Assembly (NCBI GenBank): GCA_019119555.1
Contig: DWWU01000003.1
Span: 24,532-88,531 of the forward strand
Reading direction: 5' to 3'
Length of the DNA: 64,000 nt
From: Candidatus Fusicatenibacter intestinigallinarum
GTDB lineage: Bacteria > Bacillota > Clostridia > Lachnospirales > Lachnospiraceae
The notes beneath the pieces were generated by a model. That model saw nothing but the letters and a program-made list of their open reading frames with translations, did no database searches and was not told the DNA's origin. Position numbers and translations under genes: made by a program. How positions within the stretch are numbered: the first letter of the stretch is position 1; every line of letters starts with the position of its first letter. This document shows, piece by piece, positions 1 to 64,000 of the stretch.

Positions 1-1
1 G

Positions 2-550
2 CTGGATACCCTGAAGTATATCAATGAAAAGGTGAATCAGTATAAAAAGGAAGACGGTATTCTGTACGCAATCTACGGAACTCCGGCGGAGTCCCTGTGC
101 GGACTTCAGGTGGAACAGTTCCGCAAAAAATATGGAATCATCCGCAACGTGTCTGACCGTCCATACGTGAGCAACAGCTTCCATTGTCATGTGACCGAGG
201 ATCTGACCCCGATCCAGAAGCAGGATCTGGAAGGCCGGTTCTGGGAACTGTGCAACGGAGGAAAGATCCAGTATGTCCGCTACCCGGTGGGATACAACAA
301 AGGCGCGATCAAGACGCTGATTCGCCGTGCGATGGATCTGGGATATTATGAAGGTGTGAACCTCTCTCTGGCTTACTGCGACGACTGCGGCCATGAAGAG
401 CTGGAAATGGACGTCTGCCCGGTCTGCGGTTCCAGAAACCTGACCAAGATCGACCGGATGAATGGTTATCTGTCCTACAGCCGTGTACACGGAGACACCA
501 GGCTGAATGAGGCGAAGATGGCTGAGATTGCGGAGCGGAAATCCATGTAA
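2..550 (+). CDS. nrdD: Anaerobic ribonucleoside-triphosphate reductase, C-terminal part (truncated by window edge)
   Basis: The reading frame is open from base 2 and continues upstream of the window, so only the last 182 residues are visible. NrdD reduces ribonucleoside triphosphates to deoxyribonucleotides under anaerobic conditions using a glycyl radical. The fragment carries the expected C-terminal zinc site (CDDC followed by CPVC about 15 residues later) and the glycyl-radical region RMNGYLSYSR close to the end, with the Gly inside NGYL as the presumed radical site. The activase gene nrdG is not immediately downstream; the next gene is a response regulator after a hairpin. The ORF-track start at base 32 is an internal codon. 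Identity is secure; the catalytic core is outside the window. Confidence 0.93.
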   Translation: MDTLKYINEKVNQYKKEDGILYAIYGTPAESLCGLQVEQFRKKYGIIRNVSDRPYVSNSFHCHVTEDLTPIQKQDLEGRFWELCNGGKIQYVRYPVGYNKGAIKTLIRRAMDLGYYEGVNLSLAYCDDCGHEELEMDVCPVCGSRNLTKIDRMNGYLSYSRVHGDTRLNEAKMAEIAERKSM

Positions 551-576
551 ATCGAATTCATATTGCAGATAAGAGG

Positions 577-629
577 ATCCTTCCTCTGCGAACCTCAGAG
601 ACGGCAGCTGAGGTTCACAGGGGAAGGAT
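577..629 (+). terminator. Strong hairpin after nrdD, possible terminator
   Basis: Arms of 21 nt (ATCCTTCCTCTG... and ...CAGGGGAAGGAT) pair at about 19 positions around an 11-nt loop. There is only a TTTA after the stem, so it is a poor classical terminator. The right arm contains the GGGGAAGGA that would serve an ATG at 632, so it would hide that ribosome site. I therefore favour the downstream GTG start at 656 for the next gene. Confidence 0.45.
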
Positions 630-655
630 TTATGATTGTGGGAGAGGTGACAGAC

Positions 656-1354
656 GTGAGAAAAAAGATACTGGTTGTGGACGATGAGCAGGCCATCGCT
701 GATCTGATTGAGGTTTATCTTGCCGGAGAAGGATGGGAGGTGATCAAGTGTGACAATGGGACAGACGCGGTCCGGTACGTGGAGGAAGAGGATCTTTCCA
801 TGGCGATTCTCGACGTTATGCTACCGGATATTGACGGATTTTCCATCTGCAGAAAAATCAGGGAAAAGCATTTTTATCCGGTCATCATGCTCACGGCAAA
901 ATCCGAAGATCTGGACAAGATCACCGGCCTGACCATTGGTGCCGATGATTATATTACCAAGCCCTTTAATCCGCTGGAGTTGTTGGCGAGGGTGAAGACA
1001 CAGTTCCGGCGCTATGAGACGTATAATCACCCGGAGGGAACAGGAAAAACGGAGGAAAACGCCATCGACATCCGGGGGCTTTCCATCAGCAAAGACACGC
1101 ATAAATGTACGCTGAACGGAAAAGAACTGTCGCTGACGCCGATAGAGTTCTCGATTCTTTGGTACCTGTGTGAAAACCGGGGGCGCGTACTCTCTTCGGA
1201 GGAAATTTTCGAGAAGGTCTGGGGAGAAAAGTTCCTGGACAGCAACAATACGGTAATGACGCATATCGGACGGATCCGGGAAAAAATGCATGATTCCGGG
1301 CGAAAGCCGAAATATATCAGAACGGTGTGGGGAGTGGGGTATCAGATTGAATAA
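656..1354 (+). CDS. VanR-like OmpR-family response regulator
   Basis: Two-component response regulator of 232 residues. The receiver domain begins KKILVVDDEQ with the acidic pocket, has the phospho-acceptor Asp in AILDVMLPD at about residue 53, and the conserved Lys in DYITKPFNPLEL. The second half is an OmpR/PhoB winged helix ending in a typical RTVWGVGYQIE tail. The GTG at 656 is preferred because GGGAGAGG lies 7 nt upstream and the protein then starts right at the receiver domain; an ATG at 632 is possible but its ribosome site lies in a hairpin. The stop overlaps the start of the sensor kinase, so the pair is co-translated. The VanR-like label rests on overall pattern, not on a resistance cluster, and no van resistance genes are nearby. 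Confidence 0.88.
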   Translation: MRKKILVVDDEQAIADLIEVYLAGEGWEVIKCDNGTDAVRYVEEEDLSMAILDVMLPDIDGFSICRKIREKHFYPVIMLTAKSEDLDKITGLTIGADDYITKPFNPLELLARVKTQFRRYETYNHPEGTGKTEENAIDIRGLSISKDTHKCTLNGKELSLTPIEFSILWYLCENRGRVLSSEEIFEKVWGEKFLDSNNTVMTHIGRIREKMHDSGRKPKYIRTVWGVGYQIE

Positions 1355-2435
1355 GACGGAATTACGGGAACTGTCGCAGCGGCTCCGGAGGCAGCTGACC
1401 CAGAAGTTTATTTTTTTCTACCTGCTGTATCTGGCGGCCGGCGCTGCAATCTTTATACTTGCCTATTTATATTATCAAAGCCGTATCTGGTATGGATATG
1501 AGACGTTTTATCAGCTGGTCCATCTGGCGGAACGGTTCTGGGCGTTCCTTCTCCCCGTCTATGCCGGCGGCGGAGCGCTGGCGCTGGGCTGTTATTATCT
1601 GAAGAAATCCTGCGGCTATCTGGACGAGCTGGTGACGGCCTCGGAAAATCTCTTTCTCGAAAAGGAACAGGAAACTCCGTTGTCGGAAGAATTGCGTCCG
1701 CTGGAGGTATATCTGGATTCTGTCCGCCTGCAGATTCAAAACAGCCAGAGAGCGGCCAGAGAAGCGGAACAGAAGAAAAACGATCTGGTGGTATATCTGG
1801 CGCATGACCTGAAGACTCCGCTTACATCTGTGATCGGGTATCTGACGCTGCTGAACGACGAGGAAGAGATTTCGCCGCGGCTGCGGAAAAAATACCTGTC
1901 CGTGTCTCTGGATAAGGCGGAGCGGCTGGAGGATCTGATCAATGAATTTTTTGAGATTACGCGGTTCAGCCTCACCCATCTGACCCTGGAACTGAGAAAA
2001 ATCAATCTGTCCAGAATGCTGGAACAGACCGTGTTTGAATTCGGTCCGATGCTGGCAGAGAAGAAACTGGAGTGCAGACTGGATATGCCGCCGGATGTCT
2101 TTTACGAGTGTGATCCGGACAAGCTGCAGAGGGTGTTTGATAATCTGCTGCGCAATGCAGTGAGTTACAGTCAGCCGGGCGGAGAGATCAATCTTTGCCT
2201 GCGCCGGCAGGAAGAGAGGCTGCGCCTGACCGTACAGAATTTCGGGGTCACCATTCCGGAGGATAAGCTGGAGAGAATTTTCGATCAGTTTTTCCGCCTG
2301 GACAGCGCAAGGGCAACCCGAAGCGGCGGCGCGGGACTGGGACTGGCCATTGCCAAAGAGATTGTGGAGCTGCACGGCGGGACGATTTCAGCGGAGAGCT
2401 CCGACGGACAAGTGACGTTTACGGTTGTATTGTAA
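1347..2435 (+). CDS. VanS-like membrane sensor histidine kinase
   Basis: Sensor kinase of 362 residues, partner of the preceding regulator. A TTG start at 1347 overlaps the regulator stop by 8 nt and follows a GGGGAGTGGGG ribosome site. Two hydrophobic segments (about residues 22-44 and 62-84) flank a short external stretch of about 18 residues, so little extracytoplasmic ligand domain exists. The HisKA box is YLAHDLKTPLTSVIGY with the phospho-His in AHD. It is followed by an N box (NLLRNAVSY) and a G box (GGAGLGLAIAKEI). The short sensor region suggests sensing within the membrane or at the cell surface, as in VanS-like and other envelope-stress kinases; the signal is unknown. The C39-type peptidase gene downstream is a plausible target, separated by a terminator. 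Confidence 0.88.
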   Translation: MNKTELRELSQRLRRQLTQKFIFFYLLYLAAGAAIFILAYLYYQSRIWYGYETFYQLVHLAERFWAFLLPVYAGGGALALGCYYLKKSCGYLDELVTASENLFLEKEQETPLSEELRPLEVYLDSVRLQIQNSQRAAREAEQKKNDLVVYLAHDLKTPLTSVIGYLTLLNDEEEISPRLRKKYLSVSLDKAERLEDLINEFFEITRFSLTHLTLELRKINLSRMLEQTVFEFGPMLAEKKLECRLDMPPDVFYECDPDKLQRVFDNLLRNAVSYSQPGGEINLCLRRQEERLRLTVQNFGVTIPEDKLERIFDQFFRLDSARATRSGGAGLGLAIAKEIVELHGGTISAESSDGQVTFTVVL

Positions 2436-2445
2436 AGAGAAAGAC

Positions 2446-2473
2446 GTAACAGTTCAGCCTGCTGAACTGTTAC
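2446..2473. repeat. Family A 28-nt palindrome, copy 1
   Basis: Perfect copy: arm GTAACAGTTCAGC, 2-nt centre CT, arm GCTGAACTGTTAC. It sits between the kinase stop and its terminator. This is the A/T version of the arm pair. Confidence 0.95.
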
Positions 2474-2491
2474 AGAAAAAAAGAAGATTCG

Positions 2492-2545
2492 GCGCGTTTT
2501 TCGCGGATGTCTGACGGTATCATAGCGAAAGACGCGCTGTTTTTC
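2492..2545 (+). terminator. Intrinsic terminator after the two-component pair
   Basis: Arms GCGCGTTTTTCGC and GCGAAAGACGCGC (12 of 13 pairs) are followed by TGTTTTTCTG. It closes the regulator-kinase operon. Confidence 0.75.
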
Positions 2546-2666
2546 TGTTAAGGGAGGGGAGATTAAGAAAATTTTAAAACTTTTGTGAAAGGAAACAGGG
2601 GTTTTTGTGGGAGAATCTGCGAAAAGAACAGAGACCTTTCTGATAAGATAATTGCATGCAGAAGTT

Positions 2667-2694
2667 GCAGTCGTTCAGCAGGCTGAATGGTTAC
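2667..2694. repeat. Family A palindrome, degenerate copy
   Basis: The right arm GCTGAATGGTTAC and inner left arm GTTCAGC match, but the outer left arm has diverged. It lies in the leader of the C39-like gene and would be translated only if the upstream ORF start (2652) were used. Confidence 0.6.
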
Positions 2695-2714
2695 CGCAGA
2701 AAGGATGGGTGGAG

Positions 2715-3620
2715 ATGAGACATACAGACGGAAGAAGAGAAACTGCTGTGGTTTCGCAGACCAGAAGAAGGGAGACGCATGTGGACTTGCGGGACAGGAG
2801 AAGGGGAACGGCCGTGATTCCGCGTTCCGGAAAGAAAGGACGAAAAAGAAGGTTTCGGAGGCGTTTATTTTCGCTGGTTCTGATCTGTGTGCTGGCGTTG
2901 GCGGCGCTGATGGGCACGCCGCTGGGATCAGGGCTTAGAAATGCGCTGGCGCTGGGCGGATCTTCCGCGAGACTTCAGCAGTATGCGCGGGAGCATGGAC
3001 TTTCCGCGTCGGATTATCCGGAGAAGCTGGTGGAGCTGTATGAGCGCAATCCGGAGACGGAGCAGTTTGTCTTTGAGTATCCTCTGATGAAGGACAACCC
3101 TCCGTCGGATGATCTGAGCGGCCTGGATACCTCGTCGGTTCCGCTTCTGATGCAGTGGGATCAGCGGTGGGGATATGGACAGTACGCGGGAAATCTCTTT
3201 GGTCTGTCAGGCTGCGGCCCTACCTGTCTTTCCATGGTCGCGATTTACCTGACAGGGGACACATCCATGACGCCCCGCTGGATGGGAGAGTTTGCGTCTT
3301 CCCACGGATACGCTGTGGAGGGCAGCGGTTCCGCCTGGGCGCTCTTTTCGGAGGGAGGAAAAGAGCTGGGATTTGATGTGACGGAGATTCCTCTGGATGA
3401 GGAGAGAATTCTTGCGAATCTGGAAGTAAACAATCCGATTGTGGCGGTTATGGGACCGGGAGATTTTACGACTACCGGACATTTTATCGTGTTGACCGGT
3501 TATGAAAACGGAAAGATCAGGGTGAACGATCCGAATAACAGGGGAAATTCTGAGAAGTTGTGGGAGTTTGATCGTATACAAAGCCAGATCCGGGATCTGT
3601 GGGTGTTTCGGAACCTGTAG
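2715..3620 (+). CDS. Membrane-anchored C39-like cysteine peptidase
   Basis: Protein of 301 residues, hydrolase-like and probably exposed at the cell surface. The N-terminus is very basic (RRET, RRRET, DRRRG, KKGRKRRFRRR), followed by one hydrophobic anchor at about residues 51-68. The C-terminal half looks like the Peptidase_C39_2 family: the Cys region is GLSGCGPTCLSMV, the His region is TTTGHFIVLTGY, and the following VNDPNN supplies the Asp. The ATG at 2715 is chosen because GGATGGGTGGAG precedes it closely and the upstream extension to 2652 would translate a dispersed palindrome. It follows the VanRS-like pair and could be their target. No bacteriocin-type GG leader or ABC domain is present, so a bacteriocin exporter is unlikely. 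Confidence 0.72.
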   Translation: MRHTDGRRETAVVSQTRRRETHVDLRDRRRGTAVIPRSGKKGRKRRFRRRLFSLVLICVLALAALMGTPLGSGLRNALALGGSSARLQQYAREHGLSASDYPEKLVELYERNPETEQFVFEYPLMKDNPPSDDLSGLDTSSVPLLMQWDQRWGYGQYAGNLFGLSGCGPTCLSMVAIYLTGDTSMTPRWMGEFASSHGYAVEGSGSAWALFSEGGKELGFDVTEIPLDEERILANLEVNNPIVAVMGPGDFTTTGHFIVLTGYENGKIRVNDPNNRGNSEKLWEFDRIQSQIRDLWVFRNL

Positions 3621-3661
3621 AGAAGGGTCTGAGACAGAACAGCCTGCGGCGCATGGCGCAG

Positions 3662-3715
3662 AAAAACCGGGGCCCGAAAGAACGGAAAACAGTTTCTTTC
3701 GGGCCCCGGTTTTTT
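3662..3715. terminator. Bidirectional terminator between convergent genes
   Basis: A perfect 21-nt inverted repeat (core CCGGGGCCCGAAAG) carries A-rich 5' and T-rich 3' ends, so it can work for the C39-like gene on the plus strand and the GH3 gene on the minus strand. Confidence 0.9.
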
Positions 3716-3719
3716 CTGC

Positions 3720-3742
3720 CACAGGAAACTTCGTTCCCTGTG
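3720..3742. repeat. Family B post-terminator palindrome, copy 1
   Basis: CACAGGAAAC, spacer TTC, GTTCCCTGTG. It begins 4 nt after the T run of the terminator at 3662-3715. The core CAGGAAAC/GTTCCCTG is shared with the copies at 16917 and 30083, where the flanks differ. Confidence 0.65.
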
Positions 3743-3762
3743 ACAGGAAAACGGCGCATGCC

Positions 3763-3790
3763 GTAACCGCTCAGATGGCGGAACCGTTAT
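3763..3790. repeat. Family A palindrome
   Basis: Variant with arms GTAACCGCTCAGA and GGCGGAACCGTTAT around TG, 8 nt beyond the stop codon of the minus-strand GH3 gene. Confidence 0.75.
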
Positions 3791-3797
3791 ACAAGAA

Positions 3798-5504
3798 TTA
3801 AAGTTTGGTATCCCAGCGTCCGCACCATACGTTCTCTTCCGGAGTACCCTGGAAGGGGCTGTCGCCGCAGAGTTTTTCAATCAGGGAATCCAGAACCTGC
3901 GGAGTATCCTGATAGCAGTTTATATAGGTACGGCTCATGGTCAGGTCGATCAGGTAGTTCGGCAGATACAGGCTGATAAATGCGGTCGGTACCTGACGTA
4001 CATACCAGGGCTGCTGGCCCGGCATCGTCCATTTTACACGCATGGTGTTGTACTGAGCGAAGCCGACCTGGTCGATGAATACCAGAACTGCATCGGTGTT
4101 TTCCATGAATTTCTCCATGCTTCCCTTTGCAGGAACGGCATCTCCGTCTTCTACGATGAAGCCGCGCTCTTCAAGCTTCCTGATCAGGTATGCTTTGGTC
4201 TTTGCGCCGGAGTCGTCTTTGATCAGTTTGCCGGCTACCACACGTCCGTCGCCTTCCAGGAAATAAACGCGTACGCGTTTCTGCTTGTCCGGATTCAGCG
4301 GCAGCATGTTCTGGGTATCTTTTACAAGAGTGATGAACTGGTCTGCGCACTCTTTTGCAATTTTCTTGTGCTCTTCGCATCCGACTACGCTGATTCCTTC
4401 CTTCGGCGGCATCAGGGTTCCGTCTGCCTGTTTTTTGTGCAGACCGATGCTTGCCTTTACGCCGAGGATACGTCTCAAAGCATCCTGCATACGCTCTTCG
4501 GTGATCACGCCGTTCTTGTATCCGGCCATCATATATCCGAAATCCTCTTCCATATCGTTGAAGAACAGATACATGTCGCAGCCTGCTGCGATTGCAGCCG
4601 GTACCTGCTGTGAACGCGGCATAGCGCCGAACATACCGATCATATGGCTGGCATCGGTCACTACCAGACCGTTAAATCCAAGGGTCTCTTTCAGGAGTCC
4701 GGTGATCAGTTCCGGGCAGAGGGTTGCCGGAAGGATCTCGTGGTCGTCCAGATCACGGCCTGCCAGCTTGCGCTGCCATGCCGGCTGAGCAATGTGTCCT
4801 GCCATGATGGTTTTTACGCCTGCGTCGATCAGCTCTTTGTATACCTTTCCGAAAGTAGCCATCCAGGTGTCGCAGTCCAGATCGTTAACGCCCATCATCA
4901 GGTGCTGGTCGTTTTCCTCGGTTCCGTCGCCCGGGAAGTGTTTGATGGTGGTGGCCATATTGCATTCTTCCGTGCCTTTGATGAAAGCCTTCGCGTACTC
5001 GATGGTACGGTCCGGGTCAGCACAGAAGGAACGGGTCTGTACGATCGTATTGCGCCAGTTCTGGAGCAGGTCGACGATCGGAGCGAAATTCCAGTTAGAA
5101 CCGATTGCCATCGCCTCGGTGCCGCCGACTTTCGCCGCTTTGTATGCAACGTCCGGATTGCGGGAAGCCGCGGTCGCTGCGCCGCAGGATACGCCGGTTC
5201 CTCCGCCTACGCCGCCGTTTCCGCCTGCTTCACAGTTGGAAGCCACCAGCAGCGGAATTCTACTGTAGCTCTGGAAAGTATTGACCATATCCCACAGCTC
5301 TTCCGCGGATTTGTTGTGGTAACGAAGTGCGCCGGGATGATAGGTATCAACTACTTTTTTGATTCCTTCCGGTGTGAAATCGTTTACCATGTTGACAAAC
5401 AGCTGTCCGACTTTCTCCTCATCGGTCATTCCGGCGATGGTATCTTCCACCCATTTGATGTCTTCGTCGGAAAGGTAATACGGTTTTGCTTTTAAATCTA
5501 CCAT
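3798..5504 (-). CDS. Glycoside hydrolase family 3 protein, NagZ-like active site
   Basis: Cytoplasmic glycosidase of 568 residues (no signal peptide). The start at 5504 follows AAGGAGG; the longer ORF start is an artefact. The GH3 barrel contains the substrate-binding KHFPGDG segment and then NDQH, which matches the Asp-X-His dyad position that acts as general acid/base in NagZ-type beta-N-acetylglucosaminidases (usually Asp-Ser/Thr-His). The nucleophile is probably the Asp in GLVVTDASHM. A C-terminal alpha/beta domain follows, ending CGRWDTKL. It lies 46 bases after a second GH3 gene in the same direction, so the two form an operon. Likely role: turnover of N-acetylhexosaminides or related glycosides inside the cell; the true substrate is not decided by sequence. 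Confidence 0.83.
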   Translation of the reverse strand: MVDLKAKPYYLSDEDIKWVEDTIAGMTDEEKVGQLFVNMVNDFTPEGIKKVVDTYHPGALRYHNKSAEELWDMVNTFQSYSRIPLLVASNCEAGGNGGVGGGTGVSCGAATAASRNPDVAYKAAKVGGTEAMAIGSNWNFAPIVDLLQNWRNTIVQTRSFCADPDRTIEYAKAFIKGTEECNMATTIKHFPGDGTEENDQHLMMGVNDLDCDTWMATFGKVYKELIDAGVKTIMAGHIAQPAWQRKLAGRDLDDHEILPATLCPELITGLLKETLGFNGLVVTDASHMIGMFGAMPRSQQVPAAIAAGCDMYLFFNDMEEDFGYMMAGYKNGVITEERMQDALRRILGVKASIGLHKKQADGTLMPPKEGISVVGCEEHKKIAKECADQFITLVKDTQNMLPLNPDKQKRVRVYFLEGDGRVVAGKLIKDDSGAKTKAYLIRKLEERGFIVEDGDAVPAKGSMEKFMENTDAVLVFIDQVGFAQYNTMRVKWTMPGQQPWYVRQVPTAFISLYLPNYLIDLTMSRTYINCYQDTPQVLDSLIEKLCGDSPFQGTPEENVWCGRWDTKL

Positions 5505-5550
5505 GAAAAAAATCCTCCTTATTAAATATGTATTGGAATCCTGCACGGGA

Positions 5551-7623
5551 TCAGTAGGTAAGTCCGAACCCATACAGGTATTCGCCGCCGTCTGCATCTT
5601 TGTAAGCGTAGGTCAGGCCGTCTTTCATATATTTTGCCTTGTCATAGCCGGGTACGTCGTTGGGGCTTGCGCAAACGCCGCTGTCGTCCACTGCGATGGC
5701 CGCATCGCTGCCCGGAAGAGTGATGGGCAGCCGTCCCACCGGTTCTGCCGCGCCGCTGATTACATCAATCGCAGCTTTGGAGAAGGTGTCGAAGCCAACG
5801 GTGACAGCATCAGCCAGAGGCTCCACGTTGCCCAGAAGATAAGGCAGGTTCAGATTGACATGAACGACCACCTGAGAGACAGCTTCCCGGATCGCACGAA
5901 TGTGCTCCACATCAATGCCGGTTTCTTTGCACAGATTCAGTTCGAGATATCCCTCCGTTGCCGCAAAGTAGCTTCCGCTGGTAGGTTTCAACAGGAGGAG
6001 CGCCACGTCGGCGTCGTGATAGTCGTTCACGAACGTCCAGTCCGGGTGATCCTCGCGGACTGCCTTTGCGAAAGCGGCGATGGTCTGCTCGGGAGTGATC
6101 TCGATGCCTGTCATCGGCAGGTTTTCCTTTTCTTCCTTTGTATATTCTGTGCGCATCATCATTTCCACATATACTTTTCTGCCCGCAAGTTTTTCTGCCG
6201 TCAGCGGAAGCACGGAATCATGGTTCTTCAGAAGAACGACACTTTCCTGATGAGCCCGGTAAGCCAGCGCGCGGCTTTCTTCTGTGTTGACCGCCGCATC
6301 GGCTGCGGCTGCGTCCGTATAAGGATTCTCGAACAGACCCAGACGGAAGAATTCCACAAGCAGGCGGCAGACCGCCCGGTCTACGGTTTCCGTATCTACA
6401 AATCCGCTGCGGATGGCTTCCAGGAACGGCGCCGGATCATCTTCTCCGGATACCATATCCGTGCCGGCCTTCAGCACTCTGGCTGCCCGTCCGGCTTTCG
6501 AGTATTCCTCTGCGCCCCAGGCCATACCGGACAGAACGCCGGTGTCGGAATTGACGATCCCGTCAAAGCCCAGTTCCCCGCGAAGTGTGCCGTTGATAAA
6601 CTGGTTATTGTAGGCAAAGGCGATTTCCTCATCAAATTTATCGAATCCATTCTGCGGGAATGCAGATTTCTCATTGGAAGGAATCGCGTAATAAGGCATG
6701 ATGGAGGAGGTTCCCGCCGCAATCGCTGCACGGAATCCGGGCAGATGATAGGTCTCCATGCTTCCCGGCGTCGCGTAGCAGTTGTATTTGCCCTTGGCGT
6801 AATGGGGGTCAAATCCGTTTTCCCGGGCGCCGCCGCCCGGGAAATGCTTCGTGGTCAGAGCGACGCTGTTCTCATCCAGCGTTTCGCCCTGGATGCCGTG
6901 AATGATACGGGTAATAATATCACAGATCAGCTCCGGGTTCTCTCCGAATGTTCCATAGGTCCGGAACCAGCGGGGATCTGTGGCACAGTCTGCCATATAC
7001 ATATAACCTTTGCGGAGATTTGCCGCATAGAATTCGTCATGTACGATTTTTGCGAACTGATCGATCAGTTCCATATCCCTGGAAGCGGCAAGTCCCAGTG
7101 TTCCGGGAAATGTGGTGAATTTGTTCGTCTCCTCTGCGGCGCTGTAATTTACGTCGGCGCTTTCATTTTTGGAATTGGAAGTTACCAGACAGGGAATGCC
7201 GAGACGGGTACCTTCGCAGACTTCCTGCATGGCATTGACCCATTCTGCCAGTTCACCGGCGGAAGCATTTTCACGTACGATAAAATGACGGATATGCCTG
7301 GTGGCCAGTTTATAGGTCGTCGGATACTGCATGTTTTTGTGTCCGCGGACCATAACTTCCTCATGCGCCTCGCCCAGCACGCCGTTGTGGCTGGTGGGCT
7401 GACCGGGCTTCGCTGAGATACCCATCGGCTGGCTGTTGATAATCAGCATACCGGCTTTCTCCTCGTCGGTCATACGGCTTACCAGATCTCTGGCACGCTC
7501 CTCAGGGGAAAGACGCCAGTCTTCATAGGGCTTCAGTTCGCCGGTGCCGTCCAGATCTTTAAAACGCAGGCCGTCCACTTCCAGAATCCCTTTCACGCGG
7601 GCGACAATCTGCTTTTGCTCCAT
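5551..7623 (-). CDS. Glycoside hydrolase family 3 protein with two-domain beta-glucosidase layout
   Basis: Protein of 690 residues, cytoplasmic by lack of a signal sequence. The ATG at 7623 has AAAGGAG at proper spacing; the GTG at 7635 has none. The barrel has KHFPGGGA followed by FDPHY, again an Asp-X-His arrangement, and a nucleophile candidate in GIVNSDTGVLSG. The C-terminal domain has the GRLPITLPGSD and YLYGFGLTY signatures of GH3 beta-glucosidases and related enzymes. It is first gene of the two-gene GH3 operon, divergent from fhs. Because it combines a NagZ-like dyad with a beta-glucosidase-like C-terminus, activity on beta-glucosides, beta-GlcNAc or both is possible; bifunctional GH3 enzymes of this sort are known. 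Confidence 0.83.
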   Translation of the reverse strand: MEQKQIVARVKGILEVDGLRFKDLDGTGELKPYEDWRLSPEERARDLVSRMTDEEKAGMLIINSQPMGISAKPGQPTSHNGVLGEAHEEVMVRGHKNMQYPTTYKLATRHIRHFIVRENASAGELAEWVNAMQEVCEGTRLGIPCLVTSNSKNESADVNYSAAEETNKFTTFPGTLGLAASRDMELIDQFAKIVHDEFYAANLRKGYMYMADCATDPRWFRTYGTFGENPELICDIITRIIHGIQGETLDENSVALTTKHFPGGGARENGFDPHYAKGKYNCYATPGSMETYHLPGFRAAIAAGTSSIMPYYAIPSNEKSAFPQNGFDKFDEEIAFAYNNQFINGTLRGELGFDGIVNSDTGVLSGMAWGAEEYSKAGRAARVLKAGTDMVSGEDDPAPFLEAIRSGFVDTETVDRAVCRLLVEFFRLGLFENPYTDAAAADAAVNTEESRALAYRAHQESVVLLKNHDSVLPLTAEKLAGRKVYVEMMMRTEYTKEEKENLPMTGIEITPEQTIAAFAKAVREDHPDWTFVNDYHDADVALLLLKPTSGSYFAATEGYLELNLCKETGIDVEHIRAIREAVSQVVVHVNLNLPYLLGNVEPLADAVTVGFDTFSKAAIDVISGAAEPVGRLPITLPGSDAAIAVDDSGVCASPNDVPGYDKAKYMKDGLTYAYKDADGGEYLYGFGLTY

Positions 7624-7715
7624 AGAATACAACACTCCTTTCTTCAGTGTCAGTCAATGATGGCAGCGTTCTGCCCCAGTGTGTGTGACTGACAGTACTG
7701 TTATTTGATGCTATA

Positions 7716-7745
7716 AGTATAACACAGACGTTCTCAAAACACCAA
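7716..7745 (-). promoter_or_regulatory. Putative sigma-A promoter of the GH3 operon
   Basis: On the minus strand TTGGTG, 18 nt, TATACT, about 90 nt upstream of the first GH3 start. Several CAACA/TGTTG motifs lie just upstream and could be an operator, but none is clearly symmetric. Confidence 0.45.
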
Positions 7746-7949
7746 CAACTTGTGCAACATCAACAAATTTTCTGACGCTATTTCGTGATCATACGACCGG
7801 AAACCGTCAATGGTTCCCTCCTGTGGAGCGCATGCGCAGCCGGCTGTGGGAAATTGTTGGGGACAGACCGGAAGCCTCCGAAAAATCAACAAAGTTTCGT
7901 AAATTGTTTTTGCATTTTGTCCAAAAATTGTTAAATTTTTATTTGGCAA
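7746..7949. other. Intergenic stretch between divergent promoters
   Basis: AT-rich near the fhs side. I see no convincing gene or RNA here. The 74-codon minus-strand ORF has no ribosome site and unlike codon use. Repeated TTGTTG/CAACAA motifs are the only pattern. Confidence 0.5.
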
Positions 7950-7978
7950 TTGAAACATTTGACGGTATGTGCTAAAAT
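7950..7978 (+). promoter_or_regulatory. Sigma-A promoter of fhs
   Basis: TTGAAA, 17 nt, TAAAAT. Transcription would start about 15 nt before the ZTP aptamer, which supports the assignment. Confidence 0.75.
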
Positions 7979-8000
7979 GACTTCATAACAAAGGAGTTCT

Positions 8001-8070
8001 GTTGACTGACGGAATCGACGTGGAAAACCACCGGGGAGGCAGAATCTCAGAAAGGGCCGACCGTCTGGGC
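8001..8070 (+). promoter_or_regulatory. ZTP/ZMP riboswitch (pfl motif)
   Basis: The leader contains GACTGACGG, then TGGAAAACCACCGGGGAG, then GGGCCGACCGTCTGGGC. These match the two conserved subdomains of the pfl/ZTP riboswitch, which senses the purine intermediate ZMP and its triphosphate under folate shortage. It lies upstream of fhs, a classic target, and its 3' end runs into a terminator, so ligand binding should turn transcription on. Confidence 0.88.
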
Positions 8071-8108
8071 AACAAGTGTAACAGCTTTTACATTTGTTGC
8101 TTTTTTTT
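8069..8108 (+). terminator. Riboswitch expression-platform terminator
   Basis: GCAACAAGTGTAA pairs with TTACATTTGTTGC around CAGCTT, followed by eight T. The left arm overlaps the aptamer end (CTGGGC), as expected for a ligand-controlled transcription switch. Confidence 0.88.
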
Positions 8109-8145
8109 CGTCATTGAAGCGGACAATGAAAGGAGAAGGATAACA

Positions 8146-9834
8146 ATGGGCTACAAATCAGACATCGAAATTGCACAGGAATGTACCATGGAGCCGATTA
8201 CCAAGATTGCAGAGAAAGCAGGGATTGATGAAGAATACCTGGAGCAGTACGGAAAGTACAAAGCGAAAATCGATTACAATTTCCTGAAGAAGACAGATAA
8301 AAAGGACGGAAAGCTGGTTCTGGTAACCGCGATCAACCCGACTCCGGCAGGTGAAGGAAAGACCACGACCACTGTAGGTCTGGCAGACGCGATGCAGAAA
8401 CTTGGAAAGAACGTAATGGTAGCGCTTCGCGAGCCGTCCCTGGGACCGGTATTCGGCGTGAAGGGAGGAGCAGCCGGCGGCGGATACGCACAGGTTGTTC
8501 CGATGGAAGACATCAACCTGCATTTTACAGGCGACTTCCACGCAATCGGCGCAGCCAATAACCTGCTGGCAGCAATGTTGGACAACCATATTTATCAGGG
8601 AAATGAGCTGAACATCGATCCGCGGAAAATCACCTGGAGAAGATGCGTGGACATGAATGACCGTCAGCTGAGAAACATTGTAGACGGACTTGGCGGAAGA
8701 ACCAACGGAGTGCCGAGAGAAGACGGCTATGATATCACCGTTGCTTCCGAGATCATGGCAGTTCTTTGTCTGGCAAACGACATCAAGGATCTGAAAGAGA
8801 GACTGTCCAGAATTATCGTTGGATATACCTACGGAAAAGTTTCCGAGCAGAAACCGGTAACGGCAGGCGATCTGCACGCAGAAGGCGCAATGTGCGCACT
8901 GCTGAAAGACGCTCTGAAACCGAACCTGGTACAGACCCTGGAGCATGTACCGGCAATCGTACATGGCGGACCGTTCGCGAACATCGCCCATGGATGTAAC
9001 TCTGTAACGGCTACCAAGATGGCTCTGAAGCTTGGCGATTACGCGATCACAGAGGCAGGATTCGGCGCAGACCTGGGCGCTGAAAAATTCCTGGATATCA
9101 AATGCCGTATGGCAGGACTGAAACCGAACGCAGTCGTTATCGTAGCGACCGTGAGAGCGCTGAAATACAACGGCGGGGTACTGAAGGCTGAGCTGAATCA
9201 TGAGAACCTTGAGGCTCTGGAGAAAGGTATGCCAAACCTGCTGAAACATGTAAGCAATATCAGAAACGTATATCATTTGCCATGTGTGGTTGCAATTAAC
9301 GCATTCCCGACCGATACCAAGGCTGAGCTGGATCTTGTGGAAGCGAAATGTAAGGAACTGGGCGTAAACGTTGCTCTGTCTGAAGTATGGGCAAAGGGCG
9401 GCGAAGGCGGTATTGCTCTGGCAGAGGAAGTAATTCGTCTGTGCGAGGAGCCGAACGATCAGTTTACCTATGCCTACGAGCTGGAAGGCAGCATCGAGGA
9501 CAAGCTGAATCAGATTGTTCAGAAAGTATACGGCGGAAAGAAAGTTGTTCTCACTGCAAATGCGCAGAAACAGGCGAAACAGCTGGAAGACCTGGGATTC
9601 GGCAACTGTCCGATCTGTGTTGCAAAGACCCAGTACAGCCTGACTGACGATCAGACGAAGCTGGGAGCTCCGACCGATTTCGAAGTAACCGTACGCAATC
9701 TGAAGATTTCCGCAGGTGCTGGTTTTATTGTAGCTCTGACCGGTGAAATCATGACGATGCCAGGACTTCCGAAAGTTCCGGCGGCAGAACGTATTGACGT
9801 GGATGAGAACGGAAAAATTTCCGGTCTGTTTTAA
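8146..9834 (+). CDS. fhs: Formate-tetrahydrofolate ligase
   Basis: Cytoplasmic enzyme of 562 residues making 10-formyl-tetrahydrofolate from formate, tetrahydrofolate and ATP, feeding purine and one-carbon metabolism. Length matches the family. The P-loop [14 protein letters not shown] lies at about residues 65-78, and conserved blocks such as [21 protein letters not shown] and [13 protein letters not shown] are present. The ATG at 8146 follows AAAGGAGAAGGA; upstream codons in the ORF track fall within the riboswitch. It is transcribed alone from its own promoter through the ZTP riboswitch, and is followed by two family A palindromes and a terminator. Codon use is more biased than in neighbours, consistent with high expression. 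Confidence 0.98.
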
Positions 9835-9867
9835 ACATATGCGGCTGAAACGTATGTTTCGGACAGA

Positions 9868-9896
9868 GTAACCGTTTTGCAGAGCTGAACGGTTAC
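9868..9896. repeat. Family A palindrome
   Basis: GTAACCGTTTTGC, AGA, GCTGAACGGTTAC. The C/G version of the arm pair, one extra base at the centre. It is followed 5 nt later by another copy. Confidence 0.8.
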
Positions 9897-9901
9897 GAAA
9901 C

Positions 9902-9929
9902 GTAACAGTTCGGTCAGCTGAACTGTAAC
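9902..9929. repeat. Family A palindrome
   Basis: GTAACAGTTCGGT, CA, GCTGAACTGTAAC style copy, the A/T version. Two adjacent copies with different arm versions argue against simple tandem duplication. Confidence 0.8.
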
Positions 9930-9950
9930 TACGAAATATCAGCAAGTACA

Positions 9951-10000
9951 CTCCGCAGAAATCAGGCATAAGATCTGTGCCGGTTTCTGCGGAGCTTTTT
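9951..10000 (+). terminator. Terminator after fhs
   Basis: CTCCGCAGAAA pairs with TTTCTGCGGAG across a 22-nt loop and is followed by CTTTTTG. Confidence 0.8.
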
Positions 10001-10073
10001 GTTTTCAGAATTTCGGCCGCATCCTTCCATACTTTAGTTATGTGTCAAAATGTGATTTTATCAGCCCTTTTTA

Positions 10074-10102
10074 TTGCAAACTTTATAAAAACGGTCTATA
10101 CT
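10074..10102 (+). promoter_or_regulatory. Sigma-A promoter of the secreted repeat protein gene
   Basis: TTGCAA, 17 nt, TATACT, about 100 nt upstream of the start codon. Confidence 0.7.
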
Positions 10103-10204
10103 GACCATTGTATGGGGAAAAGACAGATGAAACGCCTTCTCCGCTGTACAATTGCAGAAAAAAGAGCAGGAAGGAAAGGAGCACGGAAGAAAAGGGAACG
10201 ACAA

Positions 10205-12796
10205 ATGAAAAAGAAAAAACTCAATAAAGTATTTGCGGGAGGTCTGCTGTCTGTTGCTGCTGCGGTCTTTCTGACCGCTGCGGTACCGGCTTTCGGTGCG
10301 GGCAGTATACAGAGTGGTTCATCAGATGTAATCTCCGCTTCACAGCAAAGCGAGGGGGCGGAAGAATCCCCGGCAGTGACTTCGGAACCGGCACAGAGTC
10401 CGGAACCTTACCGGGCGTCCGCGGAACCGGACGCTTCCGTGACAGATACACCGGCGCCGGAGGATTCCGGCGAAGGGGAAGCGCCGGCAGTTCCGGCGCC
10501 GGACAATTCCGTTTTCCCGTCGGAACAAGGCCTCACGGATACGGAAAACGATGTCCAGACACTGGACTGGGCGCCGGGCTGGAATCTGGTAAACGGAAAG
10601 TATTATTACTATCTGGACGACGGAACGATGGTCCGGGGGCAATGGCTGAAAGACGGGAATGACTGGTATTATCTGAACGATGACGGAACGATGAAGTCCG
10701 GGGAATGGTTTAAAGACGGAATCGACTGGTATTATCTCCGTGACTGGGGCGGGATGATGCACGACCAGTTTTTTACTTATAACGGAGAGATCTATTACTT
10801 CCGCAGCTGGGGCGGAATGATGTACGGCATGACGTTCCAGGCCGGCGGAAAAACCTACAGGGCCAACGCCGACGGAACGCTTGTAACCGGCTGGTCGGAG
10901 GAAAACGGAAAGTATTACTATTATAATGCCGACGGATCCCGTTATGAGACGGAGGGCTGGCTGCATCTTGGAACCACTTATGACACCTATTACTATATCA
11001 GTGCGGATGGATCCCGCGTGCAGGGCCAGTGGCTGAAGGACGGAATCGACTGGTATTATCTGAACGATGACGGAACGATGAAGTCCGGGGAATGGTTTAA
11101 AGATGGAATCGACTGGTACTATCTCCGCGACTGGGGCGGAATGATGTATAACCAGTTCTTTACCTATAAAGGAAATACTTATTATTTCCGCAGCTGGGGC
11201 GGCATGATGTACAGCGGAAGATTCCAGGTCAACGGTAAATGGTATACGGCGGACAGCAGCGGAGTGGTTTACAGTGAAGGCTGGACACTGATCGACGGAA
11301 AGTATTACTATATGCAGGCGGACGGCACCATCTACCGTCAGGAAGGCTGGCTGAACCTGAACGGAAAGTATTATTACATAAATGCGGACGGATCCCGCGT
11401 GCAGGGTCAGTGGCTGAAAGACGGAATCGACTGGTATTATCTGAACGATGACGGAACGATGAAGTCCGGGGAATGGTTTAAGGACGGAATCGACTGGTAC
11501 TACCTCCGTGACTGGGGAGGGATGATGTATAATCAGTTCTTCACCTATCAGGGAGATACCTATTACTTCCGCAGCTGGGGCGGCATGATGTACGATATGA
11601 AGTTCCAGGTGAACGGGAAGACGTACAAGGCCAACAGCGACGGAACGCTGGCGAAAGGCTGGGTGCAGGAGAGCGGAAAGTATTATTATTACGACACCCA
11701 GTGTGCCCTTTACGATACAGAGGGCTGGCTGCATCTTGGAACCGGCTACGATACCTACTATTATATCAGCGCAGACGGATCCCGCGTGCAGGGTCAGTGG
11801 CTGAAAGACGGAATCGACTGGTATTATCTGAACGATGACGGAACAATGAAGTCCGCGGAATGGTTCCAGGAAGGAAACGACTGGTATTATCTCCGTGAAT
11901 GGGGCGGCGCCATGCATGATATGCTGTTTTATGACGGGGAAAATACTTATTACTTCGAGAGCGACTGCAGGATGGCCCGGGGCTGGTATCAGATCGGCGG
12001 TTATACTTATTATTTCCGCGACTGGGGCGCCGCGATGAACACCGCCTGGGTGATTGACGGTGTACATTATGTGTTTGATTCCCAGGGGCATCTGGTGGAA
12101 ACTCAGATGGACGCTCAGGTTGGCGTCAGAACGATTAAGAACTTTCTGAAGAACGCGCTTCTTCCGGTAGGCAATACGCTGTATATCTGGGGAGGCGGTC
12201 ATGACGATGCAGATGCAAGCCGTTATGGGGTAAATCCACAGTGGAAAAGTTTTTTCGATTCCCAGGATGAGGACTATAACTATACGCAGCACCGTTATGA
12301 GTATGGCAACGGCCTTGACTGTTCCGGGTATGTGGGCTGGGCGGCTCATCAGGTGATGCAGACCTGGGCGACTACCACATCTACAATTACACCGAAATAT
12401 TATTACGAAAAGGGCTGGGGCTCTTACGTGGAAAACGATACGTCTATGAAGTTTCAGACCGGAGATGTGGTGAGTATGAGCGGCCATGTCTGGATCGTTC
12501 TCGGCCAGTGCAGCGACGGAAGTATTGTGATACTGCATGCGTCACCCAAGTACGTACAGATCAGCGGATCGGTATCGTCGAGCGGAAGTACCAACAGTGA
12601 AGCGATTCAGCTGGCGGAGCAATATATGAGCAGATATTATCCTGTGGCGTATGGCCGTTACGGGTGCAAAGTGGCCAGCAGAAGTTATATGACAGGCGTC
12701 AATCACTTTACATGGAGCAGTTCTGTGCTGAGCGATCCGGACGGTTACCGGAACATGAGCCCGGCGCAGATTCTTGCGGATCTGTTCGGAGAGTAA
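10205..12796 (+). CDS. Secreted cell-wall-binding NlpC/P60-type protein with four large repeats
   Basis: Exported protein of 863 residues. A Lys-rich signal peptide with an Ala/Leu core ends near AVPAFGA at about residue 32. Next comes a Ser/Glu/Pro-rich linker (to about residue 110), then aromatic CW_binding_1 (choline/glucan-binding) repeats such as GKYYYYLDDGT and DWYYLNDDGTMKSG, arranged in four modules of about 128 residues. The C-terminal 200 residues resemble NlpC/P60: the Cys is in GLDCSGYVGW and the His in MSGHVWIVLG. Likely role: peptidoglycan hydrolase held on the wall by its repeats. The start at 10205 is chosen because the signal peptide begins there; the ribosome site is weak. 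Single-gene transcript. Confidence 0.85.
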   Translation: MKKKKLNKVFAGGLLSVAAAVFLTAAVPAFGAGSIQSGSSDVISASQQSEGAEESPAVTSEPAQSPEPYRASAEPDASVTDTPAPEDSGEGEAPAVPAPDNSVFPSEQGLTDTENDVQTLDWAPGWNLVNGKYYYYLDDGTMVRGQWLKDGNDWYYLNDDGTMKSGEWFKDGIDWYYLRDWGGMMHDQFFTYNGEIYYFRSWGGMMYGMTFQAGGKTYRANADGTLVTGWSEENGKYYYYNADGSRYETEGWLHLGTTYDTYYYISADGSRVQGQWLKDGIDWYYLNDDGTMKSGEWFKDGIDWYYLRDWGGMMYNQFFTYKGNTYYFRSWGGMMYSGRFQVNGKWYTADSSGVVYSEGWTLIDGKYYYMQADGTIYRQEGWLNLNGKYYYINADGSRVQGQWLKDGIDWYYLNDDGTMKSGEWFKDGIDWYYLRDWGGMMYNQFFTYQGDTYYFRSWGGMMYDMKFQVNGKTYKANSDGTLAKGWVQESGKYYYYDTQCALYDTEGWLHLGTGYDTYYYISADGSRVQGQWLKDGIDWYYLNDDGTMKSAEWFQEGNDWYYLREWGGAMHDMLFYDGENTYYFESDCRMARGWYQIGGYTYYFRDWGAAMNTAWVIDGVHYVFDSQGHLVETQMDAQVGVRTIKNFLKNALLPVGNTLYIWGGGHDDADASRYGVNPQWKSFFDSQDEDYNYTQHRYEYGNGLDCSGYVGWAAHQVMQTWATTTSTITPKYYYEKGWGSYVENDTSMKFQTGDVVSMSGHVWIVLGQCSDGSIVILHASPKYVQISGSVSSSGSTNSEAIQLAEQYMSRYYPVAYGRYGCKVASRSYMTGVNHFTWSSSVLSDPDGYRNMSPAQILADLFGE
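10637..12000 (+). repeat. Four tandem intragenic modules of about 385 bp
   Basis: Module starts (codons for GQWLKDG) lie at 10637, 11024, 11405 and 11792, so periods are 387, 381 and 387 bp, with long near-identical DNA blocks. The fourth is diverged after its first third. The modules could recombine and change copy number. Confidence 0.88.
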
Positions 12797-12824
12797 ACAT
12801 CTTCTGAAAAACAAAGAGAAAAAG

Positions 12825-12852
12825 GTTACAGTTCAGCTGGTTGAACTGTTGC
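12825..12852. repeat. Family A palindrome
   Basis: GTTACAGTTCAGC, TG, GTTGAACTGTTGC. Lies directly before a terminator. Confidence 0.8.
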
Positions 12853-12855
12853 GAA

Positions 12856-12895
12856 AAGAGGATTTCTGACGAAAGCGCCGGAAATCCTCTTTTTT
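12856..12895 (+). terminator. Terminator after the repeat-rich wall protein
   Basis: AAGAGGATTTC pairs with GAAATCCTCTT, followed by a T run. Confidence 0.82.
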
Positions 12896-13003
12896 GATTG
12901 TATAAATTCTGTTTTTGTTGTAAGCTGGAGTGGGTTTGAAAAGCAACGGAAAACCATTCCTGTGATTCGGGCGACGCAGTGAACGCGTCAGAAGGAGGTA
13001 AAA

Positions 13004-13405
13004 ATGGATTACGGATATCTGCTGGAAGAAGCGCTGAAGGCCAGAAAGGCGGCATATGCCCCCTATTCCGGGTTTCAGGTGGGAGCGGCGCTGCTTTGTG
13101 CGGACGGCAGTATTTATACCGGCTGTAATGTGGAAAATTCGTCTTACGGAGCAGCCTGCTGTGCGGAACGCACTGCTTTTTTCAAGGCAGTTTCGGAGGG
13201 AAAGAGATCTTTTCGCGCTATTGCGGTAGTGGGAGGAAAAAAGGATGAGGAGGTTCTGGAGGTATGTCCACCCTGCGGTATCTGCCGGCAGGTGATGCGG
13301 GAATTCTGCGGTTCCGACTTTGCCGTTGTGCTGGGACGCAGCAGTCTGGATTATGATATTTACACATTGGAGCAGCTGTTTCCCCTGCCTTTCGATACAT
13401 TTTAA
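13004..13405 (+). CDS. cdd: Cytidine deaminase
   Basis: Small zinc enzyme of 133 residues that converts cytidine and deoxycytidine to uridine and deoxyuridine in nucleoside salvage. It shows the tetrameric CDA zinc site: CAERTAFF near residue 52 (Cys ligand and catalytic Glu) and PPCGICRQ near residue 88 (two further Cys ligands). The CNVENSSYG substrate loop is intact. The start at 13004 follows AGAAGGAGG. It precedes deoC and a nucleoside-type binding protein in the same direction, consistent with shared use of nucleosides, although a promoter and a palindrome separate it from deoC. Confidence 0.96.
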   Translation: MDYGYLLEEALKARKAAYAPYSGFQVGAALLCADGSIYTGCNVENSSYGAACCAERTAFFKAVSEGKRSFRAIAVVGGKKDEEVLEVCPPCGICRQVMREFCGSDFAVVLGRSSLDYDIYTLEQLFPLPFDTF

Positions 13406-13425
13406 ATGGAAGAACAAGAAATTTC

Positions 13426-13454
13426 TTTCCAAATCAGAAGAGATCGCTTATACT
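13426..13454 (+). promoter_or_regulatory. Putative promoter of deoC
   Basis: TTTCCA, 17 nt, TATACT. The -10 is good, the -35 only moderate. Confidence 0.45.
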
Positions 13455-13507
13455 AAACTGTAGTGCTGCCGGAGGGAATACGCCGGCAGGGATAAGGATG
13501 AGTCAAC

Positions 13508-13535
13508 GTAACCGTTCGGTTGGCGGAACGGTTGC
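13508..13535. repeat. Family A palindrome in the deoC leader
   Basis: GTAACCGTTCGGT, TG, GCGGAACGGTTGC. It carries the C/G arm version plus a further change nearer the centre. Position is between the putative promoter and the ribosome site. Confidence 0.8.
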
Positions 13536-13563
13536 GGGACAACTGCATCGGAGGAGAGAGAAA

Positions 13564-14253
13564 ATGAATGCAACAGACATCTTGCGGCATATAGACCACA
13601 CGCAGCTGAAGGCGACGGCTTCGTGGGATGATATACAAAAGCTCTGTGAGGAAGCGATACAGTACGGTACGGCGTCCGTCTGTATTCCGCCCTGCTATGT
13701 AAAACGGGTCAGGGAACGGTTTGGCAGAAAACCGGTGATCTGTACGGTGATCGGGTTCCCTCTGGGATATGCCACCACGGGAACAAAGCTGGCGGAGACC
13801 CGGGAGGCTCTGGAAAACGGAGCGGACGAATTTGATATGGTGATTAATCTGTCGGATGTAAAGAACGGGATGTTCGACCGGGTGGAGGAAGAAATCCGGG
13901 CGCTGAAGGAAGCTGTGGGAGAACATATTCTGAAAGTGATCGTCGAAACCTGCTGTCTGACTGAGGAGGAGAAGATTCGTCTGTGTGGCTGCGTCACGAG
14001 AGCTGGTGCGGATTATATCAAGACGTCTACAGGATTCGGGGCAAAGGGCGCGGAGCTTTCCGATATCCTCCTGTTCCGCAGTCATATCGGTGGGGGTGTG
14101 AAGATCAAGGCGGCCGGAGGAATCCGAAGCGTTGAGGATATGGAAGCGTTCCTGGAAGCGGGAGCGGACCGGCTGGGCACCAGCAGCGGCATTGCTGTGC
14201 TGCGCAGTGCGGGCAGAATGGAGCCGTTACAGAATACAGAAGAGGGGACATGA
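13564..14253 (+). CDS. deoC: Deoxyribose-phosphate aldolase
   Basis: Class I aldolase of 229 residues cleaving 2-deoxyribose-5-phosphate to glyceraldehyde-3-phosphate and acetaldehyde, the last step of deoxynucleoside breakdown. The Schiff-base Lys is in DYIKTSTGF, and the second active-site Lys is near KIKAAGGIR in the C-terminal part; LKVIVETCCLT is the conserved strand before it. Start at 13564 follows CGGAGGAGAGAG. It is followed after 4 nt by a BMP-type lipoprotein gene, so both form an operon for nucleoside uptake and catabolism. Confidence 0.96.
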   Translation: MNATDILRHIDHTQLKATASWDDIQKLCEEAIQYGTASVCIPPCYVKRVRERFGRKPVICTVIGFPLGYATTGTKLAETREALENGADEFDMVINLSDVKNGMFDRVEEEIRALKEAVGEHILKVIVETCCLTEEEKIRLCGCVTRAGADYIKTSTGFGAKGAELSDILLFRSHIGGGVKIKAAGGIRSVEDMEAFLEAGADRLGTSSGIAVLRSAGRMEPLQNTEEGT

Positions 14254-14257
14254 AAAT

Positions 14258-15325
14258 ATGAAGAAAAGGGGCTTATGCCTGTGTGCGGCGGCTGTCCTGC
14301 TTGGAATCTGCGGATGCGGCAGAGAGACGGAACTTCCGGTGACCCTTGCAGTTGTCACCGACGGGGGCAGCACGGAGGATCAGGCGGTCAATCAGGCGGT
14401 CTGGCAGACCGTTCAGGCATACGGGGAAGAGACGGGAGAGGAAACCGGCTGTTACGTTCCGGAGGATAAGAGCGCGTCAGCCTGCCGTGATGCGATTGAT
14501 GAGGCCGTAAAGAAAGGCGCGGAAGTGGTCGTCTGCCACGGAGAAGAGGCCGGCGCGGCAGTCTACGAGGCGCAGAGGGAATACCGGGACGTCCGTTTTC
14601 TGCTGCTGGACGCGGAGCCGCATGCCGGCGGAAGCGACAGAGCAAGACTGCGGGGAAACACACGGTGTATTCTTTTCGACCGTGAGGAGGCAGGATTTCT
14701 CGCAGGCTATGCGGCGGTGAGGGAAGGGTATACCAGCCTTGCCTATTACGGAGGCGCAGACGGAGACAGAGCGAAGGAGTACGGAGCAGGATTCCTGGAA
14801 GGGGCGCAAGAGGCGGCTTCGGAGATGCAGCTGGAGGAAGGCGGCGTACAGATCCGGTATGAAGAAAGAGGAACGGATGGGGTTTCTCCCGAATTTATGA
14901 ATGAGACCGAGCAGCTGTACCGGGAGGGATGCCAGGCAATCTTCACGGACGGAAGCGCATTTGAAACAATTGTAAGAAAAGCCGCGGAGCTTACCGGCGG
15001 AAATGTGCTGGGCGTCGTCACAGATGAATCTCAGAAATCTGCGAATGTTGTGATCAGCGCGGCAAATAAATATGAAGAGATTCTGAAGCAGGAGCTGCAG
15101 GATGTTGCCGGAGAGTCATTTGACGGAGGAAAAACGGAAACGGCGGGAATCAGAGAAGGAGGGGTCGGACTGACGATGGACACTTCCCGGCTGCAGAATT
15201 TTACGGAAGATCAGTATCAGGAGATCATCGGAAAAATAGAAGAAGGTCAGATCCAGTTTCGTGGAACAGAGGTTCTGGAACACACGGATGATCTGCAGCT
15301 GCTTCAGCTTCAGACTGATGGATAA
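14258..15325 (+). CDS. BMP-family substrate-binding lipoprotein (nucleoside type)
   Basis: Exported lipoprotein of 355 residues. The signal peptide MKKRGLCLC...LLGICGC ends in a lipobox-like ICGC, so the mature protein would be lipidated near Cys20. The body follows the BMP/PnrA periplasmic-binding pattern: TLAVVTDGGSTEDQAVNQAVW at the start, KKGAEVVVCHGEE, EAGFLAGYAAVREG, and an AIFTDGSAF stretch. In this family the ligand is usually a purine or other nucleoside, delivered to an ABC importer. No permease or ATPase genes are adjacent, so the importer must be encoded elsewhere or the protein is a sensor. Operon with deoC (4-nt gap). Confidence 0.78.
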   Translation: MKKRGLCLCAAAVLLGICGCGRETELPVTLAVVTDGGSTEDQAVNQAVWQTVQAYGEETGEETGCYVPEDKSASACRDAIDEAVKKGAEVVVCHGEEAGAAVYEAQREYRDVRFLLLDAEPHAGGSDRARLRGNTRCILFDREEAGFLAGYAAVREGYTSLAYYGGADGDRAKEYGAGFLEGAQEAASEMQLEEGGVQIRYEERGTDGVSPEFMNETEQLYREGCQAIFTDGSAFETIVRKAAELTGGNVLGVVTDESQKSANVVISAANKYEEILKQELQDVAGESFDGGKTETAGIREGGVGLTMDTSRLQNFTEDQYQEIIGKIEEGQIQFRGTEVLEHTDDLQLLQLQTDG

Positions 15326-15374
15326 AACGTTAAATTTCCATGGAAATATCTTAAGAAAAAAATCAGATTGGTGG

Positions 15375-15403
15375 TTGCAACGTTCTTCAAATTGTGCTAT
15401 TAT
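15375..15403 (+). promoter_or_regulatory. Sigma-A promoter of the coiled-coil NlpC/P60 gene
   Basis: TTGCAA, 17 nt, TATTAT, then an 85-nt leader to the start codon. Confidence 0.75.
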
Positions 15404-15488
15404 GTAGTGGAATTGAAAAAAGTGTTTCAAAAATGTTACAGAAAAATAACGTTGATTAATAAGTGTTAAACGGGAGTGGATAATAATA

Positions 15489-16790
15489 ATGAGAAAAAAA
15501 ATCCTTGCTCTGATGCTGACAGTGATGATCGGAAGTGCGCAGGTGATGACCGTCAGCGCAGCAAAGTCAACCGACGAGCTGGAGCAGCAGAAAGCACAGA
15601 CAACCGCACAGTTAAACGAGACACAGGATTCCATCAATGATCTGGAGAGCAAGAAGGAAGCAATCACCAATCAGATCGGCGAGCTGGATGCACAGCTGGT
15701 TGTAACGATGGCGGCTGTGGAAACTCTGAAGACTGATATTGCAAACAAGCAGACGGAAATCGAGGAGACACAGCAGAAACTGGAAGCAGCACAGCAGGAT
15801 CAGGCAGAGCAGTATGAGGCTCTGAAAAGCAGAATTCAGTATTTGTATGAGAACGGCGGAAATACCGCGTGGGCGTCTCTGCTTCTCTCCGGAGAGGATT
15901 TATCAGAGATCCTGAACCAGGCGGAGTATACACAGAAGATGTACGACTATGACCGTGAGTGTCTGGAGAAATACATGGAGATCACTCAGCAGGTCAGCGA
16001 TTACAGCGACCAGCTGGCAACGGAAAAGGCAGAGCTTGAGGCAAGCGAGGCAGAGCAGGAAGCGCAGCAGGCGCAGCTGCAGAATATGCTGGCAGAGAAG
16101 AAAGCAACTTCTGCGGATTACGATGCACAGCTCGCGGACATGCAGGCGAAGGCTGCAGAGTATGAGAGTCTGATCGAAGAGCAGAACGCTCAGATCCAGG
16201 CAATTCAGGAGCAGCAGGCTGCAGAGGCGGCTGCACAGGCAGCAGCGGAGGAAGCTGCGAGACAGCAGGAAGCGGAAGCACAGCAGGCTGCACGGGAAGC
16301 GGCGGCTGAATCCAATCGCCAGTCCAGCAGCAACAGCAGCTCTGACACACAGAATTCCAGCAGCAATACAAATTCCAATACAAACAGCAACAAGAATAAT
16401 TCTTCAAAAACAGAAGATACTTCCGATAATGTAAGTCCTTCCAGCGGAACCGGACAGGATGTCGTAAATTATGCAGTACAGTTTGTCGGCAATCCGTATG
16501 TATGGGGAGGGACAAGCCTGACAAACGGAGCGGACTGTTCCGGATTTATCATGAGTGTATACGCTCACTTCGGCTACAGCCTGCCGCATTCTTCTTCCGC
16601 AATGAGATCTGAGGGAAGAGGAGTGTCCTATGCGGAAGCTCAGCCGGGCGATATTATCTGCTACGACGGCCATGTGGCGATCTACATGGGCGGCGGACAG
16701 ATTGTACATGCAAGCAACGCGAAAGACGGTATCAAAATCAGCAGCAATGCAGCGTACCGTACGATTCTTGCAGTACGCCGGATTGTCTGA
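15489..16790 (+). CDS. Secreted coiled-coil NlpC/P60 peptidoglycan endopeptidase (CwlO/PcsB type)
   Basis: Exported protein of 433 residues. A signal peptide ends near VMTVSAA (about residue 25). Residues 30-265 are a long coiled coil rich in Gln, Glu and Ala, followed by a Ser/Asn-rich linker (SSNSSSDTQNSSSN). The C-terminal NlpC/P60 domain has the catalytic Cys in GADCSGFIMSV and the His in DGHVAIYMGGG, and VHASN. This layout is that of CwlO and PcsB, endopeptidases that cut peptide crosslinks for cell growth and are commonly activated by FtsEX through the coiled coil. Own promoter and terminator make it a monocistronic unit. Start at 15489 begins the signal peptide. Confidence 0.9.
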   Translation: MRKKILALMLTVMIGSAQVMTVSAAKSTDELEQQKAQTTAQLNETQDSINDLESKKEAITNQIGELDAQLVVTMAAVETLKTDIANKQTEIEETQQKLEAAQQDQAEQYEALKSRIQYLYENGGNTAWASLLLSGEDLSEILNQAEYTQKMYDYDRECLEKYMEITQQVSDYSDQLATEKAELEASEAEQEAQQAQLQNMLAEKKATSADYDAQLADMQAKAAEYESLIEEQNAQIQAIQEQQAAEAAAQAAAEEAARQQEAEAQQAAREAAAESNRQSSSNSSSDTQNSSSNTNSNTNSNKNNSSKTEDTSDNVSPSSGTGQDVVNYAVQFVGNPYVWGGTSLTNGADCSGFIMSVYAHFGYSLPHSSSAMRSEGRGVSYAEAQPGDIICYDGHVAIYMGGGQIVHASNAKDGIKISSNAAYRTILAVRRIV

Positions 16791-16877
16791 TCAGACCGAT
16801 TACATATCAGACGCAGAGAACCATTCAGAGACCGGAATGGCTGCGGTTGAAATTATATGATTCATAACGACAGCAGG

Positions 16878-16917
16878 GAGCTGTACAGTGAAACAAATTC
16901 ACTGTACAGCTCTTTTT
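16878..16917 (+). terminator. Terminator after the NlpC/P60 gene
   Basis: Perfect 15-nt arms GAGCTGTACAGTGAA and TTCACTGTACAGCTC are followed by five T. Confidence 0.9.
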
Positions 16918-16949
16918 ATATAACAGGGAACACGGTTTCCTGTTATATA
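16917..16949. repeat. Family B post-terminator palindrome, copy 2
   Basis: TATATAACAGGGAAC, ACG, GTTTCCTGTTATATA. It begins at the last T of the preceding terminator. It matches the copy at 30083 almost base for base, including the CTCTTTTTATATAACAGG junction. Confidence 0.85.
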
Positions 16950-17171
16950 AAATCGCCCGTGGGACGCGCACGCGTGCGGAGCGGAAAATTTATAGAATTC
17001 GTAAGAAAAAAGGAGGAATTTCTTTCGAAAATATTTTGAAATCGTGAGAGATGAATTTAAGAAAAGGCATGTAAGATATAGCGTGCAGGATGTGGGATCC
17101 GGTCTGGCGCGAAAGAATTTTTCATGACCGGATACCGTGACTGTCGGAGTAAAAAGGAAAGGCCGGGAAAA
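16950..17171. other. Intergenic stretch before the YfhO-like gene
   Basis: A GC-rich patch with CGCACGCGTGCG, then AT-rich sequence with TTGAAA and GATATA elements at poor spacing. I find no gene and no promoter that I would defend. The 60-codon ORF at 16857 just reads through the hairpins. Confidence 0.45.
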
Positions 17172-19658
17172 ATGTTGCAGGGATTAAAAAAACATAAGTA
17201 TTATCTGATTTTGCTGACAGCCTTGTTTTTTGTACTGATTTATCTGTTTGTACCGGAGGGATCGGTGTTTGGATCCAATACGGACTGGATGAGCCAGCAT
17301 GCCACGCTGGCGGAGACGATGCGGGACGCCTGTCTCTCCCAGGGGACGCTCTTCCCTGACTTTCTGTGGCTCGGAGGCGGAAGCAGCGCCTATGAATTTT
17401 CCTATTATGGATATCTGCGGCCGGATGTGCTGCTGGGATGCCTGCTGCCGCAGGTTCCCATGATATATCTTCTGATCGGATGTATGATGGCCTGTGTGCT
17501 CGCGTCAGGTTTGCTGTGTTATGCGCTGTTGATTCAGAATGACACGGAGCCTTATCTGGCGTTTATCGGCAGTGTTCTGCTGATGACGGCGGGCTGCTTT
17601 TTTCAGGCGCACCGGCAGGTTATGTTTATCAACTATATGCCCTGGGAATTGCTGGCGCTTCTGCTGCTGCCCGGGCTGGTGAAAAAAGGCAGATATACCC
17701 TGTTTACGATCATGCTTGTGCTGGTAATCTATAACAGTTTTTACTATTCGGTCACTGTGCTGGCTGTTACAACCTGGAGAATGTTTGAGCTGACCAGGGA
17801 CAGGAAAAAGTGGTTTCTGTACCTGCGTTCTGCGGCAGCGGCCATCGGAATCGCCGGAGTGCTGCTTCTGCCCACGGCGCTGATTCTGCTGGAGCACCGG
17901 AGACAGGGAGCGTCCCTGTCTCCGGCAGAACTGTTCCGGCCGGATCTGTCCATGGAGGGACTGCTGTACAGTCCCTATGGGATGGGGCTTACCCTGTTTG
18001 CACTGTATGCACTGCTGGCCGGTCTGACTGTGAAAAAACTCAGAATGCGCAGCATTCTTCTGCTTGCCGCAGTTCTGCTTCCGGCAGTCTCATGGATCCT
18101 GAACGGGACGCTCTATGCGAGAGCAAAAATTCTGATGCCGCTGCTTCCCCTTGTGATCCTGCAGTCGGCAGAAATCCTGAAGATGCTTCTCCAAAGACAG
18201 CTGAAGATCAGGATCTGGCCGGAGCTGGTGTTTGGGGCGGTCGTTGTGGCGTATGCGGCACGGCTGGATTCCAGGTATCTGTCCGGAGTGCTTCTGGATG
18301 CCGTGCTTCTGGTGATGGTGCTGTGTCTGGCGCGGTTTTATAATCGAAGGCGGGTTTATGCTCTGCTTCTTATCGCCCCGGTGGTCTGTTCCGTGTACAC
18401 GGCAAGGCAGGACAATTTTGTGGCGGAGGGGAAATGGGTAAGTCCCTTTTCCGTCGGGAAGACCGAGGCGGTAGCGTCGGATCCGTGGGGCAGGATGGAT
18501 GGGATGGAGGAGCCGCTGATTTCTGCCAACCGGCTTCTGTATCCCGGGCAGAAAACGACGACTATGTACTCTTCGATTTCCAGTGAAGAATATTCCAACT
18601 GGTTTTTCAATATCATGCGGATGCCGATCCGGATCAACAACAGAGTCGCAATGCTGTGTGAGGTCAATCCGTTTCAGGAATATCTGATGGGGGTGAAGTA
18701 TCTCCAGACGACGGCAGACAAGGTGCCGGTGGGATATGAGGTCAGGGCGCAGAACGGCGATTCGGTTCTGGCGGAAAATGATGATGTGCTGCCGATTGCC
18801 TATCTGAGCACAAAAACAATCAGCGAGGAAGAGTTTTCACAGCTGGAGTTCCCGCAGACGCTGGAAGCCCTGCTGAACAATACTGTGACAGAGACAGGCG
18901 TCGGAACGCAGACCGATCTTCCGGAATACGAAACAAAAATGGAGGAGAAAACACCCCTGTTTTCAAAAGCAGAGGTTTCTGACGGCATAGAGTTCAGGCG
19001 TGAGGGCGATACCGTACAGGTGGATGCGGAGAAATCCGGAACTGTGAAGATGACGCTGGATGAGCCGGTTACGGACCGGATTGTGATTCTGGAATTCCAT
19101 GTGGAAAGTGAGAACGGAGGAAGGGTGACGATCGATGTCAACGGCGTCAGAAACCGGCTGTCTTCGGCGCATGCCTCTTATCCCAACGAAAATTCTACAT
19201 TTACATATTATCTGACGGTGCCGGAAGGAGAGAGCCTCAGCGAGCTGGAAATTCAATGCTCCCGGGGAAACTATGAGCTGTCGGGATTCCGATGGCATGA
19301 GTTCCCCACAGAAGCGCTGGTGAAAGAGGATGCGGTTCCGGTTACCTTTGAGGATACGCGTGAGGGAGCGATTCTGAATTGCCGGGCAGAGGCGGAGACA
19401 GACAGCTGGTTTGTGACCTCCATTCCGTGGCAGGACGGAATGGCGATTCTGGTGGACGGAGAGAAGGCAACCGTCGAGAAGGTAAATACCGCTTTTGTCG
19501 GCGCCAGAATTCCTGCCGGAACCCATGAGATCGAGGTGAGGTTCTGCCCTCCGGGGAAAAAGGCCGGGCTGGCCATGTCGGCGGCGGGAATCGGGGTTCT
19601 GATCCTCTGCCCGGTCCGGGACCGCCGGAAGAAAAAGCGTAACCGTTCTGCTGGCTGA
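17172..19658 (+). CDS. YfhO-family polytopic membrane protein
   Basis: Large integral membrane protein of 828 residues. The N-terminal half has about ten hydrophobic segments; between the first two lies the SNTDWMSQH loop with acidic residues typical of GT-C-like glycosyltransferase folds. The C-terminal third is a soluble external domain (after about residue 430) with a final hydrophobic segment and a basic tail. YfhO-type proteins are thought to glycosylate lipoteichoic or wall polymers using lipid-linked sugars. The ATG at 17172 is preferred over 17124 because the transmembrane core starts there, but its ribosome site is weak. The last residues and the TGA stop are encoded by a family A palindrome. 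Confidence 0.8.
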   Translation: MLQGLKKHKYYLILLTALFFVLIYLFVPEGSVFGSNTDWMSQHATLAETMRDACLSQGTLFPDFLWLGGGSSAYEFSYYGYLRPDVLLGCLLPQVPMIYLLIGCMMACVLASGLLCYALLIQNDTEPYLAFIGSVLLMTAGCFFQAHRQVMFINYMPWELLALLLLPGLVKKGRYTLFTIMLVLVIYNSFYYSVTVLAVTTWRMFELTRDRKKWFLYLRSAAAAIGIAGVLLLPTALILLEHRRQGASLSPAELFRPDLSMEGLLYSPYGMGLTLFALYALLAGLTVKKLRMRSILLLAAVLLPAVSWILNGTLYARAKILMPLLPLVILQSAEILKMLLQRQLKIRIWPELVFGAVVVAYAARLDSRYLSGVLLDAVLLVMVLCLARFYNRRRVYALLLIAPVVCSVYTARQDNFVAEGKWVSPFSVGKTEAVASDPWGRMDGMEEPLISANRLLYPGQKTTTMYSSISSEEYSNWFFNIMRMPIRINNRVAMLCEVNPFQEYLMGVKYLQTTADKVPVGYEVRAQNGDSVLAENDDVLPIAYLSTKTISEEEFSQLEFPQTLEALLNNTVTETGVGTQTDLPEYETKMEEKTPLFSKAEVSDGIEFRREGDTVQVDAEKSGTVKMTLDEPVTDRIVILEFHVESENGGRVTIDVNGVRNRLSSAHASYPNENSTFTYYLTVPEGESLSELEIQCSRGNYELSGFRWHEFPTEALVKEDAVPVTFEDTREGAILNCRAEAETDSWFVTSIPWQDGMAILVDGEKATVEKVNTAFVGARIPAGTHEIEVRFCPPGKKAGLAMSAAGIGVLILCPVRDRRKKKRNRSAG

Positions 19659-19666
19659 AATTATAA
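19639..19666. repeat. Family A palindrome, right arm degenerate, containing the YfhO-gene stop
   Basis: The left arm GTAACCGTTCTGC and centre TG are intact; the right arm is GCTGAAATTATA. The stop TGA (19656-19658) lies within it. Confidence 0.65.
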
Positions 19667-19671
19667 AGATT

Positions 19672-19699
19672 GTAACCGTTCCGTTTGCTGAACTGTAAC
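19672..19699. repeat. Family A palindrome
   Basis: GTAACCGTTCCGT, TT, GCTGAACTGTAAC, 5 nt after the previous copy. The arms are mixed (C version left, T version right). Confidence 0.75.
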
Positions 19700-19730
19700 G
19701 AAAGATTCCTGAAGATGCGCAACATTAGAT

Positions 19731-19759
19731 TTGCAAATCGCAATATCCGGCAGTATAAT
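19731..19759 (+). promoter_or_regulatory. Strong sigma-A promoter of the HAD gene
   Basis: TTGCAA, 17 nt, TATAAT (perfect -10). It leaves a leader of about 160 nt before the start codon, with some self-complementary GAACTTC/GAAGTTC and ACCGTTCC/GGAGCGGT segments. Confidence 0.8.
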
Positions 19760-19928
19760 AATACCAACAGTTGAGAGAACTTCACGGTTTTTTGAACAAC
19801 AGGAGGAAGTTCAGTCGGCAAAATTGCACAAAACCGTTCCTGATTCCGCAGAACCGGCGTCGGGAGCGGTTCCTCTGGCTGAATGACCCGTTTTTCAGAA
19901 GGTTGCGGAGAAAGAAGGAGGAAGAAGA

Positions 19929-20774
19929 ATGGAGGATGTATTTGCCGGATATGAGCGCAGACATGATTATCTGATCTGTATTGATTCTGACGGATGTGCG
20001 ATGAATACAATGGAGATCAAGCACAGAAAAAGTCTGGCGCCCTGTATGGTTTATGAGTGGGATCTGGGCGAATACCGTGATGCGATCATGCGCAGATGGA
20101 GAGAGATCAGCCTGTACAGTATGGATCGGGGCATCAATCGCTTTGAAGCGCTGGCGAAGATACTGGTGGATGTCAATGAAAACTATAAGCGGGTGGAGGA
20201 TCTGGACAGCCTGCTGAACTGGGTAAAGACGGCGAAGGAACTTTCCACAGACAGCCTGCGGGCGGAAGTGGAACGGACGGGAAGTCCGGTGCTGAAAAAG
20301 GCTCTGGACTGGTCAGAGCTGGTGAACGGTTCGCTGAAAATGATCTCGGAGAAAAACAAGAAGCCCTTTGACGGTGTGCGGGAAGCGCTGGAGGATGCAA
20401 AGCAGTTTGCGGATATCGTGATTGTCACGGCTGCAAACCGCACGGAGATCCTGGACGAGTGGGGGTATTATGATCTCCTGAAATATGTGAATCTGGTACT
20501 GACCCAGGAGAACGGAAGCAAGGAATTCTGCATCGGAAAGCTTCTGGAGTACGGATATCCGAAAGATCATGTGGTGATGATCGGGGATTCGCCCATCGAT
20601 CAGAGAGCCGCGGAGGCCGAAGGCGTATTTTTCTATCCGATCATGGTATGGAAGGAAAAGGAATCCTGGGAGGAATTCCGGGAACAGGCGCTGGACAGGC
20701 TGCAGCAGGGAACGTTTGCCGGAGCGTATCAGGAAGAAGTGGAGAAGGAGTTTGTACAGAATCTGACAAGATAG
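19929..20774 (+). CDS. HAD-superfamily phosphatase-like hydrolase
   Basis: Cytoplasmic protein of 281 residues. Motif I is CIDSDGCAMNTM (the nucleophile Asp of a DxD pair), motif II is IVTAANR, and motif IV is VVMIGDSPIDQRAA. A large helical cap sits between motifs I and II (about residues 30-150), and a Lys before motif IV (GSKEFCIGK) can serve as motif III. The substrate cannot be named from sequence; a small phosphorylated metabolite is the default for this fold. Start follows AGAAGGAGGAAG. Transcribed alone from a strong promoter and closed by a strong terminator. Confidence 0.82.
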   Translation: MEDVFAGYERRHDYLICIDSDGCAMNTMEIKHRKSLAPCMVYEWDLGEYRDAIMRRWREISLYSMDRGINRFEALAKILVDVNENYKRVEDLDSLLNWVKTAKELSTDSLRAEVERTGSPVLKKALDWSELVNGSLKMISEKNKKPFDGVREALEDAKQFADIVIVTAANRTEILDEWGYYDLLKYVNLVLTQENGSKEFCIGKLLEYGYPKDHVVMIGDSPIDQRAAEAEGVFFYPIMVWKEKESWEEFREQALDRLQQGTFAGAYQEEVEKEFVQNLTR

Positions 20775-20797
20775 GACATGACGTTGCCGGACGGTGA

Positions 20798-20846
20798 AAC
20801 AGGGCCGCCGCATTTGTTTGATGAAACGGTGCGGCGGCCCTGTTTT
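20798..20846 (+). terminator. Terminator after the HAD gene
   Basis: Perfect 15-nt GC-rich arms AACAGGGCCGCCGCA and TGCGGCGGCCCTGTT across a 17-nt loop, then TT. The A-rich 5' end may help in the reverse direction. Confidence 0.8.
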
Positions 20847-20868
20847 GCTGTAATGGCAATGGTAACCG

Positions 20869-20896
20869 GTAACAGTTCAGCCAGCTGAACTGTTAC
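20869..20896. repeat. Family A palindrome, perfect copy
   Basis: GTAACAGTTCAGC, CA, GCTGAACTGTTAC, placed between the HAD terminator and the next promoter. A GGTAACC precedes it directly. Confidence 0.93.
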
Positions 20897-20926
20897 CGGC
20901 AATGTTTTGCGGGAGCAGGTTGGATA

Positions 20927-20955
20927 TTGACGGGCGCATCATCGGTTGATAAAAT
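20927..20955 (+). promoter_or_regulatory. Sigma-A promoter of the amidohydrolase gene
   Basis: TTGACG, 17 nt, TAAAAT, with a leader of about 100 nt. Confidence 0.7.
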
Positions 20956-21065
20956 ATTGGCAGATGTCTGCGCAGCGCCGGATGCGCGGAAAACAAAAGG
21001 ACAGACAAAACGAAAGGGCAACCAAAACAGAAGAATAACCGAAACAGGAGAGAGGGTGAAAGGAA

Positions 21066-22721
21066 ATGAAAACGCTTTATGAAAACGGCCGTATCTATAT
21101 CGGAGGCCCGGAGGGCGTTCTGCCTTCCGGGGCTTTTGTGGTGGAAAACGGAAGGTTTCTGGTTGTGGGAAACAGGGAAGAGCTCCAAAATTATGTGGAT
21201 AACGATACGAAAATTGTGAACCTCGGTGGAAAATTTGTCTGCGCGGGTTTCAATGATTCCCATATGCATCTGCTGAACTACGGGTACACACTGAGCATGG
21301 CGGGACTCTCGGAGCACACATCGTCTATGCGGGAAATGCTGGAACATCTCCGGAAGTTTGATGGGGAAGAGCGGATGAGACAGGCGGACAGTTCTGAGCA
21401 GGACTGGGGGCAGCGCTGGCTTCTGGGCCGGGGATGGAATCAGGATTATTTTACGGATGAGCAGCGGTTTCCCACCCGGTGGGATCTGGACAAGGTTTCG
21501 ACGGTTCGGCCGGTCTGTGTGACCCGGGCCTGCGGTCATTGCTGCGTGGTCAATTCCCGTGGGCTGGAAATCATGGGAGTGACCGGGGATACGCCGCAGC
21601 CGGAAGGCGGATGTTTTGAACTGGATGCCGCGGGAGAACCCAATGGGATTTTCCGGGAAAATGCGGTGGAATATGTTTCTTCTCATATTCCGGCGCCCTC
21701 CCTGGAACAGATCAAGGAGATGATGCGGCTGGCGATCCGTAAGCTGAACGCCTATGGGGTTACCTCTGTGCAGACGGACGATTTTGAGACGCTGCCGGTT
21801 CCTTACGAACTGGTGATCCGCGCGTATCAGGAACTGGAGCAGGAAGGGGATCTGACGGTGCGCGTGTATGAGCAGGCGCAGTTTACGTCCCGGGAAACGC
21901 TGGGGAAATTTCTGGAATCAGGGTGGAATACGGGCGTCGGAAGCCGCCGTTTCCGGATCGGTCCGCTGAAGATTGTTGCCGACGGGTCTCTCGGTTCCAG
22001 AACCGCATATCTGAGCCGGCCTTATCAGGATGATCCGGACACACAGGGCTTTATGCTTTATCCGCGGGAACATCTGGAACAGCTGATTCAGGAGGCGGAG
22101 GCTCACGGAATGCAGACAGCGGTTCATGCCATTGGTGACGGAACGTTGGACGTCCTTCTGGATATTTATGAAAGCGTGGCGGGGAAAGCTCCGGGAGAGA
22201 ACAGGAGAAACGGCATTGTTCACTGTCAGATCACCCGGGCGGAGCAGCTGGAGCGGATGGCAAAGCTGGGTCTCCACGCATATGCGCAGACCATTTTTCT
22301 GGATTATGATCAGAGAATTGTCAGGCAGCGGGTGGGAACGGAAGCGGCGTCCTCCAGCTATGCCTTCCATACGATGAAACAGATGGGAATCCATGTGTCC
22401 AACGGAAGCGACTGCCCGGTGGAGGCGCCGGATGTGATGGCCGGAATTCAGTGCGCGGTGACCAGAAAGACGCTGGACGGCTCCGCCGGTCCGTACCGGC
22501 CGGAGGAGGCGATGAGCGTACAGGAGGCGCTGGATTCCTACACGGCGGAGGGGGCGTACGCATCCTTTGAGGAGAATGTGAAAGGAAAAATTCAGTCGGG
22601 AATGCTGGCGGATTTTGTCGTGCTGGGGGAGGATCCCTTTGCGGCGCCCGGACAGAGGCTGCGGGAGATTCCCGTGCTGGCGGTTTACATGGACGGGAAG
22701 TGCGTCTGCCGCAAGGAGTAA
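21066..22721 (+). CDS. YtcJ-like metal-dependent amidohydrolase
   Basis: Protein of 551 residues in the amidohydrolase superfamily, YtcJ/NfdA branch. A small beta-sandwich N-terminus leads into the TIM barrel with metal ligands in DSHMHLL (about residue 64-70), a later His in TAVHAIGDGTLD, and the C-terminal Asp in GSDCPVEAPD. The C-terminus returns to the sandwich (MLADFVVLGEDPF). Enzymes of this branch cleave C-N bonds in amides and formamides; the substrate here is unknown. Start follows GAGGGTGAAAGGAA. The stop TAA is the first part of a family A palindrome. Confidence 0.85.
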   Translation: MKTLYENGRIYIGGPEGVLPSGAFVVENGRFLVVGNREELQNYVDNDTKIVNLGGKFVCAGFNDSHMHLLNYGYTLSMAGLSEHTSSMREMLEHLRKFDGEERMRQADSSEQDWGQRWLLGRGWNQDYFTDEQRFPTRWDLDKVSTVRPVCVTRACGHCCVVNSRGLEIMGVTGDTPQPEGGCFELDAAGEPNGIFRENAVEYVSSHIPAPSLEQIKEMMRLAIRKLNAYGVTSVQTDDFETLPVPYELVIRAYQELEQEGDLTVRVYEQAQFTSRETLGKFLESGWNTGVGSRRFRIGPLKIVADGSLGSRTAYLSRPYQDDPDTQGFMLYPREHLEQLIQEAEAHGMQTAVHAIGDGTLDVLLDIYESVAGKAPGENRRNGIVHCQITRAEQLERMAKLGLHAYAQTIFLDYDQRIVRQRVGTEAASSSYAFHTMKQMGIHVSNGSDCPVEAPDVMAGIQCAVTRKTLDGSAGPYRPEEAMSVQEALDSYTAEGAYASFEENVKGKIQSGMLADFVVLGEDPFAAPGQRLREIPVLAVYMDGKCVCRKE

Positions 22722-22745
22722 CCGTTCCGCCGGATGACCGGTTAC
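22718..22745. repeat. Family A palindrome overlapping the amidohydrolase stop
   Basis: GTAACCGTTCCGC, CG, GATGACCGGTTAC. The TAA stop (22719-22721) is bases 2-4 of the palindrome. Confidence 0.78.
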
Positions 22746-22755
22746 AGATAATCAG

Positions 22756-22775
22756 ACAGTTCTGTTTGCAGAACT
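22756..22775. repeat. Shortened family A-like palindrome
   Basis: CAGTTCTGTTTGCAGAACTG, an inner core without the outer GTAA ends, lying between two full copies. Confidence 0.5.
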
Positions 22776-22789
22776 GCCATGGAATAATC

Positions 22790-22817
22790 GTAAGAGTTCC
22801 GCTGGCTGAACTGTTGC
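22790..22817. repeat. Family A palindrome before the first MATE gene
   Basis: GTAAGAGTTCCGC, TG, GCTGAACTGTTGC, ending about 25 nt before the start codon. Confidence 0.75.
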
Positions 22818-22842
22818 GAATAATCAGAGGGGGATACTGAAG

Positions 22843-24216
22843 ATGAAAAAGACCAATGACTTCGGCAGGGATTCCGTGCCGCTGCTGGTGCTGAAGACTT
22901 CCGTTCCGTTTATGCTGGCACAGCTGGTCAATGTGCTGTACAGTATTGTGGACCGGATCTATGTGGGAAATATTCCGGTGATCGGGGCGGACTCCCTGGC
23001 GGGAGCAGGTGTATGCGCTCCGATCATCACATTGCTGTCCTCGTTCGGGACGCTGGTGGGCATCGGCGGTTCGGTGCTCTTTTCCGTGCGGCTCGGCGCG
23101 GGGGATGAGAGGAGTGCGCGCCGGATTCTCGCAAACAGCTTTTCTCTGCTGCTGATTCTTTCGGCAGCGCTGACGATTGTGTTTCTGCTGACCAAGGATA
23201 CTCTGCTGAACTGGTTCGGCGCCAGCGAGGTGACGTTTCCCTACGCGAATACTTATCTGACGATCTACACGTTGGGTACCTTTTTTGCACTGCTGTCCAT
23301 GGGCATGAATTATTTTATCACGGCCCAGGGATTTCCGGGGCTGGGGATGCTGACAACGCTGATCGGCGCGGTAATCAACATTGTGCTTGATCCGGTGTTT
23401 ATTTTTCTTTTCCGTATGAATATCGCGGGAGCCGCGGTGGCGACGGTGATTGCTCAGATGGGATCCTGCATCTTTGTGCTCTGCACACTGCGGAGAAAGA
23501 AGATGAGGATTCCGCTGTCCATTGTGCGGCCGGAGGTGAAAACTGCAAAGCGGATTTTTGCTCTGGGTTTTTCCCCGTTTCTGATTCTTGCGACGGACAG
23601 TGTGATTATCATAGCGATGAACGCGGTGCTGCAGTATTACGGAGGAAAAGAAAACGGAGATACGCTGATTACGGCGGCAACTATCGTCCAGAGCTATATG
23701 CTTCTGATTACTTCTCCGATGCTGGGAATTACCGGAGGTTCTCAGCCGCTGATCAGCTATAATTACGGGGCGAATCAGCCGGACAGAATCCGAAAGACCG
23801 TCTTCTGTGTCCTCATGCTGTGTCTCTGCTTTACGACGGTGATGTTTCTGGCGTCCAGGGCGATTCCGGAGGTGTTTGTGCGGATTTTTACCAGTGATGC
23901 GGAATACCGGGAGCTGGCGGTCTGGGGAATCCGGGTGTTTACAATGATGATTATCCCTCTCAGTTTCCAGTATGTCTTTGTGGACAGCCTGACGGCGCTG
24001 GGCATGACAGGAAAATCCCTGACGCTTTCCCTGTTTCGGAAGACACTGTATTTTGTGTCCACCTGCGTGCTGCCCATATGTTTTGCCGCAAACGCGGCGT
24101 TCTATGCGGAGCCCATTGCCGATGGGGTTTCGTCCGTGCTCTCGACGGTTGTATTTTTCTTTGTCTACCGGAAATATCTGAAGGGCAGCGGACGGCTGAT
24201 GGAAATTAAAGTATAA
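22843..24216 (+). CDS. MATE-family efflux transporter (first of three)
   Basis: Integral membrane protein of 457 residues with 12 predicted hydrophobic segments in two similar halves. The opening PLLVLKTSVPFMLAQLVNVLYSIVDRIYVG and the repeated PLISYNYGA segment (about residue 310) are typical of bacterial MATE proteins, which export drugs or metabolites using Na+ or H+ gradients. Start at 22843 follows AGGGGGA. Substrate unknown. Two further MATE genes lie within 8 kb, each with its own leader, so they look like independent acquisitions or old duplications. Confidence 0.9.
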   Translation: MKKTNDFGRDSVPLLVLKTSVPFMLAQLVNVLYSIVDRIYVGNIPVIGADSLAGAGVCAPIITLLSSFGTLVGIGGSVLFSVRLGAGDERSARRILANSFSLLLILSAALTIVFLLTKDTLLNWFGASEVTFPYANTYLTIYTLGTFFALLSMGMNYFITAQGFPGLGMLTTLIGAVINIVLDPVFIFLFRMNIAGAAVATVIAQMGSCIFVLCTLRRKKMRIPLSIVRPEVKTAKRIFALGFSPFLILATDSVIIIAMNAVLQYYGGKENGDTLITAATIVQSYMLLITSPMLGITGGSQPLISYNYGANQPDRIRKTVFCVLMLCLCFTTVMFLASRAIPEVFVRIFTSDAEYRELAVWGIRVFTMMIIPLSFQYVFVDSLTALGMTGKSLTLSLFRKTLYFVSTCVLPICFAANAAFYAEPIADGVSSVLSTVVFFFVYRKYLKGSGRLMEIKV

Positions 24217-24230
24217 AGGGGAAAAGTGCC

Positions 24231-24255
24231 CTGATTGTTCAGCCGGTCGAACTGC
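24231..24255. repeat. Family A-like palindrome over the metallophosphoesterase stop
   Basis: GATTGTTCAGCC, GG, TCGAACTGCCG: a degenerate copy. On the minus strand it encodes the last residues and the TGA stop of the phosphoesterase. Confidence 0.5.
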
Positions 24256-24958
24256 CGCTGTATGGTACATAGATTTCCCTGTCGGTCTCCATACAGTATA
24301 CCGCAAGGTTTCCGCCGAACACGCACCCGCAGTCGATGGCGATATGATTGTTCCGTTTGATTACAACGCCGGGATTTCCGGGTTCCTCAAACGTCGGGGT
24401 ATGTCCGGTAATGGTATAGACGTCGCGGAAATAAACTTTGTTATAGTCGGCTCTTGAAAACAGAATCTGTGCGGCGGAAAAATCTTCCACCGTCATTCCT
24501 TCCCGGAAAGGTTCCAGGCCTCCGTGTACCAAAAGGAACCTCCGGCCGCCGACCTGCGTTTCCTCATACAGGGAGAAATCTCCCAGATAATCGAGCAGTT
24601 CCAGTTTATCGTCCATGGAGAGCACCCGGAATTCCCGGACGGTTCCGGAGCCTCCGTTCTGCATCCACTCCATATATTTTTCCATAGACTCCACCGTCAG
24701 ATATGTCCCGGCATTCTTTTCTGTGATTTCCACACACAGTTCCTTCAGGACGCTGAGCGCCATAAATTCGTGGTTTCCCACAATGGGAATGACGTTTGGC
24801 CGGTACATCATATCCTGCAGCACGCGGACGGAGGCATATCCCCGATCAATGCAGTCTCCAAGAACATAGAGAATGTCGTCGTCGCTGAAGCTGATTTCTT
24901 CCAGCGCTCTTCTGTATTCGTCGTAACACCCGTGAATATCGCTGATTACATAGTGCAT
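24239..24958 (-). CDS. Calcineurin-like metallophosphoesterase
   Basis: Cytoplasmic phosphoesterase of 239 residues with the full two-metal signature: SDIHGCYDEY, LGDCIDRG and VGNHEFM, then a late His in LVHGG and GHTPTF. This matches the serine/threonine phosphatase and diadenosine-tetraphosphatase (ApaH/PrpE) group. Either protein dephosphorylation or dinucleotide hydrolysis is possible. The start at 24958 follows AGGAGAG. It is transcribed toward the first MATE gene (convergent) and its stop lies within a degenerate palindrome. Confidence 0.87.
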   Translation of the reverse strand: MHYVISDIHGCYDEYRRALEEISFSDDDILYVLGDCIDRGYASVRVLQDMMYRPNVIPIVGNHEFMALSVLKELCVEITEKNAGTYLTVESMEKYMEWMQNGGSGTVREFRVLSMDDKLELLDYLGDFSLYEETQVGGRRFLLVHGGLEPFREGMTVEDFSAAQILFSRADYNKVYFRDVYTITGHTPTFEEPGNPGVVIKRNNHIAIDCGCVFGGNLAVYCMETDREIYVPYSGSSTG

Positions 24959-25004
24959 CGTATCTCTCCTGTCATTCGTCCGGCAGATGCTGTTCTGTCA
25001 GGTC

Positions 25005-25032
25005 GTTGCCGTTCCGCTGGCGGAACGATAAC
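25005..25032. repeat. Family A palindrome
   Basis: GTTGCCGTTCCGC, TG, GCGGAACGATAAC, in the divergent region between the phosphoesterase and the second MATE gene. Confidence 0.78.
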
Positions 25033-25103
25033 TTCCCGGCTGCCTCTGCCTTTTTTTTATCATACTGCCGGAGGGAGGCATAAGGCAAGGGGAAAAAATG
25101 TTA

Positions 25104-25132
25104 TTGCTGCGGTTTCTGCCAGGAGATATAAT
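25104..25132 (+). promoter_or_regulatory. Sigma-A promoter of the second MATE gene
   Basis: TTGCTG, 17 nt, TATAAT. The next palindrome begins 8 nt after the -10, so it would be at the 5' end of the transcript. Confidence 0.75.
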
Positions 25133-25140
25133 AGAAATGC

Positions 25141-25168
25141 ATTACCGTTTGGCTGGCTGAACGGTTAT
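25141..25168. repeat. Family A palindrome at the transcript start of the second MATE gene
   Basis: ATTACCGTTTGGC, TG, GCTGAACGGTTAT. Together with the promoter at 25104 this places a hairpin at about +1 to +30. Confidence 0.78.
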
Positions 25169-25231
25169 GAAAATTCTGCGAAAAGCTTATGAAAGCTTCA
25201 GATATGTGGAGGAGACGGGAGGAAGAAGAAA

Positions 25232-26569
25232 ATGACTACAGATATGACAAGGGGACGCATTATCCCACAGATCACTCAGTTTACGATACCGCTGGTGCTG
25301 GGGAATCTGTTCCAGCTCACTTATAACGCGGCGGATTCCGTGATCGTCGGGAAATTCGTCGGAGACGAAGCGCTGGCGGCGGTGGGAACCGCGGGACCGA
25401 TTATGAACATGGTGATTCTGTTTATCAGTGGTATGTGTATGGGAGCGGGGATTCTCATGAGCACCCATTACGGAGCGAAGGATTACAGCCTTCTGGAGCG
25501 GCAGATCAGTACGTCAATGTTGGGAGGTCTGGGATTTTCTGCGATCATTTCCCTTCTTCTCATTGTGTTTGCCCATCCGCTGCTGGAACTGCTTCAGGTT
25601 CCGGCGGACATCATCGGATCCGCGAAAGGGTATCTGAGAATTATCTTTCTCGGACTGATTTTTACATTTGTCTATAATTTTTTCTCCAATACGCTTCGGG
25701 CTTTGGGGGACAGCAAGGTTCCCCTGTATTTTCTGATGATCAGCGCGCTTCTCAATATCGTCGGGGATCTGCTCTTTGTGGTTGTTTTCCGCTGGGGAGT
25801 TCCGGGAAGCGCCGCCGCCACGGTGCTCAGCGAAATGCTCAGCTGTCTGTTCTGCCTGGTTTACATTAAGAAAAAAGTTCCGCTGCTCTGTATGGGGAGA
25901 AAGTGGAGGGTCTTTGACCGGTCGATTCTGTGGAAAACCTTTAATTACGGAATCACCAGCGCGCTGCAGCAGATGTGTGTGCAGCTGGGAAAAATCTGTG
26001 TGCAGACGGTGGTCAATGTGCAGGGCGTCGCGTTTATCGCGGCTTTTACTGCGATCAACCGTGTGGACGATTTCGCGATGACTCCCCAGCAGAACATCGC
26101 TCATGCGACGACGACTTTTATGGCCCAGAACAGAGGGGCGGGAAATATCCGGCGGATGAAACAGGGCTTTCTTTCCTCGGTTCTCCTGCAGGCCGTATAT
26201 ACCGGTGTGGTCGCAGTGCTGGTTTTCTTCTTTGCGCGGCCGATCATGCAGCTGTTCGTCAGTGACGGATCCCGGGAAGTGACGGACCTGGGGGTTTCTT
26301 ATCTCAGGCTGATTGCGGTTATGTACGTCATGCCTGCAGCGACCAATTCGATCCAGGGATTCTTCCGGGGGCTGGGAGATCTGAAGGTTACGCTGATCAG
26401 CACGATTCTGAACATGTCGGCGCGTTTTCTCTCGGCATGGCTTATGATTCATATTCTGCACGGAGGATTTGAGTGTCTGGCCTGGGCGAATTTCTTCGGC
26501 TGGATTGCGATGCTGGCGCTTCAGATTCCTCTGATTCTGATGCGGTGGAAAAAAGAACAGTCCAGATAA
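25232..26569 (+). CDS. MATE-family efflux transporter (second of three)
   Basis: Integral membrane protein of 445 residues with about 12 hydrophobic segments. The N-terminal IPLVLGNLFQLTYNAADSVIVGKFVG and the mid-protein FAMTPQQNIAHATTTFMAQNRGAG segments fit the NorM/DinF-like MATE group. Start follows GGGAGGAAGAAG. It has its own promoter and a palindrome-containing leader. It is only moderately similar to the 22843 protein by eye, so it is not a recent duplicate. The exported compound is unknown. Confidence 0.9.
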   Translation: MTTDMTRGRIIPQITQFTIPLVLGNLFQLTYNAADSVIVGKFVGDEALAAVGTAGPIMNMVILFISGMCMGAGILMSTHYGAKDYSLLERQISTSMLGGLGFSAIISLLLIVFAHPLLELLQVPADIIGSAKGYLRIIFLGLIFTFVYNFFSNTLRALGDSKVPLYFLMISALLNIVGDLLFVVVFRWGVPGSAAATVLSEMLSCLFCLVYIKKKVPLLCMGRKWRVFDRSILWKTFNYGITSALQQMCVQLGKICVQTVVNVQGVAFIAAFTAINRVDDFAMTPQQNIAHATTTFMAQNRGAGNIRRMKQGFLSSVLLQAVYTGVVAVLVFFFARPIMQLFVSDGSREVTDLGVSYLRLIAVMYVMPAATNSIQGFFRGLGDLKVTLISTILNMSARFLSAWLMIHILHGGFECLAWANFFGWIAMLALQIPLILMRWKKEQSR

Positions 26570-26622
26570 ACCCGAAAGGGAATGTACAGATCCGACAGAA
26601 TTGTAATAAAAATTAAAAAAAA

Positions 26623-26649
26623 TTAGCACTCATCTATTGACAGTGCTGA
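26623..26649 (+). promoter_or_regulatory. CIRCE operator (HrcA site) for clpB
   Basis: TTAGCACTC, 9-nt spacer, CAGTGCTGA. The left half is perfect and the right half matches 7 of 9 to GAGTGCTAA. It overlaps the -35 box of the clpB promoter, so HrcA should repress by blocking polymerase. Confidence 0.85.
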
Positions 26650-26665
26650 CAAAAGGTGTTATAGT
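26637..26665 (+). promoter_or_regulatory. Sigma-A promoter of clpB
   Basis: TTGACA (perfect), 17 nt, TATAGT, with CIRCE overlapping. The leader is about 160 nt and contains a family A palindrome. Confidence 0.88.
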
Positions 26666-26714
26666 CTGCGTAGAACAAAGTGAAAGCCAAAGGACATCCG
26701 CCTGACGTTTGTTC

Positions 26715-26742
26715 GTAACTGTTCAGTCAGCTGAACTGTTAC
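26715..26742. repeat. Family A palindrome in the clpB leader
   Basis: GTAACTGTTCAGT, CA, GCTGAACTGTTAC, inside the transcribed leader about 45 nt after the predicted start. Confidence 0.88.
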
Positions 26743-26830
26743 ATTTGTTCCTGGCAGGTCAGCGGCCGCCGGTGCGGTTGCCGGCTGTCCGGGCGGATGC
26801 GTTACCACCATAGAAGAGGAGGTTGGAGAT

Positions 26831-29437
26831 ATGAATATAAGCAAATTTACGCAGAAATCTCTGCAGGCTGTTCAGGACCTGGAAAAGACCGCCTATGATT
26901 TTGGAAATCAGGAGGTGGAGCAGGAGCATCTGCTTTACAATCTTCTCCATCAGGAGGACAGTCTGATTCTGAAAATGATCGAGAAGATGGAGATTCAGAA
27001 AGAACATTTCATGAACCGCGTGACAGAGGCGCTGAACGCGAGAGTAAAGGTATCCGGCGGACAGCCCTATATCGGCCAGTATCTGAACAAGGCGCTGGTG
27101 AGCGCGGAGGATGAAGCGAAGGCTATGGGCGACGAGTATGTGTCGGTGGAACATCTGTTTCTGGCGATGCTGAAAAATCCAAGTCCGTCCATGAAAAAAC
27201 TGTTCCAGGAATATGGAATTACCCGTGAACGTTTCCTCCAGGCGCTGAGCACCGTCCGGGGAAATCAGAGGGTGACCACGGACAATCCGGAAGCCACCTA
27301 TGACACGCTGGAAAAATACGGTCAGGATCTGGTGGAGAGAGCCAGAAGCCAGAAGCTGGATCCTGTGATCGGACGTGACACGGAGATCCGGAATGTCATC
27401 CGTATCCTTTCCAGAAAAACGAAAAATAATCCGGTGCTGATCGGTGAACCCGGCGTAGGAAAAACTGCAGTTGTGGAAGGGCTGGCCCAGAGGATCGCCA
27501 GCGGAGATGTGCCGGAAAGCCTGAAGAACAAGACGATCTTTTCCCTGGATATGGGAGCGCTGGTCGCAGGGGCGAAGTACCGCGGCGAGTTTGAGGAGCG
27601 TCTGAAGGCGGTTCTTGAGGAAGTGCGCAAGAGTGACGGAAAAATTATTCTGTTTATCGATGAGCTGCATCTGATCGTCGGAGCCGGAAAGACGGACGGC
27701 GCGATGGATGCGGGAAATATGCTGAAGCCGATGCTGGCCCGGGGCGAGCTTCACTGTATCGGAGCGACAACGCTGGACGAGTACCGCCAGTATATTGAGA
27801 AAGACGCGGCTCTGGAGCGCCGGTTCCAGCCGGTAATGGTCGATGAGCCGACGGTGGAGGATACGATTTCGATTCTCCGTGGACTGAAAGAACGGTATGA
27901 AGTATTCCACGGCGTAAAGATCACTGATGGCGCCCTGGTAGCCGCTGCGACCCTGTCTGACCGTTATATCAGCGACCGTTTCCTTCCGGATAAGGCCATT
28001 GACCTGGTGGACGAGGCGTGCGCGCTGATCAAGACGGAGCTGGATTCCATGCCCACAGAGCTGGATGAGCTGAACCGTAAGATCATGCAGCTGCAGATTG
28101 AGGAAGCGGCCCTGAAAAAAGAGACAGATAATCTGAGCAAAGAAAGGCTGGAAGAGCTGCAGAAGGAGCTGGCGGAGCTGAAGGACACCTTCCAGACACA
28201 GAAGGCCCAGTGGGAAAACGAGAAGAAATCTGTGGAAAAACTGTCTGCCCTGAGAGAGCAGATTGAGGATATCAACAAGCAGATTCAGAAAGCCCAGCAG
28301 GAATACGACCTGAACAAAGCGGCGGAACTGCAGTACGGAGAACTTCCGAAGCTTCAGCAGCAGCTGGCGGCAGAGGAAGCAAAGGTTAAGGAATCCGATC
28401 TGTCTCTGGTGCATGAGAGCGTCACGGACGAGGAGATTGCCCGGATTGTATCCCGGTGGACCGGCATTCCGGTTACGAAACTGACGGAAGGCGAGCGGGC
28501 GAAAATCCTCGGACTGGAGAAAGAGCTTCACACCCGTGTGATCGGGCAGGATGAGGCGGTTACAAAAGTGGCCGACGCGATCATCCGTTCCAAAGCGGGA
28601 ATCAAGGATCCGACAAAACCTATCGGTTCGTTCCTGTTCCTGGGCCCCACCGGCGTCGGAAAAACCGAACTGGCGAAGACCCTGGCCCAGAAGCTGTTCG
28701 ACGATGAGAACAACATGGTTCGTATCGATATGAGCGAGTATATGGAGAAATATTCCGTCTCCCGTCTGATCGGAGCGCCTCCGGGATATGTGGGATATGA
28801 GGAAGGCGGTCAGCTGACCGAGACGGTGCGCAGGAAACCGTATTCTGTCGTCCTGTTCGACGAGGTGGAGAAGGCTCATCCGGATGTGTTCAACGTACTG
28901 CTTCAGGTGCTGGACGACGGACGGATCACCGATTCCCAGGGGCGGACCGTGGACTTTAAAAATACCATTTTGATTATGACTTCCAATATCGGTTCCCAGT
29001 ATCTGCTGGAAGGCATCCAGGACAACGGAGAGATCTCCGAGGAAGCGAGAAACATGGTGATGCAGGATCTGCGGGCCCACTTCCGTCCGGAATTTCTCAA
29101 TCGTCTGGATGAGACGATTATGTTCAAACCCTTGACAAAAGACAATATTGGGCATATTGTAGATTTGCTGATGAAGGAACTGAATGAACGTCTGGAAAAT
29201 CAGGAGCTGTCTGTAGAGCTGACCGACGCCGGAAAGCAGTACGTCATTGAGGGTGGATACGATCCGATATATGGAGCGAGACCTCTGCGCCGGTTTATCC
29301 AGAAAGAAGTGGAGACGACCGCTGCCCGCATGATTCTCGGCGGACAGGTCAACACCGGCGACACGATTGTGCTGGACGCTCAGGATGGAACTCTCACGGC
29401 TTCGGTAAGACCGAAAGTTGAAGTGATTGAGTCATAA
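26831..29437 (+). CDS. clpB: ATP-dependent disaggregase ClpB
   Basis: Hsp100 chaperone of 868 residues, full family length, which works with DnaK to rescue aggregated proteins. It has the double Clp_N domain (residues 1-145), AAA+ domain 1 with Walker [14 protein letters not shown] and Walker B ILFIDELH, the long coiled-coil middle domain (about 395-520) that separates ClpB from ClpC, and AAA+ domain 2 with Walker [13 protein letters not shown] and Walker [13 protein letters not shown]. The C-terminal D2-small domain is complete. Start follows AGAGGAGG. Heat regulation through CIRCE/HrcA is visible upstream. DUF4250 follows after 19 nt and may be co-transcribed. Confidence 0.98.
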
Positions 29438-29456
29438 TCATGGAGGTATCTGAGCA

Positions 29457-29627
29457 ATGCCTAAGGATCCGGTGATGCTGCTGAGTTATATCAATACCCA
29501 GCTGCGCGATTTTTATCCCAGTCTTCAGGAACTGTGCAGTTCTCTGCAGGTCAGTGAGGGTGATCTGAGAAACAGACTGGCGGCGATCGATTACGAATAC
29601 GATCCGATACGGAATCAGTTTATCTGA
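29457..29627 (+). CDS. DUF4250 family small protein
   Basis: Protein of 56 residues, below the ORF-track cutoff. The translation starts MPKDPVMLLSYINTQLRDFY and contains DYEYDPIRNQF near its end, the pattern I recall for DUF4250, a short family found in Clostridia and other anaerobes. Start ATG at 29457 is preceded by TGGAGG at good spacing. The predicted fold is helical, with a possible winged-helix-like shape; function is unknown. It lies 19 nt after clpB. Its TGA stop is the first part of a palindrome. Confidence 0.88.
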   Translation: MPKDPVMLLSYINTQLRDFYPSLQELCSSLQVSEGDLRNRLAAIDYEYDPIRNQFI

Positions 29628-29655
29628 CAGCCGTCCGGCTGGCGGAACAGCTGTC
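29626..29655. repeat. Family A-like palindrome, outer arms changed
   Basis: GACAGCCGTCCGGC, TG, GCGGAACAGCTGTC. The outer ends are GACAGC/GCTGTC instead of GTAAC/GTTAC, yet still pair, which argues for selection on pairing. It overlaps the DUF4250 stop. Confidence 0.6.
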
Positions 29656-29666
29656 TGTTTCGTATA

Positions 29667-29704
29667 ACGGCCCCTGCCCGGTGAAAACCGGAGGCAGGGG
29701 CCGT
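29667..29704. terminator. GC-rich hairpin after DUF4250
   Basis: Perfect 12-nt arms ACGGCCCCTGCC and GGCAGGGGCCGT. There is no T run, so termination would be inefficient or factor-assisted. Confidence 0.5.
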
Positions 29705-29914
29705 GTCCGTCAGAAGGACCGCCGCATGATTTTGATGAAAGATGCATAAAAATTTTCTGAAAAATACAGAATTCAGATAAAAAATAACGGCAAATATAAA
29801 AATATATAAAAAATAAAACGGAAAAATGTCAGGTTGTCAAAAGAAAAACGGAAAATCACAGGGAAAATTCACAGAACCTGCAAAGAAAAATCCGGCGGCT
29901 GAGAAAAAGAAAAT
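29705..29914. other. AT-rich intergenic stretch
   Basis: The most A-rich stretch of the window (poly-A and AAAATA runs), with no gene and no hairpin that I can defend. It may be an UP-element or curved region for the promoter at 29915. Confidence 0.5.
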
Positions 29915-29943
29915 TTGACAATCGAAGGAAAAACGGTTAATAT
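29915..29943 (+). promoter_or_regulatory. Sigma-A promoter of a structured leader
   Basis: TTGACA (perfect), 17 nt, TAATAT. The ORF-track start of the third MATE gene falls on this promoter and is not real. Confidence 0.82.
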
Positions 29944-29949
29944 AAGACA

Positions 29950-30083
29950 CATAATTTCACACGGTCGAAAATATAATTTTTCTGTGACGCAGAGAGGCGG
30001 TTCCGATAAGATCGGGCCGCCTTCTTGTATTTCTGCCGCGAAGGAGCGGTCTGCTTTGGATTTCAGAGCGGACCGCTCTTTTT
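29950..30083 (+). ncRNA. Candidate cis-regulatory leader RNA upstream of the third MATE gene
   Basis: About 135 nt run from a strong promoter to a strong terminator, 84 nt before the MATE start. A first hairpin GGCGG..CCGAT-AAG-ATCGG.CCGCC lies at 29996-30021 and is followed by TTCTTGTATTT; the terminator hairpin follows. I could not match it to any riboswitch class I know (not guanidine I-III, TPP, purine, THF, fluoride or yybP-ykoY by eye). It could be a small RNA, an attenuator or a riboswitch. Confidence 0.5.
30044..30083 (+). terminator. Terminator in the leader of the third MATE gene
   Basis: GAGCGGTC pairs with GACCGCTC, followed by five T. It precedes rather than follows the gene, which suggests attenuation. 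Confidence 0.82.
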
Positions 30084-30115
30084 ATATAACAGGAAACGGC
30101 GTTCCCTGTTATATA
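30083..30115. repeat. Family B post-terminator palindrome, copy 3
   Basis: TATATAACAGGAAAC, GGC, GTTCCCTGTTATATA, starting at the last T of the terminator. Relative to copy 2 the A/G bases at the arm ends are swapped between the two arms. Confidence 0.85.
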
Positions 30116-30166
30116 AAAACAAGACACGCGGCGGGCAGCGGCCGGGAAAGGGGTGAAGGAGAAGAT

Positions 30167-31525
30167 ATGGAAAAGGGAATGGTGTTGTTTGACCGCAGGC
30201 GGCTGATCCGCCTGATCGTTCCGCTGGTTGTGGAACAGGTTCTGGCGGTCACGGTGGGCATGGCGGATATGGTCATGGCGTCGGGCGCCGGGGAGGCGGC
30301 GGTTTCCGGGATCTCGCTGGTGAATACGATCTGCGTGCTGCTGATCGTCGTCTTTTCGTCTCTGGCTTCCGGAGGTTCCGTGGTGACGGCCCAGTATCTG
30401 GGAAGCGGGGATAAAGACACCGCGTGCCATGCGGCGGAGCAGCTGGTTATGATCTGCGGGATCACCGCGCTGGCCATCGGTGCGTTTTCTTTTCTGGGAA
30501 ACCGGACGATTCTCCGTCTGGTGTACGGTTCGGTGGAGGCGGATGTCATGGATTTTGCGGTGACGTACTTTTTTATCACATCGCTGTCCTTTCCGTTTCT
30601 CGGAATTTATAACGCCTGTGCCGCATTGTTCCGGGTGATGGGAAACTCGAATATTTCCATGGTCGCGTCGTTCATCATGAATCTGCTGAATATCGTGGGA
30701 AATGCGGTCTTTGTGTATGTGTTTGACATGGGAGTGGCCGGAGTTGCCCTCTCCACACTGATTTCCAGATTTGTGGCGGGAGCGATTCTCCTGGGGCTGA
30801 TTCACAGGCCGGCGTACGAGGTGCATTGTACGAAGTGGCTGAGGGTTGGATGGGATGTGCCGATTCTGAAGAAGATTTTTTCCATCGGCGTCCCCCAGGC
30901 ACTGGAAAACAGTATGTTCCAGATCGGAAAGCTTCTGACCCAGAGCATGATTGCCGGGTTCGGGACGGCTTCCATTGCGGCCAACGCCTGCGCGATGACG
31001 GTAGAGCAGCTGGCCTATATGCCAGGATCGGCGATGGGGCTTGCGATGACGACCGTGATCGGGCAGTGTGTGGGAGCAGACGCATATCCTCAGGCCAGAA
31101 AGTATACGAAAAAACTGATTCTGACCGCTTATATGTTTCTGTGGATTCTGAACATTGTCATTCTGCTTGTGGCGCCGCTGATCGCCGGGTACTATAACCT
31201 GTCTCCGGAGGCGTACGGGATGGCGGTAACCGTGATCCGGTATCACAGTGTCTGCTGTATGCTGGTATGGCCGCTGGCCTTCACGCTCCCGAACGCGATG
31301 CGGTCCGCCGGGGACGCAAAGTTTACCATGAGCGTCGGTGTTTCTTCCATGTGGATCGGAAGAATCGCAATGGCCTATCTGATCGGCGTGCATTTCGGCG
31401 TCGGACTGCTTGGCGTCTGGATTGCCCAGACTCTCGACTGGGTGATTCGATCTGTCTTTTACGTCGTTCGTTTTCATGGACATAAATGGGAGGAGAAATC
31501 ACTGGTCCGCTCCCCGGCTGCCTAG
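30167..31525 (+). CDS. MATE-family efflux transporter (third of three)
   Basis: Integral membrane protein of 452 residues with 12 hydrophobic segments. The start region RLIRLIVPLVVEQVLAVTVGMADMVM and the IGVPQALENSMFQIGKL segment are typical of MATE transporters. The ATG at 30167 follows GAAGGAGAAG; the ORF-track start lies in the promoter. Unlike the other two MATE genes, it sits behind a leader RNA with a terminator, so expression may respond to a ligand, and that ligand could be the exported compound. The stop codon TAG begins an imperfect inverted repeat. Confidence 0.9.
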   Translation: MEKGMVLFDRRRLIRLIVPLVVEQVLAVTVGMADMVMASGAGEAAVSGISLVNTICVLLIVVFSSLASGGSVVTAQYLGSGDKDTACHAAEQLVMICGITALAIGAFSFLGNRTILRLVYGSVEADVMDFAVTYFFITSLSFPFLGIYNACAALFRVMGNSNISMVASFIMNLLNIVGNAVFVYVFDMGVAGVALSTLISRFVAGAILLGLIHRPAYEVHCTKWLRVGWDVPILKKIFSIGVPQALENSMFQIGKLLTQSMIAGFGTASIAANACAMTVEQLAYMPGSAMGLAMTTVIGQCVGADAYPQARKYTKKLILTAYMFLWILNIVILLVAPLIAGYYNLSPEAYGMAVTVIRYHSVCCMLVWPLAFTLPNAMRSAGDAKFTMSVGVSSMWIGRIAMAYLIGVHFGVGLLGVWIAQTLDWVIRSVFYVVRFHGHKWEEKSLVRSPAA

Positions 31526-31607
31526 TACATCGTATCGCAAATAACTACACCGAATCGCTTGCCTGCTTTCCCGACTGGTCCAGTTATTTGTCGAACGCTG
31601 TACCAGG
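31521..31607. repeat. Imperfect inverted-repeat element of about 87 nt
   Basis: Arms CCTAGTACATCG...CAAATAACT and AGTTATTTG...CGCTGTACCAGG pair at about 20 of 26 positions around a 35-nt loop. There is no U tract. It takes in the stop of the MATE gene. It may be a small mobile remnant (MITE-like) or an RNA structure at the 3' end. Confidence 0.55.
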
Positions 31608-31646
31608 GGCAGTGAGAAATTCAGGTGTGTCAGGAAGGAGGAAATC

Positions 31647-32681
31647 ATGCAGATGGAGAAAAAGAAAGTGGTCGTCTTCCAGGGAGATCCGGGAACCATC
31701 GATCTGACCCGGGAGGAAATGGTGGAAGAATGGAAACGTGTGCTGGATCGGATTCCCCAGATCGGAGAATACCGGATCGTGGACCCGGAGAAAAAACGTA
31801 TGACCTTTGAGGATTACAGCATGAAGATCGGCGATGCGGATGCGGCGCTGGGGATCTGGATTCACGGAGGGGTCATAAAGGAAGAATTGTTTCAGGCACA
31901 TCCGAAGCTGAAATATATCGCGACCCTGGGACACGGATTTGAAGAGTTTGATGTGGCGATGACCCGCAGGTATGGGGTTACGATTACCAATACCGTCTAT
32001 GGGGATGTGACCATTGCCCAGTATGCGATGGCGCTGCTGATGAATATCTGCCATAACGTGACGCTGCAGAGCGACTATACGAAAATGACTTACTGGGAAC
32101 GGAAAGCAAAGGATTCGACTGCAGTTTACAATAAGCTTCTGGTCCCGCAGATTGAGCTGTATCAGAAGACAATGGGAATTATCGGACTGGGGGCGATCGG
32201 GCGATGGACCGCCCGGATGGCGCAGGGCTTCGGGATGAAGGTGATTGCCAACAGCCGCCATGTAAAGACCGGACCTGAGTACGAGGGAATCGAGCAGGTG
32301 AGCATGGAAGAACTGCTGAAGCGGTCGGATGTGATCTCCATCCATTGTCCCCATACCAAAGAGACGGAGCATCTGCTGAACCGGGAAGCCTTCTCGAAAA
32401 TGAAGGACGGAGTGATTCTGATCAATACGGCCCGGGGAGCGATTATCGACGAAGAGGCTCTGCTGGAGGCGCTGGAATCCAGGAAGGTTTATATGGCGGG
32501 TCTGGACGTTGTGGATCACGAGCCGCCTGTGGAGCAGATCCCGCTGATGCGGTCGCCCTATACGTTTATTACCTCTCATATCGCATGGCAGCCGCGGGCT
32601 GCGAGGCTGCGGGCGGTGGATATGGCGGGGCAGAATTACCGCTTTTATCTGGAGGGCGCGCCGCGAAGTGTGATCAACTGA
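31647..32681 (+). CDS. D-isomer-specific 2-hydroxyacid dehydrogenase
   Basis: NAD(P)-dependent oxidoreductase of 344 residues. The Rossmann fold has GIIGLGAIGRWTARMAQ at about residue 175. The catalytic Arg is in NTARGAIID, the Glu in VDHEPPVE, and the His in TSHIAWQPR. This family reduces 2-keto acids or oxidises D-2-hydroxy acids. The Trp-rich end SHIAW is seen in hydroxypyruvate and glyoxylate reductase-like members, so a role in serine or glyoxylate metabolism is possible, but the substrate is not proven. Start follows AGGAAGGAGG. It opens a string of nitrogen-related genes on the same strand. Confidence 0.9.
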   Translation: MQMEKKKVVVFQGDPGTIDLTREEMVEEWKRVLDRIPQIGEYRIVDPEKKRMTFEDYSMKIGDADAALGIWIHGGVIKEELFQAHPKLKYIATLGHGFEEFDVAMTRRYGVTITNTVYGDVTIAQYAMALLMNICHNVTLQSDYTKMTYWERKAKDSTAVYNKLLVPQIELYQKTMGIIGLGAIGRWTARMAQGFGMKVIANSRHVKTGPEYEGIEQVSMEELLKRSDVISIHCPHTKETEHLLNREAFSKMKDGVILINTARGAIIDEEALLEALESRKVYMAGLDVVDHEPPVEQIPLMRSPYTFITSHIAWQPRAARLRAVDMAGQNYRFYLEGAPRSVIN

Positions 32682-32695
32682 CGGGAGGTGAGAGG

Positions 32696-33310
32696 ATGGA
32701 AAGTCTGTATTGTTACCTGGCGGCGTTGTTTCTGTCTGCGGTCAGCGCAATGCTGCTCAGTATCCGGAGAGAAACGGTTTTCGGCCGTGAGATTCCGTGG
32801 ATCGTGCGGCAGCGGAGGGCGGGAATGCTTCTGGCGGCGCTGGGCGCTCTGCTCTCGGCGGCGGGGGCTGCGGCGGCGGAAGGCCTGGAGCCGGGAGACA
32901 GGATCTTCCTGGCGGTGATCTTCCTGCTGTCTTCCCTGGGGCTGGCGGCGCTCCTGAATCTGTTCCGGAATCTCAGGATCCGGCATTACTACCGAAAGGC
33001 TGCCGACGCGGTGCGGGGCACGATGGAAGCGTCGGAAAAGCTGAGAACCCTCCGGGAATATGTCCGGGCGTCGGGAAACTCTTCGTTCCGCATCTGGGCG
33101 GATGGCATCGAGGGGATTACCGGTTTCGGAGAGCGGGGAATCGAAGATCTCCGGGCGACGGAGCGTTACTGTCTCGGGATTTTCCTGGGAGGAACGCCCT
33201 CCTGGGAGACGCTTCCCGGCAGGAGAGGAATCCTGGAGAAGGGAGGCTATGTGCAGGTGATGGTGCAGAACGGTTACTCTGAAGCAAAAGGTTATCGTTC
33301 AGCCAGCTGA
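32696..33310 (+). CDS. Unknown membrane protein with two N-terminal helices
   Basis: Protein of 204 residues that I do not recognise. Hydrophobic segments lie at about residues 3-17, 40-58 and 66-84; the rest is a soluble basic domain (RNLRIRHYYRKAADAV...). The start ATG at 32696 follows GGGAGGTGAG, 12 nt after the dehydrogenase stop, so the two are probably co-transcribed. Only the ORF-track start is wrong (it lies in the dehydrogenase gene in another frame). The last residues GYRSAS and the stop are encoded by a family A palindrome, so the C-terminus may have been altered by the repeat. The soluble part may be cytoplasmic. It lies directly upstream of a PII gene. Confidence 0.65.
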   Translation: MESLYCYLAALFLSAVSAMLLSIRRETVFGREIPWIVRQRRAGMLLAALGALLSAAGAAAAEGLEPGDRIFLAVIFLLSSLGLAALLNLFRNLRIRHYYRKAADAVRGTMEASEKLRTLREYVRASGNSSFRIWADGIEGITGFGERGIEDLRATERYCLGIFLGGTPSWETLPGRRGILEKGGYVQVMVQNGYSEAKGYRSAS

Positions 33311-33318
33311 ACTGTTAC
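33291..33318. repeat. Family A palindrome containing a stop codon, before the first PII gene
   Basis: GTTATCGTTCAGC, CA, GCTGAACTGTTAC. It ends the preceding ORF and is 8 nt before the AGGGAGGAAG ribosome site of the PII gene. Confidence 0.82.
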
Positions 33319-33338
33319 AGAAAAAGGGAGGAAGTGTT

Positions 33339-33677
33339 ATGAAGAAGCTGGAAATTGTCATACGTCCGGAAAATCTGGAGGAACTGGAAGCGCTCCTTGA
33401 GGAGGAGAAAGCCAACGGAATGATGATCACAAATATTCTGGGATATGGAAACCAGAAGGGCTACCGTCAGTTGTACCGGGGCGCCGAGGTCGTCGCGAAA
33501 ATGCTGCCGAAGGTAAAGGTGGAGACCGTGGTGCGGGAAGAAAAAGCGCCGGTGATTATTGACACGATTGTCAGACGCCTTTCCAGCGGCAGCTACGGAG
33601 ACGGAAAAATTTTCGTCTATGATGTGGAGGACGCGGTGAGGATTCGGACCGGAGAGCGCGGAGACGACGCCCTGTAG
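33339..33677 (+). CDS. PII-family nitrogen regulatory protein (first copy)
   Basis: Trimeric signal protein of 112 residues that binds 2-oxoglutarate and ATP/ADP and controls the ammonium channel and other targets. The T-loop GYGNQKGYRQLYRGAE is present with Tyr46, but residue 51, the Tyr that is uridylylated in enterobacteria, is Val, and position 49 is Ala, so neither uridylylation nor cyanobacterial Ser49 phosphorylation is expected. The B- and C-loops are in the VRRLSSGSYGDGKIFVYDVEDAVRIRTGE block. Start follows GGGAGGAAG. Operon with amt and a second PII. Confidence 0.93.
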   Translation: MKKLEIVIRPENLEELEALLEEEKANGMMITNILGYGNQKGYRQLYRGAEVVAKMLPKVKVETVVREEKAPVIIDTIVRRLSSGSYGDGKIFVYDVEDAVRIRTGERGDDAL

Positions 33678-33707
33678 GAGGCGGGAAGCTGAGAGGAGGA
33701 GTGCGAT

Positions 33708-34922
33708 ATGGAAAACTTACAGATACTGTTGAACGTTGTGTGGACCATGGTGGGAACGATTCTGATCTTTTTCATGCAGGCAGGCTTCGCCATGCTGGAG
33801 ACAGGGTTTACCAGAGCCAAAAATGCAGGAAATATTCTGATGAAAAACCTGATGGATTTTGTCATCGGTTCCATCTGTTTCTTCCTGATCGGATTCGCCG
33901 TCATGTACGGCGGAGACGGCGCCTGGATCGGAACCTCGGGATTTTTCAACCCGATGGGGCTGGCGGACGGAGACGGGATGTTCCGGGAGCTTCCCATCGG
34001 CGTGTTTCTGATTTTCCAGACCGTCTTCTGCGGGACCGCAGCGACGATCGTATCGGGAGCAATGGCAGAACGGACGAAATTCATCGCTTACCTGATCTAT
34101 TCGGCGGTGGTCAGTCTCCTGATCTATCCGATTGCGGGCCATTGGATCTGGGGCGGCGGCTGGCTGGAGCAGATCGGATTCCATGATTTTTCCGGCTCCA
34201 CAGCGGTTCATACTGTCGGCGGCATGTGTGCACTGATGGGAGCATATATGGTCGGGCCGAGGATTGGAAAATATAACAAGGAAGGAAAACCGATGGCGAT
34301 TCCGGGACATAACCTTCCCCTGGGAACGCTGGGAATCTTTATTCTCTGGTTTACCTGGTTCGGATTCAACTGTGGCTCCACGGCAGAGGCATCGCTGAAT
34401 CTCGGCAACATTGCGGTAAATACCAATCTGTCGGCGTCTGCGGCGACGCTGGCGGCGCTGATCGTCACATGGATCCGGTACGGAAAGCCGGATGTGACGA
34501 TGACGCTGAACGGAGCGCTTGCCGGACTGGTGGCGATCACGGCCGGCTGCGATGCGGTAAATCCGTACGAGGCGCTGGTGATCGGAGCACTGGCAGGAAT
34601 CGTTGTGGTATTCGCCGTGGAATTCTTTGACCGGTCGGCGAAGATTGACGATCCGGTAGGAGCGATCAGTGTGCACGGCATCTGCGGAATCCTCGGGACG
34701 ATTCTGACAGGCGTGTTCGGAACCGGATGCAGTCTGACGGCACAGATTATCGGAAGCGCGGCGACAGCGGCCTACGTGTTGGTGATCAGCTTCCTGCTCT
34801 TCTTCCTTCTGAAGAAGACCGTCGGACTGCGTGTCAGTGAAAAAGAGGAACTGGACGGACTGGATATGCATGAACATGGATGCAGCGCATACGCCAACTT
34901 CCACTTCCATAACGATAAGTAA
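33708..34922 (+). CDS. amt: Ammonium transporter (Amt)
   Basis: Integral membrane channel of 404 residues with 11 expected helices. The start MVGTILIFFMQAGFAMLETG is characteristic of Amt proteins, and the conserved pore His pair falls in the VHTVGGMCALMGAY and VHGICGILGT segments. It brings in NH4+/NH3 and is normally gated by a PII protein of the GlnK type. Here it is flanked by two PII genes, 30 nt after the first and 10 nt before the second. The C-terminal cytoplasmic tail that binds GlnK is short (VSEKEELDGLDMHEHG...). Start follows GAGGAG. Confidence 0.96.
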   Translation: MENLQILLNVVWTMVGTILIFFMQAGFAMLETGFTRAKNAGNILMKNLMDFVIGSICFFLIGFAVMYGGDGAWIGTSGFFNPMGLADGDGMFRELPIGVFLIFQTVFCGTAATIVSGAMAERTKFIAYLIYSAVVSLLIYPIAGHWIWGGGWLEQIGFHDFSGSTAVHTVGGMCALMGAYMVGPRIGKYNKEGKPMAIPGHNLPLGTLGIFILWFTWFGFNCGSTAEASLNLGNIAVNTNLSASAATLAALIVTWIRYGKPDVTMTLNGALAGLVAITAGCDAVNPYEALVIGALAGIVVVFAVEFFDRSAKIDDPVGAISVHGICGILGTILTGVFGTGCSLTAQIIGSAATAAYVLVISFLLFFLLKKTVGLRVSEKEELDGLDMHEHGCSAYANFHFHNDK

Positions 34923-34932
34923 GGGGGACCCT

Positions 34933-35271
34933 ATGAAAAAACTGACAGTGATTGTGAAGCCGGGCGACCGGGAGGACGTGATCCGTATTATGGAATCCTG
35001 TGCGGTGTACGGTGTGATGGAGACGGACATCACGGGATATGGAAACCAGAAAGGCTACCGTGTCATGTACCGGGGAATGCTGAGCGGTCCCAATGTGCTG
35101 ATGAAATGCAAATTTGAGACGATCGGCGACGACAGAACCATCGAGCTTCTGCAGGGATTTCTGAAAAAGAAACTCTGCACCGGTTCCATCGGCGACGGAA
35201 AGATTTTTGTGGAAAAGGTTGCCGATGTGATCCGTATCCGCACAGGACAGCACGGTGAGGAAGCAATGTAA
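34933..35271 (+). CDS. PII-family nitrogen regulatory protein (second copy)
   Basis: 112 residues, similar to the first copy but more diverged. The T-loop is GYGNQKGYRVMYRGML, with Tyr46 kept and Ser at position 51, so no Tyr51 for uridylylation. The family C-terminal signature is in GSIGDGKIFVEKVADVIRIRTGQ. Start ATG at 34933 follows AAGGGGGA, 10 nt after amt. Two non-identical PII proteins around one channel could form mixed trimers or serve different targets. The ORF-track start is inside amt. Confidence 0.93.
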   Translation: MKKLTVIVKPGDREDVIRIMESCAVYGVMETDITGYGNQKGYRVMYRGMLSGPNVLMKCKFETIGDDRTIELLQGFLKKKLCTGSIGDGKIFVEKVADVIRIRTGQHGEEAM

Positions 35272-35283
35272 AAAAGACAATGC

Positions 35284-35353
35284 AAAGGGGCAGACGGGCA
35301 GGAACTCGCGGCGGAAAAAGATCCGCTGCAGGGAATCCGCCGGAGGCCCCTTT
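35284..35353. terminator. Hairpin between the PII-Amt operon and the peptide importer
   Basis: Outer arms AAAGGGGC and GCCCCTTT enclose a second stem around GCGGCGG and CCGCTGC. TTTCTCTG follows. It may end the PII-Amt transcript or attenuate transcription of the importer operon. Confidence 0.45.
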
Positions 35354-35378
35354 CTCTGTAACCGGGAGGGATGCAACT

Positions 35379-36293
35379 GTGACGAAATATATTATCAAAC
35401 GACTGCTGATCGGGGTGGTCACCATATGGGCGCTGGTCACGATCACCTTTGTTCTGATCCGCATCATGCCGGGAAGTCCGTTTGAGGCGGATAATCTCTC
35501 GGAAAGCGCGATTGAACAGTTGGAGGACGCCTACGGACTTAACGAGCCCATGTGGAAACAGTATGTGCTTTATATGGAAAATCTGATGCATGGAAATCTG
35601 GGCATTTCCTACACGAAAAACGTGTCGGTCAACACGCTGATTGCCAGGGGATTTCCCTATACGTTAAGCGTCGGGCTGATTTCCATCGTGGTCTCCGCCG
35701 TGATTGGCGTACCGATGGGCATCTGGATGGCGTCCACCAAAAGGCTGGCGGTGAGAAATACACTGCTTGGAATCGCCACGCTCGGAGTCAGCGTTCCCGG
35801 CTTTGTGACTGCGATTCTGCTGATGATGGCCTTCGGCGTGTGGATTCCCCTGTTCCCCATTGTGGGTCTGATGACCGCGGCCAGCTACGTGCTGCCGGTG
35901 GCGGCCCAGTCCTTCGGACAGATCGCTTCCATCGCGAGGCTGATGAAGACCACCTATTCGGAGGCGGTTCAGATGGATTATGTGGTTATGGCCCGGGCAA
36001 AGGGTCTGAAAAAAAGCGAGATTATTTTCCGGCATGTGCTGAAAAATGCGCTGATCCCTGTGGTTACCTATCTCGGACCGGCGATTGCGTTCCTGATTAC
36101 CGGAAGCTTTGTGGTTGAGTCGATTTTTTCGATTCCCGGCATCGGAAGAGAATTTACCAATGCAATTTCCAACCGTGATTACACCGTGGTTCTCGGATTC
36201 AGCGTATTTATCGGTGCGATCATCACAGTGGCGAATCTGGCAGTGGATCTGCTCTGTTCTGTGATCGACCCGAGAATCCGTCTCAATGACTGA
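35379..36293 (+). CDS. Peptide ABC transporter permease, DppB/OppB type
   Basis: Integral membrane protein of 304 residues, first permease of a dipeptide/oligopeptide importer. N-terminal helix is MTKYIIKRLLIGVVTIWAL. The permease fold has six hydrophobic segments and the EAA-like coupling loop is EAVQMDYVVMARAKGLKKSEII. The GTG at 35379 is chosen: GGGAGGGATG precedes it and the sequence then begins at the standard first helix. Upstream codons in the ORF track are read-through of a hairpin. The operon order is permease, permease, ATPase, ATPase, binding protein. Confidence 0.93.
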   Translation: MTKYIIKRLLIGVVTIWALVTITFVLIRIMPGSPFEADNLSESAIEQLEDAYGLNEPMWKQYVLYMENLMHGNLGISYTKNVSVNTLIARGFPYTLSVGLISIVVSAVIGVPMGIWMASTKRLAVRNTLLGIATLGVSVPGFVTAILLMMAFGVWIPLFPIVGLMTAASYVLPVAAQSFGQIASIARLMKTTYSEAVQMDYVVMARAKGLKKSEIIFRHVLKNALIPVVTYLGPAIAFLITGSFVVESIFSIPGIGREFTNAISNRDYTVVLGFSVFIGAIITVANLAVDLLCSVIDPRIRLND

Positions 36294-36393
36294 GCGCACG
36301 GTGCCGTGGACATTCCACCGGACGGACCGGCAGAAGGAGCGTGTGCGCGCACCGGAAAACAAACAGATGACAGAGGAACCAGGAGGTGACAGT

Positions 36394-37299
36394 ATGGATT
36401 GGTTTGCACCTATTGACCCGGCAAAAAAGAACAGCGAATTTATCGCCGTGGAAAGCAAGAGTTTCTGGAGAGCGGCCTGGGGCCGGTTCTGCAAAAACCC
36501 CATGGCAGTCCTGGGACTGGTGGTGATCATAATAATGGCGCTGGTGTCCGTGTTCGGACCGATCTTCAGCCCTTATGCGTACGACGCCCAGGATACGGCG
36601 AACCGGTACGCGGGATTTTCGCTGGAGCATCTGCTGGGAACGGATAAATTCGGAAGAGACATTTTTACAAGGCTCTGCTACGGCGGACGGATCAGCCTGT
36701 CCATCGGTTTCGGCGCCGCGGTGATCAACACGGTTCTCGGCGTTGTGATCGGAGGACTCTGTGGATATATCGGTGGAAAGTTTGACACGGTGGTCATGCG
36801 GATTGTGGATATCATCTACGCGATGCCCTCGATGATTTATGTGATCCTGATCATGATGGTGTTCGGTTCCAATGTGCGGAGTATTCTCATCGGCATCTGT
36901 ATTCCCGGATGGATCGGCATGGCCCGGCAGGTGAGAAGTCAGCTGATTGCCCTGAAAGAACAGGAATTCGCGATGGCGGCGCTGGTGATCGGCGCGGGGG
37001 ATGCGAGGATTCTGTTCCGCCATCTGGTGATCAACGCGGTGGGGCCTATCATCGTACAGGTGACGTTTCTGGTTCCCAATGCGATTTTCACAGAGGCCTT
37101 CCTGAGTTTCATCGGAATCGGAATCTCGGCGCCGATGGCCAGCTGGGGCTCGATGGCCCAGGACGCGCGGCAGGTATTTTCCATGTACCCGGTACAGCTG
37201 CTGCTTCCGACGCTTTGTATCTGTATTACTATTTTTGCGCTGAATTTCCTCGGCGAGGGAATCGGCGACGCATTCAATCCGAAAAAGTCCAGGGGGTGA
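36394..37299 (+). CDS. Peptide ABC transporter permease, DppC/OppC type
   Basis: Second permease, 301 residues. It shows the OppC N-terminal domain signature SFWRAAWGRFCKNPMAVLGL, then the GTDKFGRDIFTRLCYGGRISL motif and the EAA loop (KEQEFAMAALVIGAGDARILFRHLV). The start at 36394 has a strong AGGAGGTGACAG site. An ATG at 36286 overlapping the previous stop is the alternative; it would add 36 residues rich in Arg and Glu that the family lacks. It ends in NPKKSRG. Confidence 0.93.
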   Translation: MDWFAPIDPAKKNSEFIAVESKSFWRAAWGRFCKNPMAVLGLVVIIIMALVSVFGPIFSPYAYDAQDTANRYAGFSLEHLLGTDKFGRDIFTRLCYGGRISLSIGFGAAVINTVLGVVIGGLCGYIGGKFDTVVMRIVDIIYAMPSMIYVILIMMVFGSNVRSILIGICIPGWIGMARQVRSQLIALKEQEFAMAALVIGAGDARILFRHLVINAVGPIIVQVTFLVPNAIFTEAFLSFIGIGISAPMASWGSMAQDARQVFSMYPVQLLLPTLCICITIFALNFLGEGIGDAFNPKKSRG

Positions 37300-37306
37300 T
37301 TCATAT

Positions 37307-38368
37307 ATGAGTTTACTGGAAATCAGTCATCTGACCACAAGTTTTTCCACGCCCCAGGGGACGGTCCGGGCGGTCCGGGATGTTTCCTACCGGCTGGAGG
37401 CCGGGGAGGTGCTTGGGATCGTCGGGGAATCCGGTTCCGGAAAAAGCGTAGGCATGCTGACGCTGATGGGGCTGCTGGCCTCCAATGGAACCGTGGAGAA
37501 CGGAACGATCCGCTTCAAAGGGGAGGATATCTCCCCGCCCCACGGCCGCGACAAAAAGGCCGCCCGGGAATATGAAAAAAAGATGCGGCAGATCCGCGGA
37601 AACCGGATCGGCATGATCTTTCAGGACCCGATGACCTTTCTGAATCCGATTCTGAAAATCGGAACCCAGCTGACGGAGGGAATCCGCTGCCATCAGCACT
37701 GCTCCCGGGCAGAGGCCAGGGAAAAGGCTATACAGCTGATGCGGGAGGTGGGAATCCCGAGTCCGGAAAAACGTCTGGATCAGTATCCCTTTGAATTTTC
37801 CGGAGGTATGCGTCAGAGAATCATTATCGCTTCCGCGCTGGCCTGCGATCCGGAGCTGATTATCGCCGACGAGCCGACGACGGCGCTGGATGTGACGGTA
37901 CAGGCGCAGATTCTGGAGCTGCTGAAAAAGCTGACGAAGGAGAAGGGAACGTCGGTGATCATGATCACCCATGATCTCGGCGTGGTCGCTTCCATGTGCG
38001 ACAGGATTGCCATCATGTATGCGGGAAAGATCGTCGAGGAAGGAACGGTGGATGAGATCTTCTATGATCCGCATCATCCGTATACGAAGGGTCTTCTGAA
38101 CAGTATCAACAATTCCGCAAAGGAGAGCGATGAGCCGCTGGTTCCGATTCCGGGCACGCCGCCGGATCTTCTGAAATTGCCGGCCGGCTGCGCGTTTATG
38201 AGCCGCTGTCCCTATACAATGAATATCTGTGAGGTGCAGCTGCCGCCGGAGAAGCGGTACAGTGAGACCCACTGCAGCCGTTGCTGGATGGAGTGCAGAG
38301 ACGAGAGCTATATTCGTTTCGACGAGCTTCCTTCGGCCGACCCGGTCGGGAGCAGGACGGAGGGATAA
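37307..38368 (+). CDS. Peptide ABC transporter ATPase, OppD/DppD type
   Basis: ABC ATPase of 353 residues. Walker A is [12 protein letters not shown], the signature is [12 protein letters not shown], and Walker B is [13 protein letters not shown]. The C-terminal OppDF extension (about residues 260-320) contains four Cys (CAFMSRC, CEV, CSRC), as in iron-sulfur-bearing members of this group. It powers import with the OppF-type ATPase. Start ATG at 37307 follows GGGGGTGATT, 7 nt after the permease. Confidence 0.95.
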
Positions 38369-38422
38369 GCCGGGAACGCAGATTATGAGCAAACGAGATT
38401 TCAGATAAGGAGGTGCTTCAGG

Positions 38423-39451
38423 ATGAGCAGCAATACGGTTCTTGAGGTGAAGGAACTCTGCAAATATTTCGACGTAAAGGGAGGAATTAAGGGGAAACAG
38501 AGGGTACTTGCAGTGGACGGTATTTCTTTCGAAGTGAAAAAGGGAGAGACCTTCGGACTGGTCGGGGAATCCGGATGCGGGAAGAGTACCCTCGGCCGTA
38601 CGATACTGAGAATCTATGAGCCGACGAAAGGAAAAATATTTTTCGAAGGACAGGATATTTCAGGGCTTTCACGGAAAAAGATGCATGCTTACCGGAGAAA
38701 ACTCCAGATGATTTTCCAGGATCCCTACGCGTCGCTGAATCCCAGATTTACGGTAGGGGAGATTATCGAGGAGCCGATGGTGATTCACCATATGTATACG
38801 CCGGAAAAGCGAAGGCAGAGGGTGCAGGAGCTGCTGGAGACTGTCGGTCTGAAGCCGGACCATATCCGCAGATATCCCCATGAGTTTTCCGGTGGCCAGA
38901 GACAGAGGATCGGCATTGCAAGGACGCTGGCGCTGGAGCCGGATTTTATCGTCTGCGACGAGCCGATCTCGGCGCTGGATGTGTCGATCCAGGCGCAGGT
39001 GATCAATCTTCTCGAGGATATCCAGAAGCGGCAGGGAATCAGCTACCTGTTTATTGCCCATGACCTGGGCATGGTGAAACATATCAGCCACAGGATCGGC
39101 GTCATGTATCTGGGACACATGGTGGAATCCGGAGGGGCGGACGACGTATACCGGCATCCTCTGCACCCGTATTCCAAAGCCCTGCTGTCGGCGGAGCCGA
39201 TTCCTGATCCGAACACGGCGCGGTCGCGGCATCGGATCCTTCTGGAAGGGGAGATCCCAAGTCCGATGCACCCGCCGGCAGGCTGTCCGTTCCATACCCG
39301 CTGTCCTTATGCGATGGAGGAGTGCAGTCAGGCAGCTCCAGCCACTTATGAGCTGGAAGGACGAAGGGTGGCATGTTTCCTGTATTCTCCCAGATATCTC
39401 AGGCAGCGGGAAGGGCTTGCCATTGAGCCTCTGCTGCAGAAGACGTCCTGA
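38423..39451 (+). CDS. Peptide ABC transporter ATPase, OppF/DppF type
   Basis: ABC ATPase of 342 residues paired with the OppD-type protein. Walker A GESGCGKSTLGR, signature FSGGQRQRIGIA and Walker B FIVCDEPISALDVS are intact. The Cys cluster of the OppDF extension is present (CPFHTRCPYAMEEC). The N-terminal ELCKYFDVKGG block is typical of OppF. Start follows AAGGAGGTG. The stop abuts a family A palindrome. Confidence 0.95.
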   Translation: MSSNTVLEVKELCKYFDVKGGIKGKQRVLAVDGISFEVKKGETFGLVGESGCGKSTLGRTILRIYEPTKGKIFFEGQDISGLSRKKMHAYRRKLQMIFQDPYASLNPRFTVGEIIEEPMVIHHMYTPEKRRQRVQELLETVGLKPDHIRRYPHEFSGGQRQRIGIARTLALEPDFIVCDEPISALDVSIQAQVINLLEDIQKRQGISYLFIAHDLGMVKHISHRIGVMYLGHMVESGGADDVYRHPLHPYSKALLSAEPIPDPNTARSRHRILLEGEIPSPMHPPAGCPFHTRCPYAMEECSQAAPATYELEGRRVACFLYSPRYLRQREGLAIEPLLQKTS

Positions 39452-39479
39452 GGAACCGTTCAGCTGGCTGAACGGTTAC
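39452..39479. repeat. Family A palindrome between the ATPase and binding-protein genes
   Basis: GGAACCGTTCAGC, TG, GCTGAACGGTTAC. It separates the four transporter genes from the binding protein inside one operon. It could act as an RNA-stability hairpin giving different amounts of binding protein and membrane parts. Confidence 0.82.
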
Positions 39480-39522
39480 CGTCCTGAGAAAGACAGAGAA
39501 AGAAAAGCGAGGAGGAGAGCAT

Positions 39523-41157
39523 ATGAAAAAAATCTGGAAAAGGGCGGCTGCGCTGGCAATGGCGGTTCTGACGGCGGGTTCCGTGCCGGGATGCGGGCAG
39601 GGGGACCGTCTTGCCGCCGGAGTCAACACAGACAACGCGATTGTTACATCGATGAGCACAGAGTCCGGTTCCCTGGACAGCGCGGGAGACAGCTCTCTCT
39701 GGTGGTGGTCCTATGACGATGTGTGTATGGCGCCGCTGATGGAGATGGAGGAGGACGGAAGCTGGAACTATATTCTGGCGGAGAGCGTTGACGTCAGCGA
39801 CGATATGACCCGCTATACCGTACATATCCGGGAGGAAGCAAAGTGGAACAACGGCGACGATGTGACCAGCGCAGATTTCCTGAACACAATCACCAGGGCG
39901 CTGGATCCGGAGTGCCAGAGCGGATACTCCTCGATGCTTTTTGTCATACAGGGGGCACAGGAAATGTACAACGGTGAGGGCGACGTGAGCGGGCTGGGAG
40001 TCACCTGTCCGGACGACAAGACCATCGTCTTTGATCTGACAGGTCCGTGTACCTATTTTGAACAGCTGTTTGTGCTTCCGGTCTATATGCCGACCCACCG
40101 TGAACTGCAGACGGAGACCAACGGCGACTGGGCGATGGGAAACGATATGGATGCGCTGGTGAGCTGCGGCCCCTATTATCTGGCGGAGTATGTACCGAAC
40201 CAGTACTGTCTGTATAAAAAGAACGAATCCTATGTGCAGGCGGACCGGATCACCACGGAGACGGTCCAGAAGATTGTCATGGACGATACCCAGTCCATCA
40301 TCAACGCGTATCGCGCGGGAGATCTGAATTTTATCACCGCCGACGATATTGTCATGGACAAATACGCGGGCAGCGACGAGCTGCAGGTGTGGCCGTCGAT
40401 TACCAGCTATTACGTACTTTTCAATATGGAAGAAGCGCCTTTCGACGATGTGCGCATCCGTCAGGCGTTCACCCTGGCGGTGAATCGGGAGGAGGTTGCG
40501 CAGGCCTGCGGTTCTTCCTTTGAGGGAAGCGGATTTTTCGTCGCGAAACACCTGCTGTCCTCGGCCAGCGGCGAAGACTGGTCGGACGAGGCGGGAGAGG
40601 ATCCGGTTACCTTTGATCCGGAGCGGGCCAGAGAGCTTCTGGCGGAGGCAGGATATCCGGACGGAGAAGGGTTCCCGCAGGTGACCTACAAATATCCGAG
40701 CCTGCAGATCGACAGCGATATCGCGCAGGCGCTTCAGGCCCAGTGGAAAGAGAATCTGGGGATCGAGGTGGAACTTCAGGCCCAGGAGCAGCAGGTCAAT
40801 ATTTCCACAAGACGGTCGGGAGATTACCAGCTGTGCCGGATGCGCTGGACCGCGGACTTCGCGGATCCCTACACATTTCTGTCCATGTACCGGACAGGGG
40901 ATTCCTATAATGACAACAACACCAGCTGTGAAGAATTTGACACCCTCATGGCGCAGGCTGGAGAAGAGTCGAATCCGACGGAACGGTTCCGCCTGATGCA
41001 TGAAGCGGAGAAGATTCTTCTCAGTGACTACTGCTTCGGAGTTCCGGTGCTGAATTCTTCAAATATTTATCTGGTGGATGAGCACATCACAAATTTCGAG
41101 CTGGATCCGGCCAGAAATGTGATCCGGACAAAATATCTGAAATTCACACCCGACTGA
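39523..41157 (+). CDS. Peptide ABC transporter substrate-binding lipoprotein
   Basis: Extracellular SBP_bac_5 protein of 544 residues. The signal peptide MKKIWKRAAALAMAVLTAG ends in a lipobox SVPGCG, so the protein is anchored by lipid at about Cys25. The family pattern follows: NDGDDVTSADFLNT-like region, VFDLTGPCTYFEQLF, DVRIRQAFTLAVNREEVAQ, and the C-terminal FADPYTFLSMYRTG. Ligands are probably short peptides. Start follows GAGGAGGAGAG. It is expected to be the most abundant product of the operon and is the last importer gene, with an aminotransferase next. Confidence 0.94.
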   Translation: MKKIWKRAAALAMAVLTAGSVPGCGQGDRLAAGVNTDNAIVTSMSTESGSLDSAGDSSLWWWSYDDVCMAPLMEMEEDGSWNYILAESVDVSDDMTRYTVHIREEAKWNNGDDVTSADFLNTITRALDPECQSGYSSMLFVIQGAQEMYNGEGDVSGLGVTCPDDKTIVFDLTGPCTYFEQLFVLPVYMPTHRELQTETNGDWAMGNDMDALVSCGPYYLAEYVPNQYCLYKKNESYVQADRITTETVQKIVMDDTQSIINAYRAGDLNFITADDIVMDKYAGSDELQVWPSITSYYVLFNMEEAPFDDVRIRQAFTLAVNREEVAQACGSSFEGSGFFVAKHLLSSASGEDWSDEAGEDPVTFDPERARELLAEAGYPDGEGFPQVTYKYPSLQIDSDIAQALQAQWKENLGIEVELQAQEQQVNISTRRSGDYQLCRMRWTADFADPYTFLSMYRTGDSYNDNNTSCEEFDTLMAQAGEESNPTERFRLMHEAEKILLSDYCFGVPVLNSSNIYLVDEHITNFELDPARNVIRTKYLKFTPD

Positions 41158-41185
41158 ATAAATAAGTTTCAAGGAGGAAATGAAA

Positions 41186-42271
41186 ATGGAAGTAAGCAAA
41201 CTGATCAGCAAATCACTGCAGGAGATGCCCGCAAGCAGACGCCAGAGGGCTCTGGCGAAGACAGATCTGTCGAAACTGATCCATATGGGGCTCAACGAGA
41301 ACAATTATGGGATGTCTCCGAAAGCAAAAAAGGCGCTGGAGGAATCTTATGCCGGCGCGCATTATTACCCTGATTTTATGGCTGTGGAGCTGAAACAGAC
41401 CATCGCCGACTTTTACAGACTGGAGCCGGAGAATGTTCTCACCGGTTCCGGCTCCAGCGCGATGATCGATATGCTGGGACTGACATTCCTGGATCCCGGT
41501 GACGAGGTGCTGCTTGGAGGTCCCAGCTACGGGGCATTTCAGGATATGGCCTGGCTGAACAGCGGAAGACCGGTGGAGGTTCCCTGCACGGAGGAGCAGA
41601 AATACGACCTGAAGAGTATGCTGGAGCATGTGAACGAAAAGACCAAGATGGTGATCATCTGCAATCCCAACAATCCTACCGGCACCTACCTTCCGCTTCC
41701 GGAGCTGGAGGCTTTTGTCGAGGCCCTGCCGGACCATGTGCTTGCGGTCTTTGACGAGGCCTACATGGAATTTGCGACAAAGCCGGACTGCCGGAGCATG
41801 ATGGATTACATGAAATCACATCCGGAGAAGCCGGTTCTGATTCTGAGAACCTTTTCAAAATATTACGCCATGGCTGGTCTGCGTGTCGGCTACGCGCTGG
41901 GATCCGCGGATCTGATTCAGGCGATGCGGAAATGTTCCGCTTCCTGGAACCTGAACGTCTGCGCGCAGAAGGCTGCGGTGGCCGCCATCGGCGATCAGGA
42001 ATACTATCTGGCACAGAAAGAAAAGATCGTGACCGGCCGGGAATATCTGGAAGAAGAAATGAGAAAGCTGGGATGCAGAGTCTATGAATCCCAGTCCAAC
42101 TTCATCTGGTTCGACGCCGGAATGGACGCAGCTCTGCTCCAGGAAAAAATGGCAGAGAAAGGAATCCGGATCGGAGCCTTCGCCATGAGCCGCGTCTCCG
42201 TAGGAACCATAGAGGAATGCAAACTCTTCATCCGCTATCTGGCGGAAATCCTGAAAGAAGCACGCGGCTGA
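41186..42271 (+). CDS. PLP-dependent aminotransferase (HisC-like, fold type I)
   Basis: Protein of 361 residues in the aspartate aminotransferase fold. The PLP Lys is in LILRTFSKYYAMAGLRVGY, the cofactor contact is in GSSAMIDMLGL, and NPNNPTG is the conserved loop, with the Asp and Tyr of VFDEAYMEF. The pattern is closest to histidinol-phosphate aminotransferase-like enzymes, but no his genes are nearby, so it is a general amino acid transaminase candidate. The ATG at 41186 is preferred over 41180 because the AAGGAGG then has correct spacing. It follows the peptide-binding protein by 28 nt and probably uses imported amino acids. Confidence 0.87.
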   Translation: MEVSKLISKSLQEMPASRRQRALAKTDLSKLIHMGLNENNYGMSPKAKKALEESYAGAHYYPDFMAVELKQTIADFYRLEPENVLTGSGSSAMIDMLGLTFLDPGDEVLLGGPSYGAFQDMAWLNSGRPVEVPCTEEQKYDLKSMLEHVNEKTKMVIICNPNNPTGTYLPLPELEAFVEALPDHVLAVFDEAYMEFATKPDCRSMMDYMKSHPEKPVLILRTFSKYYAMAGLRVGYALGSADLIQAMRKCSASWNLNVCAQKAAVAAIGDQEYYLAQKEKIVTGREYLEEEMRKLGCRVYESQSNFIWFDAGMDAALLQEKMAEKGIRIGAFAMSRVSVGTIEECKLFIRYLAEILKEARG

Positions 42272-42276
42272 CTTCT

Positions 42277-42304
42277 GTAACCGTTCAGCCAGCTGAACGG
42301 TTAC
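42277..42304. repeat. Family A palindrome, perfect copy (C/G version)
   Basis: GTAACCGTTCAGC, CA, GCTGAACGGTTAC, 5 nt after the aminotransferase stop. Both arms have changed together compared with the copies at 2446 and 20869. Confidence 0.95.
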
Positions 42305-42338
42305 AGTATCTTCCCCGCCTCACCCGCCAGAGAAGCCC

Positions 42339-42576
42339 AGGAAACCACGGGACGGCGGGTGGCAGGGCAGGAGAATTTCAGAGATTCCGTGCTTGCGACT
42401 GCGGGCGAACAGAACAGGGCGAATTGTCCGGGGGACAGGTGGAAGAAATGCTCCGCGCAGAAAGACCTGCATGCACCTGTACAACGGACCATTCGCCCTG
42501 TTCTGTCCGAACGCCGGAGTGAGCACGGAATCTGAAATTCCTCCGCCTTGCCGCCCGCCGTCCCGCGGTTTCCGTC
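42339..42576. repeat. Very long inverted duplication (two 103-nt arms, 32-nt loop)
   Basis: The left arm (42339-42441) and right arm (42474-42576) are about 80-85 percent complementary, with uninterrupted stretches such as CGGGACGGCGGG, TTCCGTGCT and ACAGAACAGGGCGAAT. Some differences would be G-U pairs in RNA. The arms meet at ACAGGTG...CACCTGT. Short ORFs listed over it are mirror translations of each arm, without ribosome sites. No transposase and no T run. Confidence 0.88.
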
Positions 42577-42609
42577 CGCCCTCCTAATAAAATCTTAAGT
42601 TTTTCCTTC

Positions 42610-42638
42610 TTGACAAAATGCGGAAACGCGATTATGAT
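42610..42638 (+). promoter_or_regulatory. Sigma-A promoter of valS
   Basis: TTGACA (perfect), 17 nt, TATGAT, ahead of the T-box leader. Confidence 0.85.
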
Positions 42639-42644
42639 AAGAGC

Positions 42645-42992
42645 AACCTGAACAGAAAAAAGGTAATGAGAAAGAGGAGTACATGAAGAACCCCGAAAGA
42701 GAGGATGGTTCACCGGCTGAAAGGCCGTCCAGGGAAGTGGTCATGGAAGGTAGCTTTTGAACCGGGGGATTGAAAGGCAGCGATAGCAAGTGGTTGTGCA
42801 AAGTAGGTTCCCACGCCTTGTCAGCGTTAAAAGACCGGAAGGTTCGCGCCGCAGAACGTTCAGTGAAGACCGAAAGAACGATGCCCGGAACAGAAAACGG
42901 ACGGCGCCGACAGATTCCATGAAGAGAAAAAACAAGGTGGTACCGCGGATGAAATTCGCCCTTTGCACAACAGCTGTGCAAAGGGTTTTTTT
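42645..42992 (+). promoter_or_regulatory. T-box leader for valS
   Basis: A leader of about 350 nt ending in the T-box sequence AAGGTGGTACCGCG (42934-42947), then a terminator whose arms CCCTTTGCACA and TGTGCAAAGGG (42959-42985) are followed by seven T. Uncharged tRNA-Val should stabilise the antiterminator. I did not assign the Val specifier codon with confidence. The GAGGATGG block at about 42702 fits the conserved Stem I end. Confidence 0.92.
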
Positions 42993-43034
42993 ATTCCCTT
43001 TCTTTTCGCGGCCGCCCGGATCAAGGAGGAAAAC

Positions 43035-45689
43035 ATGAGTAAGGAACTTGCAAAAACCTACGACCCGAAGGGGATCGAGGACAGACTGTATCAGAAATGG
43101 ATGGACAAAGGATACTTTCACGCCGAAGTAAATCCGAACAAGAAACCGTTTACGATTATGATGCCGCCGCCGAACGTAACCGGACAGCTTCATATGGGTC
43201 ACGCGCTGGACAATACGATGCAGGATATTCTGATCCGGTTCAAGCGGATGCAGGGTTACGAAGCACTGTGGCAGCCGGGAACCGATCATGCGGCGATTGC
43301 GACGGAAGTAAAGGTAACGGAGATGCTGAAGGAAAAAGGCATCGACAAGGATGAGATTGGCCGTGAGGAATTCCTGAGATACTGCTGGGAATGGAAAAAA
43401 GAGTACGGCGGACGGATCAACGATCAGCTGAAGAAGCTCGGTTCCTCCGCAGACTGGGACAGAGAGCGGTTTACGATGGATGAGGGCTGTTCCGAAGCAG
43501 TGGAAGAAGTATTCTGCCGTCTGTATGAGAAAGGCTGGATTTACAAAGGAAGCCGTATCATCAACTGGTGCCCGGTGTGTCAGACTTCCATCTCCGACGC
43601 TGAGGTAGAACATGAGGAGCAGGCGGGCCACTTCTGGCATATCCGTTATCCGATCGTTGGAGAAGAGGGAAAGTATGTGGAAATTGCCACCACCCGGCCG
43701 GAAACTCTGCTGGGAGATACCGCCGTTGCGGTAAATCCGGACGATGAGCGGTATCAGGATCTGATCGGAAAAATGCTGAAGCTTCCGCTGACCGACCGTG
43801 AAATTCCGGTAATCGCCGACGCCTATGTGGACAAAGAGTTCGGAACCGGATGCGTAAAGATCACGCCGGCGCACGACCCCAACGATTTTGAGGTGGGAAA
43901 ACGCCATAACCTGCCGGAGATTAACATTATGAACGACGACGCGACCATGAACGACAAGTGCGGAAAGTACGCGGGCATGGACCGCTATGGGGCGAGGAAA
44001 GCCATGGTTGCGGATCTTGAGGCGCAGGGGCTTCTCGTAAAGGTTGAGGACCATGTTCACAATGTAGGAACCCACGACCGCTGCGGAACAACGATCGAGC
44101 CGATGGTAAAGCCCCAGTGGTTTGTAAAGATGGCCGATATGGCGAAACCGGCCATTGAAGCGGTAAAGAACGGGGAAACCACCTTCGTTCCGAAGAGCTT
44201 TGAAAAGACGTATTTCCACTGGCTGGAGAATATCCGCAACTGGTGTATTTCCAGGCAGCTGTGGTGGGGACACAGAATTCCTGCGTATACCTGCAGCGAA
44301 TGCGGAGAGATTACCGTACACAAGGGCGGCGCGCCGGAGAAATGCCCGAAATGCGGAGGCACGCACTTCGCACAGGATCCGGATACGCTGGACACCTGGT
44401 TCAGTTCGGCCCTGTGGCCGTTTTCCACTCTGGGATGGCCGGAGAAAACGCCGGAACTGGAATATTTTTATCCGACAGACGTACTGGTAACCGGATATGA
44501 CATTATTCCGTTCTGGGTAATGCGTATGATGTTCTCCGCTCTGGAGCAGACCGGAAAGGTTCCGTTCCACCACGTACTGATTCATGGGCTTGTGAGAGAT
44601 TCCCAGGGAAGAAAGATGAGCAAATCCCTCGGAAACGGCATTGATCCGCTGGAGGTGATTGACAAGTACGGCGCCGATGCGCTGCGTCTGACGCTGATGA
44701 CCGGAAATGCTCCGGGCAATGATATGCGTTTCTACTGGGAGCGTGTGGAAGCCAGCCGGAACTTTGCCAACAAGGTATGGAATGCGTCCAGGTTCATCAT
44801 GATGAATCTGGAGAAAGCGGAGGTTCCGTCCGCAATGCCGGAGGAACTTCTGACCATCGCGGACAAGTGGATCCTGTCCAGAGTCAACGACCTGGCGGTT
44901 CAGGTAACGGAAAATCTGGATAAATATGAGCTTGGAATCGCGGTACAGAAGGTTTATGATTTCATCTGGGAAGAGTTCTGCGACTGGTATATCGAGATGG
45001 TAAAACCGAGACTGTACAGTGCGGGCGACGAGACGAAGGGAGCGGCTCTGTGGACTCTGAAAACCGTTCTGGGCAATGCGCTGAAGCTTCTTCATCCGTA
45101 TATGCCGTTCATCACAGAGGAGATCTACTGCACGCTGAATCCGGAGGAGGATACGATCATGACTGCATCCTGGCCGGCATTTGACGAGGCGTGGAGCTTC
45201 CCGAAGGAGGAAGCAGACGTTGAGATGATGAAGGAAGCAGTGCGCAGCATCCGTGCGGTACGCACCGAGCTTCAGGTTCCGCCGTCAAAGAAAGCAAGCG
45301 TTTATGTGGTAAGCGCCGACGATGCGGTATGCGAAACCTTCCGCAGCGGAAGTGTGTTCTTTGCAACTCTGGCATCGGCCAATGAGGTTTATGTTCAGAA
45401 GGATAAGGAAGGCATCGCTGACGACGCTGTTTCCGCAGTGATTCCGCAGGCAGCCATCTATATCCCGTTTGCGGAACTGGTGGATCTTGAGAAAGAGATC
45501 GAACGTCTGAAGAAAGAGGAGGAACGTCTGAAAAAAGAAATTGCCCGCTCCAACGGTATGCTCGGAAATCCGAATTTTGTTCAGAAGGCGCCTGAGGCGA
45601 AAGTACAGGCGGAGAGAGAAAAGCTTGCGGATTATGAGCAGATGATGGAGCAGGTTCGCACAAGATTGGAGCAGCTTTCTGAGAAATGA
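43035..45689 (+). CDS. valS: Valine-tRNA ligase
   Basis: Class I aminoacyl-tRNA synthetase of 884 residues. The HIGH motif appears as HMGHA in [16 protein letters not shown], and KMSKS is in [10 protein letters not shown]. The editing domain (about residues 190-350) contains [17 protein letters not shown], and a Zn-ribbon-like segment [23 protein letters not shown] sits near residue 425. The C-terminal coiled coil ([19 protein letters not shown]) is the ValRS tRNA-binding arm. Start at 43035 follows CAAGGAGG; the ORF-track start lies in the T-box terminator. Its stop overlaps the next gene start (ATGA). Confidence 0.98.
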
Positions 45690-47944
45690 AGAATTTAAAG
45701 GAAATCATAAAGAAAGGCGCCGGCAGACTTCGGAGGCAGAAGCCGGAAAAGGTGAGAAAGGAGCTGAGTCCCGCCTGCGCGAAGGCGCTGAAAATCTGTA
45801 ATTTTCTGTCGCTGCCGCTTCAGGCGGTGGGATGCTGCCTTCTGTACTTTGTCATTGAAATGCTTTCCCGCCGATCGGCCGTACAGGCCTGGACGTTTAT
45901 GACGGAGAAGCCGCTGGTCTTTCTGTACAATGCATTTTTGATATTTACGACATTTCTGGTTGTTTACCTGTTTCGGAGAAGAATGCTGGTACGTCTGATT
46001 ATGACGTTTTTCTGGCTTCTGCTCGGTGTGATCAACTGCGTGATCCTGTCCAACAGGGTCACGCCGTTTACCGGGCCGGATCTGAAGAATCTCAGCGACG
46101 GCGCGACGGTGGTGACGAAATATATGTCCGGGGGCACGGTGGTTCTGGCTTTTTCGGCCATTGCCGTGGTGCTTCTGTTCCTGGTATGGTTCTGGTTTAA
46201 GGGGCCGAAGTACAGGGGAAAAATCCGCTGGTATGTGAACATTCCGGCGATTATCATCGGCGTGCTTCTGTTTGCCGGCGTCACGAATCTGGCGCTGGAA
46301 CGACGGGTGCTTTCCAGCTATTTTGTAAATATCGCGTTTGCCTATGAGGATTACGGTTATCCTTACTGTCTGGCGGTAACGTTGTTTGAGACGGGGATCA
46401 GCGAGCCCAACGGGTATTCCGAGGAGCTTGTGGATCAGATTGAGGAAAGCGAGGGAGAACCGGAGGAGAACGATTCGGTGATGCCGAACATCATTTTCCT
46501 TCAGCTGGAATCTTTCTTTGATCCCGCCACCGTGACGTATCTGAATCTGTCCGAAGATCCGATTCCCACGTTTCATCAGCTGATGGAAGAGTATTCCTCC
46601 GGATGGTACCGGGTTCCGGTGGTTGGAGCGGGGACCGCAAACACAGAGTTTGAGACGATCACGGGAATGAGCCTGCGCTATTTCGGGCCGGGCGAGTACC
46701 CGTACAAGTCGGTGCTGCAGGAGGAGACCTGTGAGAGCGCGCCGTATGTCCTGAAGGATCTGGGATATTCCACCCATGCGATTCATAACAACGAGGCCAA
46801 TTTCTATGCCAGAAGAACTGTCTTCTCAAGGCTTGGATTTGATACGTTTACCTCGGAAGAGTACATGCCGGATATTTCAGATACGACGCCCACCGGATGG
46901 GTCAAGGATTATATTCTGACGGATGAGATCATAAAGGCGCTGGATTCCACGCCGGATCAGCCGGATTACGTCTATACGATTTCCGTGCAGGGACACGGAG
47001 ATTATCAGAATGAGCCTGTGCTGGAAGACCCGAAGATTACGGTCACAGGAGCCGAGGACAAGGCGAAAAACAATTATGCATGGGAGTACTACGTCAATGA
47101 AATCAATGAGATGGATCAGTTTATCAAAGAGCTGACCGACCGCCTGGCGGAGTACGATGAGCCGACGGTGCTGGTGATGTACGGCGATCATCTTCCGACG
47201 ATGGATCTGGAGATGGAGGATCTGACCAACAAATACCTGTATCAGACTCAGTATGTGATCTGGGACAATATGGGGCTGGAGAAAAAGGATATGAATCTTT
47301 CTTCCTACCAGATTGCCGCAGAGGTGATGGACCGTGTGGGAATCCACGACGGAACGATCTTTCGCTACCACCAGACCAGAAAGAACACGAAAAATTATCA
47401 GGTGGACCTGGAGGTTCTGCAGTATGACCTGCTGTACGGAGAGAGGTATTCCTATGATCTGAACGGAGGAACTCCTTATAAGAGACTGCAGATGCAGCTG
47501 GGCGTCGTTCCGATCACGCTGACGGAAGCGAAAAATATAGGAAACAATACCTGGTATTTTTACGGAGAGAATTTTACCGCATCCAGCAGAGTGGAAGTAA
47601 ACGGGGAGATGATGAAGACGATCTTCCTGAACAACAGTACGCTGATGGTCAATGATCTGGAACTGCACGACGGAGACCAGGTGACGATTGCCCAGCAGAG
47701 CAACAGTTCGACGAAGAAGGTGCTGTCCCGCACCGATCCGTGGATCTGTCAGACCACCGTGACCCTGACTCCATCCGTCGAACCGGAAGCGGACGGAACG
47801 GAAACTCCGTCCACAGAGAATACGGCGGGAGCAGAGGCAACGGAAGCTCCGCCCGCGCAGGATGCGGCGGGAGCGAATGAAACGGAATCCCCGTCTGCGG
47901 AGAATGCGGCGGGAACAGACGGAACGGAGGCTTCCGGAACCTGA
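45686..47944 (+). CDS. LTA-synthase-family membrane sulfatase-like phosphotransferase
   Basis: Membrane protein of 752 residues, translation-coupled to valS by a 4-nt overlap. Five hydrophobic segments (roughly residues 28-50, 62-80, 84-112, 145-168 and 185-205) anchor an extracellular alkaline-phosphatase-like domain. [13 protein letters not shown] has the metal Glu, the Thr nucleophile is in [14 protein letters not shown], and [10 protein letters not shown] holds later metal ligands. This is the LtaS/phosphoglycerol-transferase family, which moves glycerol-phosphate from phosphatidylglycerol to a glycan or polymer. The last 55 residues are an unusual low-complexity tail with imperfect AxxxTEAPSxExAAG-like repeats, not typical of LtaS. 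Its acceptor is unknown. Confidence 0.87.
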
Positions 47945-47995
47945 GACGCGCCCGAAAAAAATCATAATTTGCGCTCAAAATTTTCAATTTATCTA

Positions 47996-48023
47996 TGGAC
48001 ATATTCCACCACTATTATATAAT
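47996..48023 (+). promoter_or_regulatory. Sigma-A promoter of folC
   Basis: TGGACA, 16 nt, TATAAT (perfect -10), with a leader of about 95 nt. Confidence 0.65.
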
Positions 48024-48125
48024 GGTAAAGTGACGGGGCGGTCAGGATCCGTGTTCCGGCGGCTGTTCAGCCGGCCATGCGACTGTGTCCCGTGTAAATA
48101 CATTAGATAAGAGTGGTGGAATTTT

Positions 48126-49490
48126 TTGAACTACGAGGAAGCGGCAGCTTATATTGAAGATATACCAAAGTTTACGGTCAAGCATCCGGTGGGGCATACC
48201 GGGAAACTGCTGGAATGCCTGGGAAATCCATCGCTGGACCGAAAGATTATCCATGTGGCAGGAACAAACGGAAAAGGGAGCGTATGCTCCTATCTGGAAT
48301 CGATGCTGCGCCTGGGCGGCAAACGTGTCGGGATGTTCACTTCCCCTCATCTGATCCGGATCAACGAGCGGTTTGTGGTCGACGGACAGGCGGTCAGCGA
48401 TGAAACCTTTCTCGCCGCCTTCGAAAAAGTGATGGAAACTGTGGGCAGGGTGGCTTCGGAGAACCGCGAGCATCCCAGCTATTTTGAGTTTCTGTTTCTG
48501 ATGGGCATGGTGATTTTCGAGGATGCGGATGTGGAATACATTATTCTGGAAACGGGGCTCGGAGGAAGGCTGGATGCCACGAATGTGACGCCGCGCCCTC
48601 TGGCCTGCACAATCACATCCATCAGCCGGGACCACACGGAATATCTCGGCGAGACAATCCCCGAGATTGCTGCGGAAAAGGCCGGGATTATCAAGCCGGG
48701 CGTTCCGGTGATCTATGATGGGCAGAACGGGGAGGCGGCAGAGGTGATCCGCCGGAGAGCAGAAGAGCTGGGAAGCCCGTATTTTGAGCTGCGCCCCTCC
48801 ATGTATCGGAGGGAGACCGTCAGTCGGGAAGGGATTTCCTTTGTGTTCGAGCCCGACAAAGGAGTGCCGGTGCGGCTGAAAATTCCGTATATTGCGGATT
48901 ATCAGATGATGAATGCCAGCCTGGCGTATTTTACGATGGAGTGTCTGAAGGACGTCCATGGAATCCCGGAAGAGATTCTGGTGCGGGGAATCGAAGAGGC
49001 GCACTGGCCCTGCCGTATGGAGACCGTGCTGCCGGGAGTGATTATCGACGGCGCCCATAATGAGGACGGTATCGCTCAGTTTATACGGACGGCGGCGCAT
49101 TTTGCGGAGGAACAGGAGATTACGATTCTGTTTTCGGCAGTGAGAGATAAAAAGTATGAGGAGATGATCCATGAGATCTGCGAGGGAATCCGGCCGGCGC
49201 GAGTGGTCGCCACGCAGATCGGAGGAAGCCGCGAAGTGCCTGCACAGGTGCTGGCGGAGGATTTCCGGAAGGCAGGATGCCGGGAAGTATACGCGCAGGC
49301 GGATGTGGCCGGGGCATTTGAACAGGCATATGAGATGAAAGGGGATGGGATGCTGTTCTGTGTAGGTTCGCTGTATCTGGCCGGAGAGCTGAAAGACTAT
49401 ATCGGCAGAAGACAGCGCGGGCCGGGTGCGAGTGGAAGAGCAAAGGAGGAAAAACATGCTCAATTACGAGGAAGAACTGAAGAAATTTAA
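48126..49490 (+). CDS. folC: Bifunctional folylpolyglutamate/dihydrofolate synthase
   Basis: Cytoplasmic Mur-ligase-like enzyme of 454 residues that adds glutamates to folates. The P-loop HVAGTNGKGSVCSYL is at about residue 40, followed by GMFTSPHLIRINERF (the omega-loop region), and later ILETGLGGRLDATN and ISRDHTEYLG. Start is TTG at 48126; GAGTGGTGG upstream is a fair site and no ATG is suitable. Its 3' end overlaps the next small gene by 35 nt, in another frame, so the two are coupled. It shares a folate theme with fhs but is far away. Confidence 0.95.
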   Translation: MNYEEAAAYIEDIPKFTVKHPVGHTGKLLECLGNPSLDRKIIHVAGTNGKGSVCSYLESMLRLGGKRVGMFTSPHLIRINERFVVDGQAVSDETFLAAFEKVMETVGRVASENREHPSYFEFLFLMGMVIFEDADVEYIILETGLGGRLDATNVTPRPLACTITSISRDHTEYLGETIPEIAAEKAGIIKPGVPVIYDGQNGEAAEVIRRRAEELGSPYFELRPSMYRRETVSREGISFVFEPDKGVPVRLKIPYIADYQMMNASLAYFTMECLKDVHGIPEEILVRGIEEAHWPCRMETVLPGVIIDGAHNEDGIAQFIRTAAHFAEEQEITILFSAVRDKKYEEMIHEICEGIRPARVVATQIGGSREVPAQVLAEDFRKAGCREVYAQADVAGAFEQAYEMKGDGMLFCVGSLYLAGELKDYIGRRQRGPGASGRAKEEKHAQLRGRTEEI

Positions 49491-49608
49491 GCCATGTCTC
49501 GATGTGGACGAGGTGGAGAATGCCATCTACAGCCGCGATCTGACAGATGTCATAGATATCCTGAAGGAAATGATGAAAACCGAGCAGGAAGCAGAGAAGG
49601 AAGAGTAA
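49456..49608 (+). CDS. Conserved-looking 50-residue acidic protein, function unknown
   Basis: Protein MLNYEEELKKFKPCLDVDEVENAIYSRD..., 50 residues, rich in Glu and Asp, predicted helical, no signal or membrane segment. ATG at 49456 has AAAGGAGGA at ideal spacing, the strongest support for its reality. It starts inside folC (35-nt overlap) and ends 9 nt before the zinc-ribbon/TPR gene, so it sits in a three-gene operon. I do not recognise a family. The tight spacing suggests a partner of the TPR protein or FolC. Confidence 0.75.
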   Translation: MLNYEEELKKFKPCLDVDEVENAIYSRDLTDVIDILKEMMKTEQEAEKEE

Positions 49609-49617
49609 GGTGTGCCG

Positions 49618-51111
49618 ATGAATTGTATGAATTGTAAGGCGGCAGTCGATCAGGGACTGGAGTTCTGTCCGCACTGCGGATTTGATCTGAGGGTACAGCG
49701 GAAATGCATGTCGCTCTCCAATATGTATTATAATCAGGGGCTGGACAAGGCGCAGATCCGCGATCTGTCCGGGGCCATCGACATGCTGCGCAGAAGTCTT
49801 AAATTTAACAAGCTGAATATTCCGGCACGTAATCTTCTGGGACTGGTCTACTTTGAGACTGGCGAAGCCGTGTCCGCTCTGAGCGAATGGATCATCAGCA
49901 AGAATATTATGCCGGAGAACAACATTGCCTCCGAATACATCGCAAAGCTTCAGGCGGAGCCGGCGAAACTGGACATGATCAACCAGACGATCAAGAAATA
50001 CAACGCCGCGCTGAAGTGTTGCCGGGAGAACAATGAGGATGTGGCGGCGATTCAGCTGAAAAAGATTCTGAGCCAGAATCCCAAGCTGATTAAAGGCTAT
50101 CATCTGCTGGCGCTGATTTATATCAAACGCGAAGAATACGAGCGTGCCAGAAAAATTCTGAAAAAAGCGGCCAGAATCGACAAGACCAATTCAACGACGC
50201 TGCGTTTCCTCAAGGAAGTGGATCAGCAGACGGGAACCCAGACTTCTCTGGAGCCGCGGAGGTTCGGACGCCGGGGAAAAGCGGAGGAGAAGGAGGAAAA
50301 GATTACGTCGGACCGGCTGGCAGCCAACGATGTGGTGATACAGCCGCCGACCTTCCGGGAAAGTTCCTATATGGCGACGATTCTGAATATCTGTCTGGGC
50401 CTTGTCCTCGGCGGGCTGGTGGTGTGGTTCCTGATTGGCCCGGGGCATGAGCAGGAGATCAACCGGGCTGCGGATGAGAAAATTATCGAATACAGCGCGA
50501 CGATGGCGAACCAGGAGGCGCAGATTACCGAGCTGCAGAGCCAGGTGGATGCACTGAACGAGACGTCGGCGTCCGCCCAGCAGCAGCTGGACGCGTCCAG
50601 TCAGAAAAACAGCAGCTACGAGAATCTCCTCAAGGCAGTGGACGCCTATCAGCAGGGAAACACCTCGCAGACCTCCAACGCACTGATGGAGGTGGATACA
50701 GACCAGCTGTCCGTGGACGCCAAGGCAGTATATGACGAGATTTATACCAATATTCAGGATTCCATGTTTGCGGAACTGAAGGAGGAAGGTGTGGATGCGT
50801 TTGAAAATGCGGAATACACAACGGCGGTCGACCGGCTGACAAAGGCAAAGGAGATCAACGGAGAGGATTACGTGGTTCTGAACCGGCTCGCCCATGCCTA
50901 CCGGCAGCTTGGACAGACAGACAATGCCATTGCGGCGTTCCAGGAGATTATCAATACCTTCCCGGGAACAGACCAGGCCACAAGGGCGGCAAATTCCATC
51001 GAACAGCTGGGCGGCACGCCCCAGGATCCGCAGGATACTTCCGACGATGAATCGGATACGGCTGACAGCGACAATCCGGATACGGCCGATGAATCGGACA
51101 GCGGCGACTGA
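49618..51111 (+). CDS. Membrane protein with zinc ribbon and TPR repeats
   Basis: Protein of 497 residues. A zinc ribbon (CMNCKAAVDQGLEFCPHCG) opens it, then TPR-like repeats (about 35-210; DLSGAIDMLRRSLKFNKLN, ARKILKKAARIDKTN). A single hydrophobic helix (MATILNICLGLVLGGLVVWFLIG) at about residue 245-268 splits it. Beyond that are a coiled coil (ITELQSQVDALNETSASAQQQL) and a second set of TPR repeats (ALMEVDTDQLSVDAKAVYDE, AIAAFQEIINTFPGTDQ), ending in an acidic Asp/Ser-rich tail. The N-terminus is therefore cytoplasmic and the second half external, or the reverse. A scaffold role is likely. A GTG at 49612 is an alternative start. It precedes the spoIIA operon after a terminator. Confidence 0.78.
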   Translation: MNCMNCKAAVDQGLEFCPHCGFDLRVQRKCMSLSNMYYNQGLDKAQIRDLSGAIDMLRRSLKFNKLNIPARNLLGLVYFETGEAVSALSEWIISKNIMPENNIASEYIAKLQAEPAKLDMINQTIKKYNAALKCCRENNEDVAAIQLKKILSQNPKLIKGYHLLALIYIKREEYERARKILKKAARIDKTNSTTLRFLKEVDQQTGTQTSLEPRRFGRRGKAEEKEEKITSDRLAANDVVIQPPTFRESSYMATILNICLGLVLGGLVVWFLIGPGHEQEINRAADEKIIEYSATMANQEAQITELQSQVDALNETSASAQQQLDASSQKNSSYENLLKAVDAYQQGNTSQTSNALMEVDTDQLSVDAKAVYDEIYTNIQDSMFAELKEEGVDAFENAEYTTAVDRLTKAKEINGEDYVVLNRLAHAYRQLGQTDNAIAAFQEIINTFPGTDQATRAANSIEQLGGTPQDPQDTSDDESDTADSDNPDTADESDSGD

Positions 51112-51193
51112 GAGCATGGCGCCTGCGGACATCCGGTTCATGGCGAAGCAAATTTCCAGGGAAATAAAGAACATACGGAGAGAAACCTCGGAG

Positions 51194-51236
51194 GCGGGGA
51201 TATACGAAGGAAAAAAGTTCGTATATCCCCGCTTTT
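51194..51236 (+). terminator. Terminator between the TPR gene and spoIIAA
   Basis: Perfect arms GCGGGGATATACGAA and TTCGTATATCCCCGC, then TTTT. It isolates the spoIIA operon from upstream genes. The 55 nt before spoIIAA contains no promoter I can name; a sigma-H type would be expected. Confidence 0.88.
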
Positions 51237-51288
51237 CATATAAGGGGAAAGAATCGCGCGGGGAGCGCGTCAGGAGGAGGAGAATAAT

Positions 51289-51621
51289 ATGGATCAAGGG
51301 GAATTTTTTCAGGTAAAAGGAAGCATACTGACGATAAAGGTACCGGCGGAGCTGGACCATCACCTTGCGGAAGAAATCCGCAGGCAGGCGGAGGTGATCC
51401 AGAACGAACATAACATCCGACAGATCGATTTTGATTTCGGACAAACGACTTTTATGGACAGTTCCGGAATCGGGCTTGTCATGGGACGTTTTCGGGAGAT
51501 TCAGCTGACGGGCGGGACGGTGCGCGCACTCCATGCCAATGAGCGGGTCCGGAAAATTCTGAAAATCTCCGGCGTCTCGAGAGTCATCGAAGTGGTGCCG
51601 GAAAAAACATGGAAGATCTGA
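51289..51621 (+). CDS. spoIIAA: Anti-sigma F factor antagonist SpoIIAA
   Basis: STAS-domain protein of 110 residues that, when dephosphorylated, binds SpoIIAB and releases sigma F in the forespore. The phosphorylation site is Ser58 in TTFMDSSGIGLVMG, at the same position as in Bacillus subtilis. The family length fits. Start at 51289 follows CAGGAGGAGGAG. First gene of spoIIAA-spoIIAB-sigF. The dephosphorylating enzyme SpoIIE is not in the window. Confidence 0.97.
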   Translation: MDQGEFFQVKGSILTIKVPAELDHHLAEEIRRQAEVIQNEHNIRQIDFDFGQTTFMDSSGIGLVMGRFREIQLTGGTVRALHANERVRKILKISGVSRVIEVVPEKTWKI

Positions 51622-51637
51622 GGGAAAGGAGAAATTT

Positions 51638-52084
51638 ATGGAACAGACGAACGAGATGATGATGGAATTTGACAGCCGCTCCTGCAATGAAAGCTTTGCC
51701 AGAGTGGCGGTGGCAGCTTTTATGACGCAGCTGAATCCCACGTTGGAGGAAGTGGCGGATGTAAAAACAGCGGTGTCTGAGGCGATCACCAATGCGATTA
51801 TTCACGCTTATGACAATCAGGTACATAAGATCCGGCTGGAATGCCGACTGGAAGGAAAAACCATCGAGATTGCCGTGACGGACTTTGGCAAAGGGATTCC
51901 GGATATTCCAAAGGCAATGGAGCCATTGTTCACAACCCGGCCGGAGCTGGAACGTTCCGGCATGGGATTTGCATTTATGGAGGCATTTATGGATGAACTG
52001 TCCGTAGAATCCCGGGTGGGGCAGGGGACAGTCGTCCGGATGAAGAAGACGGTGGGAAGCCGGTCAGTCTTTGAGGATGACTGA
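51638..52084 (+). CDS. spoIIAB: Anti-sigma F factor SpoIIAB
   Basis: GHKL-ATPase/serine kinase of 148 residues. It binds and inhibits sigma F and phosphorylates SpoIIAA. The N box is EAITNAIIHAYDN, the G1 box is VTDFGKGIPD, and the G2 region is LERSGMGFAFMEAFMD. Start follows GAAAGGAG. It lies 16 nt after spoIIAA and its last bases overlap the sequence upstream of sigF. Confidence 0.97.
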   Translation: MEQTNEMMMEFDSRSCNESFARVAVAAFMTQLNPTLEEVADVKTAVSEAITNAIIHAYDNQVHKIRLECRLEGKTIEIAVTDFGKGIPDIPKAMEPLFTTRPELERSGMGFAFMEAFMDELSVESRVGQGTVVRMKKTVGSRSVFEDD

Positions 52085-52145
52085 TCCGGAAATGCGCAGA
52101 TCTGGCGAAACGGTTGCCGGAAAACAGCAGGAGAAAGGAGGTACT

Positions 52146-52871
52146 ATGGAACATACGCTTGACCTGCTTCGAAGAGCACACGAAGGGGATAAAGCGGCGA
52201 GAGACACACTGGTAGAGGAAAATATGGGGCTGATCTGGAGCATTGTCCGCCGTTTCACGGGAAGGGGCGTGGAGGCGGAGGATCTGTTCCAGATCGGAAG
52301 TATCGGTCTGCTGAAGGCGATCGATAAATTTGACACAGGGTACGAAGTACAGTTCTCCACCTATGCGGTGCCTATGATCACTGGGGAGATCAAACGGTTT
52401 CTGCGGGACGACGGGATGGTGAAGGTCAGCCGTCCGCTGAAGGAGCTGTCCTGGAAAGCCTATGCCATCCGGGAACGGCTGGAGCGGGAGCTGGGCAGGG
52501 AACCGTCTCTGGCAATGATTGCCGGCGAGCTTGAGGTGACCATGGAAGAGCTTGTGATGGCTCTGGATTCCGGCGCGGAGGTGGAGTCCCTGCAGAAAAC
52601 AATTTATCAGGGAGACGGCAGCGATATTTCCCTGGAGGACCGTCTGGAAGAGAAATCCTGCGCCCAGGACCGGCTTCTGGACCGGCTTTTGCTTGAGGAG
52701 ACGCTGGACAAGCTGGAGGCGAGAGAACGGCAGATTATTTATCTTAGATATTTTGAGGACAAGACGCAGACGGAGATTGCGAGAGAGCTGGGAATCTCGC
52801 AGGTGCAGGTGTCGAGGATGGAGAAGAAAATCCTGGGCATTATGAGAGGAAAAATTCTGGGGGAAAATTGA
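52146..52871 (+). CDS. sigF: RNA polymerase sigma-F factor (sporulation)
   Basis: Sigma-70 family factor of 241 residues controlling early forespore genes. Region 2 contains NMGLIWSIVRRF and EDLFQIGSIGLLKAIDKFD, and region 2.4 has FSTYAVPMITGEIKRFLRDDG. Region 4 is near RERQIIYLRYFEDKTQTEIARELGISQVQVSRME. It is the partner held by SpoIIAB. The ATG at 52146 follows AAAGGAGG; the longer ORF start would extend into spoIIAB without a ribosome site. A MoxR-DUF58 block follows, not spoVA. Confidence 0.96.
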   Translation: MEHTLDLLRRAHEGDKAARDTLVEENMGLIWSIVRRFTGRGVEAEDLFQIGSIGLLKAIDKFDTGYEVQFSTYAVPMITGEIKRFLRDDGMVKVSRPLKELSWKAYAIRERLERELGREPSLAMIAGELEVTMEELVMALDSGAEVESLQKTIYQGDGSDISLEDRLEEKSCAQDRLLDRLLLEETLDKLEARERQIIYLRYFEDKTQTEIARELGISQVQVSRMEKKILGIMRGKILGEN

Positions 52872-52973
52872 CTGGGAAAATGGGCGCGGAGATGGTATGA
52901 TAGGGGGAGGAAATTGACTGCCGGCGGCAGGTCTGAGTATCCGGCCGGATGAGGCAGAAGCAGGAGGAAATCT

Positions 52974-53924
52974 ATGGATACGGAAATTTTACAAAAGCTG
53001 AAGTCGAATATTCAGAAGGTGATGATCGGAAATGAGGAAACGCTGACGATGGTGCTGACGGCCCTGACGGCGGGAGGCCATGTGCTGCTGGAGGATGTGC
53101 CGGGGACGGGAAAGACGGTGATGGCAAAATCGCTGGCCCGGTCCGTGTCGGCGAAGTTCGGACGGGTGCAGTTTACGCCGGATCTTCTGCCGTCGGACGT
53201 CACCGGACTGAATTATTTTGACGCGAAGTCCGGAGAGTTTGTGTTCAGCGAAGGACCGGTTTTCTGCAATATTCTTCTGGCGGACGAGATCAACCGGGCG
53301 ACGCCGAAGACACAGAGCAGTCTTCTGGAATGTATGGCGGAGCGTCAGGTGACGGTGGACGGCGTGACCAGAACGCTGGAGGAGCCGTTCCTGGTGATTG
53401 CGACCCAGAATCCACTGGAGACGCTGGGAACGTTTCCTCTGCCCGAGGCGCAGATGGATCGTTTTCTGATGCGCCTTTCCATGGAGGAACTGTCGCCGGA
53501 GAAGGAGATGGAACTGGTGCAGCGCTTTATCCATGACGAGCCGCTGGAGGAGCTTGGTTCCGTCTGCAGGAAGGAGGTCCTGGCAGAGCTGCAGAGACAG
53601 TGCCGGGAGGTGTACGTGCACAGGGAACTGATGGAGTATCTGGTGGCTGTGGCACAGGCGACAAGGAAGCATGCGCGGATTGAAAACGGAGTCAGTCCGA
53701 GAGGAACGCTGGCTTATCTCCGGGCTTCTCAGGCTTATGCGATGGTGCAGGGAAGAGAGTACGTTGTGCCGGAGGATATGAAGGCGGTGGCGGTTCCGGT
53801 CCTGGCGCACAGGATCAGCCTGAAGAGCGGTATGTCGGAGAACCGCGCCGCAAAGCAGGCGATTCTTGATGTGCTGGAGCAGGTTCCCGTACCGACAGAG
53901 GACTGGAAGAGGAGCGCTCTATGA
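52974..53924 (+). CDS. MoxR-family AAA+ ATPase
   Basis: ATPase of 316 residues. Walker A is VPGTGKTVMAKSLA, Walker B is NILLADEINRATPKTQ, and the sensor region is FLVIATQNPLETLGTFPLPEAQMDRFLM. MoxR proteins are chaperone-like ATPases that usually work with the DUF58 and DUF4129 partners that follow here. Start at 52974 follows CAGGAGG. It begins an operon of three genes with 4-nt overlaps. Its 100-nt leader contains a TATGAT sequence but no good -35. Confidence 0.9.
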   Translation: MDTEILQKLKSNIQKVMIGNEETLTMVLTALTAGGHVLLEDVPGTGKTVMAKSLARSVSAKFGRVQFTPDLLPSDVTGLNYFDAKSGEFVFSEGPVFCNILLADEINRATPKTQSSLLECMAERQVTVDGVTRTLEEPFLVIATQNPLETLGTFPLPEAQMDRFLMRLSMEELSPEKEMELVQRFIHDEPLEELGSVCRKEVLAELQRQCREVYVHRELMEYLVAVAQATRKHARIENGVSPRGTLAYLRASQAYAMVQGREYVVPEDMKAVAVPVLAHRISLKSGMSENRAAKQAILDVLEQVPVPTEDWKRSAL

Positions 53925-55063
53925 TCGCGCTGCTGTTTGCCGGTCTCCTGGCCGCCTGGCTGTGCTGGCGGACGGTATATGCCACATACTGGAAAGCGAA
54001 GCTGAGTGTGAAAGCGGAGTTTACCGATCCGTGGGTTTATGAAGGGGAGACCTCCTGTCTGCGGGAGGAGATTGTAAACGACAAGATTCTTCCGGTGCCT
54101 GCCCTGGAGGTGCGCCTGGCTATGAGCAGGAACCTTGAATTTTCCAGCGACGCTCAGGCCAATACCAGTGTGACGGATCAGAGTTACAAGAGAGATATTT
54201 TCTCCCTTCTGACCCGCCAGCGGATTGTCCGGCGGCTGCCGTTTGTCTGCCGGCGGAGAGGATACTACGAGATTACCAACGCGGGGCTTGTGGGGACGGA
54301 CCTGTTGTCCGGGCATGTGTACCTCGACGAGCGGAAACAGAATACCTCCATGTATGTGTACCCGGCGCAGATCGATACCCGGAAGATCGCGCCGGTCTGT
54401 CAGGCGATCAGCGGTATGGTTCTGACCCAGAACCGCATCTATCCGGATCCTTTTGAGTTTTCCGGAATCCGGGATTATGAGCGGACGGACCCGATGAAAC
54501 AGATTAACTGGAAGGCCTCCGCAAGCGCGGGGCACCTGGTTGTCAATCAGCATGATTCCACGACGTCCGCCGAGGTGACGGTTTTTCTGGACGTGGAGGA
54601 TACGGCGATTCTGAAGTATGAGCTTCTCGTGGAGGAATCGATCCGGATCGCTTCTTCCCTGTGCGCCCGGCTGGCAAAGGCAAAGATGGACACCGGGGTG
54701 ATCAGCAACGGAAGAGATGAGGAAACGGGAGAACTGTTGAATTACCGGCTGCCTGCCGGGGCCGCCCGGATGCAGATCCTCAATCAGAAGCTGGCGCGGA
54801 TGAGCATCGGGGAGAGGGAGACACCGCCGATGGATGAGATTTTCCGCAGGGAGAAAGCCTCGGCCGGAAGCGGACGCACCTGTGTCATGATCTCAAAGAA
54901 CCGGACGCCGGAACTGGAAAAGGAGCTGGTCAAAGCGGTGAGAGAAGGAGTTGGAGTTCTGTGGATTCTGCCGGTTCGTCCCGGCGCCGTGAGCCGGGAA
55001 GCGGAATTTCCCAGAGGATTGAACGTGCTTCTGTGGGAAGCGGGAAGCGGAAAGGCGGTGTGA
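53921..55063 (+). CDS. DUF58 domain protein
   Basis: Protein of 380 residues that starts with one or two hydrophobic segments (residues 2-20) and ends in a soluble domain. The DUF58 hallmark FSGIRDYERTDPMKQINWKASA lies near residue 180. This domain adopts a vWA-like fold and partners with MoxR ATPases. Overlap with moxR is 4 nt (ATGA), so translation is coupled. Role unknown; such trios are linked to envelope assembly or to activating secreted or membrane enzymes. The end has a Gly/Arg patch (PRGLNVLLWEAGSGKAV). Confidence 0.88.
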   Translation: MIALLFAGLLAAWLCWRTVYATYWKAKLSVKAEFTDPWVYEGETSCLREEIVNDKILPVPALEVRLAMSRNLEFSSDAQANTSVTDQSYKRDIFSLLTRQRIVRRLPFVCRRRGYYEITNAGLVGTDLLSGHVYLDERKQNTSMYVYPAQIDTRKIAPVCQAISGMVLTQNRIYPDPFEFSGIRDYERTDPMKQINWKASASAGHLVVNQHDSTTSAEVTVFLDVEDTAILKYELLVEESIRIASSLCARLAKAKMDTGVISNGRDEETGELLNYRLPAGAARMQILNQKLARMSIGERETPPMDEIFRREKASAGSGRTCVMISKNRTPELEKELVKAVREGVGVLWILPVRPGAVSREAEFPRGLNVLLWEAGSGKAV

Positions 55064-56469
55064 ACAGACAGATGAAAGAAAAACAGAAAACTGTGCAGAC
55101 ACTGAAAAAGAGCCCGGTTCTGACGGGGCTGTCCTTTCTGCACGCGACGCTGCTTCTGGCGCCTGTCCCTGCGCTTCTGTACGGTTTTGCCGGGGCGGGC
55201 AGAGAAGTACTGACCCGTCAGTACCAGATGGGAGGTGTGCTGCTTCTTCCGGTGGTTCTCAGCTGGCTGGCGGTCCGATACTGTAAGGCGCTGTGGCTGT
55301 ATGTACTGTCCGGAGCCGCGGCTGTCGTTCTGGCGTTTTCTGCTGTGCCGGGAGGCGCCGGGGAAGCCGCTTTGGCGCCGGAGAAGCTGATCTTTGCCGC
55401 GCTGACTGCCTTCCTCTGGCTGGTGCGGGGCGGAGTGCGGATTAAAAAAGGAAGGCTTCGGAAAGAGTATATGGAAATGCCTGTGGGGGAAGGAAGTCTG
55501 CAGATTCCTGATCTGTCCGAAATTCCTATGTTTCTTGACGATCCGCGGGCCGTGCATTTTTTCTTTTTTGTATTTTTCTATCTGGTATCTCTTCCGTTGG
55601 GCGAGGAGACTCTGTACCGCTATATTTTCGCAATTCTCTGCACGGACCTTCCGGTGTGCTTTCTATACCGTTACCTGGCCAGCTTCCGTGAATATGTGGA
55701 GGAGCATCAGTCCATTGCGAATCTGCCGGTTCATACCATGAAGAAAATTATCCATCTTCTGCTGGTTCCGGCGCTTCTGATTCTTCTTCTGGCGATGCTG
55801 CCTTCCCTGCTGTATGGGGAAGAACCTCTGACACGGATCCATGTGGAGTGGTCGCCCGGGGGATCTGCCCCGGTGCAGGAGAATGAAATGCCTGTGCAGG
55901 AGACCGACGGGATGCAGGAGATGCTGTCCCAGCTGTCCGGGGGAGAAGCCGCCAGAATGCCGGTATGGCTGGAACGCCTGCTGGAACTGGTCGTCTGGCT
56001 GATTGTCGCGGCGGTGGCGTTCTTTGCGCTCCGCGCCCTGTACCTTGCACTCCGGTCCATGAACCGGTCTTTTCTGCAGGACGAGGAAGATGAGATTACT
56101 TTTCTTGGGGATGAGGATCGCCGGGAAAAAGTGAAACGAAAACGGGAGAAGGGCGGTTCCCGGTTCTTCCCGTCCCCCAGCGAACGGGTGCGCAGAAAAT
56201 ACAAGAAAATCCTTCGCCGTGGAATGCGCCGCCGCCGGAAAACGCCTGGTGGAGCGGAAACACCCGCGGAGCTGGAGGCGCTTGCCTGCCTTCTGCCAGC
56301 AGAGGGCGCCGGGGCTGTGGAATCGGCGTTTTCCGCGGAAGATCCAAAGAGGGACGGTCGGTCTGCCGATCTGGAGATTCTGCATGGCCTGTACGAAAAG
56401 GCTCGCTACAGCCCGGATGGGTGTACCGAGGAGGAGGCGAAGCGCGCCGACGGAGTGAACCTTCCGTAA
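55060..56469 (+). CDS. Polytopic membrane protein with DUF4129-like C-terminus
   Basis: Membrane protein of 469 residues completing the MoxR-DUF58 trio. Roughly six hydrophobic segments occupy residues 15-260, and one more segment (about 305-328) precedes a basic cytoplasmic domain. The tail contains TPAELEAL and LHGLYEKARYSPDGCTEEEAKRAD, the pattern of DUF4129. A GTG at 55060 overlaps the DUF58 stop (GTGA) and has GGAAAGGCG upstream; ATG at 55072 is the alternative. No transglutaminase triad is present, unlike in many TgpA-type proteins of such clusters. Its TAA stop lies in a degenerate palindrome. Confidence 0.78.
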   Translation: MNRQMKEKQKTVQTLKKSPVLTGLSFLHATLLLAPVPALLYGFAGAGREVLTRQYQMGGVLLLPVVLSWLAVRYCKALWLYVLSGAAAVVLAFSAVPGGAGEAALAPEKLIFAALTAFLWLVRGGVRIKKGRLRKEYMEMPVGEGSLQIPDLSEIPMFLDDPRAVHFFFFVFFYLVSLPLGEETLYRYIFAILCTDLPVCFLYRYLASFREYVEEHQSIANLPVHTMKKIIHLLLVPALLILLLAMLPSLLYGEEPLTRIHVEWSPGGSAPVQENEMPVQETDGMQEMLSQLSGGEAARMPVWLERLLELVVWLIVAAVAFFALRALYLALRSMNRSFLQDEEDEITFLGDEDRREKVKRKREKGGSRFFPSPSERVRRKYKKILRRGMRRRRKTPGGAETPAELEALACLLPAEGAGAVESAFSAEDPKRDGRSADLEILHGLYEKARYSPDGCTEEEAKRADGVNLP

Positions 56470-56492
56470 CCGCCCGGCGGAAACCGTTCGGT
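56466..56492. repeat. Degenerate family A-like palindrome over a stop codon
   Basis: GTAACCGCCCGG, CGGAAACCGTTC. The TAA of the DUF4129 gene is bases 2-4. The right arm is displaced. A second ACCGTT/AACGGT pair lies just after. Confidence 0.4.
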
Positions 56493-56521
56493 CAGAAAAA
56501 CGGTCGCTGCCTCCGGCATGT

Positions 56522-56983
56522 CTAAAAAAATTCTGAAATCCAGTAAATAACTCCCAGGAGCCAGCTGCAGAAGATTCCGTACAGAATCACCGGTCCTGCG
56601 ATGGTGAAAATCTTACATCCGATGCCCATGACCTGGCCCTCTTTCTGGTATTCGATCGCCGGAGCGGCCACCGAGTTGGCGAAACCGGTGATCGGCACCA
56701 GCGCCCCGGCTCCGGCAAACTTGACGATCTTCTGGTAAAGGTTCAGTCCAGTGAGAAGAACACTGAGCCCGACCAGAAGCAGAGAGCACCAGGAGCCGGC
56801 CGTCTCAGAAGTCATGGAAAACATGTTCTGGCAGAGATTGAGAATTGCCTGGCCCAGCACACAGATCAGTCCGCCTACAACAAACGCTTTCCCCATCTGG
56901 AGCGGGAGATTATGTTTCGGAGTGATCTCGTTGACATACTGTTCATATTCTTTTTTTGCTTTTTCGTTTTTCAAACTGTTCAT
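56522..56983 (-). CDS. spoVAC: Stage V sporulation protein AC
   Basis: Membrane protein of 153 residues with four hydrophobic segments. The opening NEITPKHNLPLQMGKAFVVGG and the AGALVPITGFANSVAAPAIEYQKEG block are SpoVAC signatures. SpoVAC forms part of the forespore inner-membrane channel moving dipicolinic acid into the spore and out at germination; it is mechanosensitive in Bacillus. The start at 56983 (second Met of the ORF) gives correct spacing to AGAAAGG. It is transcribed on the minus strand, downstream of spoVAA and spoVAB but separated by a 100-nt region with a composite repeat. Confidence 0.94.
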   Translation of the reverse strand: MNSLKNEKAKKEYEQYVNEITPKHNLPLQMGKAFVVGGLICVLGQAILNLCQNMFSMTSETAGSWCSLLLVGLSVLLTGLNLYQKIVKFAGAGALVPITGFANSVAAPAIEYQKEGQVMGIGCKIFTIAGPVILYGIFCSWLLGVIYWISEFF

Positions 56984-56999
56984 ATCTGTCATCCTTTCT

Positions 57000-57062
57000 G
57001 TTGCAGTTTAGCCAGGTCTGCGCAATTGCTGCGCAGACCGTGTGAAAACGCAGAGCCTGTGG
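57000..57062. repeat. Family C composite element, copy 1
   Basis: Begins with a family A left half (GTTGCAGTTTAGCC), then hairpin AGGTCTGCGCA, ATTGC, TGCGCAGACCGT, then TGAAAACGCAGAGCCTGTGG. It lies between spoVAB and spoVAC. Confidence 0.82.
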
Positions 57063-57086
57063 GTATCCGGCCCGTCGTTCCATCAG

Positions 57087-57506
57087 CTACCACCCCCGGT
57101 AAAAGTACAGGAGTGAGCCGAGAAGCTTTCCGGCGGCCATCGCCAGAATCAGATACTGGATGCCTCTGACGATTCCCAGACGGCGCATTGCGATGGCATA
57201 GACATTTACCACTTCGCCCAGCGCAATGATCCAGCTTCCGAGAAAAATTCCGGAAAACAATCCGTAAACAGCCAGCCCCGGGACGCCAAACGGAAGGTTT
57301 CCATCGTACAGACAGGCCAGGCTGCCCAGAAAAACACCGAGCATACAGACGTTTTCATACCATTCCACATGATCTGCAGTCCGGGTGATACCGGCGTAGC
57401 GGGGAATAATTCCGAGCCCGATCATCAGGGCCGCCACTCCGCTGGAGACGAAAAATCCCAGAGAGAGCCCGATCAGAGAGAGCAGCAGCAATTCAGGAAT
57501 TCCCAT
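57087..57506 (-). CDS. spoVAB: Stage V sporulation protein AB
   Basis: Membrane protein of 139 residues with four hydrophobic segments. The sequence FFVSSGVAALMIGLGIIPRYAG and LGSWIIALGEVVNVYAI fits SpoVAB, an accessory component of the DPA channel operon. The start at 57506 follows AGGGAGG and overlaps spoVAA by 14 nt; the ORF-track start lies inside spoVAA. Minus strand, between spoVAA and spoVAC, the usual order. Confidence 0.92.
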   Translation of the reverse strand: MGIPELLLLSLIGLSLGFFVSSGVAALMIGLGIIPRYAGITRTADHVEWYENVCMLGVFLGSLACLYDGNLPFGVPGLAVYGLFSGIFLGSWIIALGEVVNVYAIAMRRLGIVRGIQYLILAMAAGKLLGSLLYFYRGW

Positions 57507-58125
57507 GCTTTCCTCCCTTCTGGCTGCGGTCAGACTGTTCGATGATCGTGGTGTCGATATCATCCTCATAGGTGCGCATTTCCACCTCCATCGGCGTGGG
57601 ATCCTGCGTCAGTTTCCGTCTTCCGAAATGGTTGAAGAACAGAACGACGCCAATTCCGATGCCCAGGGAATAGGTAGTTTCCAGAACCGAAAATCCGGGA
57701 GAATCTTTGCCTGTAAACATCTGATAGATATTGTCGAACAGCGTTCGTATATCTACGTCCGTGTTAAAGGTCATAATGGAAAAGCCTGCCCCGACGAAGG
57801 TGATCAGGCTGACCAGCGTGATTTTCAGGATGCTGAGCAGTCGGCTTTTCTCTGTGGGATTTTCATAGGTGAGCACAAAGGTAGGCTCTCCGATATGACA
57901 GATTTCCACCTGGGGTTCCGCTTTTTCGATTTCCCGGATCACATCAATCATGGATATGACGTAGCGGCCATATTTTTCTCTGGGCAGCGACGCAACCTTC
58001 CGCACCTGGTTCCGGGCAAGTACAGCCGAATTCTTACAGCTGAGGTCTGCGATTTCTCCAAGGGTGACGATTTCCCTTGTGACCTTCATATTTTTGTCGG
58101 TCTGAATGTATAATGTATCACTCAT
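57493..58125 (-). CDS. spoVAA: Stage V sporulation protein AA
   Basis: Protein of 210 residues. The N-terminal half is soluble (LYIQTDKNMKVTREIVTLGEIADLSC, KYGRYVISMIDVI), then two hydrophobic segments at about 105-125 and 158-178, and a charged C-terminus. This matches SpoVAA, first gene of the spoVA operon. ATG at 58125 follows GGAGGAG; upstream codons of the ORF overlap a palindrome. Divergent from spoVAD across 327 bp. Expected sigma-G control was not clear on this side. Confidence 0.92.
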   Translation of the reverse strand: MSDTLYIQTDKNMKVTREIVTLGEIADLSCKNSAVLARNQVRKVASLPREKYGRYVISMIDVIREIEKAEPQVEICHIGEPTFVLTYENPTEKSRLLSILKITLVSLITFVGAGFSIMTFNTDVDIRTLFDNIYQMFTGKDSPGFSVLETTYSLGIGIGVVLFFNHFGRRKLTQDPTPMEVEMRTYEDDIDTTIIEQSDRSQKGGKHGNS

Positions 58126-58152
58126 TGATGTGTCTCCTCCTGCCGTTTCGCT

Positions 58153-58190
58153 TTCGGACATCCGTTCCGCTGGCGGAACGGATGTCCGAA
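58153..58190. repeat. Extended family A palindrome in the spoVAA leader
   Basis: TTCGGACATCCGTTCCGC, TG, GCGGAACGGATGTCCGAA, a perfect 18-nt arm pair. The inner 10 nt match the family A core but the outer arms are unique. Confidence 0.85.
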
Positions 58191-58295
58191 ACGGAAACTG
58201 TTCTGAAAAAATTTCCTGCTCTCAACAGTCTGTCATAAAAATCTCAAATTATTCGCAGCCGGAAGGATTTGCCAGCGGGAAAAACGATCGGCGAT

Positions 58296-58325
58296 GCATA
58301 CTTTTTCCTGGTCTGCCGGATAATA
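58296..58325 (+). promoter_or_regulatory. Weak candidate sigma-G promoter of spoVAD
   Basis: GCATA, 18 nt, GATAATA, compared with the sigma-G pattern GNATR...CATNNTA. The -10 lacks the first C. The rest of the 58191-58452 region holds no gene. Confidence 0.3.
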
Positions 58326-58452
58326 TCTCCAAAAACCAGTACATCGGAAAATAGACAAGTCAAATGGCTGGGTATGTATTTTCCGATTACCAGGAAGTAA
58401 ATTTCCAAATCTACCATGATTGACGCGGCAAATGCATCAGAAAGAGGTAAAG

Positions 58453-59478
58453 ATGAGACAGACGACAGGAAAGCAAAGTATTGCCCTTGAGGAACCGGTA
58501 TATATTGCGTCAGGTTCTTCACTGGTTGGGGAAAAAGAAAAAGAAGGACCGCTGGGGGATTTTTTCGATCACGTACTGACAGATCCCATGTGCGGCGGCC
58601 AGAGCTGGGAAGAAGGGGAGAGCAAAATGCAGCTGGAGGCTGCGAAGATGGCAATCCGCAAGGCAAACCTGAAGGAAGAACAGATCCGGATGATTTTTGC
58701 AGGCGATCTTCTGGCCCAGTCCATCGCGTCTTCGTTCGGTCTGGTGGAGCTGAACCGTCCGATCTACGGTCTGTTCGGCGCCTGCTCGACGATGGGAGAG
58801 GCGTTGTCTCTGGGAGCGATGGCCGTCGCGGGAGGTTATGGGGACTGGGTTCTTTCGCTGACCTCCAGCCATTTCGGAAGCGCGGAAAAGGAGTTCCGGT
58901 TTCCGCTGGCCTACGGAAATCAGAGGCCGCTGTCCGCCTCCTGGACCGTGACGGGCAGCGGCGCCTGCGTGCTGGGCCGGAAACGGACCAAGGTAAAAAT
59001 CACCGGGCTCACAACAGGAAAGATCGTGGATTACGGACTGAAGGATTCCCAGAATATGGGGGCATGCATGGCCCCGGCCGCCTGCGATACGATCTGCCAG
59101 AATCTGATTGATTTTAACCGGCGCCCGGAGGATTATGATCATATCATTACCGGAGATCTCGGCAGTATCGGTCAGGAAATTCTGCTGGAACTTCTCCGGC
59201 AGAAAGGGTTTGATATCGCCCGGCAGCATCTGGACTGCGGAATCATGATCTTTGACGAAGCGACCCAGGATACCGGAGCAGGAGGAAGCGGATGCGGGTG
59301 CGCTGCTGTGGTGCTGACTTCATATCTGCTTCCGAAGCTGAAAACCGGGGAATGGAAAAGAATTCTGTTTGTGCCCACCGGCGCGCTGATGTCGAAAGTC
59401 AGCTTTCAGGAAGGGCAGAGTGTGCCGGGCATCGCGCAGGCAGTTGTGATAGAACACGAAGAGGAGGAAAGGCAATGA
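58453..59478 (+). CDS. spoVAD: Stage V sporulation protein AD
   Basis: Soluble thiolase-fold protein of 341 residues. In Bacillus SpoVAD binds dipicolinic acid and helps its uptake into the forespore. Family signatures are YGLFGACSTMGEALSLGA, FGSAEKEFRFPLAYGNQR, and SGCGCAAVVLTSY. The ATG at 58453 follows AAAGAGG; the longer ORF start is not needed. Overlaps spoVAE by 4 nt. It is on the plus strand, opposite to spoVAA-AB-AC. Confidence 0.96.
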   Translation: MRQTTGKQSIALEEPVYIASGSSLVGEKEKEGPLGDFFDHVLTDPMCGGQSWEEGESKMQLEAAKMAIRKANLKEEQIRMIFAGDLLAQSIASSFGLVELNRPIYGLFGACSTMGEALSLGAMAVAGGYGDWVLSLTSSHFGSAEKEFRFPLAYGNQRPLSASWTVTGSGACVLGRKRTKVKITGLTTGKIVDYGLKDSQNMGACMAPAACDTICQNLIDFNRRPEDYDHIITGDLGSIGQEILLELLRQKGFDIARQHLDCGIMIFDEATQDTGAGGSGCGCAAVVLTSYLLPKLKTGEWKRILFVPTGALMSKVSFQEGQSVPGIAQAVVIEHEEEERQ

Positions 59479-59834
59479 TGGACTACGTGAATGCGTTCTG
59501 GGTGGGCGGTCTGATCTGCGCGCTGGCGCAGATTCTGCTGGACCGGACAAAAATGATGCCCGGAAGGATTATGGTGCTGCTGGTATGTACCGGAGCCGCG
59601 CTGAGTTTTCTGGGAATCTACGAACCGTTTTTCAGATTTGCAGGCGCAGGGGCCTCCGTTCCTCTGATGGGATTCGGGCACCTGTTGTTCCAGGGAGTCA
59701 GGGATGCGGTGGATGAATCCGGATTTCTGGGATTGTTTCAGGGAGGATTCCGGGCAGGAGCGGTAGGCTGTTCGGCGGCATTGATTTTCGGCTATCTGGC
59801 AAGTCTGATCTTCCGGCCGAGAATGAAAAAATAA
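59475..59834 (+). CDS. spoVAE: Stage V sporulation protein AE (AEB type)
   Basis: Small membrane protein of 119 residues with four hydrophobic segments. The motif FWVGGLICALAQILLDRT near the start and AGAGASVPLMGFGHLLFQGV match SpoVAE. It is a component of the DPA channel with SpoVAC and SpoVAD and resembles SpoVAC (shared GAGA/VP.GF segment). The ATG overlaps the spoVAD stop (ATGA) and follows GAGGAGGAAAGG. No further spoVA gene such as spoVAEA or spoVAF follows. Confidence 0.95.
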   Translation: MMDYVNAFWVGGLICALAQILLDRTKMMPGRIMVLLVCTGAALSFLGIYEPFFRFAGAGASVPLMGFGHLLFQGVRDAVDESGFLGLFQGGFRAGAVGCSAALIFGYLASLIFRPRMKK

Positions 59835-59869
59835 AATGGATAAAGCGACGGCGGCGCAGTATATTGTAT

Positions 59870-59939
59870 GTTGCAATTCAGCCAGGTCTGTGCATTCACT
59901 GCACGGACCGTATGAAAACGCAGAGCCAGTTACTGTTAC
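59870..59939. repeat. Family C composite element, copy 2, within a split palindrome
   Basis: Family A left half GTTGCAATTCAGCC, then AGGTCTGTGCA, TTCAC, TGCACGGACCGT, then TGAAAACGCAGAGCC, then a family A right-half-like AGTTACTGTTAC. Relative to copy 1, C-to-T on one arm is matched by G-to-A on the other. Confidence 0.8.
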
Positions 59940-59962
59940 ACGGCGGTATCTCAGGGCTTTTG

Positions 59963-59991
59963 TTGCAAGTTTCCGGTGTTCGTGTTAGAAT
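59963..59991 (+). promoter_or_regulatory. Sigma-A promoter of tcdA
   Basis: TTGCAA, 17 nt, TAGAAT. A palindrome starts 13 nt after the -10. Confidence 0.7.
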
Positions 59992-60004
59992 ATGGGAAGT
60001 ATCG

Positions 60005-60032
60005 GTTACAGTTCAGCTGGCTGAACTGTTGT
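60005..60032. repeat. Family A palindrome at the tcdA transcript start
   Basis: GTTACAGTTCAGC, TG, GCTGAACTGTTGT. With the promoter above it would sit at the 5' end of the mRNA. Confidence 0.82.
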
Positions 60033-60104
60033 AAGTATCGTGAAAGGATCCGGCCTGTCTGCACAGCGCAGACGGGCCGCAGTACCAGGAAAGGAAGAGA
60101 TCGA

Positions 60105-60827
60105 ATGCTGCATGAATATTCGAGAATGGAACTTCTGATCGGGGAAGAGGGTCTGAAAAAGCTGCGGAATTCCAGGGTGGCGGTGTTTGGAATCGGAGGC
60201 GTCGGTTCCTATGTGGCGGAAGCGCTCGCCAGATGCGGAATCGGAACACTGATTCTGGCGGATAACGACAGAGTTTCGCTGACCAATCTGAACCGTCAGC
60301 TGATTGCGCTTCGCTCCACGATCGGGCAGCTGAAGACCGAGGTGATGAAAAACCGGATTCTGGATATTGACCCGGAGATCGTGGTTCATACCTATGAAAC
60401 GTTTTTTTCGGAGGAGACGGCGGAGGTGTTCGACTTTTCTGCCTATGATTATGTTGTGGACGCGGTGGATACGGTGACTGCAAAAATTCTGCTGATCGAG
60501 ATTGCGACGGCGACGGGGACTCCGGTGATTTCCAGCATGGGTACCGGAAACAAACTGGATCCCGGAAAATTTGAGATTACCGATATTTCCAAAACCAGCG
60601 TATGTCCGTTGGCAAAGGTGATGCGCAGAGAGCTGAAGAAGAGAGGAATCAGAAAGTGCAAAGTGCTGTATTCCAGGGAGGAACCGGTGAAACCCCGGAT
60701 TTCGGAGGAGACGAAAGGCACTGCGAAGCGCCCGGTGCCCGGAAGTATTTCTTTCGTTCCGGGGACGGCGGGGCTTATGATTGCCGGGGCTGTGGTCCGT
60801 GATCTGCTGAAACAGCCGGAAAAATAG
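60105..60827 (+). CDS. tcdA: tRNA threonylcarbamoyladenosine dehydratase
   Basis: ThiF/UBA-type enzyme of 240 residues (CsdL/TcdA) that uses ATP to convert t6A37 in tRNA to its cyclic form. The nucleotide-binding motif is VFGIGGVGSYVAEALARCG. NRQLIAL and DYVVDAVDTVTAK are standard blocks, as is the SMGTGNKLDP region. The CPLAKVMRRELKKRG segment lies near the middle. Start at 60105 follows GGAAAGGAAGAG; upstream ORF codons are in the palindrome region. It ends just before a nest of palindromes. Confidence 0.93.
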   Translation: MLHEYSRMELLIGEEGLKKLRNSRVAVFGIGGVGSYVAEALARCGIGTLILADNDRVSLTNLNRQLIALRSTIGQLKTEVMKNRILDIDPEIVVHTYETFFSEETAEVFDFSAYDYVVDAVDTVTAKILLIEIATATGTPVISSMGTGNKLDPGKFEITDISKTSVCPLAKVMRRELKKRGIRKCKVLYSREEPVKPRISEETKGTAKRPVPGSISFVPGTAGLMIAGAVVRDLLKQPEK

Positions 60828-60850
60828 ATGTAACAGTTCGCCCAGGTCTG

Positions 60851-60878
60851 GTAACAGTTCAGCCAACTGAACTGTTAC
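60851..60878. repeat. Family A palindrome
   Basis: GTAACAGTTCAGC, CA, ACTGAACTGTTAC. It is directly preceded by a half copy, GTAACAGTTCGCC plus the family C opening AGGTCTG (60830-60850), as if one repeat was inserted into another. Confidence 0.85.
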
Positions 60879-60920
60879 GCCATTCGGCCATTGAAAATTG
60901 CTTCGCGATGGGCCGGATGC

Positions 60921-60974
60921 CCGCAGGCTCTGCGTTTTTATACGGTCTGCGCATTTCCTGCACAGAGCCTGTGG
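60921..60974 (-). repeat. Family C element, copy 3 (inverted)
   Basis: Read on the minus strand it carries GCGCAGACCGTATAAAAACG and CAGAGCCTGCGG like copies 1 and 2. On the plus strand its ends are CCGCAGGCTCTG and CAGAGCCTGTGG, forming a hairpin. Between tcdA and murB. Confidence 0.75.
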
Positions 60975-61052
60975 TACCTCGCGGAGCAGAAACCGGCAGC
61001 TGTTCCGGGGACTGAACGGCTGCAATGAAACAGGAGGAATCGAGGATAACAG

Positions 61053-61976
61053 ATGTCAGATAGAATCAGAAGACGGTTCTGTGAAATCGTCGCAGAAGAC
61101 AGAGTGCTGGAACAGGAGCCGATGGCGCGTCATACGACCTTTCGGATTGGAGGACCGGCGGATTACTTTGTGGAACTTGAAAGTATCGATGAGGTAAAGG
61201 CAGCGGTCAGGATCTGTCAGGAAGAAAACCTCCCGTGGTTTGTGCTTGGCAGAGGCAGCAATCTTCTGGTCAGCGATCAGGGATATCGGGGGGTGATTCT
61301 TTCCATATATAAGGGTTTCCAGAAGGTGGAAATAGACGGAGAGATTCTGACTGTTCAGGCAGGCACACTGCTGACGACGCTTTCCGGAAAAGCGCTGGAT
61401 GCTTCCCTTGCGGGAATGGAATTTGCATCAGGCATACCGGGAACGGTCGGAGGCGCCGTGGTGATGAATGCGGGCGCTTACGGCGGAGAGATGAAGGATA
61501 TTGTCCGGCAGGTGACGGTTCTGGATCAGGAAGGAATTGTGCGGACGCTGACCGGCGAGGAGATGCAGTTCGGTTATCGCACCAGCCTGGCGAAGAAAAA
61601 AGGTTACATAGTGCTGGAGACGGTTCTGGAGCTTCAGCATGGACAGAAAGAAGAAATTCGGGAAAGGATGCAGGGGCTGAAAGCGAAGCGGATTGCGAAA
61701 CAGCCGCTGGAATATCCCAGCGCAGGAAGTACCTTTAAACGGCCGGAGGGATACTTCGCGGGAAAACTGATTATGGACGCCGGACTGAGAGGGGCCCATG
61801 TGGGGGACGCTCAGGTTTCGGAAAAACACTGTGGATTTGTGGTGAATACCGGCCATGCCACGGCTGCCGATGTGCGTGAACTGATGCGGCAGATTCAGGA
61901 AAAGGTACAGGAACAGTTTGGAGTTCGCCTGGAACCTGAGGTGAGATTTCTGGGAGAGTTTGAGTCAAAGGAGTAA
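61053..61976 (+). CDS. murB: UDP-N-acetylenolpyruvoylglucosamine reductase
   Basis: FAD enzyme of 307 residues for peptidoglycan precursor synthesis, reducing UDP-GlcNAc-enolpyruvate with NADPH. It has HTTFRIGGPADYF, the FAD-binding LGRGSNLLVSDQGY, and FASGIPGTVGGAVVMNAGAYGGE. It is a type II MurB (SAGSTFKRPEGYFAG carries the catalytic Ser, and LEPEVRFLGEF the Glu). Start 61053 follows AGGAGGAATCGAGG. It overlaps the upstream end of rapZ closely (5 nt gap) so they are in one operon. Confidence 0.97.
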   Translation: MSDRIRRRFCEIVAEDRVLEQEPMARHTTFRIGGPADYFVELESIDEVKAAVRICQEENLPWFVLGRGSNLLVSDQGYRGVILSIYKGFQKVEIDGEILTVQAGTLLTTLSGKALDASLAGMEFASGIPGTVGGAVVMNAGAYGGEMKDIVRQVTVLDQEGIVRTLTGEEMQFGYRTSLAKKKGYIVLETVLELQHGQKEEIRERMQGLKAKRIAKQPLEYPSAGSTFKRPEGYFAGKLIMDAGLRGAHVGDAQVSEKHCGFVVNTGHATAADVRELMRQIQEKVQEQFGVRLEPEVRFLGEFESKE

Positions 61977-61980
61977 AAAT

Positions 61981-62862
61981 ATGCGTTTTGTAATCGTGAC
62001 GGGAATGTCCGGGGCGGGAAAGAGTACCGCGTTGAAAATGCTGGAGGATGCGGAGTATTTCTGCGTAGACAACCTCCCGATTCCGCTGATTGAGAAATTT
62101 GCCCAGCTGACGATGGACGGAACTGCCGGTGAGATTCAGAAAGTGGCGCTCGGCATCGACATCCGCAGCGGACAGTCACTGTCGGATCTTCAGTCCGTGC
62201 TGGAAAAAATGACGATCGCAGGTATCCGCTACGAAATTCTGTTTCTGGATTCCTCGGATGATATTCTTGTCAAGCGCTATAAAGAAACCCGAAGAACACA
62301 TCCTCTGGCGGGAAACGGACGGGTGGATGAGGGAATCAGGAAGGAACGGAAGGCGCTGGAATTTCTGAAAAAGGAAGCGGATTATATTATTGATACCAGC
62401 CAGCTTCTGACGAGAGAGCTGAAGGCGGAGCTGGACAAAATTTTTATCCAGGATCAGAAATTTCAGAATCTGATGATCAGCGTGGTTTCTTTCGGCTTCA
62501 AGTATGGAATCCCGGCAGATTCGGATCTTGTGTTTGATGTGAGATTTCTTCCGAATCCTTACTATGTGGAAGAACTTCGGCCTCTTTCGGGCAACGATGC
62601 TCCGGTCAGAGATTTTGTGATGGGATACGAGAATGCAAGGATTTTTGCCGACAAGCTGGAGGATATGATTACCTTTCTTCTGCCCAACTACATTTCGGAG
62701 GGGAAACATCAGCTGGTGATCAGCATCGGATGTACCGGAGGAAAGCATCGCTCCGTTACTCTTGCTAACGAACTGTACCGGAGACTGTCCAAAGTCAGTG
62801 AGTACGGCGTGAGAATTGAGCACAGAGATATTGAGAAAGATGCGATCAGAAAAAAACAGTAA
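61981..62862 (+). CDS. rapZ: RapZ/YvcJ-family nucleotide-binding protein
   Basis: P-loop protein of 293 residues. Walker A is VIVTGMSGAGKSTALKMLED, and the C-terminal half has the RapZ signature NPYYVEELRPLSGND and GCTGGKHRSVTLANELYRRL. In Escherichia coli RapZ controls GlmS level through small RNAs; in Firmicutes the YvcJ protein role is less clear but linked to competence and sugar signals. Start 61981 follows AAAGGAG. Between murB and whiA, the usual murB-rapZ-(yvcK)-whiA arrangement but without yvcK. Confidence 0.96.
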   Translation: MRFVIVTGMSGAGKSTALKMLEDAEYFCVDNLPIPLIEKFAQLTMDGTAGEIQKVALGIDIRSGQSLSDLQSVLEKMTIAGIRYEILFLDSSDDILVKRYKETRRTHPLAGNGRVDEGIRKERKALEFLKKEADYIIDTSQLLTRELKAELDKIFIQDQKFQNLMISVVSFGFKYGIPADSDLVFDVRFLPNPYYVEELRPLSGNDAPVRDFVMGYENARIFADKLEDMITFLLPNYISEGKHQLVISIGCTGGKHRSVTLANELYRRLSKVSEYGVRIEHRDIEKDAIRKKQ

Positions 62863-62877
62863 AGGCGGGCGAGGAGC

Positions 62878-63822
62878 ATGTCGTTTTCCGGAGAAGTGAA
62901 GGAAGAACTTTCCAGACAGATCCCGGAGGCACGTCACTGTCAGATTGCGGAGCTGGCCGCGATTCTCGGACTGTGCGGTCAGGTGAGGGAAGAAAGTCAA
63001 GGGCAATATGCTATAAAAATTCAGACAGAAAATGTGTATGTTGCCAGAAAGTACTTTACTTTATTGCAAAAAACATTTAATATAGAAGCAGAACTTGCAG
63101 TACGTCAGAATCAGAAAGAAAACACCTACACGATTTCTGTAAATAAGCCGGAGCAGGTTCGCAGGGTTCTTCAGGCGTCAAGGATGATGCCCGGGGAAGT
63201 GAATGATACTTTTATTCATTCTGCGCTGGTGCAGAGAAGATGCTGCAAGAGAGCATATCTGCGAGGTGCATTTTTGTCATCAGGTTCCATCAGCGATCCC
63301 AACAAATTTTATCATTTCGAGATTGTATGCCCGGATCTGGAAAAAGCGGAACAGATCAGAGAGATTATCGGGTGCTTTGAGATGGAAGCACGCATTGTGA
63401 GCAGAAAGAATCACTTTGTGGTCTATGTCAAAGAGGGAGCCCAGATTGTTGAACTGCTGGGAATCATGGGGGCCAGCGTGTCTGTGCTGAATCTGGAGAA
63501 TGTCCGGATTCTCAAGGAGATGCGCGGGAGCGTGAACCGAAAGGTAAACTGTGAAACGGCTAATATCAACAAGACAGTACATGCAGCGGTGAAGCAGATT
63601 GAGGATATCCGTCTGATTCAGGAAAGAATCGGGTTTTCCGATCTTCCGGAAGAGCTGGAACAGACGGCGAGGCTGCGGCTGGAATATCCGGATGCTACAC
63701 TGGCAGAACTGGGGGCTATGCTGACGCCGGCTGTCGGAAAGTCGGGCGTCAACCACAGACTGAGAAAACTTAAGGGTATTGCAGAAGAGCTGAAAAGGGA
63801 ACAAGGAGAAGAATTATTATGA
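62878..63822 (+). CDS. whiA: DNA-binding protein WhiA
   Basis: Protein of 314 residues. The N-terminal part resembles a LAGLIDADG homing-endonuclease fold that has lost catalysis (CKRAYLRGAFLSSGSISDP), and the C-terminal helix-turn-helix is around LEYPDATLAELGAML and GKSGVNHRLRKL. WhiA controls sporulation and cell division in Actinobacteria and affects division in Bacillus. The start MSFSGEVKEELSRQ is standard. It is followed by an HPr-like gene with a 4-nt overlap, like whiA-crh in Bacillus. Confidence 0.97.
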   Translation: MSFSGEVKEELSRQIPEARHCQIAELAAILGLCGQVREESQGQYAIKIQTENVYVARKYFTLLQKTFNIEAELAVRQNQKENTYTISVNKPEQVRRVLQASRMMPGEVNDTFIHSALVQRRCCKRAYLRGAFLSSGSISDPNKFYHFEIVCPDLEKAEQIREIIGCFEMEARIVSRKNHFVVYVKEGAQIVELLGIMGASVSVLNLENVRILKEMRGSVNRKVNCETANINKTVHAAVKQIEDIRLIQERIGFSDLPEELEQTARLRLEYPDATLAELGAMLTPAVGKSGVNHRLRKLKGIAEELKREQGEELL

Positions 63823-64000
63823 TTAAGAAACCTATCACGATTCGTATTTCTAACGGCCTGGAAGCCAGACCGGTAGCGATGCTGGTACAGGTGGCAAGCC
63901 AGTATGAGAGCGAGATTTATGTGGAAAGCGGAAAGAGAAAAGTCAACGCGAAGAGTATTATGGGAATGATGACGCTTGGTCTGGACAACGGAGAAGATAT
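63819..64000 (+). CDS. Crh-like HPr-family protein, truncated by window end
   Basis: The first 60 codons are visible. MIKKPITIRISNGLEARP aligns with HPr, but residue 15, the His that is phosphorylated by enzyme I, is Glu (codon GAA at 63859). Ser46, the HPr-kinase target, is kept in VNAKSIMGMM. This combination is that of Bacillus Crh, which has Gln15 and Ser46, and the gene position after whiA is the same. It is probably a regulator for catabolite control, not a sugar-transport phosphocarrier. The start ATG overlaps the whiA stop and is preceded by AAGGAGAAG. The gene was not in the ORF track because it runs off the window. Confidence 0.9.
   Translation, partial: MIKKPITIRISNGLEARPVAMLVQVASQYESEIYVESGKRKVNAKSIMGMMTLGLDNGED

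Follow-up and report, generated by a model that had tools for sequence, protein, structure and literature searches.

A lineage-restricted family of fold-back intergenic DNA represented by a long hairpin upstream of valS in a Fusicatenibacter genome

Several described systems resemble the element reported here in part. ERIC, Correia, RUP and other MITE-like repeats (reviewed in PMC10969869) are, like it, dispersed, intergenic and non-coding, form strong hairpins, occur in tens of copies and lie near gene ends or starts. However, they are AT-rich families of homologous sequence, usually with terminal inverted repeats and target duplications, whereas the element is GC-rich, no duplication was found, and its copies have a free stem, what they share being limited to a core in mid-stem and to short, asymmetric ends. 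REP and REPIN sequences with their Y1 (RAYT) transposase are also palindromic intergenic repeats at transcription-unit edges, but the element is several times longer, and Y1_Tnp was not found in assemblies with 11 and about 42 copies. On paper, integron attC sites are alike in conserving structure with a free stem sequence and in marking one strand by asymmetric unpaired bases; unlike them, the element has no attC boxes in its consensus, no cassette arrays were seen, and copies lie after genes but also in front of promoters. At prs the element stands where related species carry an intrinsic terminator, but it has no U tract and is also found upstream of promoters; identity with an intrinsic terminator was rejected since no U tract follows the hairpin. 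Finally, the maintenance of stems by template switching, with multibase compensatory change and perfect stems produced by arm copying, has been described for short stems of RNA genes (PMC8794818). The same mutational mechanism appears to act here, but on DNA hairpins of 50-150 bp without sign of RNA-level selection. We file the element among the prokaryotic intergenic palindromic repeats, as a new form.

The hairpin upstream of valS

The window is a stretch of 64,000 nucleotides from Candidatus Fusicatenibacter intestinigallinarum, and positions below refer to it unless a genome is named. An earlier note on this DNA had described, at 42339-42576, an inverted duplication with 103-nt arms that are about 80-85% complementary. 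A repeat search found the inverted arms as two blocks, 42340-42382 with 42531-42573 (43 nt, 86% complementary) and 42382-42441 with 42474-42533 (60 nt, 80% complementary), the second enclosing the 32-nt loop that had been claimed. Bulged bases in the left arm shift the blocks by about 3 nt relative to each other, and gapless pairing over 42339-42576 joins only 57 of 103 positions. The duplication lies where the note had placed it. Folded as RNA, 42310-42600 reached -174.7 kcal/mol, with shuffles averaging -102.9 (z = -12.4; 0/200 shuffles), and the minus strand gave z = -11.8, which confirms that the hairpin is real. Direct reading of the flanks bore out the stated absence of a visible U tract on both sides and of an adjoining transposase gene. 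The valS T-box noted downstream is also real (RF00230, 88.4 bits, E 4e-18).

On the plus strand, the valS copy begins with an unpaired leader, C-rich and G-poor and ending in CCCA, which the family end profile places at 42305-42339. The left outer arm (42340-42391) is G-rich, with bulged bases near the core. It is followed by the left core CTTGCGACTGC (42392-42402; CTTGCGACTRC in the family) and by the left inner block, in which GGGCGAACA, 13 hypervariable nucleotides and TGTCCG succeed each other (42403-42430). The terminal loop region (A+C rich on the plus strand in the family) extends over 42431-42481. The right inner block (42482-42512) consists of CGGAC, a 13-nt complement of the left hypervariable stretch, and TGTCCGAAC; it leads to the right core GCCGGAGTGAG (42513-42523; GYCGGAGTGAG in the family) and to the C-rich right outer arm (42524-42573), the complement of 42340-42391. 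The outer arms rest on the repeat search and on an arm alignment (52 nt left, 50 nt right, 44/52 paired). The right end, GTCCGCCCT (42574-42582), which corresponds to GTCC(C/G)CC in the end profile, points toward the valS transcription unit. Outside the element, on the same strand, lie the valS promoter TTGACA..TATGAT (42610-42638) and the T-box leader (approximately 42657-42966). The TTGACA and the -10 are kept in the genome of the window (G000) and in five other genomes of its genus (G002, G003, G001, G004 and G006). The T-box score is just under the gathering score of 93, and routine annotation would miss it.

Extent, anatomy and position of the family

A BLAST search of G000 with the element returned further copies. 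The earlier note's idea of an arm sequence existing elsewhere in the genome is right in so far as the element is a dispersed, non-coding, fold-back intergenic repeat. The note's contrary case, of an element present once with arms drifting randomly, fails: the element is multicopy, and the arms do not drift independently. Against relatives, BLAST found copies confined to some species of the same genus, of which G001-G006 are the genomes other than G000. In a scan of 84,980 species, the exact core pattern matched 43 stretches, all in three assemblies (G003, G005 and G002). Core-pattern matches and copies from G000 and other genomes made up 59 distinct copies, collected by core sequence and not by structure, and a covariance model was built from 20 of them. 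With this model, 11 strong copies were detected in G000, about 14 in G002, 42 in G003 and 13 in G005, and zero in G001, G004 and G006. Over 298 other genera of the same bacterial family, only G211, an AT-rich genome of a different genus, matched; its 2-3 divergent copies preserve TTGCGACT..GCGAACA..TGTCCG..GGAGTGA. Plasmid and phage sequences gave no match and IMG/VR no real match; two IMG/VR matches from a looser core pattern do not fold into this hairpin and were discarded as chance. A literature search outside subscription papers and preprints found no such family described in these bacteria. The element is a previously undescribed, lineage-restricted, dispersed and non-coding family of fold-back intergenic DNA, carried by a small number of related gut bacteria. 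The record of G002 is titled Lacrimispora saccharolytica An817 yet is classed in the genus of the window, and its name looks wrong.

Across the family, the element measures about 230-450 bp. Its order on the plus strand is leader, outer stem, bulged A's of the left arm, left core, CGRACA-13 nt-TGTCCG, loop, mirror block, right core, outer arm and GTCC(C/G)CC. According to the end profile, which rests on copies picked for a GTC right end, the leader is about 35 nt long (53% C and 10% G at positions -35 to -1 before the stem; 37 copies) and its final CA is nearly invariant. The outer stem ranges from about 42 to 150 bp; its sequence is free, and its arms are nonetheless about 95% complementary. 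The bulged A's are conserved in the left arm. The mid-stem core is asymmetric (left, CTTGCGACTRC; right, GYCGGAGTGAG) and invariant, partly because the exact search pattern imposed this on the 59-copy set; CCTGCGACTAC/GTCGGAGTGGG and other model matches that the pattern misses differ from it only slightly. The inner stem is 13 bp long and hypervariable, and the loop is 41% A, 36% C, 15% G and 8% T in copies whose cores exceed 110 nt. On the plus strand, the conserved core can be drawn as a helix with U.G, G.U, G.A, A.G and U.C positions, and we infer that the folded plus strand, DNA or RNA, would be the recognised form. In the valS copy of G003 (L109, L128), the right arm with its core is tandemly duplicated beside the valS promoter. 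Another copy (L276, G002:C121:7900-8700) has its inner part deleted and its right end expanded to several tandem GTCCGCCCTCTTCC.

The right end of the element faces a transcription unit: it either abuts a stop codon or has a -35 box shortly downstream. When the right-hand gene converges, its stop codon lies -1 to 11 nt from the stem end in 13/18 copies, and when it diverges, TTGA[CT] is present 7-48 nt beyond the stem in 16/32 copies, individual distances possibly being wrong since genes were called with a simple ORF caller. Close pairs among the model matches are all divergent with right ends outward (10/10). Orientation along the leading strand (31/43 copies; 26/33 without those belonging to five close pairs) was rejected as a rule of its own, since it is confounded with gene direction. 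No functional theme was seen among the neighbours dapA, plsX, asnS, rplS, uvrA, hrcA, prs, ruvA, prfC and valS, whose names were assigned from reading the sequences.

For nine of the ten copies examined in G000, an ortholog was found in a sister species, and the orthologous sites keep intact cores. At prs, the element is present in G000 and G003; ordinary terminators stand just after the stop codon in G001, G004 and G006, and in G002 the site holds a terminator with a stem similar to the inner stem of the element. At plsX, the upstream gene of G000 is found without the element in G001 and G004. At valS, G000 and G003 carry the element and G002, G001, G004 and G006 do not. This comparison indicates that sites were gained within the clade, mostly kept and sometimes decayed. 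The left-side DNA of the plsX and valS copies differs between species. Decayed half-elements are present in G002, indicating that copies are not strictly needed.

Concerted change of the arms and readings of the element

Two-sided changes were observed in 31/48 consensus pairs, and 95.6% of cells were paired vs 77.6% in shuffles (0/500); every covariation measure was beyond 500 shuffles and beyond slid controls. At orthologous sites, whose right flanks align at 77-92%, most of the sequence of the outer stems and of the 13-bp inner stem has been replaced, and the arms still complement each other. Among the changed pairs of ortholog inner stems, 90/113 (80%) went from Watson-Crick to Watson-Crick on both sides, 47 by transition type and 43 by transversion type, the remainder being 14 single changes and 9 that left a mismatch. 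Beyond 18 bp, 2,602 of 2,823 outer-stem pairs are Watson-Crick, and the mismatches show no strand preference (67 G.T/T.G vs 66 A.C/C.A); those of the inner stem count 5 G.U vs 14 A.C. One copy (G003:C182:716-882) displays the process directly: its left arm bears the complement of the right core in place of CTTGCGACTRC, with the bulged A just outside retained. If the RNA were under selection, a preference for G.U over A.C and for transitions would be expected; the published share of two-step compensations that pass through G-U in rRNA stems is 78.5% (PMC8794818). For a hairpin as stable as this one (-175 kcal/mol), one mismatched pair would probably be nearly invisible to selection. Together, the double changes, the transversions, the equality of G.T and A.C and the overwritten core point to template switching from arm to arm at the DNA level and not to RNA selection. 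We conclude that the likeness of the arms is upheld by this switching and that the asymmetries of the core persist through selection. The earlier suggestion of a replication or recombination product is thereby sustained in another sense, as template switching that maintains the arms, and the suggestion of a long double-stranded RNA as the selected product is disfavoured by the lack of a G.U preference.

The same covariation, with a plus-strand core that can be drawn as a continuous helix, an A/C-rich leader and loop that are apparently unstructured on the plus strand, and the large fold energy, could suggest a structured RNA, either a small RNA or a 3' or 5' UTR element, transcribed from the plus strand, with a core that binds a protein and pairing kept by RNA selection. 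We consider this improbable. It fits poorly with the absence of a G.U excess and with about half of the double changes being of transversion type, against the 78.5% through G-U of rRNA. Copies occur both between divergent genes and after stop codons, so that they share no transcript. The hairpin has no counterpart among bacterial Rfam families; with Rfam 15 on six loci and E up to 0.1, only plant-type miRNA models far below their gathering score appeared beyond a lysine riboswitch and the T-box.

A MITE, that is, a non-autonomous transposon with no host function whose orientation and distance would mark harmless insertion spots, is unlikely but deserves more weight. The element is indeed a short, dispersed, non-coding intergenic repeat without an ORF (11 copies in G000, about 42 in G003), its copy number varies fourfold between species, decayed copies exist and its occurrence in the distant genus of G211 is patchy. 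This much of the palindromic MITE proposed in the earlier note stands. Other MITE features were not found: direct repeats in the flanks are not above shuffled pairing for k = 2-9, although old duplications may have faded; the ends are asymmetric (..CCA and GTCC) in place of shared terminal inverted repeats; and the arms differ between copies, even orthologs. As to a related autonomous element, a search with the right half-motif returned, among the matches looked at, intact copies, one arm-converted copy and truncated or contig-end ones. The sharing of nine of ten sites with sister species, cores intact, also argues against a MITE. Y1_Tnp (PF01797) is absent in G000 (75.7% complete), in G003 (99%), the copy-richest assembly, and in G211, and a Y1 (RAYT) transposase was rejected as driver on this ground. 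The same absence weighs against a folded single-strand site for recombination or integration, like attC or IS200/IS605 ends, of which one strand would be cut by a recombinase. Conserved extra bases on one arm and a free stem do resemble attC, and the differing left-side DNA at plsX and valS could be read in this way, but non-coding left flanks could differ through free evolution alone. RYYYAAC/GTTRRRY boxes are found neither in the invariant columns of the 20-copy alignment nor in the end profile. No cargo was found between half elements, the solitary right cores looked at being truncated copies. Such a site seems very improbable.

The family is most likely a fold-back intergenic repeat that would be read by a putative trans factor, and possibly a transcription border. 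We give a probability of roughly 0.55 to the full reading, namely a lineage-restricted fold-back family with template-switched arms, a selected core read by a putative factor, and a role as polar boundary at transcription-unit borders. During replication, a folded arm would serve as template for the other, and this would keep the stem complementary without selection on its sequence. Selection would maintain the core, including its conserved bulges and non-Watson-Crick pairs, because a putative trans-acting factor recognises the folded strand or a cruciform. As the weakest step, suggested by position only, the element might act at transcription-unit borders as a polar boundary that holds back read-through or antisense transcription, and it might also replace an ordinary terminator. 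That it represents a new class of polar border, in which a long cruciform or DNA hairpin has free, self-correcting arms and a fixed non-canonical core read by a putative dedicated protein, and turns the same face to transcription units so as to insulate them, is a speculative and rather doubtful extension. The family offers a clear natural case in which covariation of the RNA style carries the mark of DNA replication rather than of selection on RNA, with consequences for every structured-RNA claim that rests on covariation alone. Its dozens of copies are also marked sites at which template switching in long palindromes can be measured, and the constant polarity with which they border transcription units raises the testable question of what retains them there.

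Other intergenic repeats and riboswitches

A second, far commoner intergenic repeat of about 133 bp (GTAACAGTTCAGCC..GGCTGAACTGTAAC) has a branched fold of -72 kcal/mol and 33 matches in about 196 kb of G000. In the window, it was located at 42277-42310, 60851-60971, 57000-57077, 59870-59927, 20869-20901, 39454-39479, 2446-2473 and 3755-3789, and one of its fragments forms the palindrome preceding the valS hairpin. In G003 and G002, a third intergenic repeat was seen, GAGCATGTTTGAAAATTCATTTC..CCCCAAAATCAG (L215:16414-16491; also L217, L210, L214, L205 and L201). Similarity between the left flanks of non-orthologous copies of the hairpin element was traced to other intergenic repeat families. 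Elsewhere in the window, a ZMP/ZTP riboswitch is present at 7992-8077 (RF01750, 57.3 bits).
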